From positions 1 through 60,770 of the forward strand of contig NZ_JAUZEE010000017.1 of the NCBI RefSeq assembly GCF_030705305.1: a stretch of 60,770 bases of DNA. The letters run 5' to 3'. Both the position numbers and the translations under genes were made by a program. The first letter of the stretch is position 1, and each line of letters starts with the position of its first letter. Origin of the DNA: Leptothrix discophora. Lineage in GTDB: Bacteria > Pseudomonadota > Gammaproteobacteria > Burkholderiales > Burkholderiaceae_C. Below are positions 1 to 60,770 of this stretch, piece after piece. A model generated the notes under the pieces. The model was given only the letters and a program-made list of their open reading frames with translations, was not told the DNA's origin and did no database searches.

Positions 1-768
1 CTCAAGACCTCTTCGGGTGAACACCCGCAACAACCTATTGAACCTTCACACCTAGACCGTGAACTCGGCGAGCAGGGGCGCACCCATGAGCGCGTGCCGA
101 TCGCGGTCAACGCCGACAGCCTGGCCACCTGGGTGCTGCCGGCGCTGCAGCCGCTGGTCGACGAGGGCGTGTCGCTGGAACTCGTCGTCGACGACCAGGA
201 CTTCACCCATGAATGGCTGCGGCAAGGCCAGGTGCTGGGCTGCGTGACGACGCTGGACGAGGCCCTGCGCGCCTGCCGCGTCAGCCCGCTGTGCGTGATG
301 CACTACGTCGCCGTCGCCAGCCCGGCCTTCCTGGCCCGCCACCTGAGCGGCGGGTTGCACCGAGGCAATTTCGCCCAGGTGCCCTTCGTGGTCTTCAACC
401 GCAAGGACGACGTGCAGGCGCAGTGGGTCGCCAAGGCCTTCGGCCTGCGCCAGCCCCGGCTGATCCAGCGCCATGTGCCGTCGGCCGAGGCCTATGTGCG
501 CGCGGTCGCCTCGGGCTGGGGCGTCGGTGTGGCGGCCTGGCCGCTGGTGCGCGAGGCCGTCGAACAGGGCGCACTGCGGCTGCTGCATCCGCAGGTCAGC
601 ATCGAGATCGCGCTGCACTGGCACCAGTGGAAGCTGCTGGGCGATGACGGTGGCACCGCCGGATCGGCCCGCCCTTCCCTGCTGGACCGCATCGGCGCGG
701 CGCTCGCGCAGGGCGCGCCGCGTGACGGAAGACCGCCGGCCGAGGCCGTGCAGGCCGGCAGAGCCTGA
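1..768 (+). CDS. argP: LysR-family regulator of the ArgP type, C-terminal part (cut by the window edge)
   Basis: The reading frame is open to the first base, so the gene starts upstream. The DNA-binding winged helix is not visible; what is seen is the substrate-binding domain. The run PIAVNADSLATWVLPAL, the DDQDFTHEWL stretch and QVLGCVTTL are typical of ArgP (IciA), which senses lysine and arginine and controls the arginine exporter ArgO and related genes. The first 30 or so residues do not resemble a helix-turn-helix and look like linker. A GTG at 94 could be called as a start, but that would leave a protein without a DNA-binding domain, so a partial gene is preferred. The name rests on family resemblance, and the target genes are unknown. 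Confidence 0.8.
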   Translation, partial: LKTSSGEHPQQPIEPSHLDRELGEQGRTHERVPIAVNADSLATWVLPALQPLVDEGVSLELVVDDQDFTHEWLRQGQVLGCVTTLDEALRACRVSPLCVMHYVAVASPAFLARHLSGGLHRGNFAQVPFVVFNRKDDVQAQWVAKAFGLRQPRLIQRHVPSAEAYVRAVASGWGVGVAAWPLVREAVEQGALRLLHPQVSIEIALHWHQWKLLGDDGGTAGSARPSLLDRIGAALAQGAPRDGRPPAEAVQAGRA

Positions 769-822
769 GCTTGACCCGCGTCGGCGCCGGCAGGCCGTCC
801 AGCCCCTAGCATCGTCGGCTGC

Positions 823-2427
823 ATGCATGCCTCCCGCCGTTCGACCTTGCAACGCCTGTCCGCGCTGGCCCTGATGCTGGCCGCCGGACGGCTGCGTTCG
901 AGCGAGGCGGCCGCGCCGCGCCTGCCGCACTGGCGGCCACGCTTCGAGCACGACCCGTTCACGCTGGGCATTGCCAGCGGCCAGCCGCGGCCGGACTCGG
1001 TCGTGCTCTGGACCCGGCTTGCGCCACAGCCGCATGCGCCGGGCGGCGGACTGCCGCCGCTGCCGATCCGCTTGCGCTGGGAGGTCGCCGACGACGATCG
1101 CTTCGCCCGCGTCGTCCGCCGTGGCGAGGTGATCGCCAAGCCTGAGCTCGGCCACAGCGTGCGGGTGCGGGTGCAGGGTCTCGCGCCGGGCCGCATCTAC
1201 CACTACCGATTCCTGCTGGATGCGGTCGCCAGCCCCGTCGGACGCACCCGCACCGCGCCGGCACCGGATGCCCGGCCCGACCGGCTGACAATCGCGCTGG
1301 CGTCGTGCCAGCACTACGAGCAGGGCCGCTACGTCGCCCACCGCGAGATCGCCGCCAGCGACGTCGACCTGGTGCTGTTTGTCGGCGACTACATCTACGA
1401 CTCCAGCAACCCGGCCTTCCTGCTGCGTCCGCACGAGGGCCCGCCGCCGCAGACGCTGGACGAGTACCGCGCGCGCCACGCCACCTACAAGCTCGATGCC
1501 GACCTGCAGGCCGCCCATGCCGCGCACCCCTGGCTGCTGTGCTGGGATGACCACGAGGTCCGCAACGACTACGCCGGCGAGCGCGGCAGCGACCCCGACG
1601 AGGCCGGTCGCTTCCTGGCGATCCGGCAGGCGGCCTACCAGGCCTATTTCGAGCACCTGCCGCTGGCGCTGGACCAGCTGCCTGGCGCGGCTGGCATGCG
1701 CATGCACGACCACTGGACCTGGGGCCAGCTGGCCGAGCTGTGGACGCTGGACGGCCGCCAGCACCGCAGCGAGCAGGTCGGCGTCGACCCCGATGCCGTC
1801 GGCGGACGGCTGATCAGCGAACAGCAGGTGGCCCGCGCCGACCCGCGCCGCACCCTGCTGGGCGTCGCCCAGGAACGCTGGCTGCACGACGGCCTGGCGG
1901 CCAGCCAGCGCCGCTGGAAGCTGATCGGCCAGGGCACGCAGATGAGCCCGTCCGGCATCGAGTTGATGGGCCGGCGGCTGGTCTCCAGCGATGGCTGGGA
2001 CGGCTATCCCGCCGCGCGCGAGCGGCTGCTCGGGCACATCGCCGAACGGCGTCTCGAGGACGTCGTCATGCTGGGCGGCGACGTGCACCGCCACGTCGCC
2101 GCGAACCTGCGCCTGCGCCCCAACGACCCGCGTTCACCGCCCGTCGCCAGCGAGTTCGTCACGACCTCGATCACCAGTCGCGGCCTGGCCACGCCACTCA
2201 ACGACCTGATTCGTGAAAGCAACACTGACATCCTGCACGCGCGCAGCGACAGCCGGGGTTATGCGCGCATCGAGGTCGGTAACCGCTGGCTACACTTCGT
2301 TGCAAGAGAGACGGCATTCCCCGCACGCGATCAGGCGACACTGAAGACTCAGGTCCGGTTCACAATTGAAACGGGCCGGGCGGGACCCCAGAAGGACAGC
2401 TCGGAAGAGCCCACTTCTCCGGCCTGA
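823..2427 (+). CDS. PhoD-like alkaline phosphatase/phosphodiesterase, Tat-exported
   Basis: This 534-residue protein begins with a twin-arginine type signal (SRRSTLQ followed by a hydrophobic run), as expected for PhoD enzymes, which fold with their metals in the cytoplasm. An N-terminal PhoD_N-like domain (FTLGIASGQPRPDSVVLWTRL) precedes the metallophosphatase core, where FVGDYIYD, WDDHEVRNDY and MLGGDVHRH supply the expected metal ligands. The family hydrolyses phosphomonoesters or diesters in the periplasm with Ca and Fe and often serves phosphate scavenging. No Pho box was recognised upstream, so control by phosphate is not shown. It stands alone, with an unrelated small gene downstream. 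Confidence 0.85.
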   Translation: MHASRRSTLQRLSALALMLAAGRLRSSEAAAPRLPHWRPRFEHDPFTLGIASGQPRPDSVVLWTRLAPQPHAPGGGLPPLPIRLRWEVADDDRFARVVRRGEVIAKPELGHSVRVRVQGLAPGRIYHYRFLLDAVASPVGRTRTAPAPDARPDRLTIALASCQHYEQGRYVAHREIAASDVDLVLFVGDYIYDSSNPAFLLRPHEGPPPQTLDEYRARHATYKLDADLQAAHAAHPWLLCWDDHEVRNDYAGERGSDPDEAGRFLAIRQAAYQAYFEHLPLALDQLPGAAGMRMHDHWTWGQLAELWTLDGRQHRSEQVGVDPDAVGGRLISEQQVARADPRRTLLGVAQERWLHDGLAASQRRWKLIGQGTQMSPSGIELMGRRLVSSDGWDGYPAARERLLGHIAERRLEDVVMLGGDVHRHVAANLRLRPNDPRSPPVASEFVTTSITSRGLATPLNDLIRESNTDILHARSDSRGYARIEVGNRWLHFVARETAFPARDQATLKTQVRFTIETGRAGPQKDSSEEPTSPA

Positions 2428-2525
2428 AGCGTGCGCCGTGCCGTCCTCCAGCCAGCCCGGTCGCGCAAGACAACGACCGAGATCGTGTTCCGTGAGGCTC
2501 GACGCACAGGGCCAGGGAGATCGTC

Positions 2526-2744
2526 ATGAGCGCATGGATGGCCTGGACCCGTTGGTTCAAGCGCAAGGGCAGCGTCACGACCGCCAGCGGTCGCAAGCGT
2601 CGCGTGCCCGATTTCGCCGACTACGGCACCGCCTTCGGGCTCGACATGAGCCTGACGCCGGAGGTGCCGCCGGTGGCGCGCAGCGCGGCGGTCGAGGGGG
2701 TCAAGCCACCCGTCGTGACGCCGGTGACGATGCCGGCTCGCTGA
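2526..2744 (+). CDS. Small basic protein of unknown function (72 aa)
   Basis: The reading frame is preceded by a good ribosome binding site (AGGGAGATC, 7 to 8 bases before the ATG) and followed closely by a terminator-like hairpin, which supports a real gene. The N-terminus is rich in Trp, Lys and Arg (MSAWMAWTRWFKRKGS) and the C-terminal half is rich in Pro and Val. No known family was recognised and no function is proposed. It could be a lineage-specific membrane-associated or RNA-binding peptide. Confidence 0.6.
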   Translation: MSAWMAWTRWFKRKGSVTTASGRKRRVPDFADYGTAFGLDMSLTPEVPPVARSAAVEGVKPPVVTPVTMPAR

Positions 2745-2767
2745 GTCGGCCCGTCCCCGGAACAAAC

Positions 2768-2790
2768 AAGGCCCGCGATCAGCGGGCCTT
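2768..2790. terminator. Terminator hairpin between convergent genes
   Basis: A perfect 9-bp stem (AAGGCCCGC / GCGGGCCTT) with a 5-base loop lies between the stops of the small (+) gene and the (-) uspA-like gene. A short A run on the left gives a U-rich tail on the minus transcript, so it may serve both directions. Confidence 0.7.
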
Positions 2791-2825
2791 GTCGCATCGG
2801 GAGATGCAATCGATTCAGCGAAAGA

Positions 2826-3248
2826 TCAGCGAACGATCAGAAGAGGCACCTTGCAGCCGGCCAGGACGCGCGTCGTCACCGAGCCCATCACCAGCCCGGC
2901 CAGTTCGGAATGGCCGTGCGAACCCATCATCACCAGGTCGAACTTGCCTTCCTCGGCGGTGCTGGAAATGACGTCGGCGACATGGCCGGTCTTGCTCAGG
3001 AACGTCGCCTGGATGCGCTGACCGTCCAGGAAGGTGCGCAGCGGCTTGAAGACCTTCTCGCCCTCGTCGGCGTAGTAGGCATGCAGCAACTCGCGGTCCA
3101 GCACGGCGGCGGCGCGCGGCGGGATGGTCGGAACCACCGTCAGGACGGTGAAATCGTGGCTGGCACCCAGCCATTCCTCGTGGGCGGTCCAGTACGCCAC
3201 CATGCGCCGGGTGAACTCGCTGCCATCGACGGCGACCAGAATCTTCAT
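2826..3248 (-). CDS. Universal stress protein, single UspA domain (140 aa)
   Basis: The protein starts MKILVAVDGSEF and ends with the nucleotide-binding signature GSHGHSELAGLVMGS, which fits the G-2x-G-9x-G-S pattern of ATP-binding Usp proteins. Length is typical. The ATG at 3248 is chosen because TAGGAGC lies 7 bases upstream; a longer frame exists but reads into non-conserved sequence. Such proteins bind ATP and help survival in stasis or low oxygen. A FNR/ANR-like sequence lies about 60 bases upstream, which would fit oxygen control but is only a candidate. Confidence 0.9.
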   Translation of the reverse strand: MKILVAVDGSEFTRRMVAYWTAHEEWLGASHDFTVLTVVPTIPPRAAAVLDRELLHAYYADEGEKVFKPLRTFLDGQRIQATFLSKTGHVADVISSTAEEGKFDLVMMGSHGHSELAGLVMGSVTTRVLAGCKVPLLIVR

Positions 3249-3305
3249 GAACGTGCTCCTAGGCTGGGAATGTGTGCCAGTTTGGCACCCAGGGTTGTCG
3301 ATCGC

Positions 3306-3319
3306 ATGATGATCGTCAA
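3306..3319 (-). promoter_or_regulatory. Candidate FNR/ANR box upstream of the uspA-like gene
   Basis: On the minus strand the sequence reads TTGAC-GATC-ATCAT, matching 8 of 10 positions of the FNR consensus TTGAT-N4-ATCAA. Its centre is 64 bases before the start codon, which would place a transcription start some 20 bases before the ATG if it acts at -41.5. No clear -10 element confirms this. Confidence 0.3.
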
Positions 3320-3366
3320 GATCAGGTGCTGCTTCGGATCCGTGGAACCCACACTGGCGCACACGA

Positions 3367-4137
<771 letters not shown>

Positions 4138-4195
4138 GTGGTGCTCTCCAGCTCTCCAGAAAACGGGCATTGTGCCGGCGCTACGATCGCGCCCC

Positions 4196-4780
4196 ATGGG
4201 ACACCGACTCACACAGATCAGCACCCGCACCGGCGACGATGGCAGCACCGGTCTGGGCGACGGCCAACGCGTGCCGAAGAACCACCTGCGCATCGCCGCG
4301 ATGGGCGATGTCGACGAGCTGAACTCGCAGCTCGGCGTGCTGCTGGCCGAACCCTTGCCGGCCGACGTGCGCGAGCTGCTGGTGGTGATCCAGCATGAAC
4401 TCTTCAACCTTGGCGGCGAGCTGTCGATCCCCGGCTACACGCTGCTGAAGGTCGAGGCCGTCCTCCGGCTGGACGAGGCCCTGGCGCTCTACAACGGCCA
4501 GTTGCCGCGGCTGCAGGAGTTCATCCTGCCGGCCGGCACCCGCAGCGCGGCGCTGGCCCACGTCGCCCGCACGATCGCGCGCCGGGCCGAACGTGCGGTC
4601 GTCGCGCTGGCCAGCGTCGAGGCCGTCAACGAGGCGCCGCGGCACTACCTCAACCGGCTCTCGGACCTGCTGTTCGTGCTGGCCCGCGTGCTCAACCGCG
4701 CCAACCTGGATGGGCTGGGCGGCGACGACGTCTACTGGCGCAGCGAACGCATCGCGCGCGCCGATGCCGAGTCTCAGTAA
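4196..4780 (+). CDS. ATP:cob(I)alamin adenosyltransferase, PduO type (194 aa)
   Basis: The protein converts cob(I)alamin to adenosylcobalamin. The glycine-rich ATP motif near the N-terminus ([13 protein letters not shown]), the [10 protein letters not shown] helix and the [14 protein letters not shown] segment are all hallmarks of the trimeric PduO/MMAB family. Length is normal. It is divergent from the YecA-like gene, with only 58 bases between starts, and its last 7 bases overlap the convergent gene downstream. No cobalamin riboswitch was seen nearby. The start is the ATG at 4196; a longer frame upstream lies inside the neighbouring gene. Confidence 0.9.
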
Positions 4781-5076
4781 CTGACCTTGCCGGCCGCGAC
4801 GTCCACCCGGACGCTCTCCCGGCCGGACGCGGCCACCGCCGCGCGGGCGTACTGGGCCGCCCAGGCCGAGTCGGCGAACTGCGCCGGCCCACCGGTGGCG
4901 GCCAGCGCCAGCAGCTTGTCGGCCACCAGCACCTTGCCCGAGGCCCGCAGGGGCTCGCAATCCAGCGCGATGAACTGCTCGTCGAGCCAGCGGCGCGCAT
5001 CCAGCGCGTCGAGGCCGGCTTCGGCCTGCAGGCTCAGTTGCTCGCGCTCCGACCAGCTGACGGTGACATGGGGCAT
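4774..5076 (-). CDS. Conserved-looking hypothetical protein (100 aa)
   Basis: The frame runs convergent to the adenosyltransferase gene and overlaps its stop by 7 bases. The product is soluble, acidic and helix-rich (SWSEREQLSLQAEAGLDAL at the N-terminus, [16 protein letters not shown] at the end), without signal peptide or membrane segments. The GC bias over codon positions looks like that of neighbouring genes, which argues for coding. No family was recognised and no function is proposed. Confidence 0.6.
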   Translation of the reverse strand: MPHVTVSWSEREQLSLQAEAGLDALDARRWLDEQFIALDCEPLRASGKVLVADKLLALAATGGPAQFADSAWAAQYARAAVAASGRESVRVDVAAGKVSY

Positions 5077-5161
5077 GGCGGTGACTCCGTGATCTTGTGG
5101 GGGGTGGCGTCGATGCTAGCGGGGCCGCATCGACGCCTCCAAGCGGAAGATCAAGCGGCGC

Positions 5162-6280
5162 TCAGCCGCGCTGCGCCTTCACCGCGTCGGCCAGCGTCGC
5201 CAGCACGGCGGCAGAGTCGTCCCAGCCGATGCAGGCGTCGGTGATGCTCTGGCCGTAGGCGAGCGCGGCCGGGTTGTCCTGGCCCGGATTGAACTTCTGC
5301 GCACCGCCGACGAGGTGGCTCTCGACCATCACGCCGAAGATCGAGCGGCTGCCACCGGCCATCTGCGCGGCGATGTCGCGGGCCACGTCGATCTGGCGCT
5401 GGTGCTGCTTGCTGCTGTTGGCATGGCTGCAGTCGACCATCAGGCGCTGTTCGAGCTTGGATGCCGCCAGGTCGGCGCAGGCGGTGGCCACGCTGGCCGC
5501 GTCGTAGTTCGGCGCCTTGCCACCGCGCAGGATGACGTGGCAGTCGGCGTTGCCGCGGGTCTCGACGATCGAGACCTGGCCGTTCTTGTGCACCGACAAG
5601 AAATGGTGCGGACGGGCCGCCGCCTGGATCGCATCGGTGGCGATCTTGATGTTGCCGTCGGTGCCGTTCTTGAAGCCGATCGGCGCCGACAGGCCCGAGG
5701 CCAGCTCGCGGTGGACCTGGCTCTCGGTCGTGCGCGCGCCGATCGCGCCCCAGCTGATCAGGTCGCCGATGTACTGCGGGCTGATGGTGTCGAGGAACTC
5801 GCTGCCGGCCGGCATGCCCATCCGGTTGATGTCCACCAGCAGCTGGCGCGCGATGCGCAGGCCCTCGTCGATGCGGAAGCTGCCATCCAGGTAAGGGTCG
5901 TTGATCAGGCCCTTCCAGCCGACCGTCGTGCGCGGCTTCTCGAAGTACACGCGCATGACGATCTCGAGCGTGTCGGCATATTGCTCGCGCAGCGGCAGCA
6001 GGCGACGGGCGTATTCCAGCGCGGCGGCCGGGTCATGGATCGAGCAGGGGCCGATGACCACGAGCAGGCGGTCGTCGCGGCCATGCAGGATGTCGCGGAT
6101 CTTCTGGCGCGTGCCCGAGATCAGCGATTCCACGGCCGTGCCGCGGATCGGGAAGAAGCGGATCAGGTGCTCGGGCGGCGGCAGCGGGGTCACGTCAACA
6201 ATCCTTTCGTCATCGGTCTGCGAGGTCTTGTCGATCGGGGCCTGCCAGCGGTTGGCGGCTGGTTCGTGCGGAGCGGTCAT
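5162..6280 (-). CDS. aroG: 3-deoxy-7-phosphoheptulonate (DAHP) synthase, type I
   Basis: This 372-residue enzyme condenses phosphoenolpyruvate and erythrose 4-phosphate in the first step of the shikimate pathway. The signatures VIGPCSIHD, KPRTTVGWKGLINDP, GARTTESQVHRELASGLS and MVDCSHANS are those of the AroFGH family. The ATG at 6280 is used because a longer frame would start inside the attenuator region. Upstream lie a terminator hairpin and an aromatic-rich leader peptide, so expression is probably tuned by transcription attenuation. The enzyme also feeds chorismate to the chorismatase of the pigment cluster 38 kb away, which is a metabolic link by inference. Confidence 0.95.
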   Translation of the reverse strand: MTAPHEPAANRWQAPIDKTSQTDDERIVDVTPLPPPEHLIRFFPIRGTAVESLISGTRQKIRDILHGRDDRLLVVIGPCSIHDPAAALEYARRLLPLREQYADTLEIVMRVYFEKPRTTVGWKGLINDPYLDGSFRIDEGLRIARQLLVDINRMGMPAGSEFLDTISPQYIGDLISWGAIGARTTESQVHRELASGLSAPIGFKNGTDGNIKIATDAIQAAARPHHFLSVHKNGQVSIVETRGNADCHVILRGGKAPNYDAASVATACADLAASKLEQRLMVDCSHANSSKQHQRQIDVARDIAAQMAGGSRSIFGVMVESHLVGGAQKFNPGQDNPAALAYGQSITDACIGWDDSAAVLATLADAVKAQRG

Positions 6281-6328
6281 GGTCTGGGTCCTGTGATGAC
6301 GGGTGAACGTGGAGAGATCGGGAAGGGC

Positions 6329-6357
6329 AAAAAAAAACCGCCGGGGCATCCGGCGGT
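6329..6357 (-). terminator. Attenuator terminator in the aroG leader
   Basis: On the minus strand an 8-bp perfect stem (ACCGCCGG / CCGGCGGT, loop of 5) is followed directly by 8 or 9 T. It sits between the leader peptide stop (6392) and the aroG start (6280), with no other gene in between, so it must act inside the aroG transcript. Confidence 0.85.
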
Positions 6358-6411
6358 CTTTGATCGGTCTGTCGCTGCGGTTTGCGTGCGTTCAGGCCTC
6401 TCCTCCGCCGG
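6350..6411 (-). promoter_or_regulatory. Predicted antiterminator pairing of the aroG attenuator
   Basis: The RNA segment CCGGCGG, encoded by the Thr-Gly-Gly codons of the leader peptide (6405-6411), is identical to the 3' arm of the terminator. It can therefore pair with the terminator 5' arm CCGCCGG (6350-6356) over 7 GC pairs. The two pairings exclude each other, as in classical pheA and trp attenuators. A ribosome stalled on the aromatic codons at 6422-6451 leaves this segment free; one that reaches the stop at 6392 covers it. Confidence 0.75.
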
Positions 6412-6460
6412 TGCGGTGCGAGAACCAAAAGTACGCAAAGAAGAACGGGTACCGAGACAT
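6392..6460 (-). CDS. Aromatic-rich leader peptide of aroG (22 aa)
   Basis: The peptide reads MSRYPFFFAYFWFS and then HRTGGGEA. Of residues 4 to 13, eight are aromatic: Phe five times, Tyr twice, Trp once. This is the composition expected of a ribosome-stalling sensor for charged tRNA-Phe, -Tyr and -Trp, like PheL in enteric bacteria. It ends 35 bases before the terminator stem. No strong Shine-Dalgarno sequence precedes the ATG. A TAAAGT sequence 7 bases upstream could be a -10 element of a leaderless message, but that is speculative. Confidence 0.8.
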   Translation of the reverse strand: MSRYPFFFAYFWFSHRTGGGEA

Positions 6461-6610
6461 GCGAAAGACTTTAGCACGCAGATCCTGACGACCTGCCTAC
6501 GTGATCACCCGAAGGTGGCGTGAAAGCCGCAAGGCGGCGGAACCCCGACATGCCCGCGAAGGCCGATGAACACGGGCGTAACGGGCCCTGCCTGGCTTGC
6601 CGGGCGGGAC

Positions 6611-8074
6611 TCAGCCCGTGCCGCCGACGGTGATGCCGTCGATGCGCAGCGTCGGCTGGCCGACGCCCACCGGCACGCTCTGGCCTTCCTTGCCGCAGGT
6701 GCCCACGCCGGGGTCGAGGGCGAGGTCGTTGCCGATCATCGAGACGCGGTTCATCGCGTCCGGACCATTGCCGATCAGCGTCGCGCCCTTGACCGGGTAG
6801 AGCAGCTTGCCCTTCTCGACCCACCAGGCCTCGCTGGCCGAGAACACGAACTTGCCGCTGGTGATGTCGACCTGGCCACCGCCGAAGTTGCTGGCGTAGA
6901 GGCCGCGGTCGATGCTGGCGATGATCTCCTCGGGCGTCTTGTCGCCCGGCAGCATGTAGGTATTGGTCATGCGCGGCATCGGCACGTGGGCATAGCTCTC
7001 GCGCCGGCCGTTGCCGGTCGGGGCGACCTTCATCAGGCGCGCGTTGGTGGCGTCCTGGATGTAGCCCTTGAGGATGCCGTCCTCGATCAGCACGTTGCGC
7101 TGCGAGGCATGGCCCTCGTCGTCGATGTTGAGCGAGCCGCGACGGTCGGCGAGCGTGCCGTCGTCGAGCACGGTCACGCCCTTGGCGGCGACACGCTGGC
7201 CGATGCGGCCCGAGAACGTGCTCGAACCCTTGCGGTTGAAGTCGCCTTCCAGCCCGTGGCCGACCGCCTCGTGCAGCAGGATGCCGGGCCAGCCCGAACC
7301 GAGCACGACCGTCATCTCGCCGGCCGGCGCGGCCTGGCTGTCGAGGTTGGTCAGCGCGGCGTGAACGGCCTGGTCGACGTAGCGCGAGATCACATCGTCC
7401 TGGAAGTGGCCCATGCCGTAGCGCCCGCCGCCGCCGGCCGAGCCGATCTCGCGGCGGCCGTTCTGCTCGGCGATCACGGTGACCGACAGGCGCACCAGCG
7501 GGCGCACGTCGGCAGCCAGCGTGCCGTCGGCACGGGCGACCAGCACGACGTCGTACTCGCCGGCCAGTCCGGCCATGACCTGCACCACGCGCGGGTCCTT
7601 CGCGCGGGCCAGGCGTTCGACCCGTTCGAGCAGCGCGACCTTCGCGGCGCTGTCAAGCGTGGCGATCGGGTCCATGCCCGGATAGAGGCTGCGGCTGGCC
7701 GCGACCTGCTGCGGCGTGTCGACCTTGATGCGCCGGCTCTGGCCGGCCGCCGCGATGCTGCGCACCGTGCGCGCCGCGTCGAGCAGGGCGGCCTCGGAGA
7801 TGTCGTCCGAATACGCGAAGGCGGTCTTCTCGCCGGCCACCGCGCGCACGCCCACGCCCTGGTCGATGCTGAAGCTGCCGCTCTTGACGATGCCTTCCTC
7901 AAGGCTCCAGCCCTCGCTGCGGGTGTACTGGAAGTAGAGGTCGGCATCGTCGACCTTGTGCGCCGCGATCGTGTTGAGCGCCTGCCGCAGGCTCGCGTCG
8001 CTCAGGCCATAGGGCTCGAGCAGCAGTTGACGGGCGATGACGAGGCGTTCGAGGGTGGGTTCGCGGGAGATCAT
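6611..8074 (-). CDS. tldD: TldD metalloprotease subunit (487 aa)
   Basis: TldD forms a heterodimer with TldE (PmbA) that degrades unfolded or modified peptides and matures some antibiotics. The zinc site HEAVGHGLEGDF (HExxxH) is present in the middle of the protein, and the C-terminal phrase TLRIDGITVGGTG is typical. The length matches the family. The partner gene pmbA is not in this window, which is usual because the two are often unlinked. The gene ends 150 bases before the aroG leader peptide on the same strand. Confidence 0.93.
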   Translation of the reverse strand: MISREPTLERLVIARQLLLEPYGLSDASLRQALNTIAAHKVDDADLYFQYTRSEGWSLEEGIVKSGSFSIDQGVGVRAVAGEKTAFAYSDDISEAALLDAARTVRSIAAAGQSRRIKVDTPQQVAASRSLYPGMDPIATLDSAAKVALLERVERLARAKDPRVVQVMAGLAGEYDVVLVARADGTLAADVRPLVRLSVTVIAEQNGRREIGSAGGGGRYGMGHFQDDVISRYVDQAVHAALTNLDSQAAPAGEMTVVLGSGWPGILLHEAVGHGLEGDFNRKGSSTFSGRIGQRVAAKGVTVLDDGTLADRRGSLNIDDEGHASQRNVLIEDGILKGYIQDATNARLMKVAPTGNGRRESYAHVPMPRMTNTYMLPGDKTPEEIIASIDRGLYASNFGGGQVDITSGKFVFSASEAWWVEKGKLLYPVKGATLIGNGPDAMNRVSMIGNDLALDPGVGTCGKEGQSVPVGVGQPTLRIDGITVGGTG

Positions 8075-8113
8075 GGGTCGATTCTAGGCAGCGAGGGCGT
8101 TTCGACTGCGCAA

Positions 8114-8143
8114 AGAAAAACCCCACGGCGGGGCCGTGGGGTT
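8114..8143 (-). terminator. Rho-independent terminator after the DUF5666 gene
   Basis: On the minus strand an 11-bp perfect stem (AACCCCACGGC / GCCGTGGGGTT, loop of 3) is followed by TTTCTTT. It lies 26 bases after the stop of the lipoprotein gene and before tldD, separating the two units. Confidence 0.85.
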
Positions 8144-8168
8144 CGCGGGTCTGAATGCTGGTGTGGGA

Positions 8169-9464
8169 TCAGCTTTCGCGGCTGATGCGAATCAGCTTGA
8201 TCGTCACGCCGTCTGGTTGAAGGACACCTTTAGCCTCGACACGGGCACCGGCCCACTCGGTCAGGGTCAGCGCCAGCGTAGCCGCGCCGCGCCGAATCGA
8301 GACTGCAGAAGGATCCGAGATGTCGAAGGCTTTGCCGCCCACAGTCAGCGTGTTGCCACTGACCGTGAACGTGCCGGTGATCTCGATCTCAAGCTCGTTC
8401 TCATCTTCGAGGGAAATCTTCGTGGCCACCAAGACCCCATCCGTCCCGATGCGGCCTTCGACCTCGACGGTCTGGTTGCCGATCTGACCAGCGATCACGT
8501 CAAGGACGGCTTGGCTCACATTGGCCTTGATGATCTTGACCGAGGTCGTGCCAACCTTGAAGGTCACTTCGGTCGGGGTGGCGACCAGGTTGGTCACGAT
8601 GCCCTTGACCTCACCTTCACGTCCCGCGTATTTAGTCATGTCGCGCTCCGCCGAGCGGATGCGGTCGGCGACGTATTGAGCCCCCGGGAGCGTCGGCGTG
8701 GCTTGAGAGTTGATCCGCACCCGGACCCGCGTGTTGAGCACGGTGCCACGGACATCAGAACCGGATCCAACTTCCAGATTGATGCCCCCGACCGTTGCGG
8801 AACCCGCCGTCGTGTTCGTCGGCGCCACATAGGCGGTCAGGTTGCCGGCGAACCGGAACTGCCCCGTGTACGAAGCGACGTTCCGAGCCTTCACTTCGAT
8901 CAAAGTGGCGCTCAACTTATTGGTTGCGCTGTTGTACCGACCGTGCACCTCAACGACCTGCCCGGCGGCGAGCGCTGCCTTGGTCGTGATCGAGTCACCG
9001 CCAATGAAGAGCGTTGCGGGGGTCACCAGCACGTCTTGTCCGAGGATCGAGAAACTGCCGGTGGCCGGATTGCCGACGATCGGACCCTTGTACTCGGTCC
9101 CCCAGGAGATGGAGGAGGCATTGGCACGGCAGACCGAGGTACCGGTAGCGGTGGAGCAGGAGATGTCTCCCGACTCGATCTCCACTTCCATGCCCAGCTT
9201 GATGCCACGGTTCACATCGCTGCGGTCACCCTGGACATCGTCGTCACCCGAGACGCTGGTCGTCGAGTCCAGATCGTAGTGAACACCATTCACGATGATC
9301 GAGCCAAAACCACTCACGGTGCCCGACGCGGTTGCACCCGTCCCGCCCGCCCCCACGCCGCCACCGCCGCATGCGGCGATCACCGCAGCAGACAGCCCGG
9401 CGAGGGTCAGTTGCAGGATGCGACGCGACGGGGCGACGCTGGCGCGGGTGTTCGGTGAGGACAT
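8169..9464 (-). CDS. DUF5666-containing lipoprotein (431 aa)
   Basis: The N-terminus has a basic stretch, a hydrophobic core and the lipobox VIAACGGGG, so the mature protein is probably a lipid-anchored periplasmic or surface protein. After a glycine-rich linker come repeated beta-rich units of the DUF5666 type, seen as GTVSGFGSIIVNGVHYD, VEVHGRYNSATNKLSATLIEVK and VEVEGRIGTDGVLVATKISLED. The ATG at 9464 has AGGAGT 8 bases upstream; longer frames into the dinB region are not supported. The gene is less GC-rich than its neighbours. The function of DUF5666 proteins is unknown, and the repeats suggest a binding role. Confidence 0.8.
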   Translation of the reverse strand: MSSPNTRASVAPSRRILQLTLAGLSAAVIAACGGGGVGAGGTGATASGTVSGFGSIIVNGVHYDLDSTTSVSGDDDVQGDRSDVNRGIKLGMEVEIESGDISCSTATGTSVCRANASSISWGTEYKGPIVGNPATGSFSILGQDVLVTPATLFIGGDSITTKAALAAGQVVEVHGRYNSATNKLSATLIEVKARNVASYTGQFRFAGNLTAYVAPTNTTAGSATVGGINLEVGSGSDVRGTVLNTRVRVRINSQATPTLPGAQYVADRIRSAERDMTKYAGREGEVKGIVTNLVATPTEVTFKVGTTSVKIIKANVSQAVLDVIAGQIGNQTVEVEGRIGTDGVLVATKISLEDENELEIEITGTFTVSGNTLTVGGKAFDISDPSAVSIRRGAATLALTLTEWAGARVEAKGVLQPDGVTIKLIRISRES

Positions 9465-9611
9465 GGTCAGACTCCTGGGTGGATGCGGTGCGGGTCTTGG
9501 CACCCTTCGGCGCCTTCGATGTGGGAAATCATCCCATCTTTTCAATCGAGCTGCAAGCCACCTCTTGTAAGTCAAACTATTCAAGCTGAACGCCTGCCTG
9601 GCGCAACAAAC

Positions 9612-10934
9612 GTGACATCTGCCCTGCCCGACCGGCTCATCGCCCACCTCGACATGGACGCGTTCTATGCCTCCGTGGAACTGGCGCGCCGTCCGGGCTT
9701 GCGCGGCCAGGCGGTCGTCGTCGGTGGCCGTCGATCGGCGCCGGCCGATGCGCCCGAGGGCGCGCCGCTGACCGGCTACGTCGGCCGCGGCGTCGTCACC
9801 ACCGCGACCTACGAGGCGCGGGCCTTCGGGGTGCATTCCGGCATGGGGCTGATGAAGGCCGCCGTGCTCGCGCCCCACGCCGTCCTCCTGCCGGCCGACT
9901 TCGACGAGTACCGGCGCGTCTCGCGGCTGTTCAAGGCGGCGGTGGCCGAGCTGGCGCCGGCCATCGAGGACCGCGGCATCGACGAGATCTACATCGACCT
10001 CAGCGACGTGCCCGGCGCACGCGATCCCGTCGGCCACGATCCGCTGGGAGGTTTGCGCTCACTCGCGCAGGAACTCAAGAACAACGTGCATGCGGCGACC
10101 GGGCTGAGCTGCTCGATCGGCGTGTCGCCGAACAAGCTGCTGTCCAAGATCGCCAGCGACCTGGACAAGCCGGACGGCCTGACCGTGGTGATGCCAGAGG
10201 ACATCCCGACGCGCATCTGGCCGCTGCCGGTCGGGCGCATCCACGGCGTCGGGCCCAAGGCGAGCGCGCGCCTGGTCGAGCTGGGCGTGCGCACCATCGG
10301 CGACCTGGCGCGCCAGCCACTGGACTGGCTGGTCGAGCAGTTCGGCGCCCACCACGGCCTGTGGCTGCAGGAGGCGGCGCATGGCCGCGACGACCGGCCG
10401 GTGGTGCGCGAGAGCGAGCCGGTCTCGATGAGCCGCGAGACCACCTTCGAGCACGACCTGCACCCGCGCAACGACCGCGCCCGGCTGGGTGAGATCTTCA
10501 CGACGCTGTGCCAGCGGGTCGGCGACGACCTGGCGCGCAAGGGCTACGTCGGCCGCACGGTGGGCATCAAGCTGCGCTTTGACGATTTCCGCACCGTCAC
10601 GCGCGACCTGACGATTCCCGCGCCGACCGACGACGGCGCGGAGATCCGCGCGGCGGCGGGGCAGTGCCTCAAGCGCATCACGCTGTCGCGCCGCATCCGG
10701 CTGTTGGGCGTGCGGGTGGGCAACCTGAGCCGCCCGGGCGCGGCGGTGGCCGAACCGGCGTTGACGCCGCGCGACGCGGGACGCGGCAAGGTCGCCGCCA
10801 GCGCACGGCCAACCGGGTCACCGCCCCGTCCAGGCAACACGACCGGCGCGCCCCGCCGCGCGGCCATCAGCGACCTTCAGACCTTGTCGCTGTTCGACGA
10901 CGAGGGCCTCACGCCGGGGCCTGCAGGCACCTGA
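9612..10934 (+). CDS. dinB: DNA polymerase IV (Y family)
   Basis: This is an error-prone translesion polymerase. The catalytic motifs HLDMDAFYASVE near the N-terminus and RGIDEIYIDLS near residue 130 are present, and the helix-hairpin-helix IHGVGPKASARLVELG follows. The C-terminus ends in LQTLSLFDD, a good match to the beta-clamp binding motif QxLSLF. The GTG at 9612 is chosen because the catalytic Asp in HLDMD would be lost with the ATG at 9654. The last 58 bases overlap the convergent DUF454 gene. No LexA box was confidently seen in the divergent upstream region. Confidence 0.9.
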   Translation: MTSALPDRLIAHLDMDAFYASVELARRPGLRGQAVVVGGRRSAPADAPEGAPLTGYVGRGVVTTATYEARAFGVHSGMGLMKAAVLAPHAVLLPADFDEYRRVSRLFKAAVAELAPAIEDRGIDEIYIDLSDVPGARDPVGHDPLGGLRSLAQELKNNVHAATGLSCSIGVSPNKLLSKIASDLDKPDGLTVVMPEDIPTRIWPLPVGRIHGVGPKASARLVELGVRTIGDLARQPLDWLVEQFGAHHGLWLQEAAHGRDDRPVVRESEPVSMSRETTFEHDLHPRNDRARLGEIFTTLCQRVGDDLARKGYVGRTVGIKLRFDDFRTVTRDLTIPAPTDDGAEIRAAAGQCLKRITLSRRIRLLGVRVGNLSRPGAAVAEPALTPRDAGRGKVAASARPTGSPPRPGNTTGAPRRAAISDLQTLSLFDDEGLTPGPAGT

Positions 10935-11308
10935 TCGTCCGTGTGGAGGTCGGTCAGCGGCGCCGTCGGCAGCCGCCACATCCAGATCAGGACGAGCGAA
11001 CAGCACAGCGCGGGCAGCCAGGGCACCACCGGCAGGCGGCTCCAGGCCCAGGCGCTGCCGGCGGCCATCATCACGGCGGCGAGTTGCTTGGCGCGCAAGG
11101 GGATGGCGCGGTCACGGCGCCAGTTGCGCACCATCGGCCCGAAACGCGGATGGGCCAGCAGCCAGGTTTCCCAGCGTTCGCTGCCGCGCGACCAGCAGGC
11201 GGCGGCCAGCAACACGAAGGGCGTCGTCGGCAGCAGCGGCACGACGATCCCCACGATGCCAACGACCAGGCTGAGCGCACCGGCCAGCATCCAGAGTTGT
11301 CGCTTCAT
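10877..11308 (-). CDS. DUF454 (YbaN-type) inner-membrane protein (143 aa)
   Basis: The protein starts MKRQLWMLAGALSLVVGIVG and has the family core PLLPTTPFVLLAAACW followed by the SERWETWLLAHPRFGPMVRNW loop. Two hydrophobic segments near residues 5-40 and two near 75-110 suggest a small inner-membrane protein. The role of DUF454 is unknown. The ATG at 11308 is the only sensible start because the longer frame reads through the tRNA gene. Its 3' end overlaps the convergent dinB gene by 58 bases. Confidence 0.85.
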   Translation of the reverse strand: MKRQLWMLAGALSLVVGIVGIVVPLLPTTPFVLLAAACWSRGSERWETWLLAHPRFGPMVRNWRRDRAIPLRAKQLAAVMMAAGSAWAWSRLPVVPWLPALCCSLVLIWMWRLPTAPLTDLHTDDQVPAGPGVRPSSSNSDKV

Positions 11309-11352
11309 GGCGGACGTGGGAAACGCGAAGTAGTGGGGGATCGACGCAGCAG

Positions 11353-11428
11353 TGGTGCCGGCTGTCCGAATCGAACGGACGACCTTCCGCTTACAAGGCG
11401 GGTGCTCTACCAGCTGAGCTAAGCCGGC
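11353..11428 (-). tRNA. tRNA-Thr (anticodon TGT)
   Basis: The minus strand folds as a 76-base tRNA. The acceptor stem is GCCGGCT/AGCCGGC with discriminator A and an encoded CCA; the D arm is GCTC/GAGC, the anticodon loop CTTGTAA, and the T arm GTCCG/CGGAC around TTCGATT. The anticodon UGU reads ACA and ACG. The outermost anticodon stem pair is a C-A mismatch, while the other four pairs are normal. Confidence 0.95.
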
Positions 11429-11460
11429 TGCGTCGTGCAGACGAGGAACGAAGCAGAAAC

Positions 11461-11485
11461 GAGGCGCGATTGTAGGTCGCGCCTC
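11461..11485. repeat. Inverted repeat upstream of tRNA-Thr containing a -10-like TACAAT
   Basis: A 9-bp perfect inverted repeat (GAGGCGCGA / TCGCGCCTC) encloses a 7-base loop. The minus strand reads TACAAT across the loop, 41 bases before the tRNA 5' end, so this may be its -10 element. No convincing -35 was found. Confidence 0.4.
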
Positions 11486-11492
11486 ATGGGGT

Positions 11493-11513
11493 CCGGACCG
11501 TCGGTCGGTCCGG
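11493..11513 (-). terminator. Hairpin directly after sspB
   Basis: A perfect 8-bp stem (CCGGACCG / CGGTCCGG, loop of 5) lies 10 bases after the sspB stop. There is no T run behind it on the minus strand, so it could be a Rho-dependent end or a processing site rather than a classical terminator. Confidence 0.4.
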
Positions 11514-11522
11514 GAACTGGCT

Positions 11523-12089
11523 CTACTTGACCCGCTTGAGCGAGGGTCGCGGGCCACCGCCTGGACCCGGCGGCGGTTCGTCGTCACGGCCTCGGTCGCC
11601 GTCGGCCGGCGCATCGGCCGGACCGGACTCGGCGGCCGGCGCGCTGGCCAGCCGCAGGCCGAAGGGCGATGCGACCGCGCCGGCAACATCCTGCGCCTGG
11701 GCGCCGTCGGCCGGACCGCCGACCTGGTCACCGCCGACCACCGGGGTGGCTTCGGTGGGCACCGGGAAGGCCATGCCCTGGCCGTTCTCGCGGGCGTAGA
11801 TCGCGATGACATGGTCGATGGGCACGATGATGTCGCGGGCGACACCACCGAAACGCGCCTTGAACTCGACGTACTCGTTGCCGAGGCTCAGGCCGTTGGT
11901 CGCGTCGATGCCCACGTTCAGAACGATCTCGTGGTTCTTCACGTACTCCATCGGAACCTGCACGCTGGCATCGACGTACACGGCGATGTAGGGCGTGTAG
12001 CCGTTGTCGGTGCACCAGTCGTGCAGCGCACGGATCAGGTAGGGCCGGGTCGAGGAAGCCTGGGCGTCAGGCGCGGTCGGGATGGGCAT
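11523..12089 (-). CDS. sspB: ClpXP specificity-enhancing factor SspB (188 aa)
   Basis: SspB binds ssrA-tagged proteins and delivers them to ClpXP. The N-terminal fold is recognised by RPYLIRALHDWCTDNGYTPY and by HEIVLNVGIDATNGL, with FKARFGGVARDIIVP in the tag-binding part. The protein ends in PSLKRVK, which matches the short ClpX-docking tail of SspB, after a long flexible Gly/Pro/Asp-rich linker. It follows sspA by only 15 bases on the same strand, the usual sspAB operon. Confidence 0.93.
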   Translation of the reverse strand: MPIPTAPDAQASSTRPYLIRALHDWCTDNGYTPYIAVYVDASVQVPMEYVKNHEIVLNVGIDATNGLSLGNEYVEFKARFGGVARDIIVPIDHVIAIYARENGQGMAFPVPTEATPVVGGDQVGGPADGAQAQDVAGAVASPFGLRLASAPAAESGPADAPADGDRGRDDEPPPGPGGGPRPSLKRVK

Positions 12090-12104
12090 CGTCGCGGCGC
12101 CTGC

Positions 12105-12719
12105 TTACTTGCGCATCACCTTCTCGGACGGCGTCAGTGCCTCGATGTAGGCCGGGCGCGAGAAGATGCGCTCGGCGTACTTCAGCAGCGGTGCCGCGTT
12201 CTTCGACAGGTCGATGCCGTAGTAGTCGAGGCGCCACAGCAGCGGCGCGATCGCCACGTCCAGCATCGAGAAGTCGTCGCCGAGCATGAACTTGTTCTTG
12301 AGGAAGATCGGGGCGAGCTGGGTCAGGCGGTCACGGATCTGCGACCGGGCCTTCTCGAGCTGCTTGTCGTTGCCCTTGGGCACGCCGCGGCCTTCCAGCA
12401 CGTTCACATGGGCGAACAGTTCCTTCTCGAAGTTGAAGAGGAACAGGCGCACGCGGGCCCGCGCGACCGGGTCACCCGGCATCAGCTGCGGATGCGGGAA
12501 CCGCTCGTCGATGTACTCGTTGATGATGTGCGATTCGTACAGGATCAGTTCGCGCTCGACCAGGATCGGAACCTCGTTGTACGGGTTCATCAGCGCGATG
12601 TCCTCGGGCTTGGCGAACAGGTCGACATCGCGGATCTCGAAGTCCATGCCCTTCTCGAACAGGACGAAGCGGCAGCGGTGCGAATAGGGGCAGGTGGTGC
12701 CGGAGTAGAGGACCATCAT
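12105..12719 (-). CDS. sspA: Stringent starvation protein A (GST fold, 204 aa)
   Basis: SspA is a glutathione-S-transferase-like protein that binds RNA polymerase and alters promoter choice in starvation and acid stress. The start MMVLYSGTTCPYSHRCRFVL and the NPYNEVPILVERELILYES stretch are typical. The first of two ATGs (12719) is used, with GGAGCG upstream. It is the first gene of sspAB and lies downstream of the bc1 operon, separated by a terminator. Confidence 0.93.
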   Translation of the reverse strand: MMVLYSGTTCPYSHRCRFVLFEKGMDFEIRDVDLFAKPEDIALMNPYNEVPILVERELILYESHIINEYIDERFPHPQLMPGDPVARARVRLFLFNFEKELFAHVNVLEGRGVPKGNDKQLEKARSQIRDRLTQLAPIFLKNKFMLGDDFSMLDVAIAPLLWRLDYYGIDLSKNAAPLLKYAERIFSRPAYIEALTPSEKVMRK

Positions 12720-12761
12720 GGCTGGAGTCGCTCCCAAGAGGACGCACAAAAGAGGCGGGAC

Positions 12762-12804
12762 ACAAAAACAAAATCGCGCAGCAACGGTTGCCCGCCACTG
12801 CGCG
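12762..12804 (-). terminator. Terminator after petC
   Basis: On the minus strand a 7-bp stem (CGCGCAG / CTGCGCG) with a loop that can itself pair is followed by ATTTTGTTTTTG. It lies 43 bases after the petC stop and ahead of sspA. Confidence 0.65.
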
Positions 12805-12846
12805 CCGACGCCGAGGGCCTCTGGAGGGCCCCTGGCGCTCAGGCCA

Positions 12847-13629
12847 TCACTTCACGTCTTTCCAGAACGCCGCGTTCAGGCGCCAGGCGATGAGCGTGAA
12901 GATCGTCAGGAACAGCAGGACCCAGACACCCAGCTTCACGCGGGTCGTCTGGGCCGGCTCGCCCATCCATTGCAGGTAGGCGACCAGGTCGGCCACCGTG
13001 CTGTCGTATTCGCCGTTGCTCAGCTTGCCAGGCGAGACCTGCTCGAAGCCCTTGAAGACGTGGACCTTCTTGGCATGGTCGTGCGGGTCGGTCTGCTCTT
13101 CGTAGACCGCGCGGCGCACGCCCTGCAGTTCCCACAGCACGTGGGGCATGCCCACGCTCGGGAAGGCCAGGTTGTTCCAGCCCGTCGCCTTGGTGTCGTC
13201 GGCGTAGTAGGTCCGCAGGTAGGTGTACAGGTAGTCGGCACCCGAGCCGCCAGCACCTGCGCGCGAACGCGCGATGACCGTCAGGTCAGGCGGGGTGGCG
13301 CCGAACCACTCCTTGGCCTGGCGCGGATCCAGGTTGACCTTCATGACGTCACCCACCTTCTCGGTGGCAAACATCAGGTTGGTCTTGATCTGCTCTTCGG
13401 TCAGGCCGATGTCGCGCATGCGGTTGTAGCGCATGTAGGCAGCGGAGTGACAGTTCAGGCAGTAGTTGACGAACACCTTCGCGCCGCGCTGGAGGGCGGC
13501 GGTGTCGTGCAGTTTTTCAACGGGGAACTTGTCCCACTCCATCCCGCCGGTGTTGGCGTGGGCAGCCGGCGCCAGCAGGGCGGCGCAGGCGACCAGGGAT
13601 GCGAGCAAGGCGGCAATACGCTTGATCAT
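12847..13629 (-). CDS. petC: Cytochrome c1 of the bc1 complex (260 aa)
   Basis: A signal peptide (about residues 1-25, ending near AAHAN) is followed by one heme c site, CLNCHSAAY (CxxCH). The distal Met ligand probably lies in the C-terminal half of the soluble domain. A single membrane anchor near the C-terminus (LGVWVLLFLTIFTLIAW) holds it in the inner membrane with the heme in the periplasm. It passes electrons from the Rieske protein to soluble cytochromes. It is the last gene of petABC, 25 bases after petB. Confidence 0.95.
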   Translation of the reverse strand: MIKRIAALLASLVACAALLAPAAHANTGGMEWDKFPVEKLHDTAALQRGAKVFVNYCLNCHSAAYMRYNRMRDIGLTEEQIKTNLMFATEKVGDVMKVNLDPRQAKEWFGATPPDLTVIARSRAGAGGSGADYLYTYLRTYYADDTKATGWNNLAFPSVGMPHVLWELQGVRRAVYEEQTDPHDHAKKVHVFKGFEQVSPGKLSNGEYDSTVADLVAYLQWMGEPAQTTRVKLGVWVLLFLTIFTLIAWRLNAAFWKDVK

Positions 13630-13654
13630 GATCGTGATGGCTCCGTGTGCCGAC

Positions 13655-15055
13655 TCAGTGGGCTTCGAACGTGACGCGGTCCGGGACCGGCTTGAACTCG
13701 CCGATCTGGCTCCACCACGGCATCAGCAGGAAGAAGCCGAAATAGAACAGCGTGCCGACCTGGGCGACCAGGGTGCCGATGTCCGAAGGCGGCTGGATAC
13801 CGAGGTAGCCCAGCACCAGGAAGAACACCACGAACACGCCGTACAGATAGCTGTGCCAGCTCGGGCGGTAGCGGATGGACTTCACCGGGCTGTGGTCCAG
13901 CCAGGGCAGGAAGAACAGGATGACCACGGCACCGCCCATCACCACCACGCCCCAGAACTTCGCGTCGAAGGTCTTGAGCAGCACGATGGCGACCAGGCCG
14001 CCGATCAGCACCAGGCCCTTGGCCTTGCCCGACAGGCCGCCCTTGAGCACCGTCAGCACGGCGCCCAGCGCGACGATCACGCTCAGCACGTTGACCATCA
14101 CGTCGGTGGTCGCACGCAGCATCGAGTAGAACGGCGTGAAGTACCAGACCGGCGCGATGTGCGCAGGCGTCTTCAGCGGGTCGGCCGGGATGAAGTTGTT
14201 GTACTCCAGGAAGTAGCCGCCCAGCTCGGGGCCGAAGAACACGATGGCGGTGAAGATCATCAGGAAGCCGCCCACACCCATGATGTCGTGCACCGAGTAG
14301 TAGGGGTGGAAGGGGATGCCGTCCAGCGGGATGCCGCGCTCGTCCTTCTTGGCCTTGATCTCGACGCCGTCGGGGTTGTTCGAACCCACTTCGTGCAGCG
14401 CGATGATGTGCGCCACCACCAGGCCCAGCAGCACCAGCGGGACCGCGATCACGTGGAAGCTGAAGAAGCGGTTGAGCGTCGCGTCGCTGACCACGTAGTC
14501 GCCGCGGATCAGCAGCGCCAAGTCCTGGCCAACGAAGGGCACGGCGGCGAACAGGTTCACGATCACCTGCGCGCCCCAGTAGGACATCTGGCCCCAGGGC
14601 AGCAGATAGCCCATGAAGGCTTCGGCCATCAGGCACAGGAAGATCGCGCAACCGAAGATCCAGACCAGCTCGCGCGGCTTGCGGTAGCTGCCGTAGATCA
14701 GGCCGCGGTACATGTGCAGGTAGACCACGACGAAGAACGCCGAGGCGCCGGTCGAGTGCATGTAGCGCACCAGCCAGCCCCAGGGGACGTCGCGCATGAT
14801 GTATTCGACCGAGGCGAATGCCAGCGCCGCGTCGGGCTTGTAGTGCATCACCAGGAAGATGCCGGTGACGATCTGGATGACCAGGACCAGCAGCGCGAGC
14901 GAGCCGAAGAAGTACCAGAAGTTGAAGTTCTTCGGTGCGTAGTACTCCGACAGGTGTTCCTTGTAGAGCTTGGACGCCGGGAAGCGGTTGTCCACCCAGG
15001 TCAGGAGCTTGGTCGCCGCCGAAGCGTCGGCAGGAGCCTCTTTGAATTCAGCCAT
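13655..15055 (-). CDS. petB: Cytochrome b of the bc1 complex (466 aa)
   Basis: This is the full-length cytochrome b with about eight membrane helices, paired His ligands in the second and fourth helices and two quinone sites. Helix phrases such as RYMHSTGASAFFVVVYLHMYRGL and AFMGYLLPWGQMSYW are diagnostic. The usual PEWY motif of the Qo site reads PVWY here (IAPVWYFTPFYS). The Glu at this place is involved in proton exit in well-studied enzymes, so the change is notable, although variants occur in other proteobacteria. The gene lies between petA and petC in one operon. Confidence 0.95.
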   Translation of the reverse strand: MAEFKEAPADASAATKLLTWVDNRFPASKLYKEHLSEYYAPKNFNFWYFFGSLALLVLVIQIVTGIFLVMHYKPDAALAFASVEYIMRDVPWGWLVRYMHSTGASAFFVVVYLHMYRGLIYGSYRKPRELVWIFGCAIFLCLMAEAFMGYLLPWGQMSYWGAQVIVNLFAAVPFVGQDLALLIRGDYVVSDATLNRFFSFHVIAVPLVLLGLVVAHIIALHEVGSNNPDGVEIKAKKDERGIPLDGIPFHPYYSVHDIMGVGGFLMIFTAIVFFGPELGGYFLEYNNFIPADPLKTPAHIAPVWYFTPFYSMLRATTDVMVNVLSVIVALGAVLTVLKGGLSGKAKGLVLIGGLVAIVLLKTFDAKFWGVVVMGGAVVILFFLPWLDHSPVKSIRYRPSWHSYLYGVFVVFFLVLGYLGIQPPSDIGTLVAQVGTLFYFGFFLLMPWWSQIGEFKPVPDRVTFEAH

Positions 15056-15073
15056 GATGTCCTCGATTCCTCG

Positions 15074-15670
15074 TCAGGCCTTCTTGTCTTCGCCAATCAG
15101 CAGCTTGGTCTCGGACAGGTACATGTGCGGCGGCACCTCGAGGTTGTCCGGCGCGGGCTTGTTCTTGAACACGCGGCCGGCCAGGTCGAAGGTCGAACCG
15201 TGGCAGGGGCACAGGAAGCCGCCGTTCCAGTCGTCGGGCAACGAGGGCTGGGGACCGGCCTGGAACTTGTCGCTGGGCGAGCAACCCAGGTGCGAGCAGA
15301 TGCCGACGACCACGAGGTACTCGGGCTTGATCGAACGGGCTGCGTTCTTGGCGTACTCGGGGGTGGGGTAGGCCTTGCGATCCGAGTTCGGATCGGCGAG
15401 CTGGACATCCAGCTTGGGCAGTGCGGCCAGTTGCTCGGGCGTGCGGCGCACGATCCAGACCGGCTTGCCGCGCCATTCGACCGTGAGCTTCTCACCGGGC
15501 TGCAGGGCACCGATCTCGACCTCGACGGCAGCGCCGGCCGCCTTGGCGCGCTCGGACGGAGCAAATGTGCTGACGAAGGGCACCGCAACGGCCGCGCCGC
15601 CGATCGCACCTGCGCAGCTCGACGCAATCAGCCATGTCCGCTTGGCCTGGTCGACTTGCTGGTCACTCAT
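15074..15670 (-). CDS. petA: Ubiquinol-cytochrome c reductase, Rieske iron-sulfur subunit (198 aa)
   Basis: The N-terminal membrane anchor (residues about 12-35) starts after KRTWL and probably uses the Tat route. The 2Fe-2S ligands lie in CSHLGC and CPCHG, spaced normally. It oxidises quinol at the Qo site and moves its head domain to cytochrome c1. First gene of petABC; the start at 15670 has GAGG a few bases upstream. A possible -10 (TAGAAT) lies about 45 bases before the start, without a clear -35. Confidence 0.95.
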   Translation of the reverse strand: MSDQQVDQAKRTWLIASSCAGAIGGAAVAVPFVSTFAPSERAKAAGAAVEVEIGALQPGEKLTVEWRGKPVWIVRRTPEQLAALPKLDVQLADPNSDRKAYPTPEYAKNAARSIKPEYLVVVGICSHLGCSPSDKFQAGPQPSLPDDWNGGFLCPCHGSTFDLAGRVFKNKPAPDNLEVPPHMYLSETKLLIGEDKKA

Positions 15671-15786
15671 GTGAGTCCTCGTGGAAAAGTAAACCGGTCT
15701 GTTATGGGAGCAACCCGCGATTCTAGTCCACGCCCTGCGGGATTCCCTGACAGGGGCTGCCCCGCCGCTGTGCCGGCGCGCCGGGC

Positions 15787-15807
15787 GGCTGTCAAAAAAC
15801 GACAGCC
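15787..15807. repeat. Inverted repeat in the petA/mscL divergent region
   Basis: GGCTGTC and GACAGCC form a perfect 7-bp palindrome around AAAAAAC. A third copy of the half site (TGACAGCCC) falls on the mscL -35 at 15831. This layout could be a regulator site or a terminator remnant; nothing decides between them. Confidence 0.4.
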
Positions 15808-15829
15808 CGACACCCTCAGGCCGGCCCGG

Positions 15830-15857
15830 TTGACAGCCCGAGCACCCCGGGAATACT
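15830..15857 (+). promoter_or_regulatory. Sigma-70 type promoter of mscL
   Basis: TTGACA at 15830-15835 and AATACT at 15852-15857 are separated by 16 bases. They sit 60 to 90 bases ahead of the mscL start. This is the clearest housekeeping promoter in the window. Confidence 0.6.
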
Positions 15858-15917
15858 GCACGGCTCGCTGGTACCCAAGCGGTATCGATTCCGACCTGAA
15901 CAAACAAGGAGCGCCCC

Positions 15918-16343
15918 ATGAGCGTGATGAGCGAATTCAAGGACTTTGCCGTCAAGGGCAACGTGGTCGACCTGGCGGTCGGCGTGATCATCGGCGGCGC
16001 GTTCGGCAAGATCGTCGACTCGCTGGTCGGCGACGTCATCATGCCCATCGTCGGCAAGATCTTTGGCGGGCTGGACTTCAGCAACCACTTCATCCCGCTG
16101 GCCGGCCAGACCGCCACGACGCTGGTCGAGGCCAAGAAGGCCGGCGCGGTGCTCGCCTACGGCAGCTTCATCACGGTGGCGCTGAACTTCGTGATCCTCG
16201 CCTTCATCATCTTCATGATGATCAAGCAGATCAACCGCCTGAAGGCCGAGCCCGCAGCGGCGCCCGCCGCCCCGGCCGAGCCGCCGCCGCCCGCCGAGGA
16301 CATCGTGCTGCTGCGCGAGATCCGCGACGCCCTGAAGCGCTGA
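15918..16343 (+). CDS. mscL: Large-conductance mechanosensitive channel (141 aa)
   Basis: MscL opens on membrane stretch and releases solutes in osmotic downshock. The start [22 protein letters not shown], the first pore helix and the second helix ([21 protein letters not shown]) are typical, and the cytoplasmic helix follows an Ala/Pro-rich linker. The ribosome binding site is AAGGAGC. It forms a single-gene unit, with a promoter upstream and a hairpin just downstream. Confidence 0.95.
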
Positions 16344-16351
16344 ACGGGATG

Positions 16352-16373
16352 CCCGTGGCCAGCGCGCCACGGG
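16352..16373 (+). terminator. Hairpin after mscL
   Basis: CCCGTGGC and GCCACGGG form an 8-bp stem with a 6-base loop, 9 bases after the mscL stop. No U run follows, so termination here is likely but not certain. Confidence 0.45.
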
Positions 16374-16519
16374 GCAGCAACCCGATACACACCTGACGCG
16401 CACGCACCACACCGCGGCGGGGGCCACTCCTAAGATGCATCGCACCCTGTCGGCGCTGCAACAACGCCGGCTCCCGGCCAGCCGACACATCCACGGGCCA
16501 GGGGCCGCAAGGACCTCGA

Positions 16520-18010
16520 TTGGCCCCGACCCTGCCCTCCGGCCTGCGTGCCGCACTGCCCTTCGATCCGGCGCTGGTCTGCATCGCCGGGCAGTGGCGT
16601 CGGCCGCAAGGTCTGCACACGCTGCCCCTGATCGATCCGTCGACCGGCGTCGAACTGGGCCGCGTCGCCCGTGCAGGCGCACCGGAGATCGATGCAGCGG
16701 TGCAAGCCGCCCGCTGCGCCCTGCGCCCCGATGAACCCGGCAGCTGGGCCCAGGCCAGCCCGCACGAGCGCGGCCTGTGCCTGCAGCGCATCGCCGCGCT
16801 GGTGCGCGAGCGGGTCGACGAGCTGGCCCGGCTCGAAGCGCTCGACGCCGGCCTGCCGCTGTCGCGTGGCCGGGCCGACGCGATGGCGCTGGCCCGTCGC
16901 CTCGAAGGCTGGGCCGCGACGGTCGGCCTGACCGGCAGCAGCGCCCATCCCGCCATGCCAGGCCAGACGCTGCTGAGCTGGCGCGAGCCGCTGGGCGTCA
17001 TCGGCCTGATGCTGCCGACGCAGGGCAGCCTGACGCTGCTGGGCGACTGCGTCGGCGCGGCGCTGGCCGCCGGCAATGCCTGCATCGTCAAGCCGGCCGA
17101 GACGGTGGTGCTGAGCGTGCTCGCCTTTGCCCACATCTGTCATGAGGCCGGTCTGCCCGCCGGCACGCTCAACGTCGTGCCCGGCCTCAGCCAGGAAGCG
17201 GGTGCCGCACTGGTCGAGCACCCAGGCGTCGCCCAGGTCACGGTCGCCGGATCGGCTCAGACCGCGGCGGCCGTGCGCGCGCTGGCCGGTCGGCATGGCA
17301 AGGACATCACCGTGCTGCAGGTCGGCAGCCTGCCGCAGCTGGTGTTCGAGGACGCCGACCTGGACCGCGCCGTGCCCGAGCTGGTCGCCGCTGGCGTACA
17401 CCGTTCCGGCCAGAGCCTGATGCGACCCACCTGCATCCTGGCGCGGCGCGAGATCCACGCCGAGCTGCTCGAACGCATGGCCCTGCGATACCGCCAGCTG
17501 CGTGTGGGCACCGCCTTGGCGGACCGCGACCTCGGCCCGATGGCCTCGCCGCACCGCCGCGACCAGGTCGAGAGCCAGATCGCCTTCGCGGCCGAAAGCG
17601 GCCTGCGTCTGGTCGCGCAAGGCGAGATCGACGCCGAGGCCGCCGCGCTGGGCGGGCACTGGGTCCGGCCGACCTTGCTGACGCCCTGGACCACCGCCTG
17701 GACGCGCCGCATCGCCATCGACCCGGCCGGACCGGTGCAGGTCGTTCTGGCTTTCGACGACGAGGACGAGGCGGTCGAGCTGACCCACGCCTGCGAGCAG
17801 CTGCGCGGTGTCGGCCTGTGGACCCGCGACGGCGCCCGCCAGTGGCGACTCGCCCACGGCCTGCGCTGCGACCGCATCAGCGTCAACGGCGCCGACGACC
17901 CGGCCGCCACGTCGACCGCGGCGGGCCTCGCCCCGTCGCACGCCGCCTGGGGCATGGACCTGCGCGAGCGCTACACCCGCGTCAAGTCCCTGCGCATCAG
18001 CCACGACTGA
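16520..18010 (+). CDS. Aldehyde dehydrogenase-like protein lacking catalytic residues (496 aa)
   Basis: The fold is a full-length ALDH: Rossmann part with KPAE (cofactor Lys), ENG-like spacing, FEDADLDRAVPELV and a normal C-terminus. The residues that do chemistry are changed, however. The oxyanion Asn in PWNF is replaced (LPTQGS), the general base Glu of ELGG is Gln (LQVGS), and the catalytic Cys of GQxC is Leu (GQSLMRPTC). It is therefore probably a pseudoenzyme, binding nucleotide or acting as a scaffold. The TTG at 16520 is chosen because AAGGA lies 8 bases upstream and no ATG fits. The frame is intact, so it is not a decaying pseudogene. Confidence 0.8.
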   Translation: MAPTLPSGLRAALPFDPALVCIAGQWRRPQGLHTLPLIDPSTGVELGRVARAGAPEIDAAVQAARCALRPDEPGSWAQASPHERGLCLQRIAALVRERVDELARLEALDAGLPLSRGRADAMALARRLEGWAATVGLTGSSAHPAMPGQTLLSWREPLGVIGLMLPTQGSLTLLGDCVGAALAAGNACIVKPAETVVLSVLAFAHICHEAGLPAGTLNVVPGLSQEAGAALVEHPGVAQVTVAGSAQTAAAVRALAGRHGKDITVLQVGSLPQLVFEDADLDRAVPELVAAGVHRSGQSLMRPTCILARREIHAELLERMALRYRQLRVGTALADRDLGPMASPHRRDQVESQIAFAAESGLRLVAQGEIDAEAAALGGHWVRPTLLTPWTTAWTRRIAIDPAGPVQVVLAFDDEDEAVELTHACEQLRGVGLWTRDGARQWRLAHGLRCDRISVNGADDPAATSTAAGLAPSHAAWGMDLRERYTRVKSLRISHD

Positions 18011-18013
18011 TGT

Positions 18014-18042
18014 GAGCCCCCGGCCACGCGGGTACGCGCGGC
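18014..18042 (+). repeat. 29-bp direct repeat, copy 1
   Basis: This sequence, beginning GAGCCCCCGGCCACGCG, occurs again 88 bases downstream, without mismatch. Its core CGCG-GGTA-CGCG can fold. Both copies lie in the convergent space between the ALDH-like gene and tyrB. Confidence 0.8.
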
Positions 18043-18101
18043 CACCCCCCACGGGGGTCCGGGCCGGCTTGGGGCGGCCCGGCGCTCGGCCCGGGGGAAT
18101 C

Positions 18102-18130
18102 GAGCCCCCGGCCACGCGGGTACGCGCGGC
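18102..18130 (+). repeat. 29-bp direct repeat, copy 2
   Basis: Second perfect copy of the 29-bp element. The spacer between the copies is also rich in GC hairpins (ACCCCCCACGGGGGT, CGGGCCGG). It is possibly a dispersed intergenic repeat of the genome; other copies were not found in this window. Confidence 0.8.
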
Positions 18131-18169
18131 ACCTCGTGCGGGCGTCCGGTCGGTGCTTTCGGGCTTTGC

Positions 18170-19363
18170 TTACCTGAGCACCGCCGCCATCGCACGCGCG
18201 GTGGCTTCGACGTTGCCGGTGTTGAGGCCGGCCACGCACATGCGGCCGGAGCGCACGAGGTAGACGCCGTGGACCTCGCGCAGGGTGTCGACCTGGGCGG
18301 GGCTCAGGCCGGTGTAGCTGAACATGCCGCGCTGGCTCAGGAAATAGCCGAAGTCGCGGCCGGGCAGCATGTCGCTGAGGACCGCATGCAGGCGCTGGCG
18401 CATGGCCTGGATGCGCTGGCGCATCTCGCCCAGCTCGTCGGACCACTGCTGGTGCAGCGCCGGCGTGCCAAGCACGCGGGCGACGATGCGCGCGCCGTGG
18501 GTCGGCGGGCTGGAGTAGTTCTTGCGCACCGCCATCTGCAGCTGGCCCTGCACCAGCTGGGCCTCCGCCACCGTCGGGCAGACCACGCTCAGCCCGCCGA
18601 CGCGCTCGCCGTAGAGCGAGAAGCTCTTCGAGAAGCTGTTGGCGACGAAGAAGGCCAGGCCCGCATCGGCCAGCGCGCGGATCGCGCCAGCGTCCTCGGC
18701 GATGCCATCGCCGAAGCCCTGGTAGGCGATGTCGACATAGGGCAGCAGTTCGCGCTCGACCAGCACGGGGATCAGCTCGCGCCACTGCGACGCGCTCAGG
18801 TCGACGCCGGTCGGGTTGTGGCAGCAGGCGTGCAGCAGCACGATGCTGTGGCGTGGCAGGCTGCGCAGGGTCTCGAGCATGGCCTCGAAGCGCAGGCCGC
18901 CGGTGGCCGCGTCGTAGTACGGGTAGGTGTGGACCTGGAAACCGGCGCCCTCGAACATCGCACGGTGGTTGTCCCAGGTCGGGTCGCTGACCCAGACGGC
19001 CGAGCCGGGGAAGTACTTCTTGAGGAAGTCGCCGCCGACCTTCAGGCCACCCGAGCCGCCCAGGGTCTGCAGCGTCACGATGCGGCCTTCGCGCAGCGCC
19101 GGGTGGTCGGCGCCGAACAGCAGGCGCTGGACCTGCTCGCGGTAGTCGGGCGCACCGAGCATCGGCAGATACGAGCGCGGCCCGATGGCCTGCGCGAGCT
19201 GGGTCTCGGCCTCGCGCACCGCGCCCATCACCGGCAGGCGGCCGGCGTCGTCGAAATAGATGCCGATGGACAGGTTGATCTTGTCGGCTCGCGGGTCCTT
19301 CTGGAAGTTCTCGTTGAGCGTCAGGATGGGATCGCCCGCGTAGGCGTCGACGTGTTCGAACAT
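18170..19363 (-). CDS. tyrB: Aromatic amino acid aminotransferase (397 aa)
   Basis: This PLP enzyme of the aspartate/tyrosine aminotransferase family makes Phe and Tyr from the keto acids at the end of the aromatic pathway and can also act on aspartate. The cofactor Lys is in [16 protein letters not shown], the PLP contacts appear as CCHNPTGVD and [10 protein letters not shown], and the substrate Arg is near [12 protein letters not shown]. The start at [13 protein letters not shown] (19363) is the family start; a longer frame is unsupported. It is a single gene in this window. Confidence 0.9.
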
Positions 19364-19631
19364 GGGTGGGCTCCGTGGTCCAGGCCGGGCCGCAGCGGAC
19401 ATGCGCGCGGCGCGGGCCGGTCGTTGAATGCGTGAAGGGGCGGATTATCGGATCGCTGCGAGGCTCGCCCGAACCCGCAAATTCGACCGACAGCTCGTCA
19501 TGGACCCCGCCAGATCCCCTCGAACGTGGGGGTCGCCGACGCCTTCGTCGACGATGACCTTGACCCTGCCTGCCTCGCGTCAAAAGATGACGGGCCGTTT
19601 CCACCTGTAACGGCAGCAACCTGGACCTCGC

Positions 19632-20474
19632 ATGATCCCCACCCACCGGGTGGCCTTCGTGGGCTTCACGCCCTTCGAGCGCTCGACGCTGGAAAGCTAC
19701 TTCCGCCTCGCCGCCGCGCGCGACAGCCACGCCTACGAGCTCTGCCCTGACCTGCACGACAGCGACCTGGTCGTCGCCGATGCCGAACAGCCCGAGGCGG
19801 TGCTGGCCGTCGGCCGTGCCGGGCGCATGCGCGACGCGGTGCTGATCGGCGGCCCGAGCGCGCCGGCAAGCGTCGGCGCCCACCTGGCGCGGCCGATCGA
19901 CGCGCTGCAGATCAAGCGCGCGCTCGACGCGATGGCGCTGCGCCGGCCTCCGCGGCCGAGCGGACGGGCGCGCCAGCAGGCCGCCGACAGCACGCAGCGG
20001 GTCGGCGACTTCCGCACCAGCCATGGTTTCAGCAACTCGGTGATGGTCGAGGGCGAACTGCGCCTTGACGAGGTGCTGGTCGTCAGCGCCAGCCCGGCCG
20101 AACGCAGCGTGCTGCACGACCTGTTGAGCCGCTGCGGCTACGGCGTGACGCTGGCCCGCAGCACCGAGCACGCGATCCGGCTGTGCGACGAACAGAGCTA
20201 CGGCTTCGTCTTCCTCGGCCTGGGCCAGGACGGCATCGACAGCTACCAGGCCTGTCGGCGCATCCGCCGCCATCCGACTGCCGCCGGCATCGCGCCGGTG
20301 GTCGTTGCGCTGGCCCATCGCAGCGGCGCGGTCGACCGCATCCGGGCAACCTTCGCGGGCTGCGACGCCTACCTGACGACGCCGCTGGACGAGGGCGAGC
20401 TGGTGCGCATCCTGGCCCAGCACGACCGGACCTTCGAGCGGGTGTTCGAGCCGACCGCGCCGATCCAGCCGTGA
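19632..20474 (+). CDS. Two-part receiver-like protein with degenerate phosphorylation site (280 aa)
   Basis: The C-terminal half (residues about 145-265) looks like a CheY-type receiver: DEVLVVSASPAERSVLHDLLSRCGYGVTLA at the start and DSYQACRRIRRHP after the active loop. The phosphoacceptor position, normally LMD, reads FLGLGQDG, so the Asp is missing. The N-terminal half also resembles a worn receiver fold (HRVAFVGFTPFERSTLESYF). It has no output domain. It is likely a phosphorylation-independent protein-binding module, or a pseudo-receiver. No kinase is adjacent. Confidence 0.65.
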   Translation: MIPTHRVAFVGFTPFERSTLESYFRLAAARDSHAYELCPDLHDSDLVVADAEQPEAVLAVGRAGRMRDAVLIGGPSAPASVGAHLARPIDALQIKRALDAMALRRPPRPSGRARQQAADSTQRVGDFRTSHGFSNSVMVEGELRLDEVLVVSASPAERSVLHDLLSRCGYGVTLARSTEHAIRLCDEQSYGFVFLGLGQDGIDSYQACRRIRRHPTAAGIAPVVVALAHRSGAVDRIRATFAGCDAYLTTPLDEGELVRILAQHDRTFERVFEPTAPIQP

Positions 20475-20505
20475 CGGTCCGGCCGGCAGCCTCGTCCTGA
20501 CCGGT

Positions 20506-21417
20506 TCAGCGTCCCTGCCAGGCTGCCAGCAGCGTCGCGCCGAGGATCAGCGCGCCGCCGATCAGCAACATCGGCCCGAGCACCTCGCCGGCCCACCAGA
20601 CTGCCGACAGCGAGGCGAACACCACCTCGCAGGGCATCACCACCGAGGTGACGTTGGCCGGCAGCCGCGCCGCGCCGTATTGCAGCGACAGGTTGGACAG
20701 CAGGAAGGCCAGCGCCAGCCCCATCGCCGGCAGCAGCCAGCTGGCCTGGACCGGCGGCGGTGGCTGCATGCCCAGCCCATCCAGCCCACCCAGGCCCAGC
20801 GAACCGGCCGACACGACCAGCAGCGAGACCAGCGCACCACCGCCGAACATCGCCAGCGCGCGGCCTTCCTCGGGCAGATCGGCCGAGCGCCTGAGCATCA
20901 CGTTGTTGAGCGAGAAGAAGAAGCCCGCCGCCAGCGCCAGCGCATCGGCCAGCCGTGGCATCGACGCGGGCCGGGCGGCCTGGCCGTCGTGGCCGGCGCT
21001 GATCACCAGCGCGGCACCGGCCAGCGCCATCGCCACGCGCAGCCAGACCCGCGCGTCGGCATGCTCGCCCAGCAGCCAGCGCGCCAGCGCGACGGTCCAC
21101 AGCGGGGTCAGGTAGAACAGCAGCACGACGCGGCTGACGTCACCAATCGTCACGCCCCAGTTGAAGCCGAGGTTGGTGCAGCCCGACGCCAGCGCGATCA
21201 GCCACAGGTTGCGCTGGCGCAGCAGCTGGCCCCAGGCGCGCGGACGGACCACGGTGACGACGACCATGGCGCTGCCGTAGATCAGGACCGTGCTCCACAG
21301 CGAATGCAGGCCGGCGTCCTGCAACTGCCGGAACGGCCACCAGGACAGGCCCCAGGTCAGGGCGTTGAACATCAGGGCCAGGACGGCCAGTCCGCTGACG
21401 CGGCTCGCGGCGCTCAT
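20506..21417 (-). CDS. EamA/DMT-family transporter (303 aa)
   Basis: Ten hydrophobic segments in two repeats of five mark the drug/metabolite transporter superfamily. Typical phrases are NALTWGLSWWPFRQL near the start and ANVTSVVMPCEVVFASLSAVWWAGE in the second repeat. The substrate is unknown; relatives export amino acids or metabolites. The stop of lplT is not overlapped, but the two genes are on the same strand 21 bases apart, so they are probably co-transcribed. Confidence 0.85.
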   Translation of the reverse strand: MSAASRVSGLAVLALMFNALTWGLSWWPFRQLQDAGLHSLWSTVLIYGSAMVVVTVVRPRAWGQLLRQRNLWLIALASGCTNLGFNWGVTIGDVSRVVLLFYLTPLWTVALARWLLGEHADARVWLRVAMALAGAALVISAGHDGQAARPASMPRLADALALAAGFFFSLNNVMLRRSADLPEEGRALAMFGGGALVSLLVVSAGSLGLGGLDGLGMQPPPPVQASWLLPAMGLALAFLLSNLSLQYGAARLPANVTSVVMPCEVVFASLSAVWWAGEVLGPMLLIGGALILGATLLAAWQGR

Positions 21418-21438
21418 CGCGGGAAGGGGCCGCCGGCT

Positions 21439-22716
21439 TCAGTGGCCGTCGCTGCGCGCCATCGACAGCAGGCGGGCCAGCTCGTCGGGGTGCTCGCGCA
21501 GGTTGCGCTGGTGCCAGCGGCCGATCAGCCACATGGTGCCGGCCACCAGCAGGCCGAAGATCGTGATCGCGCCGAAGGCGCTCATGCCACCGCGCGTCAT
21601 CCCGGTGTAGAACGCCCCGAGCGCCAGGATGCAGGCCTGCTCGTTGAAGTTCTGGACCGCGATCGAGCGGCCGGCGCCCATCAGGTTGTGGCCGCGGTGC
21701 TGCAGCAGCGCGTTCATTGGCACGACCAGGAAACCGCCCAGCCCGCCCAGCAGGATCAGGAAGGGCGCGGCCACCCAGACGTTGTCGATCACGTTCATGC
21801 CGACCACCAGCAGGCCCATCGCGATGCCCAGCGCGATCACCCGCGTGGCCTGGTCCAGCGTCATCGCCATCGACGCGACCACCGCGCCGACCGCCGTCCC
21901 CACCGCCACCACGCCGACCAGCGACGAGGCCTGCGTGGTCGAGTAGCCCAGCGCCGCCGCCGCCCAGGCCAGCACGATGTAGCGCAGGTTGCCCGAGACA
22001 CCCCAGAACAGCGTGGTCGTGGCCAGCGAGATCTGGCCGAGCTTGTCGTTCCAGAGCTTGGCGTTGCAGTCGGAGAAGTCGCGCACCAGCGCCATCGGCT
22101 GGGCCGGGAAGGGCTGCAGGGTGGCGTCGGTGCGGGGGATGTAGAGGTTGAACAGCGCGGCGATGACGTAGAGCGAGACCAGCGAGGCGATCGCCGATTC
22201 GGCCGGCGAGTCGATGCCGGTCTCGACGAAGGGCATGTCGATCGAGGTCAGCCACGGCGCGATGTGCGGGCCGACCAGCTGGCCGCCGAGCAGCACGCCC
22301 AGGATGATCGAGCCGATCGTCAGGCCCTCGATCCAGCCGTTGGCCTTGACCAGCTGCGACGGCGGCAGCAGCTCGGTGAGGATGCCGTACTTGGCCGGCG
22401 AGTAGGCCGCCGCGCCGAGCCCCACCACCGCATAGGCGAGCAGCGGGTGGGTGCCGAACAGCATCAGCAGGCAGCCGACCACCTTGATGCTGTTGGACAC
22501 GAACATGACCTTGCCCTTGGGCACCGCATCCGCGAAGGCGCCAACGAAGGGCGCAAGCACGACGTAGAAGAGCGCGAACATCGGGACCAGCGCGGCCCGT
22601 TGCCATTCCCCGGCACCGGAGGTGCGCAGCAGCTCGACGGCGGCGACGAACAGGGCGTTGTCTGCCAGCGAGCTGAAGAACTGCGCTGACATGATGGTGT
22701 AGAAACCTTTTTTCAT
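21439..22716 (-). CDS. lplT: Lysophospholipid transporter LplT (MFS, 425 aa)
   Basis: LplT flips lysophospholipids inward for re-acylation. The start [22 protein letters not shown] and the segment [26 protein letters not shown] are diagnostic, with 12 membrane helices across the length. In enteric bacteria it is paired with Aas, which is not seen here. It is divergent from alr, a common arrangement in Burkholderiales. Start at 22716; longer frames run through the alr gene. Confidence 0.92.
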
Positions 22717-22950
22717 CCGGCGCGGGTGGGTGAGCGATCCCGATCGGACGGCGGCTGTTGCCAGGACGGGCAGCAGTGCCGGGATGCACCGAGGGTCGCG
22801 TTTCGACGCGGCGGGGTTATAGCACGGCACCTGTCGCGCTCCACCCGTGCAGACACCCGGTGCGGGGGGGCGGCGAGCGGTCCTGCACGACCCCGGCGAA
22901 CGGCTCTTGCAGCTGGGGTCGCCGAGGGGTCGACTGGCAGAATCCCGCGC

Positions 22951-24069
22951 ATGCCGCGTCCCATCGAAGCCCTGATCCATCCCGACGCCATCGCGCACAA
23001 CCTCGGCATTGCCCGCCAGCGGGCCGGCGACGCGCGGCTCTGGGGCGTCATCAAGGCCAATGCCTATGGCCACGGCATCGAGCGGGTCTGGCCGGCGCTG
23101 GCGGTGGCCGACGGCCTGGCGATGCTGGACCTGGACGAGGCCCAGCGCGTGCGCGACCTCGGCTGGCGCGGACCGATCCTGCTGCTCGAAGGCTGCTTCG
23201 AGGCCCGCGACCTGGAGCTGTGTTCGCGGCTCAACCTCTGGCACGTCATCCACCACGACCAGCAGATCGCCTGGCTGGCCGCGCACAAGACGCACCAGCC
23301 GCACCGCGTCTTCCTCAAGATGAACAGCGGCATGAACCGGCTGGGCTACACGCCGCAGGCCTGGCGCGGCGCCTGGGTGCGCTTGAACGCGCTGCCGCAG
23401 GTCGACGAGATCTCGCTGATCACGCACTTCTCGGACGCCGACGGGCCCAAGGGCATCGATGCGGCGGTCGAGGCCTTCGTCGCCGCCACGCACGACCTGC
23501 CCGGCGAACGCAGCCTGGGCAACAGCGCGGCCATCCTGCGCCATGCACACCGCCCGGAGGTCCGCGCCGACTGGGTCCGCAGCGGCATCCTGAGCTACGG
23601 CAGCGCGCCCGACTTCCCCGAACACGGCATCGACCACTGGCGGCTGGTCCCGGCCATGACGCTGCGCAGCCGCGTGATCGGCCTGCAGGACCTGCAGCCG
23701 GGCGACACGGTGGGCTACGGCAGCACCTACCGGGCCGATCGGGCCCAGCGCATCGGCATCGTCGCCGGCGGCTATGCCGACGGCTACCCGCGCCACGCAC
23801 CGACCGGCACGCCGGTGCTGGTCGACGGCGTGCGCTGCACGACGGTCGGGCGGGTCTCGATGGACATGCTGGCGGTCGACCTGACGCCGGTGCCGCAGGC
23901 CGGCCTGGGCGCCGAGGTGACGCTCTGGGGCCACGGCCCGCACGGCACGCGACTGCCGATCGACGAGGTCGCCCAGGCCGCCGGCACGATCGGCTACGAG
24001 CTGATGTGCGCGCTCGCCCTGCGCGTGCCGACGCATGTCGCGCCGCTGCCCGAGGGCGCCTTGCCATGA
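22951..24069 (+). CDS. alr: Alanine racemase (372 aa)
   Basis: The PLP enzyme interconverts L- and D-alanine for peptidoglycan. The cofactor Lys is in [12 protein letters not shown] at residue about 35, and the second catalytic base, Tyr, is in [22 protein letters not shown] lies in the C-terminal beta domain. The stop overlaps the start of arfB (ATGA), so the two are translationally coupled. Confidence 0.95.
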
Positions 24070-24467
24070 AGGCGACCCGCATCTCGCCGCACGAGGTGCA
24101 CTTCAGCGCGATCCGGGCCCAGGGCGCCGGTGGGCAGAACGTCAACAAGGTCTCCAACGCGGTCCACCTGCGCTTCGACATCGCGGCCTCCAGCCTGCCC
24201 GACGAGGTCAAGGCGCGCATGGCCGCCCTGCCCGACCACCGCATCACGCGCGAGGGCGTGGTCGTCATCAAGGCCCAGGAGTCGCGCAGCCTGGAGGCCA
24301 ACCGGGCCGATGCGCTGGCGCGGCTCGACGAGCTGCTGCAGCGTGCGCTGTTCGTGCCCAAGGACCGCAAGGCCACCAAGCCGACCTTCGGCTCGAAACA
24401 GCGGCGGCTGGAGGGCAAGTCGGCCCGCTCGGGCATCAAGGCGATGCGCGGCCGCGTGACCGACTGA
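24066..24467 (+). CDS. arfB: Peptidyl-tRNA hydrolase ArfB (ribosome rescue, 133 aa)
   Basis: This release-factor-like protein frees ribosomes stalled without a stop codon. The GGQ catalytic motif is in [14 protein letters not shown], and the basic C-terminal tail ([20 protein letters not shown]) fits the empty mRNA channel. It overlaps alr by 4 bases and precedes radA by about 30 bases. Confidence 0.93.
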
Positions 24468-24498
24468 CGCGCGCCACCAGCGCCGACAATCGCGCCCC

Positions 24499-25866
24499 AT
24501 GGCCCGCGACAAGACCCTCTACACCTGCCGCGAATGCGGCGGCACCAGCCCGAAATGGCTGGGCCAGTGCCCGCATTGCCGGGCCTGGAACACGCTCGAC
24601 GAAGGCCCGGCCGAAGCCGCCGCCGGCAGCGGCCGGAACCGCTACCAGGCGCTCGCGCGCAGCCTGCCGGTCGCGACGCTGGCCGACATCGAGGCCGCCG
24701 AGGTCGCCCGCACCCCCACCGGCCAGGAAGAGCTGGACCGCGTGCTCGGTGGCGGCATCGTCGCCGGCGGCGTGGTGCTGATCGGCGGCGATCCGGGCAT
24801 CGGCAAGAGCACGCTGCTGCTGCAGGCGGCCGAGGCGCTGTCGCGCCAGATGAAGGTGCTGTACGTGACCGGCGAGGAGTCCGGCGCCCAGGTCGCGCTG
24901 CGCGCTGGCCGGCTCGGGCTGGAAGGCCGCCACCTGCGCGTGCTGGCCGAGATCGGGCTGGAGAAGATCCTCGCGACGCTGGAGGCCGAGCAACCCGCCT
25001 TCTGCGTCATCGATTCGATCCAGACGCTGTACTCGGACCAGCTCACCTCCGCGCCCGGTTCGGTCGCCCAGGTGCGCGAATGCGCGGCCCACCTGACCCG
25101 CGCGGCCAAGGCCAGCGGCTGCACCACCGTGCTGGTCGGCCACGTCACCAAGGAAGGCGCGCTGGCCGGCCCGCGCGTGCTGGAGCACATCGTCGACACC
25201 GTCCTCTACTTCGAGGGCGACACGCACAGCAGCTTCCGGCTGGTGCGGGCGATCAAGAACCGCTTCGGCGCGGTCAACGAGATCGGCGTCTTCGCGATGA
25301 CCGAACGCGGCCTGAAGGGCGTCGCCAACCCGAGCGCGATCTTCCTGTCGACCCACGGCGAGCCGGTGCCCGGCGCCTGCGTGCTGGTGACCCTCGAAGG
25401 CACGCGGCCGATGCTGGTCGAGATCCAGGCCCTGGTCGACGCCGGCGGGCCCAGCCCGCGCCGGCTCAGCGTCGGCCTGGACCGTGACCGCCTGGCCATG
25501 CTGCTGGCCGTGCTGCACCGCCATGCCGGCGTGGCATGTGCCGATCAGGACGTGTTCGTCAACGCCGTCGGCGGCGTGCGCATCAGCGAGCCGGCGGCCG
25601 ACCTGGCCGTGCTGCTGGCGATCCAGAGCTCGCTGCGCGGCCGGGCCCTGCCGCGCGGCTTCATCGCCTTCGGCGAGGTCGGCCTGGCCGGCGAGGTGCG
25701 GCCTGCACCGCGCGGCCAGGAACGGCTGAAGGAAGCGGCCAAGCTCGGTTTCTCGGTCGCCGTCGTGCCCAAGGCCAATGCGCCGAAGAAGCCGATCGAG
25801 GGCCTGACGGTGCACCCGGTCGAGCGCATCGAGCAGGCCATCGAGCGGGTGCGCAACCTGGACTGA
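24499..25866 (+). CDS. radA: DNA repair protein RadA (455 aa)
   Basis: RadA is a RecA-like helicase that processes recombination branches. The N-terminal zinc finger (CRECGG and CPHCRAW), Walker A (GGDPGIGKST), the KNRFG motif of the family and the C-terminal Lon-like domain are all in place and spaced normally. It is the third gene of the alr-arfB-radA run. Confidence 0.95.
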   Translation: MARDKTLYTCRECGGTSPKWLGQCPHCRAWNTLDEGPAEAAAGSGRNRYQALARSLPVATLADIEAAEVARTPTGQEELDRVLGGGIVAGGVVLIGGDPGIGKSTLLLQAAEALSRQMKVLYVTGEESGAQVALRAGRLGLEGRHLRVLAEIGLEKILATLEAEQPAFCVIDSIQTLYSDQLTSAPGSVAQVRECAAHLTRAAKASGCTTVLVGHVTKEGALAGPRVLEHIVDTVLYFEGDTHSSFRLVRAIKNRFGAVNEIGVFAMTERGLKGVANPSAIFLSTHGEPVPGACVLVTLEGTRPMLVEIQALVDAGGPSPRRLSVGLDRDRLAMLLAVLHRHAGVACADQDVFVNAVGGVRISEPAADLAVLLAIQSSLRGRALPRGFIAFGEVGLAGEVRPAPRGQERLKEAAKLGFSVAVVPKANAPKKPIEGLTVHPVERIEQAIERVRNLD

Positions 25867-25883
25867 AGGACCGCGCCCGGTCA

Positions 25884-25940
25884 CTGCCCCGTTGCCCAGT
25901 TGCCCCGTTGCCCCAACTGCCCCAACCGCCCCGACGCCCC
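25884..25940 (+). repeat. Low-complexity GTTGCCCC-like repeats
   Basis: Between radA and the next gene a short motif (GTTGCCC, then GTTGCCCC, then AACTGCCCC and AACCGCCCC) recurs about six times. This looks like slipped-strand expansion and no gene function is attached to it. Confidence 0.5.
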
Positions 25941-25985
25941 GCCCACCCACCGCCCGACGTCCAACCCGAAGGAAGCCCGCGCACC

Positions 25986-26441
25986 ATGAAGTTCCCGAAG
26001 TCCCCCATGCCCGTCAACGCCCTGCTGGCCGGCGCCGCCGTCGTCGTCGGCATCTGGGTCTACGGTTGGCAGGGCCTGGTCCTGGCGCTCACGCTGATCG
26101 CCTTCTGGGCCGTGCTGCAGTTCAACCGCGCCACCCGCGTGCTGCGCCATGCCGGCGAGCGGCCCAAGGGCGTGGTCGACAGCGTCGTGATGACGCAGGC
26201 CAGGCTGTCGCCCGGTCTGAGCCGCCTGGAGGTGCTGCAGATCACCGGCAGCCTCGGCGAGCCCTACAACAACCACGACGAATGGCGCTGGCGCGATGCC
26301 GGCGGCAACGAGCTGGTGCTGACCTTCCGCCGCGACGTGCTGGTGCGCTGGGCGGTGGCCCGCGCGCCAGAACCGGCCGAGGACGAGACGGCCGGCGAGA
26401 CCGCGACGCCGCGCGTCCACGACGCGCCGCCGCCGGCCTGA
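25986..26441 (+). CDS. Small membrane protein of unknown function (151 aa)
   Basis: Two hydrophobic segments near residues 8-45 (NALLAGAAVVVGIWVYGWQGLVLALTLIA as a run across both) are followed by a soluble domain of about 90 residues with VVDSVVMTQARLSPGLSRLEVLQ and DEWRWRDAGGNELVLTFRRD. The tail is acidic and Ala/Pro-rich. No family was recognised. It sits 120 bases after radA and 5 bases from the convergent kinase gene. Confidence 0.7.
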   Translation: MKFPKSPMPVNALLAGAAVVVGIWVYGWQGLVLALTLIAFWAVLQFNRATRVLRHAGERPKGVVDSVVMTQARLSPGLSRLEVLQITGSLGEPYNNHDEWRWRDAGGNELVLTFRRDVLVRWAVARAPEPAEDETAGETATPRVHDAPPPA

Positions 26442-26445
26442 ACGC

Positions 26446-28923
26446 TCAGGCGCCGACCCAGCCCATGCGGGCGCACAGCACGCGGGCGGTGTCGAATTCC
26501 TCGGCCAGCCGGGTGGCGTACTGGGCGCACTGCGCGGCGTCGAAGGCCTCGCCGCCCTGCTCGATCTCGCGGGCGGTCTGGGCCAGCTCGCGCAGGCCCA
26601 GGTTGGCCGCCGCGCCCTTGAGCTTGTGGCCGGCCGCCTTCAGGCGTGAACCGTCGGCCGCCTGCAGCACCTCCAGCAGCTCGGCCAGCGTGCTCGACTC
26701 GTCGGCCAGGAAGCCGCCCAGCAGCGCGCCGTAGCCACCGATGGACACGGCCACGCAGACCTCGCCGATGGCCTCCAGGTCGAGCACGCGGGCGGCGTCG
26801 CCACGACGGAAACGACGACGTGGTGGTGGCGGAGGTGGCGGAGGTGGCGGAGGTGGCGGAGGTGCGGCGGCGGCCCGGACCGGTGCCTCGACCAGCGTCG
26901 ACAACGGTGTCGGCACGGCCGTCACCAGCGGCGTCCGGGCCGGCATCGGCTGCGACACGGGCGCTGGCGCGACCACCTCGGCACGGCGCGGCTCGATGCG
27001 GCCACGTGAGCCGAAATGGCGCTTGAACAGCAGCTCGATCTCCTCGACCTGCACCGGCTTGGCGAGGAAGTCGTCCATGCCGGCGTCGAAGACACGCTGG
27101 CGCGATTCGGTGAAGGCATCGGCCGTCAACGCGACGATGCGGGTGCGCGCCACCGGACCGTCGAGCGCGCGGATCGCGCGGGTCGCGGCGATGCCGTCCA
27201 TCACCGGCATGTGCACGTCCATCAGCACCAGGTCGAAGCTGTGGCTGCGGACCTTGTCGAGCGCCTGCTGGCCGTCCTCGGCGAAGGTGACGTGGTGGCC
27301 CAGCTGGCTCAGCAGCGCATGGATGAACTTGCGGTTGACCGGGTGGTCGTCGGTCACCAGCACTTCGAGCGGCTGCAGGTCGTGCTCGCCGGGCTCATCG
27401 AGCGCGGCAGCGACCGAGTCGCGCCAGCCCGAGTCCGGCATCGCGGCATCGGCGACCGCGCGCGGCTCGTCGACCACCCGCAGCGGCAGGACCAGCGTGA
27501 AGGCGCTGCCCTCGCCGGGTCGGCTCTCGACCTGGATGTCGCCGCCCATCATGCGCGACAGCGAACGCGAGATCTCCAGCCCCAGGCCGGTGCCGCCGTA
27601 GCGGCGGTTGATGGTCTCGTCGCCCTGGCTGAAGCGCTGGAACAGCCGCGTCAGCGTGGCCGCATCCATGCCGATGCCGGTGTCGCTGACGCGCAGCCGC
27701 AGCAGCGGCTCGGCCCGGCCCTGGCGCAGGTCGGCGTCCAGGCAGTCGACCACCAGGCTGACCTCGCCCCGCTCGGTGAACTTCAGCGCGTTGCCGACCA
27801 GGTTGAACAGGATCTGCTTGAGGCGCTTGGCGTCGGTGTCGATCCAGACCGGCACGTTCTCGGCCAGCGTGACGTGCCAGTGCAGGCCCTTGGCCTGGGC
27901 CTGCGGACTCATCACCGAACGCACGTCGCCCAGCACGCGGTGCAGCGAGGTCGGCGCGGTGCTGATCTCGAGCCGGCCGGACTCCAGCTTGGAGATGTCC
28001 AGCACGTCGTTGAGGATGCCCAGCAGGTGCTCGCCGGACTCGCGCGCGGTGAGCAGGTAGTCGGCTTGCGTGGCGTCCAGCCGCGAACGCTGCAGCAGCG
28101 ACAGCATGCCCAGCAGGCCGTTGAACGGCGTGCGCAGCTCATGGCTCATGTTGGCCAGGAAGGCGCTCTTGGCGCGGCTGGCCTGCTCGGCCTCCAGCCG
28201 GGCCTCCTGCAGGCTCTCGGCGAGCGCCTCGAGGTGGCTGCGACGCTGTTGCAGCGCCCGCACCTGGCGCACCACGACGATGGCGAACAGCAGCGTCAGC
28301 AGCGACTGGAAGACCGTCAGGCCGATGGCGATGCGGTTCTGCTGCCGCACCGCGTCGTTGCGGGCCGCGACCTGTTCGGCGATGCCGCGGTTGGCCTGCA
28401 GCGACAGCTCGTGGATGGGGCCGGCGATGGGCTCCATGCGGGCTTCAAGCTGGCGCCAGAAGGCCGGCTCCATGCTGGGCCGGACATCCGGGCCGATCTG
28501 GCCGTCGGCCTGGGCCACGAAGGCGTGGATCTGGTCGAGCACCTGCTGTTGCAGGGGCAGGTGCTTGAGCAGGTCCTCGGTGCGGTCCAGCTCGATCAGG
28601 CTGAGGCGGCTGACGAACAGTTCATAGCGGGTCTGGACCGCCTCGACCTTCTCGGGCGAGGGATCGAAGCTGAGTTCGCGCGCCTGGCTGCGCAGCTTCT
28701 CGAACTCGGACTCGACCTGGTAGAAGCTCCAGACCAGGTTGTCGCCCTGGTATTGCACCGTGCCGTTGAGCAGCGCCAGCGACTGCGACTGCACCCAGGC
28801 GACCCCGGCGAAGACCGCCAGCAGCACGCCGGCCAGCACGGTCAGCCAGCGGCCGAGCCCGTCCGCGCGGGACCGCGCGGCGACCGTCCCGGAAGCGTCG
28901 AGGCCGTCGGGGCTCAAGGGCAT
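26446..28923 (-). CDS. Hybrid sensor histidine kinase with receiver and Hpt domains (825 aa)
   Basis: Order of parts: membrane helix near residues 25-44, a periplasmic helical sensor domain of about 150 residues, a second helix near 198-219 and a coiled linker. Next come HisKA with His near 261 (NMSHELRTPFNG), HATPase (DTGIGM, GGTGLGLEIS), a receiver with Asp near 569 (VLMDVHMPVMDG), a 14-proline tract near 688-701 and an Hpt domain with His near 766 (AAGHKLKGAAANLG). This is the BarA/ArcB-like phosphorelay architecture. The ATG at 28923 is used; a GTG 9 bases upstream is possible. The adjacent molybdopterin-fold protein is probably its operon mate. The output regulator is not in the window. 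Confidence 0.9.
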   Translation of the reverse strand: MPLSPDGLDASGTVAARSRADGLGRWLTVLAGVLLAVFAGVAWVQSQSLALLNGTVQYQGDNLVWSFYQVESEFEKLRSQARELSFDPSPEKVEAVQTRYELFVSRLSLIELDRTEDLLKHLPLQQQVLDQIHAFVAQADGQIGPDVRPSMEPAFWRQLEARMEPIAGPIHELSLQANRGIAEQVAARNDAVRQQNRIAIGLTVFQSLLTLLFAIVVVRQVRALQQRRSHLEALAESLQEARLEAEQASRAKSAFLANMSHELRTPFNGLLGMLSLLQRSRLDATQADYLLTARESGEHLLGILNDVLDISKLESGRLEISTAPTSLHRVLGDVRSVMSPQAQAKGLHWHVTLAENVPVWIDTDAKRLKQILFNLVGNALKFTERGEVSLVVDCLDADLRQGRAEPLLRLRVSDTGIGMDAATLTRLFQRFSQGDETINRRYGGTGLGLEISRSLSRMMGGDIQVESRPGEGSAFTLVLPLRVVDEPRAVADAAMPDSGWRDSVAAALDEPGEHDLQPLEVLVTDDHPVNRKFIHALLSQLGHHVTFAEDGQQALDKVRSHSFDLVLMDVHMPVMDGIAATRAIRALDGPVARTRIVALTADAFTESRQRVFDAGMDDFLAKPVQVEEIELLFKRHFGSRGRIEPRRAEVVAPAPVSQPMPARTPLVTAVPTPLSTLVEAPVRAAAAPPPPPPPPPPPPPPRRRFRRGDAARVLDLEAIGEVCVAVSIGGYGALLGGFLADESSTLAELLEVLQAADGSRLKAAGHKLKGAAANLGLRELAQTAREIEQGGEAFDAAQCAQYATRLAEEFDTARVLCARMGWVGA
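26820..26863. repeat. GGTGGCGGA tandem repeats coding the polyproline tract
   Basis: Four tandem 9-base units within the kinase gene encode 14 consecutive prolines just before the Hpt domain. Such a repeat can change length by slippage in steps of three residues without breaking the frame. Confidence 0.85.
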
Positions 28924-28943
28924 GGGAGGCACGTCCGGGCGAC

Positions 28944-29459
28944 TTATTCGATCTCGAGGCTCTTGAGCTGCCAGGCCGAGCGGTTGTAGTAACGCTCCGA
29001 GCGCAGCACCTCGTCGGTGTCGTAGGGATAGACGATGAACAGCGGGCCCTTGTCGCGCACCGGCATCGGCTTGTCATCCATCAGGCGGGCCAGCACGACC
29101 GGGAACCTGGCGCTGTCGTCGACCGGCAGCTCGGCCTTGTAGTCGTTGAGCGCGACGGCCTTGATCAGCTTGCCCTGCACGCCGGCAGCGGCCAGCACGT
29201 CACGCAGCAGCGGGCCGGTGAACTTTCGCGGCTCCTTGTACCAGGGCGTCATGGTCGTGAAGCTGTGCTGCGGCAGGGCAGCCAGCATGTCCATGTCGAA
29301 CTCGACCTTGCCGGGTGCGTTGGACTGGGAGATCTTGCCGGACACGGTCAGCACGACCTTGCCCTTGGGCTTGTCGAGCGCATGGGCGGCGGGGGCGGTG
29401 GCCAGCACGGTGGTGCAGGCGGCCACGCAGGCAAGCAATTGGCGACGGGAAATCAGCAT
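28944..29459 (-). CDS. Periplasmic molybdopterin-oxidoreductase-fold protein (171 aa)
   Basis: A signal peptide (ISRRQLLACVAACTTVLATAPAAHA) is followed by a short domain resembling the Moco-binding fold of sulfite oxidase-like proteins, with FTGPLLRDVLAAAGV and FIVYPYDTDEVL. The usual molybdenum Cys ligand is not seen in the expected part, so it may not hold the cofactor. The ribosome binding site is CCGGAGG. It lies 20 bases ahead of the hybrid kinase on the same strand, which suggests a sensor-accessory role. This is inference from position only. Confidence 0.75.
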   Translation of the reverse strand: MLISRRQLLACVAACTTVLATAPAAHALDKPKGKVVLTVSGKISQSNAPGKVEFDMDMLAALPQHSFTTMTPWYKEPRKFTGPLLRDVLAAAGVQGKLIKAVALNDYKAELPVDDSARFPVVLARLMDDKPMPVRDKGPLFIVYPYDTDEVLRSERYYNRSAWQLKSLEIE

Positions 29460-29591
29460 GGGACACACCTCCGGAGACGACGGTGATGGCGACAGGAACG
29501 GCCATCGGTGGGATCCGACGCCGGACGGGCCGCGCGTCGATCGGACGCGCTGTTTGCCGGTTTCGGCATCCGCCGGATTTTCTTGAGGTGC

Positions 29592-29639
29592 GCGCGGCCT
29601 GCACAGGCCGCGCCGGGTCACCGGACCGCGCAGGTCCGG
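29592..29639. repeat. Two strong hairpins downstream of ppnP
   Basis: GCGCGGCCTG/CAGGCCGCGC (29592-29613, loop of 2) and CCGGACC/GGTCCGG (29621-29639, loop of 5) follow the ppnP stop on the minus strand. The first is a 10-bp perfect stem. No long U tract follows either; they may end the argG-ppnP message or block exonucleases. Confidence 0.5.
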
Positions 29640-29657
29640 CAACCGGTCACGGTCGGA

Positions 29658-29978
29658 TCAGCCGAAGTGGCAGATGTAGTGGTACGGCTCGCCTTCGACG
29701 ACGATCTCGAAGGACGAGTTGCCGGGCACGTCGAAGGACTGGCCCGGGCCGTAGGTCTGCCACTGGTCGGAGCCGGCCAGCTTGATGCGGCAGGAACCGG
29801 CGACGGTCTCCATCACCTCCGGCGCGCCGGTGTTGAAGGTCAGCGCGGCCGGCAGGATCACGCCGACGCTCTTCTTCGTGCCGTCGGCCAGGGTGATGCC
29901 GTGCGAGACGCACTTGCCGTCGAAGTAGACGTTGGCCTGGGTGCCGACGCTGGCGACGGCGAGTTGCAGCTTGCTCAT
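29658..29978 (-). CDS. ppnP: Pyrimidine/purine nucleoside phosphorylase, cupin type (106 aa)
   Basis: PpnP (former DUF1255) cleaves several nucleosides with phosphate. The small beta-barrel is recognised by ANVYFDGKCVSHGITLADG, GVILPAALTFNTGAPEVMETV and the C-terminal YHYICHFG. It follows argG after 25 bases and probably shares its transcript. Start at 29978; the longer frame belongs to the shadow of argG. Confidence 0.9.
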   Translation of the reverse strand: MSKLQLAVASVGTQANVYFDGKCVSHGITLADGTKKSVGVILPAALTFNTGAPEVMETVAGSCRIKLAGSDQWQTYGPGQSFDVPGNSSFEIVVEGEPYHYICHFG

Positions 29979-30003
29979 GTCGAGTCTTCCTGGAGGTGGT
30001 GGA

Positions 30004-31365
<1,362 letters not shown>

Positions 31366-31400
31366 GGTGTGGTGAGGGGTCGTTGAAAGAGCAAACCGCC

Positions 31401-31453
31401 ATTTTATTGGCATGCGCCGGCCCGGCGGCCACCGTCCAGGCGCCTCCTACAAT
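31401..31453. promoter_or_regulatory. Divergent -10 elements between argG and the pigment cluster
   Basis: On the minus strand TAAAAT (31401-31406) could serve argG. On the plus strand TACAAT (31448-31453) lies about 60 bases before the first ACP gene. Neither has a good -35, so these are candidates only. Confidence 0.3.
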
Positions 31454-31511
31454 CCGGCGCTCGCGGCCAGCCGGCCGTCGCCTCACCCAACCAGCCCTGC
31501 GGAGTGCCTTC

Positions 31512-31796
31512 GTGACCAGCCCGACCCCCACCACCGACCCGTCCGTGATCGAGCGTGAGCTGGCCGACATCTTCGTTTCTGCCCTGAACCTGGAAGTCGC
31601 CGCCGCCGACATCGACCCGACCGCGCCGCTGTACGGCGACGGCCTGGGGCTGGACTCGATCGACATCCTCGAGGTCGCGCTGGCGGTCTCGCAGCGCTAC
31701 GGCTTCCAGCTGCGCTCGGACGACGAGAACAACCAGCGCATCTTCCAGTCGCTGCGCAGCCTGGCCGAGCACGTCGCCCGCCACCGCACCCAATAA
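31512..31796 (+). CDS. Acyl carrier protein of the aryl polyene cluster (94 aa)
   Basis: The phosphopantetheine Ser is in GLGLDSIDILEVAL. The protein is acidic and of ACP size. GTG at 31512 is used, since upstream codons are not ACP-like and overlap the promoter region. It would carry the growing aryl polyene chain or its starter. First gene of the left block, followed after 18 bases by a membrane protein gene; the same pair of families occurs together in known aryl polyene clusters. Confidence 0.88.
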   Translation: MTSPTPTTDPSVIERELADIFVSALNLEVAAADIDPTAPLYGDGLGLDSIDILEVALAVSQRYGFQLRSDDENNQRIFQSLRSLAEHVARHRTQ

Positions 31797-31814
31797 GCCG
31801 CGAGCCGACTGCCG

Positions 31815-32444
31815 ATGACGCGCTGGCGGATCGCCGCGGTCGCCACCGCCCTCGCGGGCTACGCGCTGCTCTCGCATGCCCTGATGGCCTGGTGGCCCGA
31901 ACAGCCCTGGTCCATCGCGGTGCTGTTCGGCCCGCTGCTGGGTGGCCTGCTGGTCGCCGGACTCGCCAGGCGTCACCGGCCCTCGCTGGTCGGCGCGGCT
32001 GGCCTCGGCGGGGTGCTGTGGCTGGTGCAGCAGCACGACGGCGGCAGCCGCGTCGAGATGCTCTACGTGCTGCAGCATGCCGCGATGCACGCGGTCATGG
32101 CCTACGGCTTCGGCATCACGCTGCGCGAGGGCTCGACGCCGCTGATCACGCAGATGGCCGTGCGGCTGCAGCGCAGCCTGCCCGACGCGCAACGCGTCTA
32201 CACCCGCCGGCTGACCGCCATCTGGTGCGGCTACTTCATCGGGATGATCGGCGTGTCGCTGCTGATCTACCGGCTGACGCCCTGGTCGTGGTGGAGCTTC
32301 TACTGCAACGTGCTGACGCCGCTGGCCGCGATCGGCCTGTTCGTCGGCGAGTACCTGCTGCGCTACCGCCTGCATCCCGAGTTCGAGCGCGTCACGCTGG
32401 CCAGCGCCTGGCAGGCCTGGCGGTCGGTCGACGCCGCCCGCTGA
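31815..32444 (+). CDS. Integral membrane protein, COG4648-like (209 aa)
   Basis: Six or so hydrophobic segments are visible, with YALLSHALMAWWPEQPWSIAVLFGPLLGG near the start and TAIWCGYFIGMIGVSLLIYRLTPWSWWSF near residue 140. The combination with the upstream ACP and downstream MMPL exporter matches the membrane protein found in aryl polyene clusters. Its biochemical role is not known; it may anchor the synthase to the membrane. It probably belongs to one operon with the neighbours. Confidence 0.7.
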   Translation: MTRWRIAAVATALAGYALLSHALMAWWPEQPWSIAVLFGPLLGGLLVAGLARRHRPSLVGAAGLGGVLWLVQQHDGGSRVEMLYVLQHAAMHAVMAYGFGITLREGSTPLITQMAVRLQRSLPDAQRVYTRRLTAIWCGYFIGMIGVSLLIYRLTPWSWWSFYCNVLTPLAAIGLFVGEYLLRYRLHPEFERVTLASAWQAWRSVDAAR

Positions 32445-32490
32445 CGGCTGCCGTGTACCGCCCGCCCCGGCCCCTGTTCTCCTGGCTTCC

Positions 32491-34872
32491 ATGATCCCGA
32501 CGCTGCCCGATTCCGGCCTCGGCCGGACCCACCGCCTGGGCGTCATCGGCCTGTGGCTGCTGGCGCTGGCGCTGTGCGCGGCGGTGATCGCCCGCACGCC
32601 CTTCGTGGCCGACCTGTCGGCCTTCCTGCCGGCCAGCGCCGACGCCCGCCAGCGCGTGCTGATCGACCAGGTGCGCAGCGGCGCGCCGGCCCGCACGCTG
32701 ATGCTGGGCATCACCGGCGGCGACGCGGCGCAGCGGGCCGCCGCCTCCAGGACGCTGGCCGCCGCGCTGCGCGACAGCGGCCTGTTCGAGCAGGTCAGCA
32801 ACGGCGAGAACGATGCCTGGGCCGAGGTCGGCCGCTGGGTGTTCGAGCGCCGCTACACGCTCAGCCCGGCCGTCACGCCCGAACGCTTCCAGCCCGACGG
32901 CCTGCGCGAGGCCATCGACGAGACCCTGTCGCTGCTGGGCACGCCGGCCGGCGCACTGATCAAGCCCATCCTGGAGACCGACCCGACCGGCGAGACCCGC
33001 CGCATCGCCGAGGCCCTGATCCCGGCCGGCGCACCGCGCACGCAGGACGGCGTCTGGGTCGGCCGCAGCGAGCCGCGCGCCGTGCTGATGGCCAGCACCC
33101 GCGCGCCGGGTGCGGACCTCGACGCGATGCAGCGGGCGATCGACCGCGTGCGCGCCGACTTCGGCCCGCTGGCCGCGCAGGGCCTGGGCCTGCAGCTGAC
33201 CGGCGCGCCGGTCTTTGCGGTCGACAGCCGCGCCGGCATCGAACGCGAGGTCCACCTCCTGGCCGCCGCCGGCACCGTGCTGATGAGCCTGTTGCTGCTG
33301 GTCGCCTTCGCCTCGATCGCCGCGCTGGCCACCGCGCTGCTGCCGGTGGCCACCGGCATCGCCGCCGGCATCGCCGCGGTCGGGCTGGTGTTCGGCAACG
33401 TGCATGGCGTGACGCTGGGTTTCGGCTCGACGCTGATCGGCGAGGCGGTCGACTACGCCATCTATTACCTGATCCAGGCCCGCCGCCACGGCGGCGCCGG
33501 CGACGGCTGGCGCCATTGGCTGCGCGAGAACTGGCCGACCGTGCGCCTGGGCCTGCTGACCTCGGTGTGCGGCTTCGCGGCGTTGCTGTTCTCGGGCTTC
33601 CCCGGCCTGCAGCAGCTGGGCGTGTTCTCGATCGCGGGCCTGCTGGCGGCCGTCGCCACCACGCGCTGGCTGATGCCGGTGCTGATGCCCGACGGCGCGC
33701 GCGGCATGGGCCTGCGCCGCCAGCTCGGCCGGGCCGCGCGCGAGCTGTTCGCCTGGCTGCCGCGCACCCGCATGCTGTGGCTCGCGCTGGGCATCTTCGC
33801 GGTCGTGGCCATGGTGGCGCGCGGCGCGATCTGGGGCACCGAGCTGGCCTCGCTGAGCCCGATCGACCCGGCCCAGCTGGCCCTCGATGCCAGCCTGCGC
33901 GCCGACCTGGGTGCGGACGACAGCGGCTCGCTGATCGCCGTGCGGGGCGACGACGCGCAGGCCGTGCTGCGGCGCGCCGAGGCGGTCGGTGCGCGGCTGG
34001 ATGCGCTGGTCGACCAGGGCGTGCTGGGCGGCTACAGCAGCGTCGCCCGCTTCCTGCCCAGCCTGGAGACCCAGGCGCGCCGCCGCGCCGCACTGCCCGC
34101 ACCCGGGGCCCTGCAGGCGGCGCTGGCCGAGGCCACCGCCGACGGCCCGCTGCCGGCGCGTCGCCTGCAACCCTTCCTGGCCGCCGTCGAGCAGGCCCGC
34201 CAGCCTGCCGACGACACGCCCGAGCAGGCCGCGACGGGTGCGCTCGCGCCGCTCGTCAACGCGCTGCTGCTCAAAGGCGAGGACGGCCGCTGGACCGCGC
34301 TGCTGCCGCTGACGCCGGCCGATGCGGCCCGCGGCATCGACGCGCCCCAGGTGCGCGCGGCGCTGGCCGGCGTCGACGAGGTGGTGATGCTCGACATCGG
34401 CATCGAGCTGCGCCGCATGTACCAGCGCTACCTGGGCGAGGCACAGGCGCAGGCGCTGGTTGGCGCGGTCGTCGTGCTGGGGCTGATCGGCCTGTCGCTG
34501 CGCGCGCCGCGCCGCATCGTCGCGGTCTGCCAGCCGCTGCTGCTGGCCGTGCTGCTGACGATGGGCGGCTGCGCCGCACTGGGCGTTCCGCTGGGCATCC
34601 TGCACCTGATCGGGCTGCTGCTGGTGGTCGCGGTGGGCTCCAACTACGCGCTGTTCTTCGACCTGCTGCGCGACCAGCCCCAGCCGGACGACGACACGCT
34701 CGCCTCGCTGGCGCTGGCCAACCTGACGCTGGTGCTGTCCTTCGCGCTGCTGGCCTGCTCGGCCATCCCGGCGCTGTCGGCGATGGGCCGGGTGGTCGCG
34801 CCCGGCGCGCTGCTGGCGCTGCTGCTGTCGGCCGCGTTTGCACCGAAACGACCGGCCACACCGACCCGCTGA
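32491..34872 (+). CDS. MMPL/RND-type exporter of the aryl polyene cluster (793 aa)
   Basis: Two halves, each with a long periplasmic loop after the first helix and then a bundle of membrane helices (for example VLMSLLLLVAFASIAALATALLPVATG and VVVLGLIGLSLRAP), define the MMPL family. Length is typical of the one-protein exporters in pigment clusters. It would move the finished lipid-linked polyene out of the inner membrane, handing over to a LolA-like carrier (54314-54904). The next gene follows after 16 bases. Confidence 0.85.
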   Translation: MIPTLPDSGLGRTHRLGVIGLWLLALALCAAVIARTPFVADLSAFLPASADARQRVLIDQVRSGAPARTLMLGITGGDAAQRAAASRTLAAALRDSGLFEQVSNGENDAWAEVGRWVFERRYTLSPAVTPERFQPDGLREAIDETLSLLGTPAGALIKPILETDPTGETRRIAEALIPAGAPRTQDGVWVGRSEPRAVLMASTRAPGADLDAMQRAIDRVRADFGPLAAQGLGLQLTGAPVFAVDSRAGIEREVHLLAAAGTVLMSLLLLVAFASIAALATALLPVATGIAAGIAAVGLVFGNVHGVTLGFGSTLIGEAVDYAIYYLIQARRHGGAGDGWRHWLRENWPTVRLGLLTSVCGFAALLFSGFPGLQQLGVFSIAGLLAAVATTRWLMPVLMPDGARGMGLRRQLGRAARELFAWLPRTRMLWLALGIFAVVAMVARGAIWGTELASLSPIDPAQLALDASLRADLGADDSGSLIAVRGDDAQAVLRRAEAVGARLDALVDQGVLGGYSSVARFLPSLETQARRRAALPAPGALQAALAEATADGPLPARRLQPFLAAVEQARQPADDTPEQAATGALAPLVNALLLKGEDGRWTALLPLTPADAARGIDAPQVRAALAGVDEVVMLDIGIELRRMYQRYLGEAQAQALVGAVVVLGLIGLSLRAPRRIVAVCQPLLLAVLLTMGGCAALGVPLGILHLIGLLLVVAVGSNYALFFDLLRDQPQPDDDTLASLALANLTLVLSFALLACSAIPALSAMGRVVAPGALLALLLSAAFAPKRPATPTR

Positions 34873-34888
34873 GACCGAGAGGCAACCC

Positions 34889-36148
34889 ATGCCCGCCCCG
34901 ATCCCACCCATCGCCGTGCGCGCCTGGACCGTCAGCAGCGCCGCTGGCCTGGGCCGCGCGGCGCTGGCCAGCGGCCTGGCCGGTCGCGCCTCGGCGCTGC
35001 GCCCGCTCGACGCCACGCGCTGGCCGGCCTGGCCGCTGGCCACCTGGGTCGGCGCCGTCGATGCACTCGATGCGCCCGATCCGGCCTGGCCGCCCTTCCC
35101 CGCCGCGCTGGCCGACCGCGACCTGGCATCCGCCCGGGCGCTGCGGCTGGCCTGGCTGGGCCTGCAGGCCGACGGCTTCCGGGCCGCGACGCAGGCCGCC
35201 GTGCAGCGCTGGGGCGCGGCGCGGGTCGGGCTGCTGCTGGGCACCTCGGCCTCGACCATTGGCGTCAGCGAACAGGCCTGGCGGGACTGGCCGGCCGGCG
35301 CGCCGGTGCCCGAGGTGCTGCGCCACCCGACGCTCAACACACCGCATGCGGTCACCGGCTTCGTCGCCGAGGCGCTGGGCCTGCGCGGGCCGGCCTTGAC
35401 GGTGTCGACCGCCTGCTCGTCCAGCGCCAAGGTCTTCGCCAGCGCCGAACGCTGGCTGCGGCTGGGCTGGGTCGACGCGGTGGTGGTCGGCGGTGTCGAC
35501 GCGCTGTGCGCCAGCGTGCTGTTCGGCTTCCGCGCGCTGGGGCTGGTCTCGGCCTCGCCCTGCCGGCCGTTCGACGCGGCACGCGACGGCATCAGCATCG
35601 GCGAGGCGGCCGGCTACGCGCTGCTGGAACGACGGACCGCCGGCGACGACCCGGCCACACCCTGCCTGGTCGGCCACGGCGAATCGAACGACGCCCACCA
35701 CATGTCCAGCCCGCACCCGCAGGGCCTGGGCGCCGAACGGGCGCTGGACGACGCGCTGGCGCGGGCCGGGGTGGACGCCGGGGCGGTCGACCTGGTCTGC
35801 CTGCACGGCACCGCCAGCGCCCGCAACGACGAGGTCGAGGCCGCGCTGGTCGCGCGCCGCTACCGCGCCGACGTGCATGCCAGCGCCGCCAAGGGCCTGA
35901 CGGGTCACACCATGGGCGCGGCCGGCATCGTGCAGGCGGTCGCCTGCCTGGAGGCGCTCGGCGGCGCCGGCCTGCCGGGCAGCGTCGGCTGCGTCGACGT
36001 CGACCCGGCCCTGCCGGCGCCGTTCGGCCAGCAGCTGCGCCTGGTGGCCGATCCCGCCGGCCGCGCAGACCTGGCGGCCAGCCATTCCTTCGGCTTCGGC
36101 GGCAACAACTGCGTGCTGCTGTTCGGCCGCGCCGGGGCCGTCGCATGA
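34889..36148 (+). CDS. Beta-ketoacyl synthase, first KS of the KS/CLF pairs (419 aa)
   Basis: The catalytic Cys is in STACSSSAKVF, and the two His are in LHGTASARND and KGLTGHTMGAAG, so it is an active condensing enzyme of the FabF fold. The phrase HGESNDAHHMSSPHP is shared with the other long KS in the (-) block, which marks both as paralogues. The stop overlaps the start of the CLF-like gene by 4 bases (ATGA), suggesting a stoichiometric heterodimer. Confidence 0.9.
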   Translation: MPAPIPPIAVRAWTVSSAAGLGRAALASGLAGRASALRPLDATRWPAWPLATWVGAVDALDAPDPAWPPFPAALADRDLASARALRLAWLGLQADGFRAATQAAVQRWGAARVGLLLGTSASTIGVSEQAWRDWPAGAPVPEVLRHPTLNTPHAVTGFVAEALGLRGPALTVSTACSSSAKVFASAERWLRLGWVDAVVVGGVDALCASVLFGFRALGLVSASPCRPFDAARDGISIGEAAGYALLERRTAGDDPATPCLVGHGESNDAHHMSSPHPQGLGAERALDDALARAGVDAGAVDLVCLHGTASARNDEVEAALVARRYRADVHASAAKGLTGHTMGAAGIVQAVACLEALGGAGLPGSVGCVDVDPALPAPFGQQLRLVADPAGRADLAASHSFGFGGNNCVLLFGRAGAVA

Positions 36149-37020
36149 GCGCGCTCACGCTCTACATCGACGGCATCGCCTGCTGGAGCCCCGCCTGGCC
36201 GGACTGGGCCACGGCCGCCGCCGCGCTGCGCGACGAGGTGGCAGGCGCTGCGGTCGCACCGCAGAAGCGCCCGGCCGCCACGATGCTGGCGGCCAACGAG
36301 CGCCGCCGCGCGCCCGACTCGGTGCTGCTGGCGCTGGAGGTGGCGCAGGCGGCCGTCGCCGCCGCCGGCCTGGCCGACGATCCACCGGCCAGCGTCTTCG
36401 CGTCCACCCATGGCGACCTGGCCATCGTCGACGCGCTGTGCAGCACGCTGGCGGCCGATCCGCTGCTGCTGTCGCCGACGCGCTTCCACCACTCGGTCCA
36501 CAACGCCGCCTCGGGCTACTGGGCCATCGCCAGCGGCTGCGGCCGCGGCAGCAGCGCCGTCGCGCAACAGGGCTGCACCTTCGCGGCCGGCCTGCTCGAA
36601 GCCGCCGGCCTGTGCGCGGCCGACGACGCGCCGGTGCTGCTGGTCGGGCTGGACACCGCCGCCGCCGGCCGGCTGGCCGAGGTCCATGCCGACCACGGCC
36701 TGCTGGCCTTCGCGCTGGTGCTGAGCCCGCATCGCACGGCGCGCTCGACGCGGGCGCTGCGGCTCGCGCCCGGCCCGGTCGCGGCAAGGACCGCGCTGCA
36801 CAGCGCCGCCGCCCGCGCGCTGGCCGGGCACGCCATGGCCGATGCGCTGCCGCTGGCCGAAGCCCTGGCGTCGCTCGACACCTCGGGAACCGGACCGTTG
36901 TCGCTGGATCTGCCCCTGGACCGCTCGACCGGCGGCACGGGCCTGGCGATCGGGCTCGAACGTCTGGACACCGATCCGGCCGGCGCCGGTCAAGACGGCC
37001 GCAACAGGCCTGAGGCATGA
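36145..37020 (+). CDS. Ketosynthase-like chain length factor, ApeC type (291 aa)
   Basis: The protein is a short KS-like domain (N-terminal KS half) with the family phrase SPTRFHHSVHNAASGYWAIASG, and no active-site Cys in the expected place. Such proteins pair with an active KS and set chain length in aryl polyene synthesis. It is coupled to the upstream KS by overlapping codons. A paralogue sits at 50595-51401 next to the second KS. Confidence 0.82.
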   Translation: MSALTLYIDGIACWSPAWPDWATAAAALRDEVAGAAVAPQKRPAATMLAANERRRAPDSVLLALEVAQAAVAAAGLADDPPASVFASTHGDLAIVDALCSTLAADPLLLSPTRFHHSVHNAASGYWAIASGCGRGSSAVAQQGCTFAAGLLEAAGLCAADDAPVLLVGLDTAAAGRLAEVHADHGLLAFALVLSPHRTARSTRALRLAPGPVAARTALHSAAARALAGHAMADALPLAEALASLDTSGTGPLSLDLPLDRSTGGTGLAIGLERLDTDPAGAGQDGRNRPEA

Positions 37021-37060
37021 TGGCCCGGCCATCCCGCACGTCCCCGAGGATCGACCCCGC

Positions 37061-38755
37061 ATGAGCACGCTCGAAGCACGCACGAACGCCGCCAGCCCCC
37101 CCGAAACCGGCACGGCCGCCCGCACGCACGACATCGTCATCATGGGCGGCGGCCTGGCCGGCCTGACGCTGGCGCTGCAGCTGCGGCAGCGCGACCCGGC
37201 ACTCGACATCCTGGTGCTGGAGCGCCGCACGCACCCGGTGCCGCTGGCCTGCCACAAGGTCGGCGAATCGTCGGTCGAGATCGGCGCCCACTACTTCGAG
37301 CATGTGCTCGGGCTGGGCGAGCACCTGCGCGGCGCGCAGCTGCGCAAGTTCGGCTTCCGCTTCTTCTTCTCCGAGGGCCGGCGCGACATCGACCAGGTCA
37401 CCGAGCTGGGCGCCAGCCGGCCACTGCCGGTGCCGAGCTACCAGATCGACCGCGGCAGCTTCGAGAACTTCCTCGGCGAGGAATGCCAGCGTCGCGGCAT
37501 CCGCTTCGTCGACAGCGCGCTGATCCGCCAGGTCACCCTGAGCGAGGACGACGGCCCGCACCGCGTCAGCTGGCAACGCGCCGGCGAGCCGCAGCAGCCG
37601 GTCGAGGCGCGCTGGGTGATCGACGCCTGCGGCCGCGCCGGACTGATCAAGCGCCAGCTCGGCCTGGCGCGCGAGAACGCCCACCCGGCCCACGCGATCT
37701 GGTTCCGGGTCAAGGGCAGGATCGAGATCGACCGCTGGAGCGACAACCCCGACTGGCAGGCCCGCTGCGTCACGCCGACGCGCTGGCTGTCGACCAACCA
37801 CCTGGTCGGGCGCGGCTACTGGGTCTGGCTGATCCCGCTGTCCTCGGGGTCGCATTCGGTGGGCATCGTGGCCGATCCACGCATCCACCCGATCGACACC
37901 ATGGACACCTTCGACAAGGCCATGGACTGGTTCGGGCGCTACCAGCCGGCGCTGTTCGACGCGCTCGATCCGCGCCGCGACGACCTGCAGGACTTCGCCT
38001 TCTTCCGCCGCTTCTCCTACGACTGCAGCCAGGTCTTCTCGGCCCGGCGCTGGGCGCTGGCCGGCGAGGCCGGGCGCTTCCTCGACCCCTTCTACTCGCC
38101 CGGCAGCGACTTCATCGGCATCGGCAACACCTTCATCACCGAACTGGTCCTGCGCGACCGGGCCGGCCAGCGGCTGGAGGCCCACACCCAGGTCTACGAG
38201 CAGATCTTCCGGTCCTTCTACGACAGCACGCTGGCGCTCTACGTCGACCAGTACGACCTGTTCGGCGACCCGGAGGTGCTGCCGGCCAAGGTGGTGTGGG
38301 ACTACACCTACTACTGGAGCATCCTGGCCCAGCTGTTCTGCCACCAGCGCCTGACCGACCTGGGCATTCTGTCGCAGCTGCGTGACGAGCTGAGCCTGTG
38401 CCAGCAGCTCAACGTCGAGGTCCAGTCGCTGCTGCGCGAGTGGGGTCACCACAGCCAGCGCCGCAACCGGCCGGTGATGCTGGACCAGGCCTCGATCCCT
38501 TGGTTCGTCGCGCTCAACGCGAGCCTGCAGGAGCCGGTCGACGCGGCCGGCTTCAAGGCCCGCATCCAGGAGGGCTCGCGCCGGCTGCGCGCGCTGGCCG
38601 CCGAGTTGCGCGGACGGGCCCGCGCCGACCACCCGGCGCTGGACTGTCCGGCGCTGGACGCGCTGCTGCCCGACGGCAGCGTGAGCGCCTACGAGGCCAT
38701 GCTCTTCGACGCGCCCGATGCCCGTCGCGTCGATCACGCCGCGGCACCGGCCTGA
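37061..38755 (+). CDS. Flavin-dependent halogenase-like oxidoreductase (564 aa)
   Basis: The FAD-binding GGGLAGLTLALQL motif is at residue about 28. KVGESSVEIG follows, and the halogenase signature WxWxIP is present as YWVWLIPLSSGSHSVGIV. A Lys in LRKFGFRFFF is positioned like the catalytic Lys of flavin halogenases. Members of this family chlorinate or brominate aromatic or carrier-bound substrates; xanthomonadins are often brominated. It may therefore halogenate the aryl head group or polyene. It could instead be a halogenase-like hydroxylase or reductase, as the family is mixed. A reductase supplying FADH2 is not in the cluster. Confidence 0.75.
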   Translation: MSTLEARTNAASPPETGTAARTHDIVIMGGGLAGLTLALQLRQRDPALDILVLERRTHPVPLACHKVGESSVEIGAHYFEHVLGLGEHLRGAQLRKFGFRFFFSEGRRDIDQVTELGASRPLPVPSYQIDRGSFENFLGEECQRRGIRFVDSALIRQVTLSEDDGPHRVSWQRAGEPQQPVEARWVIDACGRAGLIKRQLGLARENAHPAHAIWFRVKGRIEIDRWSDNPDWQARCVTPTRWLSTNHLVGRGYWVWLIPLSSGSHSVGIVADPRIHPIDTMDTFDKAMDWFGRYQPALFDALDPRRDDLQDFAFFRRFSYDCSQVFSARRWALAGEAGRFLDPFYSPGSDFIGIGNTFITELVLRDRAGQRLEAHTQVYEQIFRSFYDSTLALYVDQYDLFGDPEVLPAKVVWDYTYYWSILAQLFCHQRLTDLGILSQLRDELSLCQQLNVEVQSLLREWGHHSQRRNRPVMLDQASIPWFVALNASLQEPVDAAGFKARIQEGSRRLRALAAELRGRARADHPALDCPALDALLPDGSVSAYEAMLFDAPDARRVDHAAAPA

Positions 38756-38772
38756 ACGCCCGACCGCTGCCG

Positions 38773-39489
38773 ATGCGCGCCGCCTCCGATCCCACCGCCC
38801 TGACCCCCAACGCAGTTCCTGCCGGCGACGGCTTCTACCCGGCGCTGTGGCGCTGCTGGCGTCGCCACCTGTGGGTCAAGGTGTTCGGCATCTCGGGCTT
38901 CATGTGGCTGTTCTTCATCGGCTACTTCCACCTGCTGCGCCATCCGGCCTACCCTGTGACGGTGATGCCGCTGACCTGGCTGGACCAGGCGATCCCGCTG
39001 CAGCCGGGCTGGCTGGCGGCCTACGTGTCGCTGTGGGTCTACGTCGGCATCGCGCCCGGCCTGTTCCTGACGCTGCGCCGGCTGGTGTCCTACGGGCTCT
39101 GGGTCGGCGCGATGTGCCTGACCGGCCTGGCCTGCTTCTACTTCTGGCCCAACGCGGTGCCGCCGCACGGCATCGACGTGTCCGGCCATGCCGGCTTCGC
39201 GCTGCTGCAGGGCGTGGACGCGGCCGGCAATGCCTGCCCGTCGCTGCATGTCGCCTCGGCGGCCTGGTCGGCGCTGTGGCTGCGTCGCCAGCTGACCGTG
39301 CTGGGCTCGCCGCGCCGCTGGCATGTCGTCAACATCGTCTGGTTCCTGGCGATCACCTATTCGACGCTGGCGACCAAGCAGCACGTCGCGCTCGATGCGC
39401 TCGCCGGCATGCTGCTGGGCGGCCTGTTCGCGCTGGCCGCGCTGCGCTGGGGGCCCCGTGCCGAAGGCGGTCCGCAAGGGGCCCGCTGA
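38773..39489 (+). CDS. PAP2-superfamily membrane protein (238 aa)
   Basis: Six membrane helices carry the phosphatase motifs PSLHVASAAW and KQHVALDALAG in the correct order; the first basic motif is less clear. Relatives hydrolyse lipid phosphates or transfer head groups, as in inositol phosphorylceramide synthases. In this setting it could move a phospho-head group onto, or off, the polyene lipid. It follows the halogenase-like gene by 17 bases. Confidence 0.78.
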   Translation: MRAASDPTALTPNAVPAGDGFYPALWRCWRRHLWVKVFGISGFMWLFFIGYFHLLRHPAYPVTVMPLTWLDQAIPLQPGWLAAYVSLWVYVGIAPGLFLTLRRLVSYGLWVGAMCLTGLACFYFWPNAVPPHGIDVSGHAGFALLQGVDAAGNACPSLHVASAAWSALWLRRQLTVLGSPRRWHVVNIVWFLAITYSTLATKQHVALDALAGMLLGGLFALAALRWGPRAEGGPQGAR

Positions 39490-39620
39490 TATCATTGCCC
39501 GCTCGCGGAAGAGACCGGAACCGGTGCAAGGGAGGCCCTGCACCAGTCAGCAATCCCCCCCCGGAATCCGACCCTTCGATGCATGCGATGGGGCAGCCGC
39601 CAGACCACGGAAACCAACAC

Positions 39621-39860
39621 ATGAGTTCGCTCCCTGAGCTTCAGGCCCTGATCCAGGAAAAGTACGGCCTCGATCCGTCCCAGCTCGACCCCCATGCCTC
39701 GATGGCACAGAGCGGCATCGATTCGCTGGCGCTGGTCGAGTTCCTCTTCGCGGTCGAGGACCACTACGGCATCAAGCTCCCGGAAGAGGAATCGACCGTC
39801 GACACGCTGGCCGCGCTGGCCGGTGTGGTCGACAAGGTCCGCGCTTCGCAGGCCGCCTGA
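39621..39860 (+). CDS. Second acyl carrier protein (79 aa)
   Basis: The phosphopantetheine Ser is in QSGIDSLALVEFLFAVEDHYG. Length is normal for a stand-alone ACP. Two ACPs are the rule in aryl polyene clusters, one for the starter and one for chain growth. A gap of 131 bases separates it from the PAP2 gene, so an internal promoter is possible (TATCAT near 39490 is a weak candidate). The KS gene follows after 10 bases. Confidence 0.9.
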   Translation: MSSLPELQALIQEKYGLDPSQLDPHASMAQSGIDSLALVEFLFAVEDHYGIKLPEEESTVDTLAALAGVVDKVRASQAA

Positions 39861-39870
39861 GCGGCAGCGC

Positions 39871-41088
39871 GTGAGCACCGGCATCCTCGTCACCGGCCTG
39901 GGCGTCGTCGCCCCGCACGGGCATGACGCTGCCTCGGTCTTCGAGGCGGTCGCCCGTGGCGAGTCGGCGGTCCGCGAACTGCCGATGGACCTGGCCCGGC
40001 CGGTTGCCGCCGCCACCGTCGACATCGACCTGACGCGCTGGTTCAACAAGCTCCAGTCCGCTGGCGTCGACCGCGTCAGCCAGCTGGCCGTCGCCGCCGC
40101 CGACCTGGCGGTGCAGGACGCCGGCGGCATCGGCCACGCCGCGCCCGAACGCATCGGCATCTACGTCGGTTGTGGCATGGGCGGCGCGGCCGCGCTGGAC
40201 ACCGCCTACCGCTCGACCAGCGGGCGGGTCTCGCCGCTGACCATTCCCGCCTTCATGCCCAACGCGCCGGCCGCCCATGTGGCGATGCGCCTGGGCGTGC
40301 GCGGCCCGGTGCTGACCTACGCGGTGGCCTGCGCCTCGTCGTCGGTCGCCATCGCCGAGGCGGCCAAGGCGGTGCGCTGCGGCGAGGTCGACCTGGCCAT
40401 CGCCGGCGGCACCGAATCGCTGATCGTGCCCGGCGTGGTGCTGACCTGGCAGGCGATGCAGACGCTCGCCACCTTCACCGCCGGTGGCGACGCCGCCATG
40501 CGCTGCTGCCGGCCCTTCGCGTCCGACCGCAGCGGCTTCGTGCTCGGCGAGGGCGCGGCCTTCCTGGTGCTCGAAAGCGCCGGGCGCGCCGCCGCCCGGC
40601 AGGCTCCGAAGCGCCATGCCGAACTGGCTGGCTGGGGCCTGAGCTGCGACGCCACGCACCTGACCAAGCCCGACGCGCAGGGTCAGCAACGCGCGCTGCG
40701 GGCCGCCCTGCAACTCTCCGGCCTGCAGCCGGCCGACATCGGCTATGTCAACGCCCACGGCACGGCCACCAAGGCCGGCGACGCGGTCGAGTGCGAGGCC
40801 ATCCGCGCGGTCTGGGGCGAGGCCCTGCCCGGCCTGCGTGTCAGCTCGACCAAGGCACTGCACGGCCACCTGCTGGGCGCGGCCGGCGCACTCGAAGCCG
40901 TCATCACGATCCAGTCGCTGGTCCGCCAGCAGCTGCCGCCGCAAGCCCACTGCGACACGCAGGACCCCCTCTGCGACGTGCCGCTGGCGCGCGCCGGCGA
41001 GCCCCTGGCACGACCGCTGGAGGCGGCGCTGAGCAGTTCCTTCGCCTTCGGCGGCACCAACTCGTCGCTGGTCTTCAAGCGGGCCTGA
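39871..41088 (+). CDS. FabF-like beta-ketoacyl-ACP synthase (405 aa)
   Basis: The active Cys is in VACASSSVAIAEAAKAV, and the His residues are in NAHGTATKAGD and KALHGHLLGAAG. It is closer to housekeeping FabF than the two KS/CLF-paired enzymes. The GTG start at 39871 fits the start VSTGILVTGLGVVAPHG; no upstream ATG is in frame close by. It may perform the first condensation or supply fatty acyl parts. Its end overlaps the convergent exonuclease-like gene by 14 bases. Confidence 0.88.
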   Translation: MSTGILVTGLGVVAPHGHDAASVFEAVARGESAVRELPMDLARPVAAATVDIDLTRWFNKLQSAGVDRVSQLAVAAADLAVQDAGGIGHAAPERIGIYVGCGMGGAAALDTAYRSTSGRVSPLTIPAFMPNAPAAHVAMRLGVRGPVLTYAVACASSSVAIAEAAKAVRCGEVDLAIAGGTESLIVPGVVLTWQAMQTLATFTAGGDAAMRCCRPFASDRSGFVLGEGAAFLVLESAGRAAARQAPKRHAELAGWGLSCDATHLTKPDAQGQQRALRAALQLSGLQPADIGYVNAHGTATKAGDAVECEAIRAVWGEALPGLRVSSTKALHGHLLGAAGALEAVITIQSLVRQQLPPQAHCDTQDPLCDVPLARAGEPLARPLEAALSSSFAFGGTNSSLVFKRA

Positions 41089-41611
41089 GCAGGACCGGCG
41101 AGGTGCGCCGGACCTCGGCCACGCTCAGCTGCAACACCCGCGCATCGGCACTGGCCCGGTGCCGCTGGCTGGCCAGCTCGCGCCGGACCCGGTCGCGCAC
41201 CGCATCGAAACGTTCAAGCTGCTCCTGCGGCAGCAGCTCGCGCAGGTCGCGCAGCCGAAAGGCCGGCACCGCGTCGGCGGCGTCGTAGAGCCGTGCCAGC
41301 CAGACGTAGTCATGCGCCCAGGCATCGCAATAGACCTGCTGCCCGGCCAGCGCCGCATTGAGCAGCCGCGCCACCATCGCCGGCGGCCGGCCGTGCGTGA
41401 CCAGGCGTTCGCGGGCGATGCCGTGGACCCGCTCGGCACCGGCGTCCCAGCCGGTCCAGTCGGGATCGGGGTGGACCAGCATGCAGCCGGTCTCGCCGGC
41501 CGGGCCGACGTAGCCGACCTCGATCGGGTAGCTGCCCTTGCCGAAACCCGATGCCTCGACGTCCAGCACCCAGGGCAGGCCGGTCGGATCGGGTGTCGGG
41601 ACAGCGGCCAT
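41075..41611 (-). CDS. DEDDh-type 3'-5' exonuclease-like protein (178 aa)
   Basis: The motifs LDVEASGFGKGSYPIEVG (D-x-E), a central Asp-rich segment (DAWAHDYVWLARL) and HRASADARV (H-x-A-x-x-D) are those of the DnaQ/RNase T fold. The substrate is unknown. It is read convergent to the pigment genes and probably has no direct part in pigment synthesis. It is 46 bases after the kinase gene on the same strand. Confidence 0.7.
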   Translation of the reverse strand: MAAVPTPDPTGLPWVLDVEASGFGKGSYPIEVGYVGPAGETGCMLVHPDPDWTGWDAGAERVHGIARERLVTHGRPPAMVARLLNAALAGQQVYCDAWAHDYVWLARLYDAADAVPAFRLRDLRELLPQEQLERFDAVRDRVRRELASQRHRASADARVLQLSVAEVRRTSPVLLRPA

Positions 41612-41657
41612 GTCTGCTCGGGGTCGGGGTGTCAGGACGGGGTGTCAGGAAGGGCTC

Positions 41658-43115
41658 TCAGGACGGGCTGTCCGGCCCAGGCTCGCCCGATGCGGCGCTC
41701 GGCACGCGCACCACCGTGACGGTGCATTCGGCCTGCGCGACGACCTCGGACGACACGCTGCCCAGGTAGCGCCGCAGCGCCGAGTTGCCGCGCGCGCCCA
41801 TCACGATGTGGTCGACCTGGGTGCGGCGGGCGAACTCGATGATGGCGGTGGCCGCATCCGGCGCCTCCAGCACGTGGAAGGTCAGCCGGTTGTCGGCCAG
41901 GCCGAGCGCCTGCGACAGCGGCCGGGCCCAGTGCTTGAGGCCGACCAGCTGCTTGACGTGCAGGCTGTTGCCCTGCTTGTCGATCAGCTCGTCCATGCCG
42001 ATGCGGTTGGTCTTCATGACGCTCACGCAAGCAAGACGTGCGCCCTGCTCGGTGATGACGATGCGGCGCACGGTCTCGCGCAGCAGGTCGAGCAGGTCGT
42101 CGGTCGCGCCGCTGACGTCGACCGCCGCCAGCACGATGGGCGCGCGCTTGAGCTGCTCGGACACGCTGGGCCGCTCGACCGGCTCGGCGCCGAGCGCCTT
42201 GAACCAGCGGCTCAGGCGCTGCAGCTGGCCGCCGGTGTCGCGCTGGCGGGCCCGTTCGGTCAGCGGCACCTCCATCGGGTTGGCCAGGTCCTGGGCCAGG
42301 TGGGCGGCGCTCGGGTGGCGCTTGTCGGCCTGGACCTCCAGGCAGCGCAGGATGATCTCCTGCAGCCAGGGCGGGCAGTCCGGCCGCAGCGTGATCGGTG
42401 GCACCGGACGGACATAGAGCCGCTCGCGCAGCCCGCGCACGCTGTTGGGCGCACCGAAGGGGCGCGCGCCGGTCACCAGGTGGTAGAGCATCACGCCGAG
42501 CGCGAACAGGTCCGATCGGGGCTCGCTGCGCACGAACTGGACCTGCTCGGGCGACATGTACGGCCCGGTGCCCATGGGCAGGTTGAACTCCTCGTCCAGC
42601 AGGTCGGGCAGGTGGTCGTGGCGGCTCAGGCCGAAGTCGACCAGCACCGCCTCGCCGCTCGGTCGGAACAGGATGTTGCTGGGCTTGATGTCGAGGTGGA
42701 TGACGTGCTGGCGGTGCAGGTCGTGCAGCGCGGTGGCCACGCGGATGCCGATGCCGACGACCTCGTCGATCGGCAGCGGCGCCCGGTCCAGGCGCGGCCG
42801 CAGCGACTCGCCGGCGATCTGCTCCATCACGATGTAGGGCCGGGTGATGAAGTCGCCGCGGGCGACGAAGCGTGGCACATGAACGCCGCGCAGCGTCGGC
42901 AGGATCATCTGCTCGACCTCGAAGCCGACGATGGTGGCCGGGTCCTCGCCGCCCTTGATGCGCGGCACCTTCATCAGCAGCGCGCTGCCGTGTTCCGGAT
43001 GGCTGACGCGCCACAGGTTGGCCATGCCACCCTGGTGCAGGCGCTCCAGCAGCTCGAAGCCGTCGATCACGTCGCCGGCGTTGAGCGGCGATTGGCTGGC
43101 GGTGTCGTCGATCAA
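41658..43115 (-). CDS. Ser/Thr protein kinase fused to a UspA domain (485 aa)
   Basis: The kinase half (residues about 15-280) has the loop RLHQGGMANLW, the Lys in LLMKVPRI, HLDIKPSN and DFGLSRH, and an MSPEQ segment, so it should be active. The C-terminal 150 residues form a UspA domain with the nucleotide motif GARGNSALRRYLGS. There is no membrane segment. A TTG start at 43115 is chosen because GGAGGA lies 10 bases upstream; the longer frame is rich in Arg and Pro and not kinase-like. The phosphoesterase gene precedes it by 80 bases on the same strand. Confidence 0.82.
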   Translation of the reverse strand: MIDDTASQSPLNAGDVIDGFELLERLHQGGMANLWRVSHPEHGSALLMKVPRIKGGEDPATIVGFEVEQMILPTLRGVHVPRFVARGDFITRPYIVMEQIAGESLRPRLDRAPLPIDEVVGIGIRVATALHDLHRQHVIHLDIKPSNILFRPSGEAVLVDFGLSRHDHLPDLLDEEFNLPMGTGPYMSPEQVQFVRSEPRSDLFALGVMLYHLVTGARPFGAPNSVRGLRERLYVRPVPPITLRPDCPPWLQEIILRCLEVQADKRHPSAAHLAQDLANPMEVPLTERARQRDTGGQLQRLSRWFKALGAEPVERPSVSEQLKRAPIVLAAVDVSGATDDLLDLLRETVRRIVITEQGARLACVSVMKTNRIGMDELIDKQGNSLHVKQLVGLKHWARPLSQALGLADNRLTFHVLEAPDAATAIIEFARRTQVDHIVMGARGNSALRRYLGSVSSEVVAQAECTVTVVRVPSAASGEPGPDSPS

Positions 43116-43195
43116 GTTCCAGTCCTCCCTCGGGTATCCGGTCCGGCGCCGTGGTCCGACGCTCGGCTGGCCTGCATCGATCTCGCGGACGACCC

Positions 43196-43939
43196 TCAGG
43201 TGCCGTCGACCAGCCGCGTGGCCAGCGTGCGCGGCAGGCCGGCGGCGACGATCTTGGCGCCGGTGGTCTCGTGGTCGTAGGGCACGCGGTGGAAGGTCAG
43301 CGTGTGGCGGGCGCTGTCGAACATGGCCCAGCAGGCCGCCGGGTTGCCGTCGCGCGGCTGGCCAGTCGAGCCGGGGATCGCCAGCCACTGGCGGTGGCCG
43401 GGCACCGGCACCGCGACACCGGGCACCGGCTTGAAGTCGGCGATCTTGCCGGTGCTGGACATGTGATAGAGCGTCGGGTGATGCACATGCCCGCAGAAGG
43501 TGTGGCGGCAGTCGGTGGCGTGCATGCTGCGCACGGCCTCGGTGCGGCCGAGGATGTACTCCCAGCCGGTCGGCGCGTGGGCATTGGCATGCACGAACAG
43601 GCAGCCGCTGTCCTCGACCTTGTAGGGCAGGCTGGCGAGGAACTCGATCTGGGCAGGGCTGAGCTGCTCGCGGGTCCAGAGGATGGCGCGGCGCGCGTCC
43701 TCGACCAGGTTGGGGCTGGGGCCCAGCACGATGGCGTCGTCGTGGTTGCCACGCACGGCGATGGCGCCCTGCGCGACCAGGTCCTGCACGCGTTCGACCA
43801 CCCAGCCCGGATCGGCGCCGTAGCCGACGAAATCGCCGAGCAGCGCGATGCGTTCGGCGCCGTGCAGGTGGGCCTGCTCCAGCACGGCCTCGAAGGCTTC
43901 GCGGTTGGCGTGGATGTCGGTGATGAGGGCGAGCTTCAT
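43196..43939 (-). CDS. Metallophosphoesterase, calcineurin-like (247 aa)
   Basis: The five metal motifs are visible in order: TDIHANREAFEAVL, LGDFVGYGADP, GNHDD, FVHANAHAP and CGHVHHP. Relatives act on diadenosine polyphosphates, cyclic nucleotides or phosphoproteins. It lies directly before the Ser/Thr kinase on the same strand, so the two may be a writer-eraser pair. It is divergent from the chorismatase gene with 261 bases between starts, in which no other gene was seen. Confidence 0.82.
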   Translation of the reverse strand: MKLALITDIHANREAFEAVLEQAHLHGAERIALLGDFVGYGADPGWVVERVQDLVAQGAIAVRGNHDDAIVLGPSPNLVEDARRAILWTREQLSPAQIEFLASLPYKVEDSGCLFVHANAHAPTGWEYILGRTEAVRSMHATDCRHTFCGHVHHPTLYHMSSTGKIADFKPVPGVAVPVPGHRQWLAIPGSTGQPRDGNPAACWAMFDSARHTLTFHRVPYDHETTGAKIVAAGLPRTLATRLVDGT

Positions 43940-44200
43940 GGTGGTGTCGGGGGCGGTGCGGCGGGGTCGCCGGCAGGCTGCAAGGATAGCCGCGAGGGTC
44001 CGCGCGACCGGCTGGCGCAACCCGTGCAGGTTGCGGGACGGCGCTGACGCCGGACTGTCCACCGCCGCACCGGCAGGCAGGTTCCGCGCCGACCTTGAGC
44101 CGCGTCAGTGCAGCGGCGGAAGCCAGGCGGCAGCCCCGTAAAATTCAGGGTTCCTGCCGATGGCGCCGCAGCCATGCGGGCCTCGTCGACCCGCCCCGCC

Positions 44201-45367
44201 ATGCCGCATCCGACGCCGACCTTTCCGCCGTACCCGCTGCCCGCCGCCGTCCTCCAGCCAGCCCGCCTGGCCTGGCCTGACGCGACGGCGCCGGTCGGGG
44301 ACGACCCGCACCGGCTGGACCTGCAGGTGCACCGGCCCGGCCCGCGCCCGTGTCCGTGCCCGAGCGAGCCGGCCGCCGCTGCGCCGCAGCTGCTCGGACC
44401 GCTGCCGGCGATGGCCGAGCTCTGGCGCGCCCCGCGTCCCGTGCGGCGCGGCATCGACGGCCCGCTGCGCTGGGCCTGCGACGGCGACTGGCTGCATGCC
44501 CGCGTCCACATCGACGAGGCCGGCGAGCCCGACGGCCTGATCGGCGCCTCACGCCGGGCCTACGCCACGCTGTTCGCGCTGATGGCCCACCACGGGCTGA
44601 CACAGCCGGCACGCTTCTGGAACTACCTGGCGGAGATCAACGCCGAGACCGACAGCCCGCAAGGCCGGCTGGAGCGCTACCGGCAGTTCAACATCGGCCG
44701 CCAGCAGGCCTTCGCCACCGCCGGGCAGGCCGCCTGCGACGGCGCACCGGCGGCCTGCGCGCTCGGCACCGAGGCCGGCGCACTGAGCGTCGCGCTGCTG
44801 GCCGGACGCATCGCGCCGCGCCCGATCGAGAACCCGCGCCAGGTCAGCGCCTACCGCTACCCGAGCGACTACGGCCCCGTCAGCCCGACCTTCTCGCGCG
44901 CCGCCGAGCTGCGCCTGTCGCCCGGGCACAGCCTGCTGTTCGTCTCGGGCACCGCCAGCATCGTCGGCCATGCCAGCATGCACCTGGGCGACGTGGCCGA
45001 GCAGACCCGCGAGGCGCTGCGCAACATCGACGTGCTGCTGGCCCAGGTCGAGACCGGTCCGGTGGCGCGGCCGCAGTCCGAAAGCGGCCTGGCCGTGCTG
45101 CGTGCCACGCTGGACCTGACCGTCTACCTGCGCACCGCAAGCGACCTGTCACCGGTGCGGTCGATCATCGCGGGCTGGCTGCGGCAAGGTGCCGGCACGC
45201 CCGGCCAGCGCGCGGCCGCACAGGCGGCACTCGATCGTTGCCTCTGGCTGCGCGCGGACGTCTGCCGCGCCGAGCTGCTGGTCGAGATCGAGGCGCAGGC
45301 CGCGTTCGGTCCGGCCGTCATCCCTGCCACCCCCGAACCCGACCATCCCCACGGAGCCTCCGCATGA
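44201..45367 (+). CDS. Chorismatase of the FkbO/Hyg5/XanB2 family (388 aa)
   Basis: The diagnostic parts are YRYPSDYGPVSPTFSRAAE and LFVSGTASIVGHASMHLGDV with TREALRNIDVLL, as in XanB2, which turns chorismate into 3- or 4-hydroxybenzoate for xanthomonadin and ubiquinone. An N-terminal extension of about 60 residues is Pro-rich and poorly conserved. ATG 44201 is used; one at 44174 is also in frame. No tyrosine or histidine ammonia-lyase was found here, so this enzyme is the probable source of the aromatic starter. It overlaps the next gene by 4 bases. Confidence 0.85.
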   Translation: MPHPTPTFPPYPLPAAVLQPARLAWPDATAPVGDDPHRLDLQVHRPGPRPCPCPSEPAAAAPQLLGPLPAMAELWRAPRPVRRGIDGPLRWACDGDWLHARVHIDEAGEPDGLIGASRRAYATLFALMAHHGLTQPARFWNYLAEINAETDSPQGRLERYRQFNIGRQQAFATAGQAACDGAPAACALGTEAGALSVALLAGRIAPRPIENPRQVSAYRYPSDYGPVSPTFSRAAELRLSPGHSLLFVSGTASIVGHASMHLGDVAEQTREALRNIDVLLAQVETGPVARPQSESGLAVLRATLDLTVYLRTASDLSPVRSIIAGWLRQGAGTPGQRAAAQAALDRCLWLRADVCRAELLVEIEAQAAFGPAVIPATPEPDHPHGASA

Positions 45368-46296
45368 CCCATCGCCCGCGCGGCATCCCGGCCGCCCGCC
45401 TCGCGGCGGCGCTCGCCCTGTCCAGCCTGGCACTGGCCGGCCTGCGTACGGCCCAGGCCGCCGAAGCCATCGAAGCCGCTGCCACGACGCCGGTCGATCC
45501 GGCCATCGTCATCACGCCCGATGCGCCGGCCCGACCGGTCGTCAAGTCGCTGCCGCTGTGGGAGCTGGGCGCGGGCCTGAGCCTGCTGCGCCTGCCCGAC
45601 TACCGCGGCGCCGAGACCTACCGCGGCTACGCCTTGCCGGTGCCCTTCCTGGTCTACCGCGGCAACTTCCTGCGGGCCGACCGCGAGGGCGCGCGCGCCG
45701 TGCTGCTGGACACCTCGGTGGCCGAGCTGGAGGTCAGCGTCAACGCCAGCCCACCGGTCTACACCGACACGACCGGCGCACGCGCGGGCATGCGGCGCGT
45801 GCCGGCCACCTTCGAGATCGGCCCCAAGCTGCGCAGCACGCTGCTGCGCACGCCCGGCCTGCGCCTGAACCTGGAGGTGCCGGTGCGCGCGATGTTGACG
45901 ATCGAGTCCTCGCCGCGCCGCGTCGGCACCGTCTTCACGCCCAACCTGGACCTGTCGATCAGCACCGGCACACCGTGGCGGCTGGGCTTCCAGGGCGGAC
46001 CGTTCTGGGCCTCGCGCGGCGTCCACCAGCGCATCTACGGCGTGAGCACCGGCGAGGCGACCGCGACCCGGCCGGCCTACGAGGCGCGTGGAGGCTACGG
46101 CGGCTGGCAGGCGCTGGTCGGCACCTCGCGGCGCTACGAGAGCCACTGGGTCGGTGCCTTCCTGCGCTACGACCACGTCGGCGGCGCCGTCTTTGGCGAC
46201 AGCCCGCTGGTGCGCTCGCGCAGCAACCTCAGCGGCGGCGTGGCGATGTCCTGGATCTTCGCGACCTCGTCCGAGCAGGTCCGGCGACCGGACTGA
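45364..46296 (+). CDS. MipA/OmpV-family outer-membrane protein (310 aa)
   Basis: A signal peptide (residues about 1-31, ending in TAQAAEA) is followed by alternating beta segments, with ELGAGLSLLRLPDYRGAETYRGY at the first strands and a C-terminal aromatic beta strand (VAMSWIFA). MipA/OmpV proteins are barrels that interact with murein enzymes or host factors; their transport role is unclear. In this operon it may help place the pigment in the outer membrane. It is translationally coupled to the chorismatase. Confidence 0.78.
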   Translation: MTHRPRGIPAARLAAALALSSLALAGLRTAQAAEAIEAAATTPVDPAIVITPDAPARPVVKSLPLWELGAGLSLLRLPDYRGAETYRGYALPVPFLVYRGNFLRADREGARAVLLDTSVAELEVSVNASPPVYTDTTGARAGMRRVPATFEIGPKLRSTLLRTPGLRLNLEVPVRAMLTIESSPRRVGTVFTPNLDLSISTGTPWRLGFQGGPFWASRGVHQRIYGVSTGEATATRPAYEARGGYGGWQALVGTSRRYESHWVGAFLRYDHVGGAVFGDSPLVRSRSNLSGGVAMSWIFATSSEQVRRPD

Positions 46297-46300
46297 CGCC

Positions 46301-47095
46301 TTGGCCCACGCCCCGTCGACCTCGCCCAGCCCGGCCGCCCCCGAGCCGCGCGGCCTGCTGCGGCTGCTGCTGGTCACGTGGCTGTGGGTGCTGGTGGCCT
46401 GGCTGGGCCTGCTGTCGCTGAGCTGGACCCTGCTGGCGATGCTGCTGCACCCCGTGCTGCCAGCCGCCTTCGGCCAGCGCCTGGGCCGCGCGGTGATCTC
46501 CTGGGGCTACCGCTTCTACTGGGTCTGCGGCCGGGCCAGCGGGCTGATGCGCATCGACGCGAGCGCGCTCGACGTGCTGGCCGACCAGCCCGGCGGCCTG
46601 ATCGTCGCGGCCAATCACCCGTGCATGGCCGACGCCATGCTGATCGTCGCGCGGCTGCCGCGCAGCGTCTGCATCATGAAGGCCGGCCTGCAGCGCAACA
46701 TCTTCCTCGGCGCCGGCGCCCGGCTGGCGCGCTACATCGCCAACGACGTGCCACACCTGCTGGTGCGCAGCGCCGTCGATGAACTCCAGGCCGGTGCGCA
46801 GCTGGTGCTGTTCCCCGAAGGCACGCGCACCGAAGGCGGCCGGCTGCAGCCGCTGCGCGGGGGCATCGCGCTGATCGCGCAGCGGGCCCGGGTGCCGGTG
46901 CAGGTCGTCATCATCGAGACCGACTCGCCCTTCCTCGCCAAGGGCTGGCCGATCTGGCGCCTGCCGCCGGTGCCGATGCACTACCGGCTGCGGCTGGGCC
47001 AGCGCTTCGAGCCGCCGCCAGCCGACGATCCACACGCGCCGGCCGAGCTGATGCAGGCCCTCAAGACCCACCTCGAACACGAGCTCAGCCGATGA
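46301..47095 (+). CDS. PlsC-like 1-acylglycerophosphate acyltransferase (264 aa)
   Basis: The catalytic HxxxxD motif is present as NHPCMADAM and the phosphate-binding motif as FPEGTRTEGG. A hydrophobic N-terminal helix (LLLVTWLWVLVAWLGLL) anchors it. Known aryl polyene clusters carry this acyltransferase. A TTG at 46301, 4 bases after the stop of the porin-like gene, is the best start in frame; no ATG fits near the N-terminus. It overlaps the next gene by 4 bases. Confidence 0.82.
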   Translation: MAHAPSTSPSPAAPEPRGLLRLLLVTWLWVLVAWLGLLSLSWTLLAMLLHPVLPAAFGQRLGRAVISWGYRFYWVCGRASGLMRIDASALDVLADQPGGLIVAANHPCMADAMLIVARLPRSVCIMKAGLQRNIFLGAGARLARYIANDVPHLLVRSAVDELQAGAQLVLFPEGTRTEGGRLQPLRGGIALIAQRARVPVQVVIIETDSPFLAKGWPIWRLPPVPMHYRLRLGQRFEPPPADDPHAPAELMQALKTHLEHELSR

Positions 47096-47952
47096 GCCAC
47101 CCGATGCCTTCGACCCCGCCGCAGACCATGAGCCCGACGTTGCCGCCGACCTCCCCTCCGACCTCGCCTCATCCGACCCACGCGCTGCTCATCCCCAGCT
47201 ACAACACCGGCCCCAAGGTCTACGAGACCGTGCGCGCCGCCCGCGCGCAGTGGGCGCCCGTCTGGGTCGTCGTCGACGGCAGCACGGACGGCACGGCCGA
47301 GGGCCTGCAGGCCCTGGCCGCCGAGGATGCGCTGCTCAAGGTGCTGGTGCTGCCGCACAACCAGGGCAAGGGCGCGGCGGTGCTGCACGGCCTGCAGGCG
47401 GCCCGCGCGGCCGGTCACACCCATGTGCTGGCGATGGATTCCGACGGCCAGCATCCGGCCGAGCTGATCCGGGCCTTCATGCAGGCCTCGATCGAGAAGC
47501 CCGACGCGATGGTGCTGGGCGAGCCGGTGTTCGACGCCTCCGCGCCGCTGCTGCGGGTGCGCGGGCGGCGCATCTCCAATGGCTGGACCAACCTCGAGAC
47601 GCTGGGCGCGGGCATCCACGATTCGCTCTACGGCTTCCGCGTCTACCCGATCGAGCCGCTGATCGCGGTGATGCGCAGCCAGCCGTGGATGCGCCGCTTC
47701 GACTTCGACACCGAGGCCGTCGTGCGGCTGGCCTGGCGCGGCGTCGCGCCGATCAACCGCAAGGCGCCGGTGAAGTACCTCAGCGCCGAGGAAGGCGGCG
47801 TCTCGCACTTCCACTACGTGCGCGACAACGTCCTGCTGACGTGGATGCACACGCGGCTGATGGTCGAGTTCGGCCTGCGACTGCCGCTGCTGCTGCTCAG
47901 GCGCCTGTTGAGGCAGCCGCCGTTCCAGTACCTCGGCCGGAACTCGGACTGA
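47092..47952 (+). CDS. Family 2 glycosyltransferase (286 aa)
   Basis: The GT-A fold is recognised by ALLIPSYNTG, VVDGSTDGT and the DxD-like AMDSDGQHP. Relatives transfer sugars from nucleotide sugars to lipid phosphate. In other aryl polyene clusters a glycosyltransferase is fused to an LpxL-like acyltransferase; here the two are separate (see 54891-55838). The N-terminus is Pro/Thr-rich. Its last 56 bases overlap the convergent antiporter gene. Confidence 0.83.
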   Translation: MSHPMPSTPPQTMSPTLPPTSPPTSPHPTHALLIPSYNTGPKVYETVRAARAQWAPVWVVVDGSTDGTAEGLQALAAEDALLKVLVLPHNQGKGAAVLHGLQAARAAGHTHVLAMDSDGQHPAELIRAFMQASIEKPDAMVLGEPVFDASAPLLRVRGRRISNGWTNLETLGAGIHDSLYGFRVYPIEPLIAVMRSQPWMRRFDFDTEAVVRLAWRGVAPINRKAPVKYLSAEEGGVSHFHYVRDNVLLTWMHTRLMVEFGLRLPLLLLRRLLRQPPFQYLGRNSD

Positions 47953-49321
47953 GCGGCGCGGCCGCACCCTCGCGGCCGGCCAGCACCGCATCGCCCTGCA
48001 GAGCCGGCAACCAGCGCCGCAGCATCGGCGTCGTCACCAGGGTCGAGAAGACCGCCATGAGGACCAGCATCGTGAAGACCTCGCGGCCGATCACGCCGAG
48101 GTCGTAGCCGACGTTGATGATGATGAGTTCCATCAGCGCGCGCGTGTTCATCAGGATGCCGACCAGCCGCGCCGCCGGCGACGACAGCCCGGCGAAGCGC
48201 GCCGCCAGCGAGCAGGCGCCGTACTTGCCCAACGTGGCCAGGAAGATCAGCAGCGCGCACCAGCCCCAGGCGCTGGCGCCCGACAGCGAGCCGATGTCGG
48301 TGCGCAGCCCCGTGTAGGTGAAGAAGATCGGCAGGAAGAAAACCTGCACGAAGCCGCCGACGCGGGCCTGCCAGGCCTCGGCGAAGGCATGCTGGCGGTG
48401 CAGCAGGACGCCGGCCATGAAGCCGCCGAAGATCGCGAAGATGCCGAGCTGGTAGGTGCACATGCCCATCGCGAAGATCAGCGCGATGACCACGCCCATC
48501 GACGTCGGGCCGACCTCGCCGCCATCGGCCTTCAGGCGCCAGGCGATGAAGCGTTCCAGCGGCGGGCGCAGCAGGAACCAGCTGACCAGGCCGAAGGCCA
48601 GCACGCCGCCGACCTCGCGGGCGAAGGCGCCGGCCGAGAAGGCCGCCGTGCTCAGCGCCGTCACCAGCGCCAGCAGCAGCCAGCCGACCACGTCGTTGAT
48701 CGCCGCCGCGCTGATCGTGATGACGCCCAGCGGCGTGCGCGTCAGGCCGAACTCCATCAGGATGCGGCCGAGGATGGGCAGCGCGGTGATCGAGAAGGCG
48801 GTGCCGATGAACAGCGCGAAGGCAAAGCGCGGCGCACCGGTCTGCAGGCTTTCGGGCATCGCCCAGCCCAGGCCCAGGCCCAGGCCGAAGGGCGCGACCA
48901 GCCCCGCCAGCGCGACCCACCAGACCGCGCGCCGGTTGCGGCGCTCGGACAGGTGGCCGAAGTCGAAGGCCAGGCCGATCTGGAACATCAGCAGCAGCAG
49001 GCCGACCTGCGACAGGATGGTCAGCGTCTGCGGCCCGACCGAGCGGAAGACCGCCTGGAACAGCTCCGGTGCCAGCGCACCGAACAGCGACGGCCCGAGC
49101 AGCAGGCCGGTGACGATCTCGCCGACCGCCGTCGACTGGCCCAGCCGCTGAGCCACCGCCCCACCCAGCCGGCCGGCCAGCACGATGATGACCAGCTGCA
49201 GCAGGACCGCGAACAGCAGCGCCTCGCTGGCATGCACGCCCGCCGCAGCGGCGGCCTGAGAGGCCGCCTGTGCCGCCGTGTGTGCCGCCGCCTGAGCCGC
49301 CGCCTGCACGTCCGGGCTCAC
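47897..49321 (-). CDS. CPA2-family cation/proton antiporter (474 aa)
   Basis: Twelve or so helices are visible, with LLGPSLFGAL near residue 65 and ITALPILGRILMEF and NDVVGWLLLALV in the core, typical of KefB/NapA-like Na+ or K+ /H+ antiporters. There is no RCK domain. The GTG at 49321 overlaps the fabG-like stop by 4 bases (GTGA), so it is translated with the pigment operon. The role in pigment making is unknown; homologues are not standard members of such clusters. It could also be a passenger. Confidence 0.8.
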   Translation of the reverse strand: MSPDVQAAAQAAAHTAAQAASQAAAAAGVHASEALLFAVLLQLVIIVLAGRLGGAVAQRLGQSTAVGEIVTGLLLGPSLFGALAPELFQAVFRSVGPQTLTILSQVGLLLLMFQIGLAFDFGHLSERRNRRAVWWVALAGLVAPFGLGLGLGWAMPESLQTGAPRFAFALFIGTAFSITALPILGRILMEFGLTRTPLGVITISAAAINDVVGWLLLALVTALSTAAFSAGAFAREVGGVLAFGLVSWFLLRPPLERFIAWRLKADGGEVGPTSMGVVIALIFAMGMCTYQLGIFAIFGGFMAGVLLHRQHAFAEAWQARVGGFVQVFFLPIFFTYTGLRTDIGSLSGASAWGWCALLIFLATLGKYGACSLAARFAGLSSPAARLVGILMNTRALMELIIINVGYDLGVIGREVFTMLVLMAVFSTLVTTPMLRRWLPALQGDAVLAGREGAAAPLSPSSGRGTGTAAASTGA

Positions 49322-50061
49322 GCCATGCCCCCGTTGATCGAGACGACCTGGCCGGAGATGTAGCCGGCCTCCTCGCCGCACAGGAAGCCGACCAGCGCGG
49401 CGACCTCGTCGGGCCGTCCGGCGCGCTTGACCGGCACGAGGCTGGCGATGAGCTTGTCGTCGAACACCGCGTCGGCCATGGCCGAGGCGATGATGCCCGG
49501 CGCCACCGCGTTGACGGTCACGCCGCGGCTGGCCAGCTCCATCGACAGCGCCTTGGTCGCGCTGTGCAGCGCGCCCTTGGCCGCCGCGTAGTTGACCTGG
49601 CCGCGGTTGCCGGTGATGCCGGCGACCGAGCCGATGTTGACGATGCGGCCCCAGCGGGTGCGCAGCATCGGCAAGGTCAGCGGCTGCGTCACGTTGAAGA
49701 AGCCGTTGACCGAGACGTCGAGCACGCGGTCCCATTGGTCCGGGCGCAGGCCGGGGAAGACGGCGTCGTCGTGGATGCCGGCGTTGTTGACCAGGATCTG
49801 CACCGGACCGTCCTTGAGCAGCGCCTCGATCGCGGCGGCGCTGGCGGCCCGGTCGGTCACGTCGAAGGCGACCGGCTCGGCGCTCAGGCCCTCGGCCCGC
49901 AGCGCGTCGGCCAGCGCCTGGGCGGCCGACAGGCGGCTGTTGGCATGCACGATGACGTGGTGGCCGGCCTGCGCCAGCCGGCGCGCGATGGCGCTGCCCA
50001 GGTCGCCGCTGGCACCGGTCACGAGGGCGCGGCGCGGGGACTTCTTGTCGGGGTCGATCAT
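49318..50061 (-). CDS. 3-oxoacyl-ACP reductase, FabG-like (247 aa)
   Basis: The SDR signatures are present: NADP-binding TGASGDLGSAIA, NNAGIHD, the catalytic Ser in NIGSVAGITGNRGQVNY and YAAAKGAL (YxxxK). It reduces the beta-keto group formed by each condensation (ApeQ role). It overlaps the upstream dehydratase-like gene's end region closely (19 bases between stop and start) and the downstream antiporter start. Confidence 0.9.
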   Translation of the reverse strand: MIDPDKKSPRRALVTGASGDLGSAIARRLAQAGHHVIVHANSRLSAAQALADALRAEGLSAEPVAFDVTDRAASAAAIEALLKDGPVQILVNNAGIHDDAVFPGLRPDQWDRVLDVSVNGFFNVTQPLTLPMLRTRWGRIVNIGSVAGITGNRGQVNYAAAKGALHSATKALSMELASRGVTVNAVAPGIIASAMADAVFDDKLIASLVPVKRAGRPDEVAALVGFLCGEEAGYISGQVVSINGGMA

Positions 50062-50079
50062 GTCGATTCCAGGAGGGTT

Positions 50080-50598
50080 TCAGGTCGGTGCGGGTGGCAC
50101 GGTTGGTGCGATGGGCGTGTTGAGCACCACCGCCGCGCGGCCGCTGGCCAGCATCTCGTCGCCGTGGCGGACGCTGAACTGGTAGAGGATCTGCTGCGCA
50201 TCGCCGGCCTGGCGGACCACCTCGATGCGCAGCGGGCCGGCCAGGTCATCGAGCCGCCAGCGGCTGAAGTCGACGCCCCGGGCGCTGGCGAGGAAGCCCG
50301 GCCTGGGTGGCTCAGGGACTGAGCCACCCAGTGCAGCCTGTGCCCGTTCACCGAGCAGCGCGCCATGCAGCGCCATGGCCTGGGCCGCGTATTCGATCGC
50401 CGCGCCGCTGCGCAGCCCGCCGGCGCTGCGCAGCGGGTTCGTGGCCGAGCGGTGGCTGTCGGCCTCGCAGACGATGCGCGTGTCGTCCCAGGCCAGCAGG
50501 CGGTCGAGCAGGCACATGCTGCCGGCATGCGGGATGCGCGTGGCGATGCCGTCGCGGCCCATCAGGGGGTCGGCCTTCTGCGGCGCGGCGTCCGTCAT
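50080..50598 (-). CDS. Hotdog-fold 3-hydroxyacyl-ACP dehydratase, ApeP type (172 aa)
   Basis: The phrase IPHAGSMCLLDRLLAWDDTRIVCEA is characteristic of the ApeP-type dehydratase, with the catalytic His in IPHAG. It removes water to create each double bond of the polyene. The start overlaps the upstream CLF-like gene by 4 bases (ATGA). It works with the second dehydratase at 55828-56169. Confidence 0.87.
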   Translation of the reverse strand: MTDAAPQKADPLMGRDGIATRIPHAGSMCLLDRLLAWDDTRIVCEADSHRSATNPLRSAGGLRSGAAIEYAAQAMALHGALLGERAQAALGGSVPEPPRPGFLASARGVDFSRWRLDDLAGPLRIEVVRQAGDAQQILYQFSVRHGDEMLASGRAAVVLNTPIAPTVPPAPT

Positions 50599-51401
50599 GT
50601 GCCGACCCGGATGCGCAGCGCCGGTCCGGCCGGCCAGGACAGGCAGACCTCGGCCGGCTGGCCGCGCGAGATCGCCTCCAGCAGCGGCAGCGCGCGGGCC
50701 GCCGGCACCTGGGTGCGCAGGCCTTCGAGGCCGACGTCGTGGCAAGGCATCTCGGCCACCGAGCCGGCCGGCAGCAGTTCCACGGCCAGCCGGGCCAGGT
50801 CGTCGTCGGCCGGTTCGGGCGACAGGATCAGGGCGACGCCGACCACGTCGGCCATCGGCCGCGCCGCCTGCAAGGGCTCCGGGTAGGGGCTGTCGCTGGC
50901 CACCAGCAGGATGGGCTGGCGGCGCGCGCGCACCAGGCCGATCGCCTCGACCAGGCCGGCGACGAAGCTGCCGTCGTGCGCGCACAGGCTGGTCGAGGCC
51001 TCGCGGCCGGCGACCGCGATGTGCCAGTAGCCGGCCGGCGCGTTGTGGACCGAGTTGGTGAAGCGCGTCGGCGAGACCAGCCGCTGCGGCTGGGCCAGCG
51101 CCTCGCACAGCGCGTGGCAGTTCGCGCCGTCGCCGTTGGACGAGGTGTAGACCGAGGCCAGCGTGGCCGGGTCGACCGCGCCGGCCTGCACGACCTGCTC
51201 GGCCACGACCAGCGCGACCTTGACGGCCGCGCCGGCCCGGCGGCGCTCCGCCGGCGGCAGGCGCTGCGGCGCGCCCAGCACGGTCGGCGCATGGACCCAG
51301 GGCTGTGCGCCGGTCAGCACCGGCTGCGCGGCGGTCCAGTCGGCCAGGCCGGGACCGACCAGCGCGACGGCCCGCACGGACAAGGAAAGTGCCGCGCTCA
51401 T
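50595..51401 (-). CDS. Second ketosynthase-like chain length factor (268 aa)
   Basis: Like the protein at 36145-37020 it is a short KS-like domain with SPTRFTNSVHNAPAGYWHIAVAG, and no condensing Cys. It is coupled to the KS at 51398-52612 by overlapping codons, forming the second KS/CLF pair. The two CLF-like proteins are paralogues but not close copies, as their flanks differ strongly. Confidence 0.82.
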   Translation of the reverse strand: MSAALSLSVRAVALVGPGLADWTAAQPVLTGAQPWVHAPTVLGAPQRLPPAERRRAGAAVKVALVVAEQVVQAGAVDPATLASVYTSSNGDGANCHALCEALAQPQRLVSPTRFTNSVHNAPAGYWHIAVAGREASTSLCAHDGSFVAGLVEAIGLVRARRQPILLVASDSPYPEPLQAARPMADVVGVALILSPEPADDDLARLAVELLPAGSVAEMPCHDVGLEGLRTQVPAARALPLLEAISRGQPAEVCLSWPAGPALRIRVGT

Positions 51402-52612
51402 GCCGCACCTCCGAAGACGAGGCTGGCGTTCGAGCCGCCGAAGCCGAAGGAATTGCTCAGCACGCGGCGCACCGGCGCGTGGCGGTTCTCGCCCAGGTAG
51501 GCGATGTGCAGGTCCGGATCGGGCACCTCGCGGTGCAGGCCGCCGGGCATCAGGCCCTCGCGGATCGCCAGCAGGCTGAGGCTGGCCTCCACGCCACCGG
51601 CGGCGCCCAGGGTGTGGCCGGTCGCGCCCTTGGTCGAACTGGCCGGGACGCGGTCGCCGAAGACGGCCCGCACGGCGCGGTCCTCGGCCGCATCGTTGCC
51701 CGGCGTGGCGGTGCCGTGCAGGTTGATGTAGTCGATGTCGTCGGCGCCCAGGCCCGCATCGGCCAGCGCCATGCGCATGGCCGCGACGGCGCCCAGGCCC
51801 TCGGGATGGGGCGAGCTCATGTGGTGACCGTCGCTGGACTCGCCACAGCCGAGCAGCCAGCCTGCCGGCACGCCGCCGGGCGCGCCGGCCGCGTCGCGCT
51901 GGACCAGGCCGTAGGCGGCCGCCTCGCCCAGCGACAGGCCGCTGCGGCGGGCGTCCCAGGGCCGGCAGATGTCGGGCGAGAACAGCTCCAGCGCGTTGAA
52001 GCCATAGAGCGTCGTCAGGCACAGGCTGTCGACGCCGCCGACCACGGCCGCGTCGATCCAGCCGGCCTCGATCAGGCGTTGTGCCGAGGCGTAGACCTTG
52101 GCGCTGGACGAGCAGGCGGTCGACACCACCCAGGTCGGCCCGGCCAGGTCGAGCGCGGCGGCGACGAAGCGGCCGAGCGCGCCGTTGTTGTGGGTCTCGC
52201 CGTAGTGGAAGTCGGCCGGCAGTTCGCCGGTGCCGGGTCCGGCTGGGCCGTCTTCGCGGCGCCGGTAGGCCAGTTCGGTCTCGTAGATGCCGGAGGTGCT
52301 GGTGCCCAGCAGCACGGCGACGCGGTGCGCACCCCAGCGCGCACGGGCCTGCGCGACGGCGTCGAGGAAGCCGTCCTGTTGCAGCGCCAGCCAGGCCAGC
52401 CGGTGGTTGCGGCAGTTCCAGTCGGCCAGGCCCTCGGGCAGGCGGACCCCGTCCAGGCCGCGCACCTGGCCGATCCAGCCGGCCAGCGTCACGTCCGGGA
52501 AATCGCAGGGTCGCAGGCCGCAGCGGCGCTCGTGCAACGCGACGACGTGTTCGTCCAGGCCCAGGCCGAGGGCGGTGCTCAAGGTGTGGTGGGTGATCGG
52601 CAGGGGCGTCAT
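51398..52612 (-). CDS. Beta-ketoacyl synthase, second KS of the KS/CLF pairs (404 aa)
   Basis: The catalytic Cys is in STACSSSAKVYASAQ, and the His residues are in LHGTATPGND and KGATGHTLGAAG. It shares GESSDGHHMSSPHPEGLGA with the KS at 34889-36148. Together with its CLF-like neighbour, the DH and the KR it makes up the iterative elongation set. It overlaps the methyltransferase stop upstream by 4 bases (ATGA). Confidence 0.9.
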   Translation of the reverse strand: MTPLPITHHTLSTALGLGLDEHVVALHERRCGLRPCDFPDVTLAGWIGQVRGLDGVRLPEGLADWNCRNHRLAWLALQQDGFLDAVAQARARWGAHRVAVLLGTSTSGIYETELAYRRREDGPAGPGTGELPADFHYGETHNNGALGRFVAAALDLAGPTWVVSTACSSSAKVYASAQRLIEAGWIDAAVVGGVDSLCLTTLYGFNALELFSPDICRPWDARRSGLSLGEAAAYGLVQRDAAGAPGGVPAGWLLGCGESSDGHHMSSPHPEGLGAVAAMRMALADAGLGADDIDYINLHGTATPGNDAAEDRAVRAVFGDRVPASSTKGATGHTLGAAGGVEASLSLLAIREGLMPGGLHREVPDPDLHIAYLGENRHAPVRRVLSNSFGFGGSNASLVFGGAA

Positions 52613-53412
52613 GTCGACGGGTCCTCGGCGGGCTTGCGCGCCACCAGCAGCACGTTGGCAAAGGGCGTGCCCTGGCTCATCGGCCGGGCCTCGGCGACGA
52701 AGCCGAGGCGCGCCAGCAGGTGCAGCCAGTCGCGCAGCGGCCGGCCCCAGGTCGGCGGCACGCGGTGGCCACGGGTCCAGGTGACGAGCCGGTCGACCCA
52801 CTGGCTGGCGACGAAGCCGGAACGGCGGTCGGCGTCGCCGATGCGCAGCAGCAGCACGCCGCCCGGCGTCAGCGCCTGGTGCACGCGGGCCAGCACGGCG
52901 TCCTGCGCGGCGATGTCGACGTAGTGCAGCACGTCGAGGATCACGACGGTGTCGCAGGCCGGGAAGGCGAGCTCGCGCATGTCGCCGCACAGCACCTGGA
53001 CATCGTGGCGGCCGGTCAGCGCGGCCTGGGCCCGGGCGACGTCGCGCGGCATCAGTTCGACGCCGGTGTAGTGCGCCAGCCCCGGTGCGGCGGCCCATTC
53101 GGCCGGCCACTGGCCGGCGCGGGCGGCTTGCTGGGCGGCGGGCACGAGGTGGGCCAGCAGGGCCTGGCCGCAGCCGATGTCGAGGATGCGCGCAGCGCTG
53201 CGGATCAGGCCGCTTTCGAGCAGGTGGCGGAACACCGGGTCACGCCCGAGCTTGCCGCGCGCGAAATGCCAGGCGAAGCGGCCGGCGCTTCGGTAGGGCG
53301 CGGTGGCCTGGTCGAGCAGGCGACGCCAGGCCAGGTCCGGGCGGACGGGCGGTGGCGGATCGGTCGCCCGGCGGGAAGGCGAATGGGGCTGGGTCTGCGT
53401 CTGGGTCGTCAT
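52609..53412 (-). CDS. SAM-dependent methyltransferase (267 aa)
   Basis: Motif I is ARILDIGCGQALLAHLV, followed by ELMPRD and the VVILDVLHYVD segment, so it is a class I methyltransferase. Similar proteins occur in aryl polyene and xanthomonadin clusters, where the head group can be O- or C-methylated. The substrate is not shown by sequence. Both ends overlap neighbours by 4 bases. Confidence 0.82.
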   Translation of the reverse strand: MTTQTQTQPHSPSRRATDPPPPVRPDLAWRRLLDQATAPYRSAGRFAWHFARGKLGRDPVFRHLLESGLIRSAARILDIGCGQALLAHLVPAAQQAARAGQWPAEWAAAPGLAHYTGVELMPRDVARAQAALTGRHDVQVLCGDMRELAFPACDTVVILDVLHYVDIAAQDAVLARVHQALTPGGVLLLRIGDADRRSGFVASQWVDRLVTWTRGHRVPPTWGRPLRDWLHLLARLGFVAEARPMSQGTPFANVLLVARKPAEDPST

Positions 53413-54314
53413 CGGATCGGCTCGGTCGATTCGGGCGTGGCGGTGGGATCGGCAGGGACGGGCTGGCGCAGGGGCGTGTCGCGCCAGGCCTGCGGCAGCG
53501 TCACCGCCGTCAGGCCCTGGGCGCGCAGCCGCGCCAGCAGCAGGGGCAGCACGGCCAGCACGACCGGCGTGCCGTCGGTCGTCCGGGCCGCATGGCCGTC
53601 GTGCAGCAGCAGGATGTCGCCAGCCGCCAGGTCGCGGCACAGGCGCGCGAGCACGCGCTGCGGGTCGCGCTCGCGGGTGTCGTAGCCGCGCCGGGTCCAG
53701 CTGGCCAGCGTCAGGCCCAGGCGGTGCAGCACCGGGTCCAGGAAGGGGTTGCGCAGGCCAGCCGGCGCGCGGAAGAACTCGGGCGTGCGGCCGGCGACAC
53801 GGCCCAGCACGGCCTGCGCGGCGCGCAGCTCGCGGGCATAGCCGCGCGGGCCCAGCAGCGAGAAGGTGTGGCGGTGGCGCAGGCTGTGGTTCTGCACGCT
53901 GTGGCCGCGCCGGACGATCTCTCGCACCAGTTCGGGATGGCGCTCGGCCCGCGCGGCGATGCAGAAGAAGGTGGCGCGGGCGCCGGCGGCGTCGAGCAGG
54001 TCCAGCACGGCCGGGGTCAGCTCGGGATCGGGGCCGTCGTCGATCGTCAGCGCGACCTCGCTGCGCGCCGCCGCCGCTGCGGGCAGGCGCAGCAGGTTGG
54101 GACCGAGCCAGGTGGCGCGCGGCCACAGGCCGGCAAACACGATCAGGGCGTGGTTGGCCATCCCCAGGGCCAGCGCCCAGGGCCACAGCGACGGCCGCAG
54201 CAGCAGCACCGGCACGGCCAGCACATGCAGCGCGACGCTGGCGCGCAGCAGCGGCGGCCAAGGCCAAGGCGAGACCGGCGCGGCCCGGGCCTGCGCGTGC
54301 AGGGTCGACGGCAT
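53409..54314 (-). CDS. Polysaccharide deacetylase-family protein (301 aa)
   Basis: Two membrane segments at the N-terminus (residues about 15-65) precede an NodB-type domain with VALTIDDGPDP and HSVQNHSLRH, the metal and base residues of carbohydrate deacetylases. It could deacetylate a sugar on the pigment's lipid anchor after the glycosyltransferase acts. This is inferred from its place in the operon. The overlap with the LolA-like gene is one base. Confidence 0.8.
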   Translation of the reverse strand: MPSTLHAQARAAPVSPWPWPPLLRASVALHVLAVPVLLLRPSLWPWALALGMANHALIVFAGLWPRATWLGPNLLRLPAAAAARSEVALTIDDGPDPELTPAVLDLLDAAGARATFFCIAARAERHPELVREIVRRGHSVQNHSLRHRHTFSLLGPRGYARELRAAQAVLGRVAGRTPEFFRAPAGLRNPFLDPVLHRLGLTLASWTRRGYDTRERDPQRVLARLCRDLAAGDILLLHDGHAARTTDGTPVVLAVLPLLLARLRAQGLTAVTLPQAWRDTPLRQPVPADPTATPESTEPIR

Positions 54315-54904
54315 CAGCGCGAGACCATTGCCGGCTCGATCTTCATGACCGAGCGGTCGCCATCGGCGAGTTCGAGCACGATCTCCTGGACCTCGGCCTG
54401 CCGGCCGCTGACGCGGATCGCGGCGATCGTGCCGCGCAGCTTGACGTCCAGTGGCTTGAGGTCCAGCGACCAGCGCTCGGCCGCGCCGCCAACCTGGGTG
54501 CTGAAGTACTTCTGCAGGGCCGCCTGGTTGCCGGTCAGCGTGCCACGCACGGCCTCGACCATGATCTGCGCCTCCGGCACGGCATCCAGCGCCAGCGTGC
54601 GGCTGCGGCTGCCCTGGCTCATGGTCAGCGTGTTGCCGTTGACCTGCAGCGCCTCGCGGCGCGGCTTGAGGGTGACGCGCTCGAAGCGGTCCGGCGCCGT
54701 GAAGCTGAGCCGGCCCGACGAGACCAGCGGCTGGTCCAGCTGGGCCACGGTGCGCTTCTCGGTGAAGCTGGCCTCGCCTTCCCTGACGCTGGCCAGCGTG
54801 CGCATCAGGTCCTCGAGGCCGAAGGCCCAGCCCGGCCCGGCCAGCGCCAGCAGCGATGCGCCCAGCCAGGCCCGCACGGCGTGGCGACGGTCAGGTCGGC
54901 GCAT
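54314..54904 (-). CDS. LolA-like outer-membrane carrier protein (196 aa)
   Basis: A signal peptide (residues about 1-27) is followed by a beta-rich domain with GEASFTEKRTVAQLDQPLVSSGRL and APDRFERVTLKP, as in LolA-related proteins of aryl polyene clusters. It probably binds the hydrophobic product in the periplasm and passes it to the outer membrane. It overlaps the acyltransferase gene upstream by 14 bases. Confidence 0.83.
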   Translation of the reverse strand: MRRPDRRHAVRAWLGASLLALAGPGWAFGLEDLMRTLASVREGEASFTEKRTVAQLDQPLVSSGRLSFTAPDRFERVTLKPRREALQVNGNTLTMSQGSRSRTLALDAVPEAQIMVEAVRGTLTGNQAALQKYFSTQVGGAAERWSLDLKPLDVKLRGTIAAIRVSGRQAEVQEIVLELADGDRSVMKIEPAMVSR

Positions 54905-55838
54905 CGGGGTCGCTCCAGAAGTCGAAGAAGTTGAACCAGTTGTACGGGGTCTCATGGCAGATGCCTTCCAGGATCTCGACATAACGCAGCACCGCGCGCT
55001 GCAGGACGACCTCGGACGAGGCGCCGTCGGCCGGCCGCTGGCTGAAGTCGGCGATCTCGATGAAGCGCAGCTCGTAGCGACGGCCGCCGTGGTACAGCCC
55101 GGCCATGAACAGCAGCGGCCGGCGCAGCATCATCGCCAGCCGGAACGGGCCGTCGGAGAAGGACGCCGGCCGGCCCAGGAAGTTCACCCGGTGCACGCCG
55201 CCGCGCTGCATCGGCGTGGTGCCCGGCGCGCGCAGCGTGCGGTCGGCCAGCAGGCCGGCGACGCCGTTGCCGTCCAGCCAGGCGCGCAGCTCCAGCATCG
55301 CCGACATGCGGCCCAGCGCGATCACGTGCAGCGGCGTGTCCGGCGCGATGGCGCGCAGCGTCGCGTTGATCTGGCGGGCGTTGTCCTCGAACATGAGCAT
55401 CGCCACCCGCAGCTGGCCTTCGCCCTCGCCCAGCGAGCGCAGCACCTCGAAGCTGCCGAGGTGGGCCCCGGCCAGCATCGCGCCACGGCCGGCCTCGACC
55501 TGCGTCATCAGCAGTCCGGGGTTGGTCACGCGGATGTCGAACGCGTCATGGCGCCGCTGCAGCAGGTAGACGCGGTCGAGGATGGTCGCGGCGAAGTGGT
55601 GGACATGCCGGTAGCGCTCGGACCAGCGTGGCGGACGGCCCAGCACCTGGGCGAGGTACTGGCGCGAGGCGCGCGTCGCGGCACCGCCGGTCAGCATGAA
55701 GAACAGCGTGATCGGGTGCAGCACGCCGCGCGCGATGCGGCGGCCCAGCGCCATGGCGATCCAGCGCATCAGCGCGAGCGCGTGGCGGTTGCCGCGCTCG
55801 GGCTGGCGGGTCCAGTCAGGCTGCGATTCAGGCGCCAT
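54891..55838 (-). CDS. LpxL/HtrB-like acyltransferase (315 aa)
   Basis: A hydrophobic N-terminal helix is followed by the HxxxxD/E motif in GAHLGSFEVL, as in lipid A late acyltransferases. It could link the polyene acyl chain, from its ACP, to a glycolipid. In many clusters this domain is fused to a glycosyltransferase. The start at 55838 lies inside the preceding hotdog gene by 11 bases. Confidence 0.85.
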   Translation of the reverse strand: MAPESQPDWTRQPERGNRHALALMRWIAMALGRRIARGVLHPITLFFMLTGGAATRASRQYLAQVLGRPPRWSERYRHVHHFAATILDRVYLLQRRHDAFDIRVTNPGLLMTQVEAGRGAMLAGAHLGSFEVLRSLGEGEGQLRVAMLMFEDNARQINATLRAIAPDTPLHVIALGRMSAMLELRAWLDGNGVAGLLADRTLRAPGTTPMQRGGVHRVNFLGRPASFSDGPFRLAMMLRRPLLFMAGLYHGGRRYELRFIEIADFSQRPADGASSEVVLQRAVLRYVEILEGICHETPYNWFNFFDFWSDPDAPT

Positions 55839-56169
55839 CGCGCGCCCCGCTGGGCAGGCCCGGCCGGGCGTCGAAGTGGCCGGTGACGGCGAGGCGTTCG
55901 CCGGCGTCGAGCAGCGTGACGTCAAACTTCACGCGGGTCGGGGCACAGGTCCAGTCGATGCGCAGCCGCGCGCCCGGTCCGATCGGGGCGACGAACTTCA
56001 CCGCGCCCAGCTTCGGCGCCGGACCGAGCAGGGCCGCCGCCTGCGCATCGGCGAGCAGGCACTCGCTGACCTCGGCCAGCATCACCACGCCGGGCAGGAT
56101 GGGATGGCCCGGGAAGTGGCCGGCGAAGCTCGGGTGGTCGACGGGGACCGTGTGATCGGCGGTGGGCAT
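55828..56169 (-). CDS. Small hotdog dehydratase, ApeI/FabZ-like (113 aa)
   Basis: The signature SFAGHFPGHPILPGVVMLAEV contains the catalytic His of FabA/FabZ enzymes. It is one of two dehydratases, the other being at 50080-50598. The ATG at 56169 is used; a GTG 48 bases upstream would add 16 residues and lies 14 bases after the ligase stop. The last 11 bases overlap the acyltransferase gene. Confidence 0.83.
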   Translation of the reverse strand: MPTADHTVPVDHPSFAGHFPGHPILPGVVMLAEVSECLLADAQAAALLGPAPKLGAVKFVAPIGPGARLRIDWTCAPTRVKFDVTLLDAGERLAVTGHFDARPGLPSGARDGA

Positions 56170-56231
56170 CGGTCGGGAGCGGGGGTCAGAGGTCGGCGGC
56201 AGCTCGGGCTGGCGCACAAGGCGCCAGCCGT

Positions 56232-57647
56232 TCAGCGCTTCCGGTGGGCGGCCAGCTCGGCGAGGCGGCCAGCCGGCAACTTGCCGGTCGGGTCGCGCGG
56301 CAGGCTGTCGACGAAGACGATGGGACGCGGCAGGAAGGCGGCATCGACCCGCTCGCGCAGGCGCGCCAGCAGGTGTTCGCGCGTCAGGCCGGGCTCGGGC
56401 ACGACGAAGGCGGTCAGGCGCACGACCGCCTCGACGCCGTCGACCGCATCGCCCGGCGGCAGCCAGACCGCGCCGTCGCGCACGCCCTCGATGCTGTTGA
56501 GGTGGAAGTTCAGGTGCGACAGCGAGCTGCGCTTGCCGGCGATGTTGATGAGGTCGTTCGAGCGGCCCAGCAACCGGAAGCGCCGCGCATCGATCACCTC
56601 GAGCACGTCGGCCAGCGGTGTGGGCTGCTGGACATGGCCGCCCTGGACGACCGCCTCGGTCCCGTCGCCGCTGAGCGTCAGGCCGTCAAACGTGGTCCAT
56701 TCCGGGCCGGCGGTGCTGCGCCGGGTCGCCACCTGGCCGGCTTCGGTGCAGCCGTAGATCTCCATCAGCGGCCCCTGCAGCGCGGCCTCGGCACGGGCGG
56801 CCATCTGCGGCGACAGCGGCGCGGTCGCGCTGATGACCAGGTCGACCGGCGGCAGCGCCAGGCCGGCGTCGAGCAGGTTCTTCAGGTGGAAGGGCGTGGT
56901 GACCAGCACGCGCGGGCGCGGCAGCGCGGCCAGCACCTCGGCGATCTCGGCCGGGAAGAAGGGCCGCTCGGTCGCGAAGGATGCCCCGCCACGCATCGCC
57001 AGCAGCACGGTCGACTCGAAGCCGTACATGTGGTGCGGCGGCACGGTGCCGACCAGCACGACGCCGCGCAGGTCCGGCCGGCCGAGGTGTTCGGCGACGC
57101 GGCGGGCCTCGGCGGCGATGTTGAGCACCAGCCGGTCCCAGACCTTGGGATGCGGCATGGGCGCACCGGTCGAGCCGGAGGTCAGGACCTGGGCGACGAC
57201 GCGGTCGGGGGCCAGCGCGAGTAGGGCGTCGAGGCGGGGCGTCGCGTCATCCGGTGGCGGATCGATCGACGCGGCCAGCAACTCGGCATAGTCCAGCGCC
57301 GGCAGGCCGCCGATGCGGGCCTCGTCGAGCGCCGGCGCATCGGCCAGCGCGCTGGCGCCCGGAAACAGCCGCGTCAGCCGCGCCAGCATGTCCGGCGTGT
57401 GGTTGGGCGGCAGCAGGCCGGGCTGGCCGTATGCCAGGCAGGCGCCCAGCGTCAGCGCGAACCGGTAGCGGTCGCCGGTGAGGGCCAGCACCGGACCGCG
57501 CGGCTTCCAGCGGCCCGCCAGCGCCGCCACGTCGGCGAGGTACTGGCGACGCGTGATCGGCTGTCCGGCGCACCAGGCCAGCGGAGCGTCGAGCGAGTCG
57601 CCCGCCAGCAGCGCGAGGTCGCCGGCGGCGTCCAGCGCCACCGCCAT
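56232..57647 (-). CDS. AMP-dependent acyl-ACP ligase, ApeH type (471 aa)
   Basis: Adenylation motifs are VLTSGSTGAPMPHPK, IYGCTEAGQVATR and GRSNDLINIAGKR, ending with PTGKLP. The family activates the aromatic acid starter and loads it on an ACP. Together with the chorismatase this would set the hydroxybenzoyl start. Its ATG touches the argF stop (TGATG), making it the first pigment gene of the arginine transcript. Confidence 0.87.
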   Translation of the reverse strand: MAVALDAAGDLALLAGDSLDAPLAWCAGQPITRRQYLADVAALAGRWKPRGPVLALTGDRYRFALTLGACLAYGQPGLLPPNHTPDMLARLTRLFPGASALADAPALDEARIGGLPALDYAELLAASIDPPPDDATPRLDALLALAPDRVVAQVLTSGSTGAPMPHPKVWDRLVLNIAAEARRVAEHLGRPDLRGVVLVGTVPPHHMYGFESTVLLAMRGGASFATERPFFPAEIAEVLAALPRPRVLVTTPFHLKNLLDAGLALPPVDLVISATAPLSPQMAARAEAALQGPLMEIYGCTEAGQVATRRSTAGPEWTTFDGLTLSGDGTEAVVQGGHVQQPTPLADVLEVIDARRFRLLGRSNDLINIAGKRSSLSHLNFHLNSIEGVRDGAVWLPPGDAVDGVEAVVRLTAFVVPEPGLTREHLLARLRERVDAAFLPRPIVFVDSLPRDPTGKLPAGRLAELAAHRKR

Positions 57648-58609
57648 CAGCCGATGCGGCCGAGGAGCAGGTACTCCATCAGCGCCTTCTGCACGTGCAT
57701 GCGGTTCTCGGCCTCGTCCCAGACGACGCTCTGCGGACCGTCGATGACGTCAGCGGTCACTTCTTCACCACGGTGAGCCGGCAGGCAGTGCATGAAGAGC
57801 GCGTCGGGCCTGGCCCGGGCCATCATGTCGGCGTCGACGCACCATTGGGCGAAGGCCTTCTTGCGGGCCTCGTTCTCGGCCTCGTAGCCCATGCTGGTCC
57901 ACACATCGGTCGTGACCAGGTCGGCGCCCTCGCAGGCCTCGCGCGGATCGTCGAAGACGCGGTAGCAGCTGCGGTCGCGCACCCCCGCCACGGCCGGGTC
58001 GACGCCATAGCCGCTGGGCGTGCTCACGTGCACCGTGAAGCCCAGCACCTCGGCTGCCTGCAGCCAGGTGTTGGCCATGTTGTTGCCGTCACCGACCCAG
58101 GCCACCACCCGTCCCTTGAGCCCGCCCAGGTCGACCCCGGCGGCGCTGAGCGTGCCGCGGTGTTCCAGGAAGGTGTAGAGGTCGGCCAGGATCTGGCAGG
58201 GATGGAACTCGTTGGTCAGGCCGTTGATGACCGGCACACGCGAGTGGGCGGCGAACGCCTCGATCTTGCTGTGCTCGTAGGTCCGGATCATCACCAGGTC
58301 GACCATGCGGCTGATGACGCGGGCCGAGTCCTCGATCGGCTCGCTGCGTCCGAGCTGGCTGTCGCCGGTCGTCAGGTGCACGACCGACCCGCCCATCTGG
58401 TACATGCCGGCCTCGAAGCTCACGCGGGTGCGTGTGCTGGCCTTCTCGAAGATCATCGCCAGCGTGCGGTCCACGAGCGGCGTGTACTTCTCGTAGTTCT
58501 TGAAGCGCGTCTTGATCAGGCGCGCGCGCTCGAAGAGATAGGCGTACTCCTCGGCGCGCAGGTCCTTGAATTGCAGGTAGTGCTTCATGAGGCTCATGCC
58601 CGGTTTCAT
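57647..58609 (-). CDS. argF: Ornithine carbamoyltransferase (320 aa)
   Basis: The enzyme makes citrulline from ornithine and carbamoyl phosphate. FEKASTRTRVSFE contains the carbamoyl-phosphate site (STRTR), with HPCQILADL and the C-terminal FMHCLPAHRGEEV. The ATG at 58609 gives an ATGA overlap with argD; ATGs at 58597 and 58588 are alternatives and the shorter form matches relatives starting near KHYLQFKDL. The stop overlaps the pigment ligase start, an unusual link. Confidence 0.93.
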   Translation of the reverse strand: MKPGMSLMKHYLQFKDLRAEEYAYLFERARLIKTRFKNYEKYTPLVDRTLAMIFEKASTRTRVSFEAGMYQMGGSVVHLTTGDSQLGRSEPIEDSARVISRMVDLVMIRTYEHSKIEAFAAHSRVPVINGLTNEFHPCQILADLYTFLEHRGTLSAAGVDLGGLKGRVVAWVGDGNNMANTWLQAAEVLGFTVHVSTPSGYGVDPAVAGVRDRSCYRVFDDPREACEGADLVTTDVWTSMGYEAENEARKKAFAQWCVDADMMARARPDALFMHCLPAHRGEEVTADVIDGPQSVVWDEAENRMHVQKALMEYLLLGRIG

Positions 58610-59814
58610 GCGCTGGCCGCGAGGAAGGTGCGCACCACCGGCGCGAGCTTGGCAACGATCTCGTCGGCCTCGACCTCGGTGAGGATCAGCGGCGGCACGA
58701 GACGCACGACGCGGTCGGCAGTGACGCTCAACAGCAGGCCGGCCTCGACGGCGCGGTTGAGGATCTCGCCGCAGGGGCGGTCCAGCTCGATGCCGATCAT
58801 CAGGCCGGCGCCGCGCACCTCGACCACACCCGACAGGCCCGCAAATGCCTCGGCCAGTGACCGCTGCAGGTGAGCGCCCACCCGCTCCGCGTTGGCCAGC
58901 AGACCATCGTCTTCCATGATCTTCAGGGTCTCGATGCCCGCACGCATCGACAGCGGGTTGCCGCCGAAGGTCGTGCCATGGTTGCCAGGCTGAAAGATGC
59001 CGGCCGCACGCGGACCGCACACCACCGCACCGATCGGCACACCCGAACCCAGGCCCTTGGCCAATGGCATCACATCCGGGACGATGCCAGCCCACTGGTG
59101 CGCGAACCACTTGCCGGTCCGGCCGATGCCGCACTGCACCTCGTCGAGCATCAGCAGCCAGTCCTGACGGTCGCAGACGTCGCGCAGGCTGCGCAGGTAG
59201 TCCCACCGCGCCGGGTTGATGCCGCCCTCGCCCTGGATGGTCTCCAGGAAGACGGCCACGACGTTCGGGTTGGTGCGTGCGACGTGCTCGACCGCAGCCA
59301 GGTCGTTGAGCGGAATCCGCACGAAGCCCTCGACCAGCGGACCAAAGCCGGCTTGCACCTTCGGGTTGCCGGTGGCCGACAACGTCGCGATCGAACGGCC
59401 GTGGAAGGCCTTCTCGTAAACGATGACCTCGGGACGCTCGATCCCCTTGTCATGCCCGAACTTGCGCGCGAGCTTCAGTGCGGCCTCGTTGGCTTCCAGG
59501 CCGGTGCTGCAAAAGAAGGCGTTGGTCAGGCCGGACAGCTCGGTCAGCTTCGCTGCCAGCGCTTCCTGTCCGGGCACGTGGTAGTAGTTCGAGCAGTGGA
59601 TGAGCTTGCCCACCTGGTCCTGCAGCGCGGCCACGAAGCGCGGATGGGCATGTCCCAAGGTGTTGACGGCGATGCCACCCAGACCATCGATGTACTCGCG
59701 ACCGGCGGTGTCCCAAACCCGGCAGCCTCGACCATGCGACATCGCGATGGGCAGTCGGCCATAGGTCTTCATCACGTGCGGTTCGGACACGGGCACATCG
59801 GCAACGGCGGTCAT
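58606..59814 (-). CDS. argD: Acetylornithine aminotransferase (402 aa)
   Basis: This PLP enzyme forms N-acetylornithine (and may act on succinyl-diaminopimelate). The cofactor Lys is in MPLAKGLGSGVPIGA, with GNPLSMRAGIETLK after it and LMLDEVQCGIGRTGKW before it. It is the first gene of the (-) operon. GGAG lies 8 to 10 bases before the ATG, and a terminator-like stem lies 24 bases upstream of the start. Confidence 0.93.
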   Translation of the reverse strand: MTAVADVPVSEPHVMKTYGRLPIAMSHGRGCRVWDTAGREYIDGLGGIAVNTLGHAHPRFVAALQDQVGKLIHCSNYYHVPGQEALAAKLTELSGLTNAFFCSTGLEANEAALKLARKFGHDKGIERPEVIVYEKAFHGRSIATLSATGNPKVQAGFGPLVEGFVRIPLNDLAAVEHVARTNPNVVAVFLETIQGEGGINPARWDYLRSLRDVCDRQDWLLMLDEVQCGIGRTGKWFAHQWAGIVPDVMPLAKGLGSGVPIGAVVCGPRAAGIFQPGNHGTTFGGNPLSMRAGIETLKIMEDDGLLANAERVGAHLQRSLAEAFAGLSGVVEVRGAGLMIGIELDRPCGEILNRAVEAGLLLSVTADRVVRLVPPLILTEVEADEIVAKLAPVVRTFLAASA

Positions 59815-59837
59815 CCCAGGATCTCCAGACGGAAGGC

Positions 59838-59870
59838 AAAAAAAGAACGCACCGTCTCAGGCGGCGCGTT
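59838..59870 (-). terminator. Terminator-like hairpin in the argD leader
   Basis: On the minus strand the stem AACGCGCCG / CGGTGCGTT (one G-U pair, loop of 7) is followed by CTTTTTTT. It ends 24 bases before the argD start codon, and no minus-strand gene is seen between here and the right edge. It is thus either an attenuator of the argDF-pigment operon or protection against read-through. Confidence 0.65.
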
Positions 59871-60111
59871 GCTCGATTGTAGGCAAGCGCACGCACGCAC
59901 CGATGACATCGAGCCTGAAGCATGCCGTTCGTCAGCATGCGTTCGAACAGGCCCCTGGGAAAGCCCGGCGACAGCCGGATGAGGGAAGATCACCGCGATC
60001 CAGGAGCAGACCCTGCCTGTGACATGCTTCGGCACGGCATCTGCTTGTGCACTGCAGCACAATACCGGGTTGAGACGCGTGGGGCACCTCCCCAGGGCGC
60101 GAAGAGGCTGC
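59871..60111. other. Divergent intergenic region argD / DUF3579 gene
   Basis: Together with the argD leader this 297-base space holds no gene I can support. A frame starting near 59938 on the minus strand reads through the hairpin into argD and is unusually rich in Arg codons (for example ATRRLRR). No ArgR box or clear promoter was recognised. Confidence 0.5.
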
Positions 60112-60441
60112 ATGAGCACGACGAACAAACCCCGCGAGATCTTCATTCAGGGCCTCACCCGCGATGGCCGCACCTTCCGTCCGAGCGACTGGGCGGAGCG
60201 TCTGGCAGGGGCGATGTCGGCATTCCGGCCGGGCGGCATGGCCAACAGTCGATTCGCATCGATCGGCTACTCGCCCTACTGCGTGCCGACGGTCATCGGC
60301 AAGGTCAAGTGCGTCGTCGTCAACGAAGCCCTGCGCGAAATCGAGCCCATGGCCTGGGACTTCGTCATGAACTTCGCGCGCGACAACGACCTGCAAGTCA
60401 GCGAGGCCTGCTTGCTGCCCGATCCGCCAAGCTCACGCTGA
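60112..60441 (+). CDS. DUF3579 protein (109 aa)
   Basis: The small soluble protein has REIFIQGLTRDGRTFRPSDWAERL at the start and KVKCVVVNEALREIEPMAWDF near the end, which matches the betaproteobacterial DUF3579 family often found next to argF/argD. The function is unknown; one Cys in the second half and the absence of export signals can be seen. It is divergent from argD. Confidence 0.85.
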   Translation: MSTTNKPREIFIQGLTRDGRTFRPSDWAERLAGAMSAFRPGGMANSRFASIGYSPYCVPTVIGKVKCVVVNEALREIEPMAWDFVMNFARDNDLQVSEACLLPDPPSSR

Positions 60442-60705
60442 CCTGGCAGGCATTCGGTTGCATCTGAGCCAGCCAGCGTCGGCTGCCAAAGTTTCTCTCA
60501 TGCCTTCGGGAGAAGGCTGGCAACGCAGACAGTCAAGGTTTGATCAGCCGAAGTCTGTCCGGGGATCGACTGCAGACCCGTCTATGCCTCGACACGACGT
60601 CAGAGACGCGAGATTTGATCTGACCAGACCGCTTCGGAAGTGATTCCAATCAATCGACCTTATTGATCGACCTGATTGATCGACCTGATAACTCGATTCG
60701 GATTC
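60442..60705. other. Intergenic region without a supported gene
   Basis: The stretch is less GC-rich than the rest and has no convincing coding frame. It contains the 13-bp tandem repeats listed separately. Confidence 0.5.
60649..60687. repeat. Three tandem 13-bp units (ATTGATCGACCTG)
   Basis: Units 2 and 3 are identical; unit 1 matches at 10 of 13 positions. The core TTGATCGA is partly palindromic, so it could be an operator array or simple slippage. Confidence 0.6.
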
Positions 60706-60754
60706 CCCAAAAGAACAAACCCCCTGCAGCGTTGGCTGAGGGGGTTTGGGGATA
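60706..60754 (-). terminator. Terminator of a gene beyond the right edge
   Basis: AAACCCCC and GGGGGTTT form an 8-bp stem with a 15-base loop. On the minus strand a T-rich tract (TTTGTTCTTTT) follows, so it most likely ends a minus-strand gene lying to the right of the window. Confidence 0.65.
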
Positions 60755-60770
60755 GTAGCCTGACGATGAC

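Follow-up and report, generated by a model that had tools for sequence, protein, structure and literature searches.

Organization of the aroG locus

The window analysed here is the whole stretch of DNA presented above, 60,770 nucleotides of the Leptothrix discophora genome. On its minus strand, a gene for DAHP synthase is preceded by a short open reading frame (ORF) and a hairpin, and tldD lies directly upstream of these. In the direction of transcription, the features are as follows:

6614-8074, minus strand: tldD, directly upstream of the leader on the same strand (NCBIfam TldD, 670 bits)
6468..6476, minus strand: predicted extended -10 element TGC-TAAAGT, 7 nt before the leader ATG, recognized from the placement of -10 boxes in relatives
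6460..6392 (stop included), minus strand: leader peptide ORF of 22 codons, MSRYPFFFAYFWFSHRTGGGEA, from the ORF list
6422..6451, minus strand: putative regulatory codons 4-13 (Tyr, Phe, Phe, Phe, Tyr, Phe, Trp, Phe and two others)
6411-6405, minus strand: segment 2, predicted 5' arm of the antiterminator, CCGGCGG, within the leader ORF
6356-6350, minus strand: segment 3, CCGCCGG, common to the predicted antiterminator and terminator
6344-6338, minus strand: segment 4, 3' arm of the predicted terminator, CCGGCGG
6337-6329, minus strand: T run of the predicted terminator, 9 T
6280..5165 (..5162 with the stop codon), minus strand: aroG-type DAHP synthase gene, 372 aa, the putative regulated gene (TIGR00034, PF00793)

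The aroG product is a type I DAHP synthase (543.8 bits to TIGR00034 and 320.6 bits to PF00793). Its open frame reaches up to an ATG at 6349, within the hairpin; we set the start at 6280 because homologues align from residue 1 there, and the spacing between the T run and aroG is then 48 nt. Eight of the 22 leader codons are aromatic (codons 4, 6, 7, 8, 10, 11, 12 and 13), namely five Phe, two Tyr and one Trp. The hairpin is composed of CCGCCGG, the loop ATGCC and CCGGCGG, followed by nine T. Segment 2 is the same heptamer as the 3' arm of the terminator and can pair with the 5' arm; 10 nt lie between the last of the aromatic codons and this segment, which starts at the 11th base. All of this agrees with the preliminary description, which had reported a 22-codon peptide with eight aromatic residues among codons 4-13, a terminator with a U tract before DAHP synthase, a leader CCGGCGG identical to the 3' arm and allowing two exclusive structures, and stall codons at least 11 bases from the antiterminator arm.

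As in known attenuators, an ORF rich in codons for the end products of the pathway stands upstream of a biosynthetic gene, and a terminator, recognized in silico by its hairpin, folds and conserved helix, lies between the two. Across the 60,770 bases, the terminator pattern has a single occurrence, and none of 100 shuffled sequences contains it; a combined leader detector (described below), used at a score of at least 30, found no other site among 804 stretches of the window. A simple consensus scanner reported neither a terminator nor a sigma-70 promoter at this element; we nevertheless accept the hairpin and T run because they were read directly from the sequence and folded.

Recurrence of the leader in related genomes

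For the comparison with relatives, we used a panel of 82 regions upstream of aroG homologues, comprising the best 80 related loci of an AroG scan (more than 80 exist), the window, and the second DAHP synthase gene of the same genome. The detector looks for a short ORF with at least four F, Y or W within 11 residues that is followed by a GC hairpin and a T run, and a score of at least 38 was counted as positive. By this test a leader is present in 64 of the 82 regions, that is, in the window and in 63 of the best 80 loci, while it was found in none of 1640 dinucleotide shuffles and in none of 1084 further stretches of 510 nt from these loci. These counts come from related sequences, and the events are not independent. 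The leaders occur in Roseateles, Acidovorax, Variovorax, Polaromonas, Hydrogenophaga, Burkholderia, Paraburkholderia and Caballeronia, among others, and also in Cupriavidus (L067), Massilia, Rugamonas, Janthinobacterium, Oxalobacter and Xanthomonas. The preliminary description had proposed an alignment of aroG upstream regions across Burkholderiales as a check, and had taken a lack of conservation in relatives as one outcome that would speak against the element; the alignment shows that the leader and both stems are conserved, with some compensatory changes, and the leader recurs in 64 of the 82 regions.

The detector found no leader in 17 of the best 80 loci: two of Cupriavidus (L023, L032), three of Polynucleobacter (L033-L035), and L038 (which has only 22 nt upstream), L046, L049, L050, L068, L073-L076 and L078-L080. 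Likewise, no leader was found in the 450 nt upstream of the second DAHP synthase gene (L002, G000:C3:14861-15946, 61% identity).

A covariance model (R1) was then built from 63 leaders, omitting L061 as a near copy of L060, and was run on 300 genomes of the order of the window, whether or not they contain aroG. For full-length matches we used a cut-off of E<=5e-6, which was set after inspection of the listing. At E<=0.01, at least 173 of the 300 genomes have some match, although many of the weaker ones listed are pieces covering the terminator only. Among the matches listed, those in 81 of the 300 genomes are full length, and in 77 of these 81, the window and 76 of the other 80, the next gene downstream on the same strand encodes an AroG homologue. 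In the 76 genomes, the gap between the element and the AroG homologue is 2-146 nt, with a median of 51. The other four matches belong to one genus (see the last section). When the model was run at the level of the class (274 genomes), two genomes outside the order had a full-length match at E<=1e-5; both matches precede AroG, and both leaders resemble the Xanthomonas leader L077. Weaker full-length matches in G279, G297 and G172 were rejected, since on reading they are not aromatic leaders before aroG, and the partial matches L115-L118 turned out to be terminators only.

Competing helices

In the window, the predicted terminator has a folding energy of -17.0 kcal/mol (z = -3.64), and one of 200 shuffled sequences is as stable; the corresponding values for the predicted antiterminator are -26.1 kcal/mol and z = -4.12, and no shuffled sequence (0/200) is as stable. 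When the whole element is folded without ribosomes, the terminator is preferred. For the folding and geometry calculations we used 61 loci, because anchor words were absent from three of the 64 leaders. Of 61 transcripts cut before segment 4, 60 have the antiterminator as their minimum-energy fold, with a mean of -23.2 kcal/mol, and the mean for the terminator alone is -18.2 kcal/mol. The pairing between segment 2 and the 5' arm is better than in shuffled sequences (p<0.05) in 47 of the 64 leaders and no better at this level in the other 17.

The alignment of 63 rows shows no variation in CCGCC of segment 3 or in GGCGG of segment 4, and hardly any in GGCGG of segment 2. The terminator helix is paired in 97.4% of 567 cells, 26 of which are changed on both sides, against a mean of 7.5 in shuffled alignments. 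Its covariation score is 0.137 (0.063 shuffled), a value reached by none of 500 shuffles, uncorrected for relatedness. The number of further pair types, five, shows no excess (5.2 in shuffles, reached by 471 of 500). The antiterminator helix is paired in 85.5% of 504 cells, 19 cells carry changes on both sides (7.8 on average in shuffles), and its score of 0.111 (0.060 shuffled) is again reached by 0/500 shuffles, with relatedness uncorrected. Here, two pairs have a double change, which is no excess over the shuffled mean of 1.8 (reached by 347 of 500), and the six further pair types are reached by 78 of 500 shuffles.

The covariation between segments 2 and 3 rests on few columns, one of which is mismatched in 10 of the 63 rows. 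In the informative column, segments 2, 3 and 4 read C/G/C in 32 rows, T/A/T in 15 and A/T/A in two; in the other 14 rows, the terminator pair is kept and the antiterminator has a wobble (4 rows) or a mismatch (10 rows). Furthermore, the pair on the 3' side of GGCGG of segment 2 (columns 63/128) is missing in 45 of the 63 rows. By this alignment, the two alternative helices are each conserved and show some compensatory changes. The in silico analysis yields an antiterminator that uses the 5' arm of the terminator, is mutually exclusive with it, and should be free to form under a stalled ribosome.

Just 3' of segment 2, the hexamer GAGAGG (window positions 6402-6397, minus strand) is kept in most leaders of the group closest to the window and in most of the Burkholderia type. 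We considered it, together with a pyrimidine stretch upstream, as an extension of the antiterminator, and obtained a mean energy of -6.4 kcal/mol, compared with -5.3 for shuffled sequences and -5.4 for the partner taken from other loci. Because p<0.05 was reached in only 7 of 61 loci, we do not claim this extension; ribosome pausing and a longer antiterminator are conceivable roles of the hexamer.

Predicted promoter placement

The 64 leaders were sorted into a group closest to the window (38), a Burkholderia type (12), an Oxalobacteraceae type (9) and others (5). This sorting is our own and was made after the upstream DNA had been seen; L042, for example, has a peptide like that of the closest group, but was placed among the others since it has no -10 box near the ATG. 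In all 38 leaders of the closest group, a -10 box ends 6-8 nt before the leader ATG, in contrast to none of the 26 remaining leaders under the same test, and in 37 of the 38 a TG stands one base upstream of the box. Among shuffled upstream sequences, 2.8% contain such a box and 0.26% contain the TG as well. The box is most often TACATT in the closest group and is TAAAGT in the window.

In a second set of 32 loci taken from whole genomes (which includes the window, and in which L112 repeats L031), TG and a -10 box at 7-8 nt are found in all 10 loci with an AroG identity of at least 74%, eight of which are new. Of the remaining 22 loci, seven have a box matching at 4 of 6 positions 4-10 nt before the ATG, and four of these seven also have the TG. 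No Shine-Dalgarno-like 4-mer was found before any of the 59 leaders of the three groups (the five others were outside this test). As for the Burkholderia type, a -10-like hexamer stands 35-37 nt upstream in 6 of 12 leaders, a count made without a shuffle control.

Given this short distance between the -10 box and the ATG, leader mRNAs in the group of the window are probably leaderless, with transcription predicted to start at or beside the leader ATG. Neither the extended -10 box nor a leaderless start was part of the preliminary description. A similar case is trpL of Sinorhizobium meliloti, whose RNA is reported to start at the ATG of the leader ORF (PMC7298713), as predicted here; that leader is Trp-specific and alphaproteobacterial and controls trpE(G). 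A leaderless start is likewise described for Streptomyces leaders (PMC8079986).

Amino acids represented in the leaders

Phe and Tyr codons are present in all 64 leaders and Trp codons in 51; in two of these 51 (L057 and L064), by our reading of the peptides, Trp comes after the main aromatic run. In total, the leaders contain 278 Phe, 121 Tyr and 54 Trp codons, and both synonymous codons are in use (TTT 182, TTC 96, TAC 68, TAT 53). In the closest group, F, Y and W interchange at codons 7, 8 and 10, where non-aromatic residues occur too, while Phe11 is constant (38/38). The variability of codons 8-13 at positions 1, 2 and 3 is 0.21, 0.29 and 0.34, respectively, a weak third-position excess.

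The codons fit the sensing of Phe and Tyr, and in some lineages of Trp, with the reservation that the presence of a codon is no proof of its use. The earlier proposal that all three pools are sensed at once stands in part. Phe and Tyr codons are universal among the 64 leaders, but Trp codons are confined to 51, so that three-pool sensing is plausible in the window and not general; moreover, in the Phe-Tyr-Phe leader aroR of Corynebacterium glutamicum, the supply of Tyr is reported in a review to have no effect (PMC11802643).

Proposed mechanism

We interpret the element as a ribosome-mediated transcription attenuator of aroG, a reading to which we assign a probability of about 0.9. Because the arrangement recurs in so many relatives, the enzyme is most likely switched on when aromatic amino acids are scarce. 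In the window, the promoter with its -10 box 7 nt before the leader ATG would start the mRNA at or next to the A of the ATG, and ribosomes would translate the leader without a Shine-Dalgarno site. If charged Phe-, Tyr- or Trp-tRNA is scarce, the ribosome would stall within codons 4-13 and leave segment 2 bare; segment 2 could then pair with segment 3 as the antiterminator, segment 4 would stay single-stranded, and aroG would be transcribed. If the aromatic tRNAs are charged, the ribosome would reach the stop codon and mask segment 2, segments 3 and 4 would form the terminator, and transcription would presumably stop in the T run before aroG.

The geometry was examined under the assumption that the leading edge of the ribosome lies at P-site + 14, using customary limits of the ribosome footprint. 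When the A site holds the last aromatic codon, GGCGG of segment 2 lies beyond the leading edge in 57 of 61 leaders. When it holds the stop codon, GGCGG falls fully within the footprint in 26 of 61, including the window, and, according to the distance table, it is at least partly covered in about 50 of 61. From the counts of 57 and 26, the stalling half of the mechanism is geometrically general, whereas the masking half is clear in the window and looser elsewhere.

The attenuator of the E. coli trp operon has a further segment 1, which we do not treat as obligatory for the class. In the window, a segment 1 able to sequester segment 2 was not found (p = 0.42). A search over the 64 leaders gave p<0.05 in 15 cases, comprising 10 of the 12 Burkholderia-type leaders versus 5 of the 52 others; the candidate in most Burkholderia-type leaders is TCCGCC in codons 2-3, which is complementary to segment 2. 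In E. coli trp, I:II pairing is reported to cause super-attenuation when translation does not occur (PMC1183508). No comparable segment was found in the window, and its untranslated RNA should consequently favour antitermination, unlike that of E. coli trp.

A more specific reading, which we offer tentatively and at somewhat less than even odds, is that a single peptide from a leaderless mRNA acts as an OR gate for a shortage of Phe, Tyr and (where present) Trp, that it governs entry into the aromatic pathway across much of Burkholderiales and also in Xanthomonas, and that opposite fail states exist within the one family. If so, loss of translation would turn aroG on in the leaderless forms lacking segment 1, while Burkholderia-type leaders, with a short 5' UTR and segment 1, would super-attenuate instead.

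Alternative explanations

A narrower version of the attenuator is that it responds essentially to Phe, as pheL does, with the Tyr and Trp codons as passengers. The predominance of Phe codons (278 versus 121 Tyr and 54 Trp) and the constancy of Phe11 in the closest group fit this version, as does the reported indifference of C. glutamicum aroR to the Tyr supply (PMC11802643); Phe_leader (RF01859) is also the top-scoring Rfam match across the whole element, although below the threshold. Since, on the other hand, Tyr is present in 64/64 leaders, and F, Y and W replace one another at several codons as if any aromatic residue served, we regard a Phe-only attenuator as quite possible, with odds of roughly one in three. 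It is unlikely, in comparison, that the terminated leader RNA or its peptide also acts in trans beside attenuation in cis. The prediction of a leaderless small mRNA and the precedent of rnTrpL/peTrpL in S. meliloti (PMC7298713) would suit such a role; the N-terminal residues and the position of the stop vary, however, and the C-terminal residues overlap the pairing arm.

Two further explanations would replace the attenuator altogether. The hairpin might be only the terminator of tldD and the small ORF accidental, given that tldD is directly upstream of the window leader on the same strand and upstream of aroG in 50 of the best 80 related loci. However, tldD is upstream of the leader in 45 of 63 related loci, and in the other 18 none was detected in the fetched flank; conversely, five tldD-aroG pairs have no leader, and on these grounds a plain tldD terminator was rejected. 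Aromatic residues also remain numerous in the small ORF, which overlaps an arm co-varying with the hairpin, and the -10 box stands between tldD and the leader, so that we consider this explanation very improbable. A metabolite-binding riboswitch or a T-box in place of ribosome control, finally, could account for a terminator and an alternative fold before a biosynthetic gene. It has hardly any probability, because the conserved part consists of an ORF and two short competing helices, and it was dismissed when none of the six Rfam matches with E up to 10 belonged to such a family.

Relation to known systems

The mechanism of the attenuator preferred here is the classical one of the E. coli pheL/trpL kind; what is new is its widespread occurrence before aroG in these bacteria. 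For DAHP synthase genes, too, aromatic leaders have a precedent in aroR of C. glutamicum, which precedes aroF; the original study is reportedly that of Neshat et al. in 2014. Like the present element, aroR is an aromatic leader peptide (Phe-Tyr-Phe) before a DAHP synthase gene, but it belongs to a different phylum and has three named aromatic residues as against eight here, and the likeness that we claim is functional only. Ribosome-mediated attenuation by aroR, with increased expression under Phe limitation, is described in PMC11802643 and PMC4046766. In E. coli, the leader peptide pheL controls pheA through the charging of Phe-tRNA, and repression of the DAHP synthase genes is ascribed to regulators with aromatic amino acids as ligands (PMC11802643). 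The present element shares with pheL the proposed control of an aromatic biosynthesis gene by a leader peptide and a weak full-length similarity to the Rfam model, and it differs in preceding a DAHP synthase gene. The trpL leader of trpEDCBA follows the same logic of stalling, antitermination and termination, for Trp only.

With Phe_leader (RF01859), the element scores 18.6 bits, far under the gathering score of 55, and we rejected membership in that family. In Rfam release 15, the only match at threshold in the window is a tRNA at 11356-11428, and none covers the element; similarly, 20 chosen loci, of which 19 carry a leader before aroG and the other is L120, gave no match at threshold, which bears out the earlier remark that no named RNA family was known for it. 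A search of the literature, with supplements and closed papers beyond its reach, turned up no account of a leader before aroG in Burkholderiales or in Xanthomonas.

On the reading as an attenuator, a conserved RNA switch that is absent from Rfam at threshold would govern the committed step of aromatic amino-acid synthesis in many bacteria of one large order. The system would make it possible to test directly whether leaders of mixed codons integrate the pools of several amino acids, and its variants (leaderless forms that lack segment 1, forms with a 5' UTR and segment 1, and forms with Trp or without it) would make a natural series for studies of attenuator evolution. In strain engineering, the sequence should limit the expression of aroG in rich medium.

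Exceptional loci

The leader does not simply track the overall similarity of AroG. Two Cupriavidus proteins close to that of the window (L023, 78%; L032, 76%) have no leader, while the more distant L067 (66%) has one, and genome G158 holds both kinds, a 66% copy with a full-length leader and a 78% copy without such a match. In L033-L035, L074 and L075, tldD is upstream of aroG on the same strand and there is no leader, which suggests that the attenuator has been lost in Polynucleobacter-like genomes, where aroG is perhaps co-transcribed with tldD.

The four full-length R1 matches that do not precede an AroG homologue come from one genus (G253, G117, G192 and G283). The three that were read have an aromatic leader, for example MITFSAVFNAYFYWYRSSRRLQGASLD, with a GCCGCCG/CGGCGGC terminator, and are followed by an unannotated ORF. 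They are located as follows:

L119:511-661, plus strand: aromatic leader
L120:2429-2574, minus strand: aromatic leader
L124:2725-2875, minus strand: aromatic leader

The ORF following these leaders, of about 205 aa, gave no Pfam match in its L119 form and no significant NCBIfam match, and is possibly an unrecognized gene under the control of aromatic amino acids.
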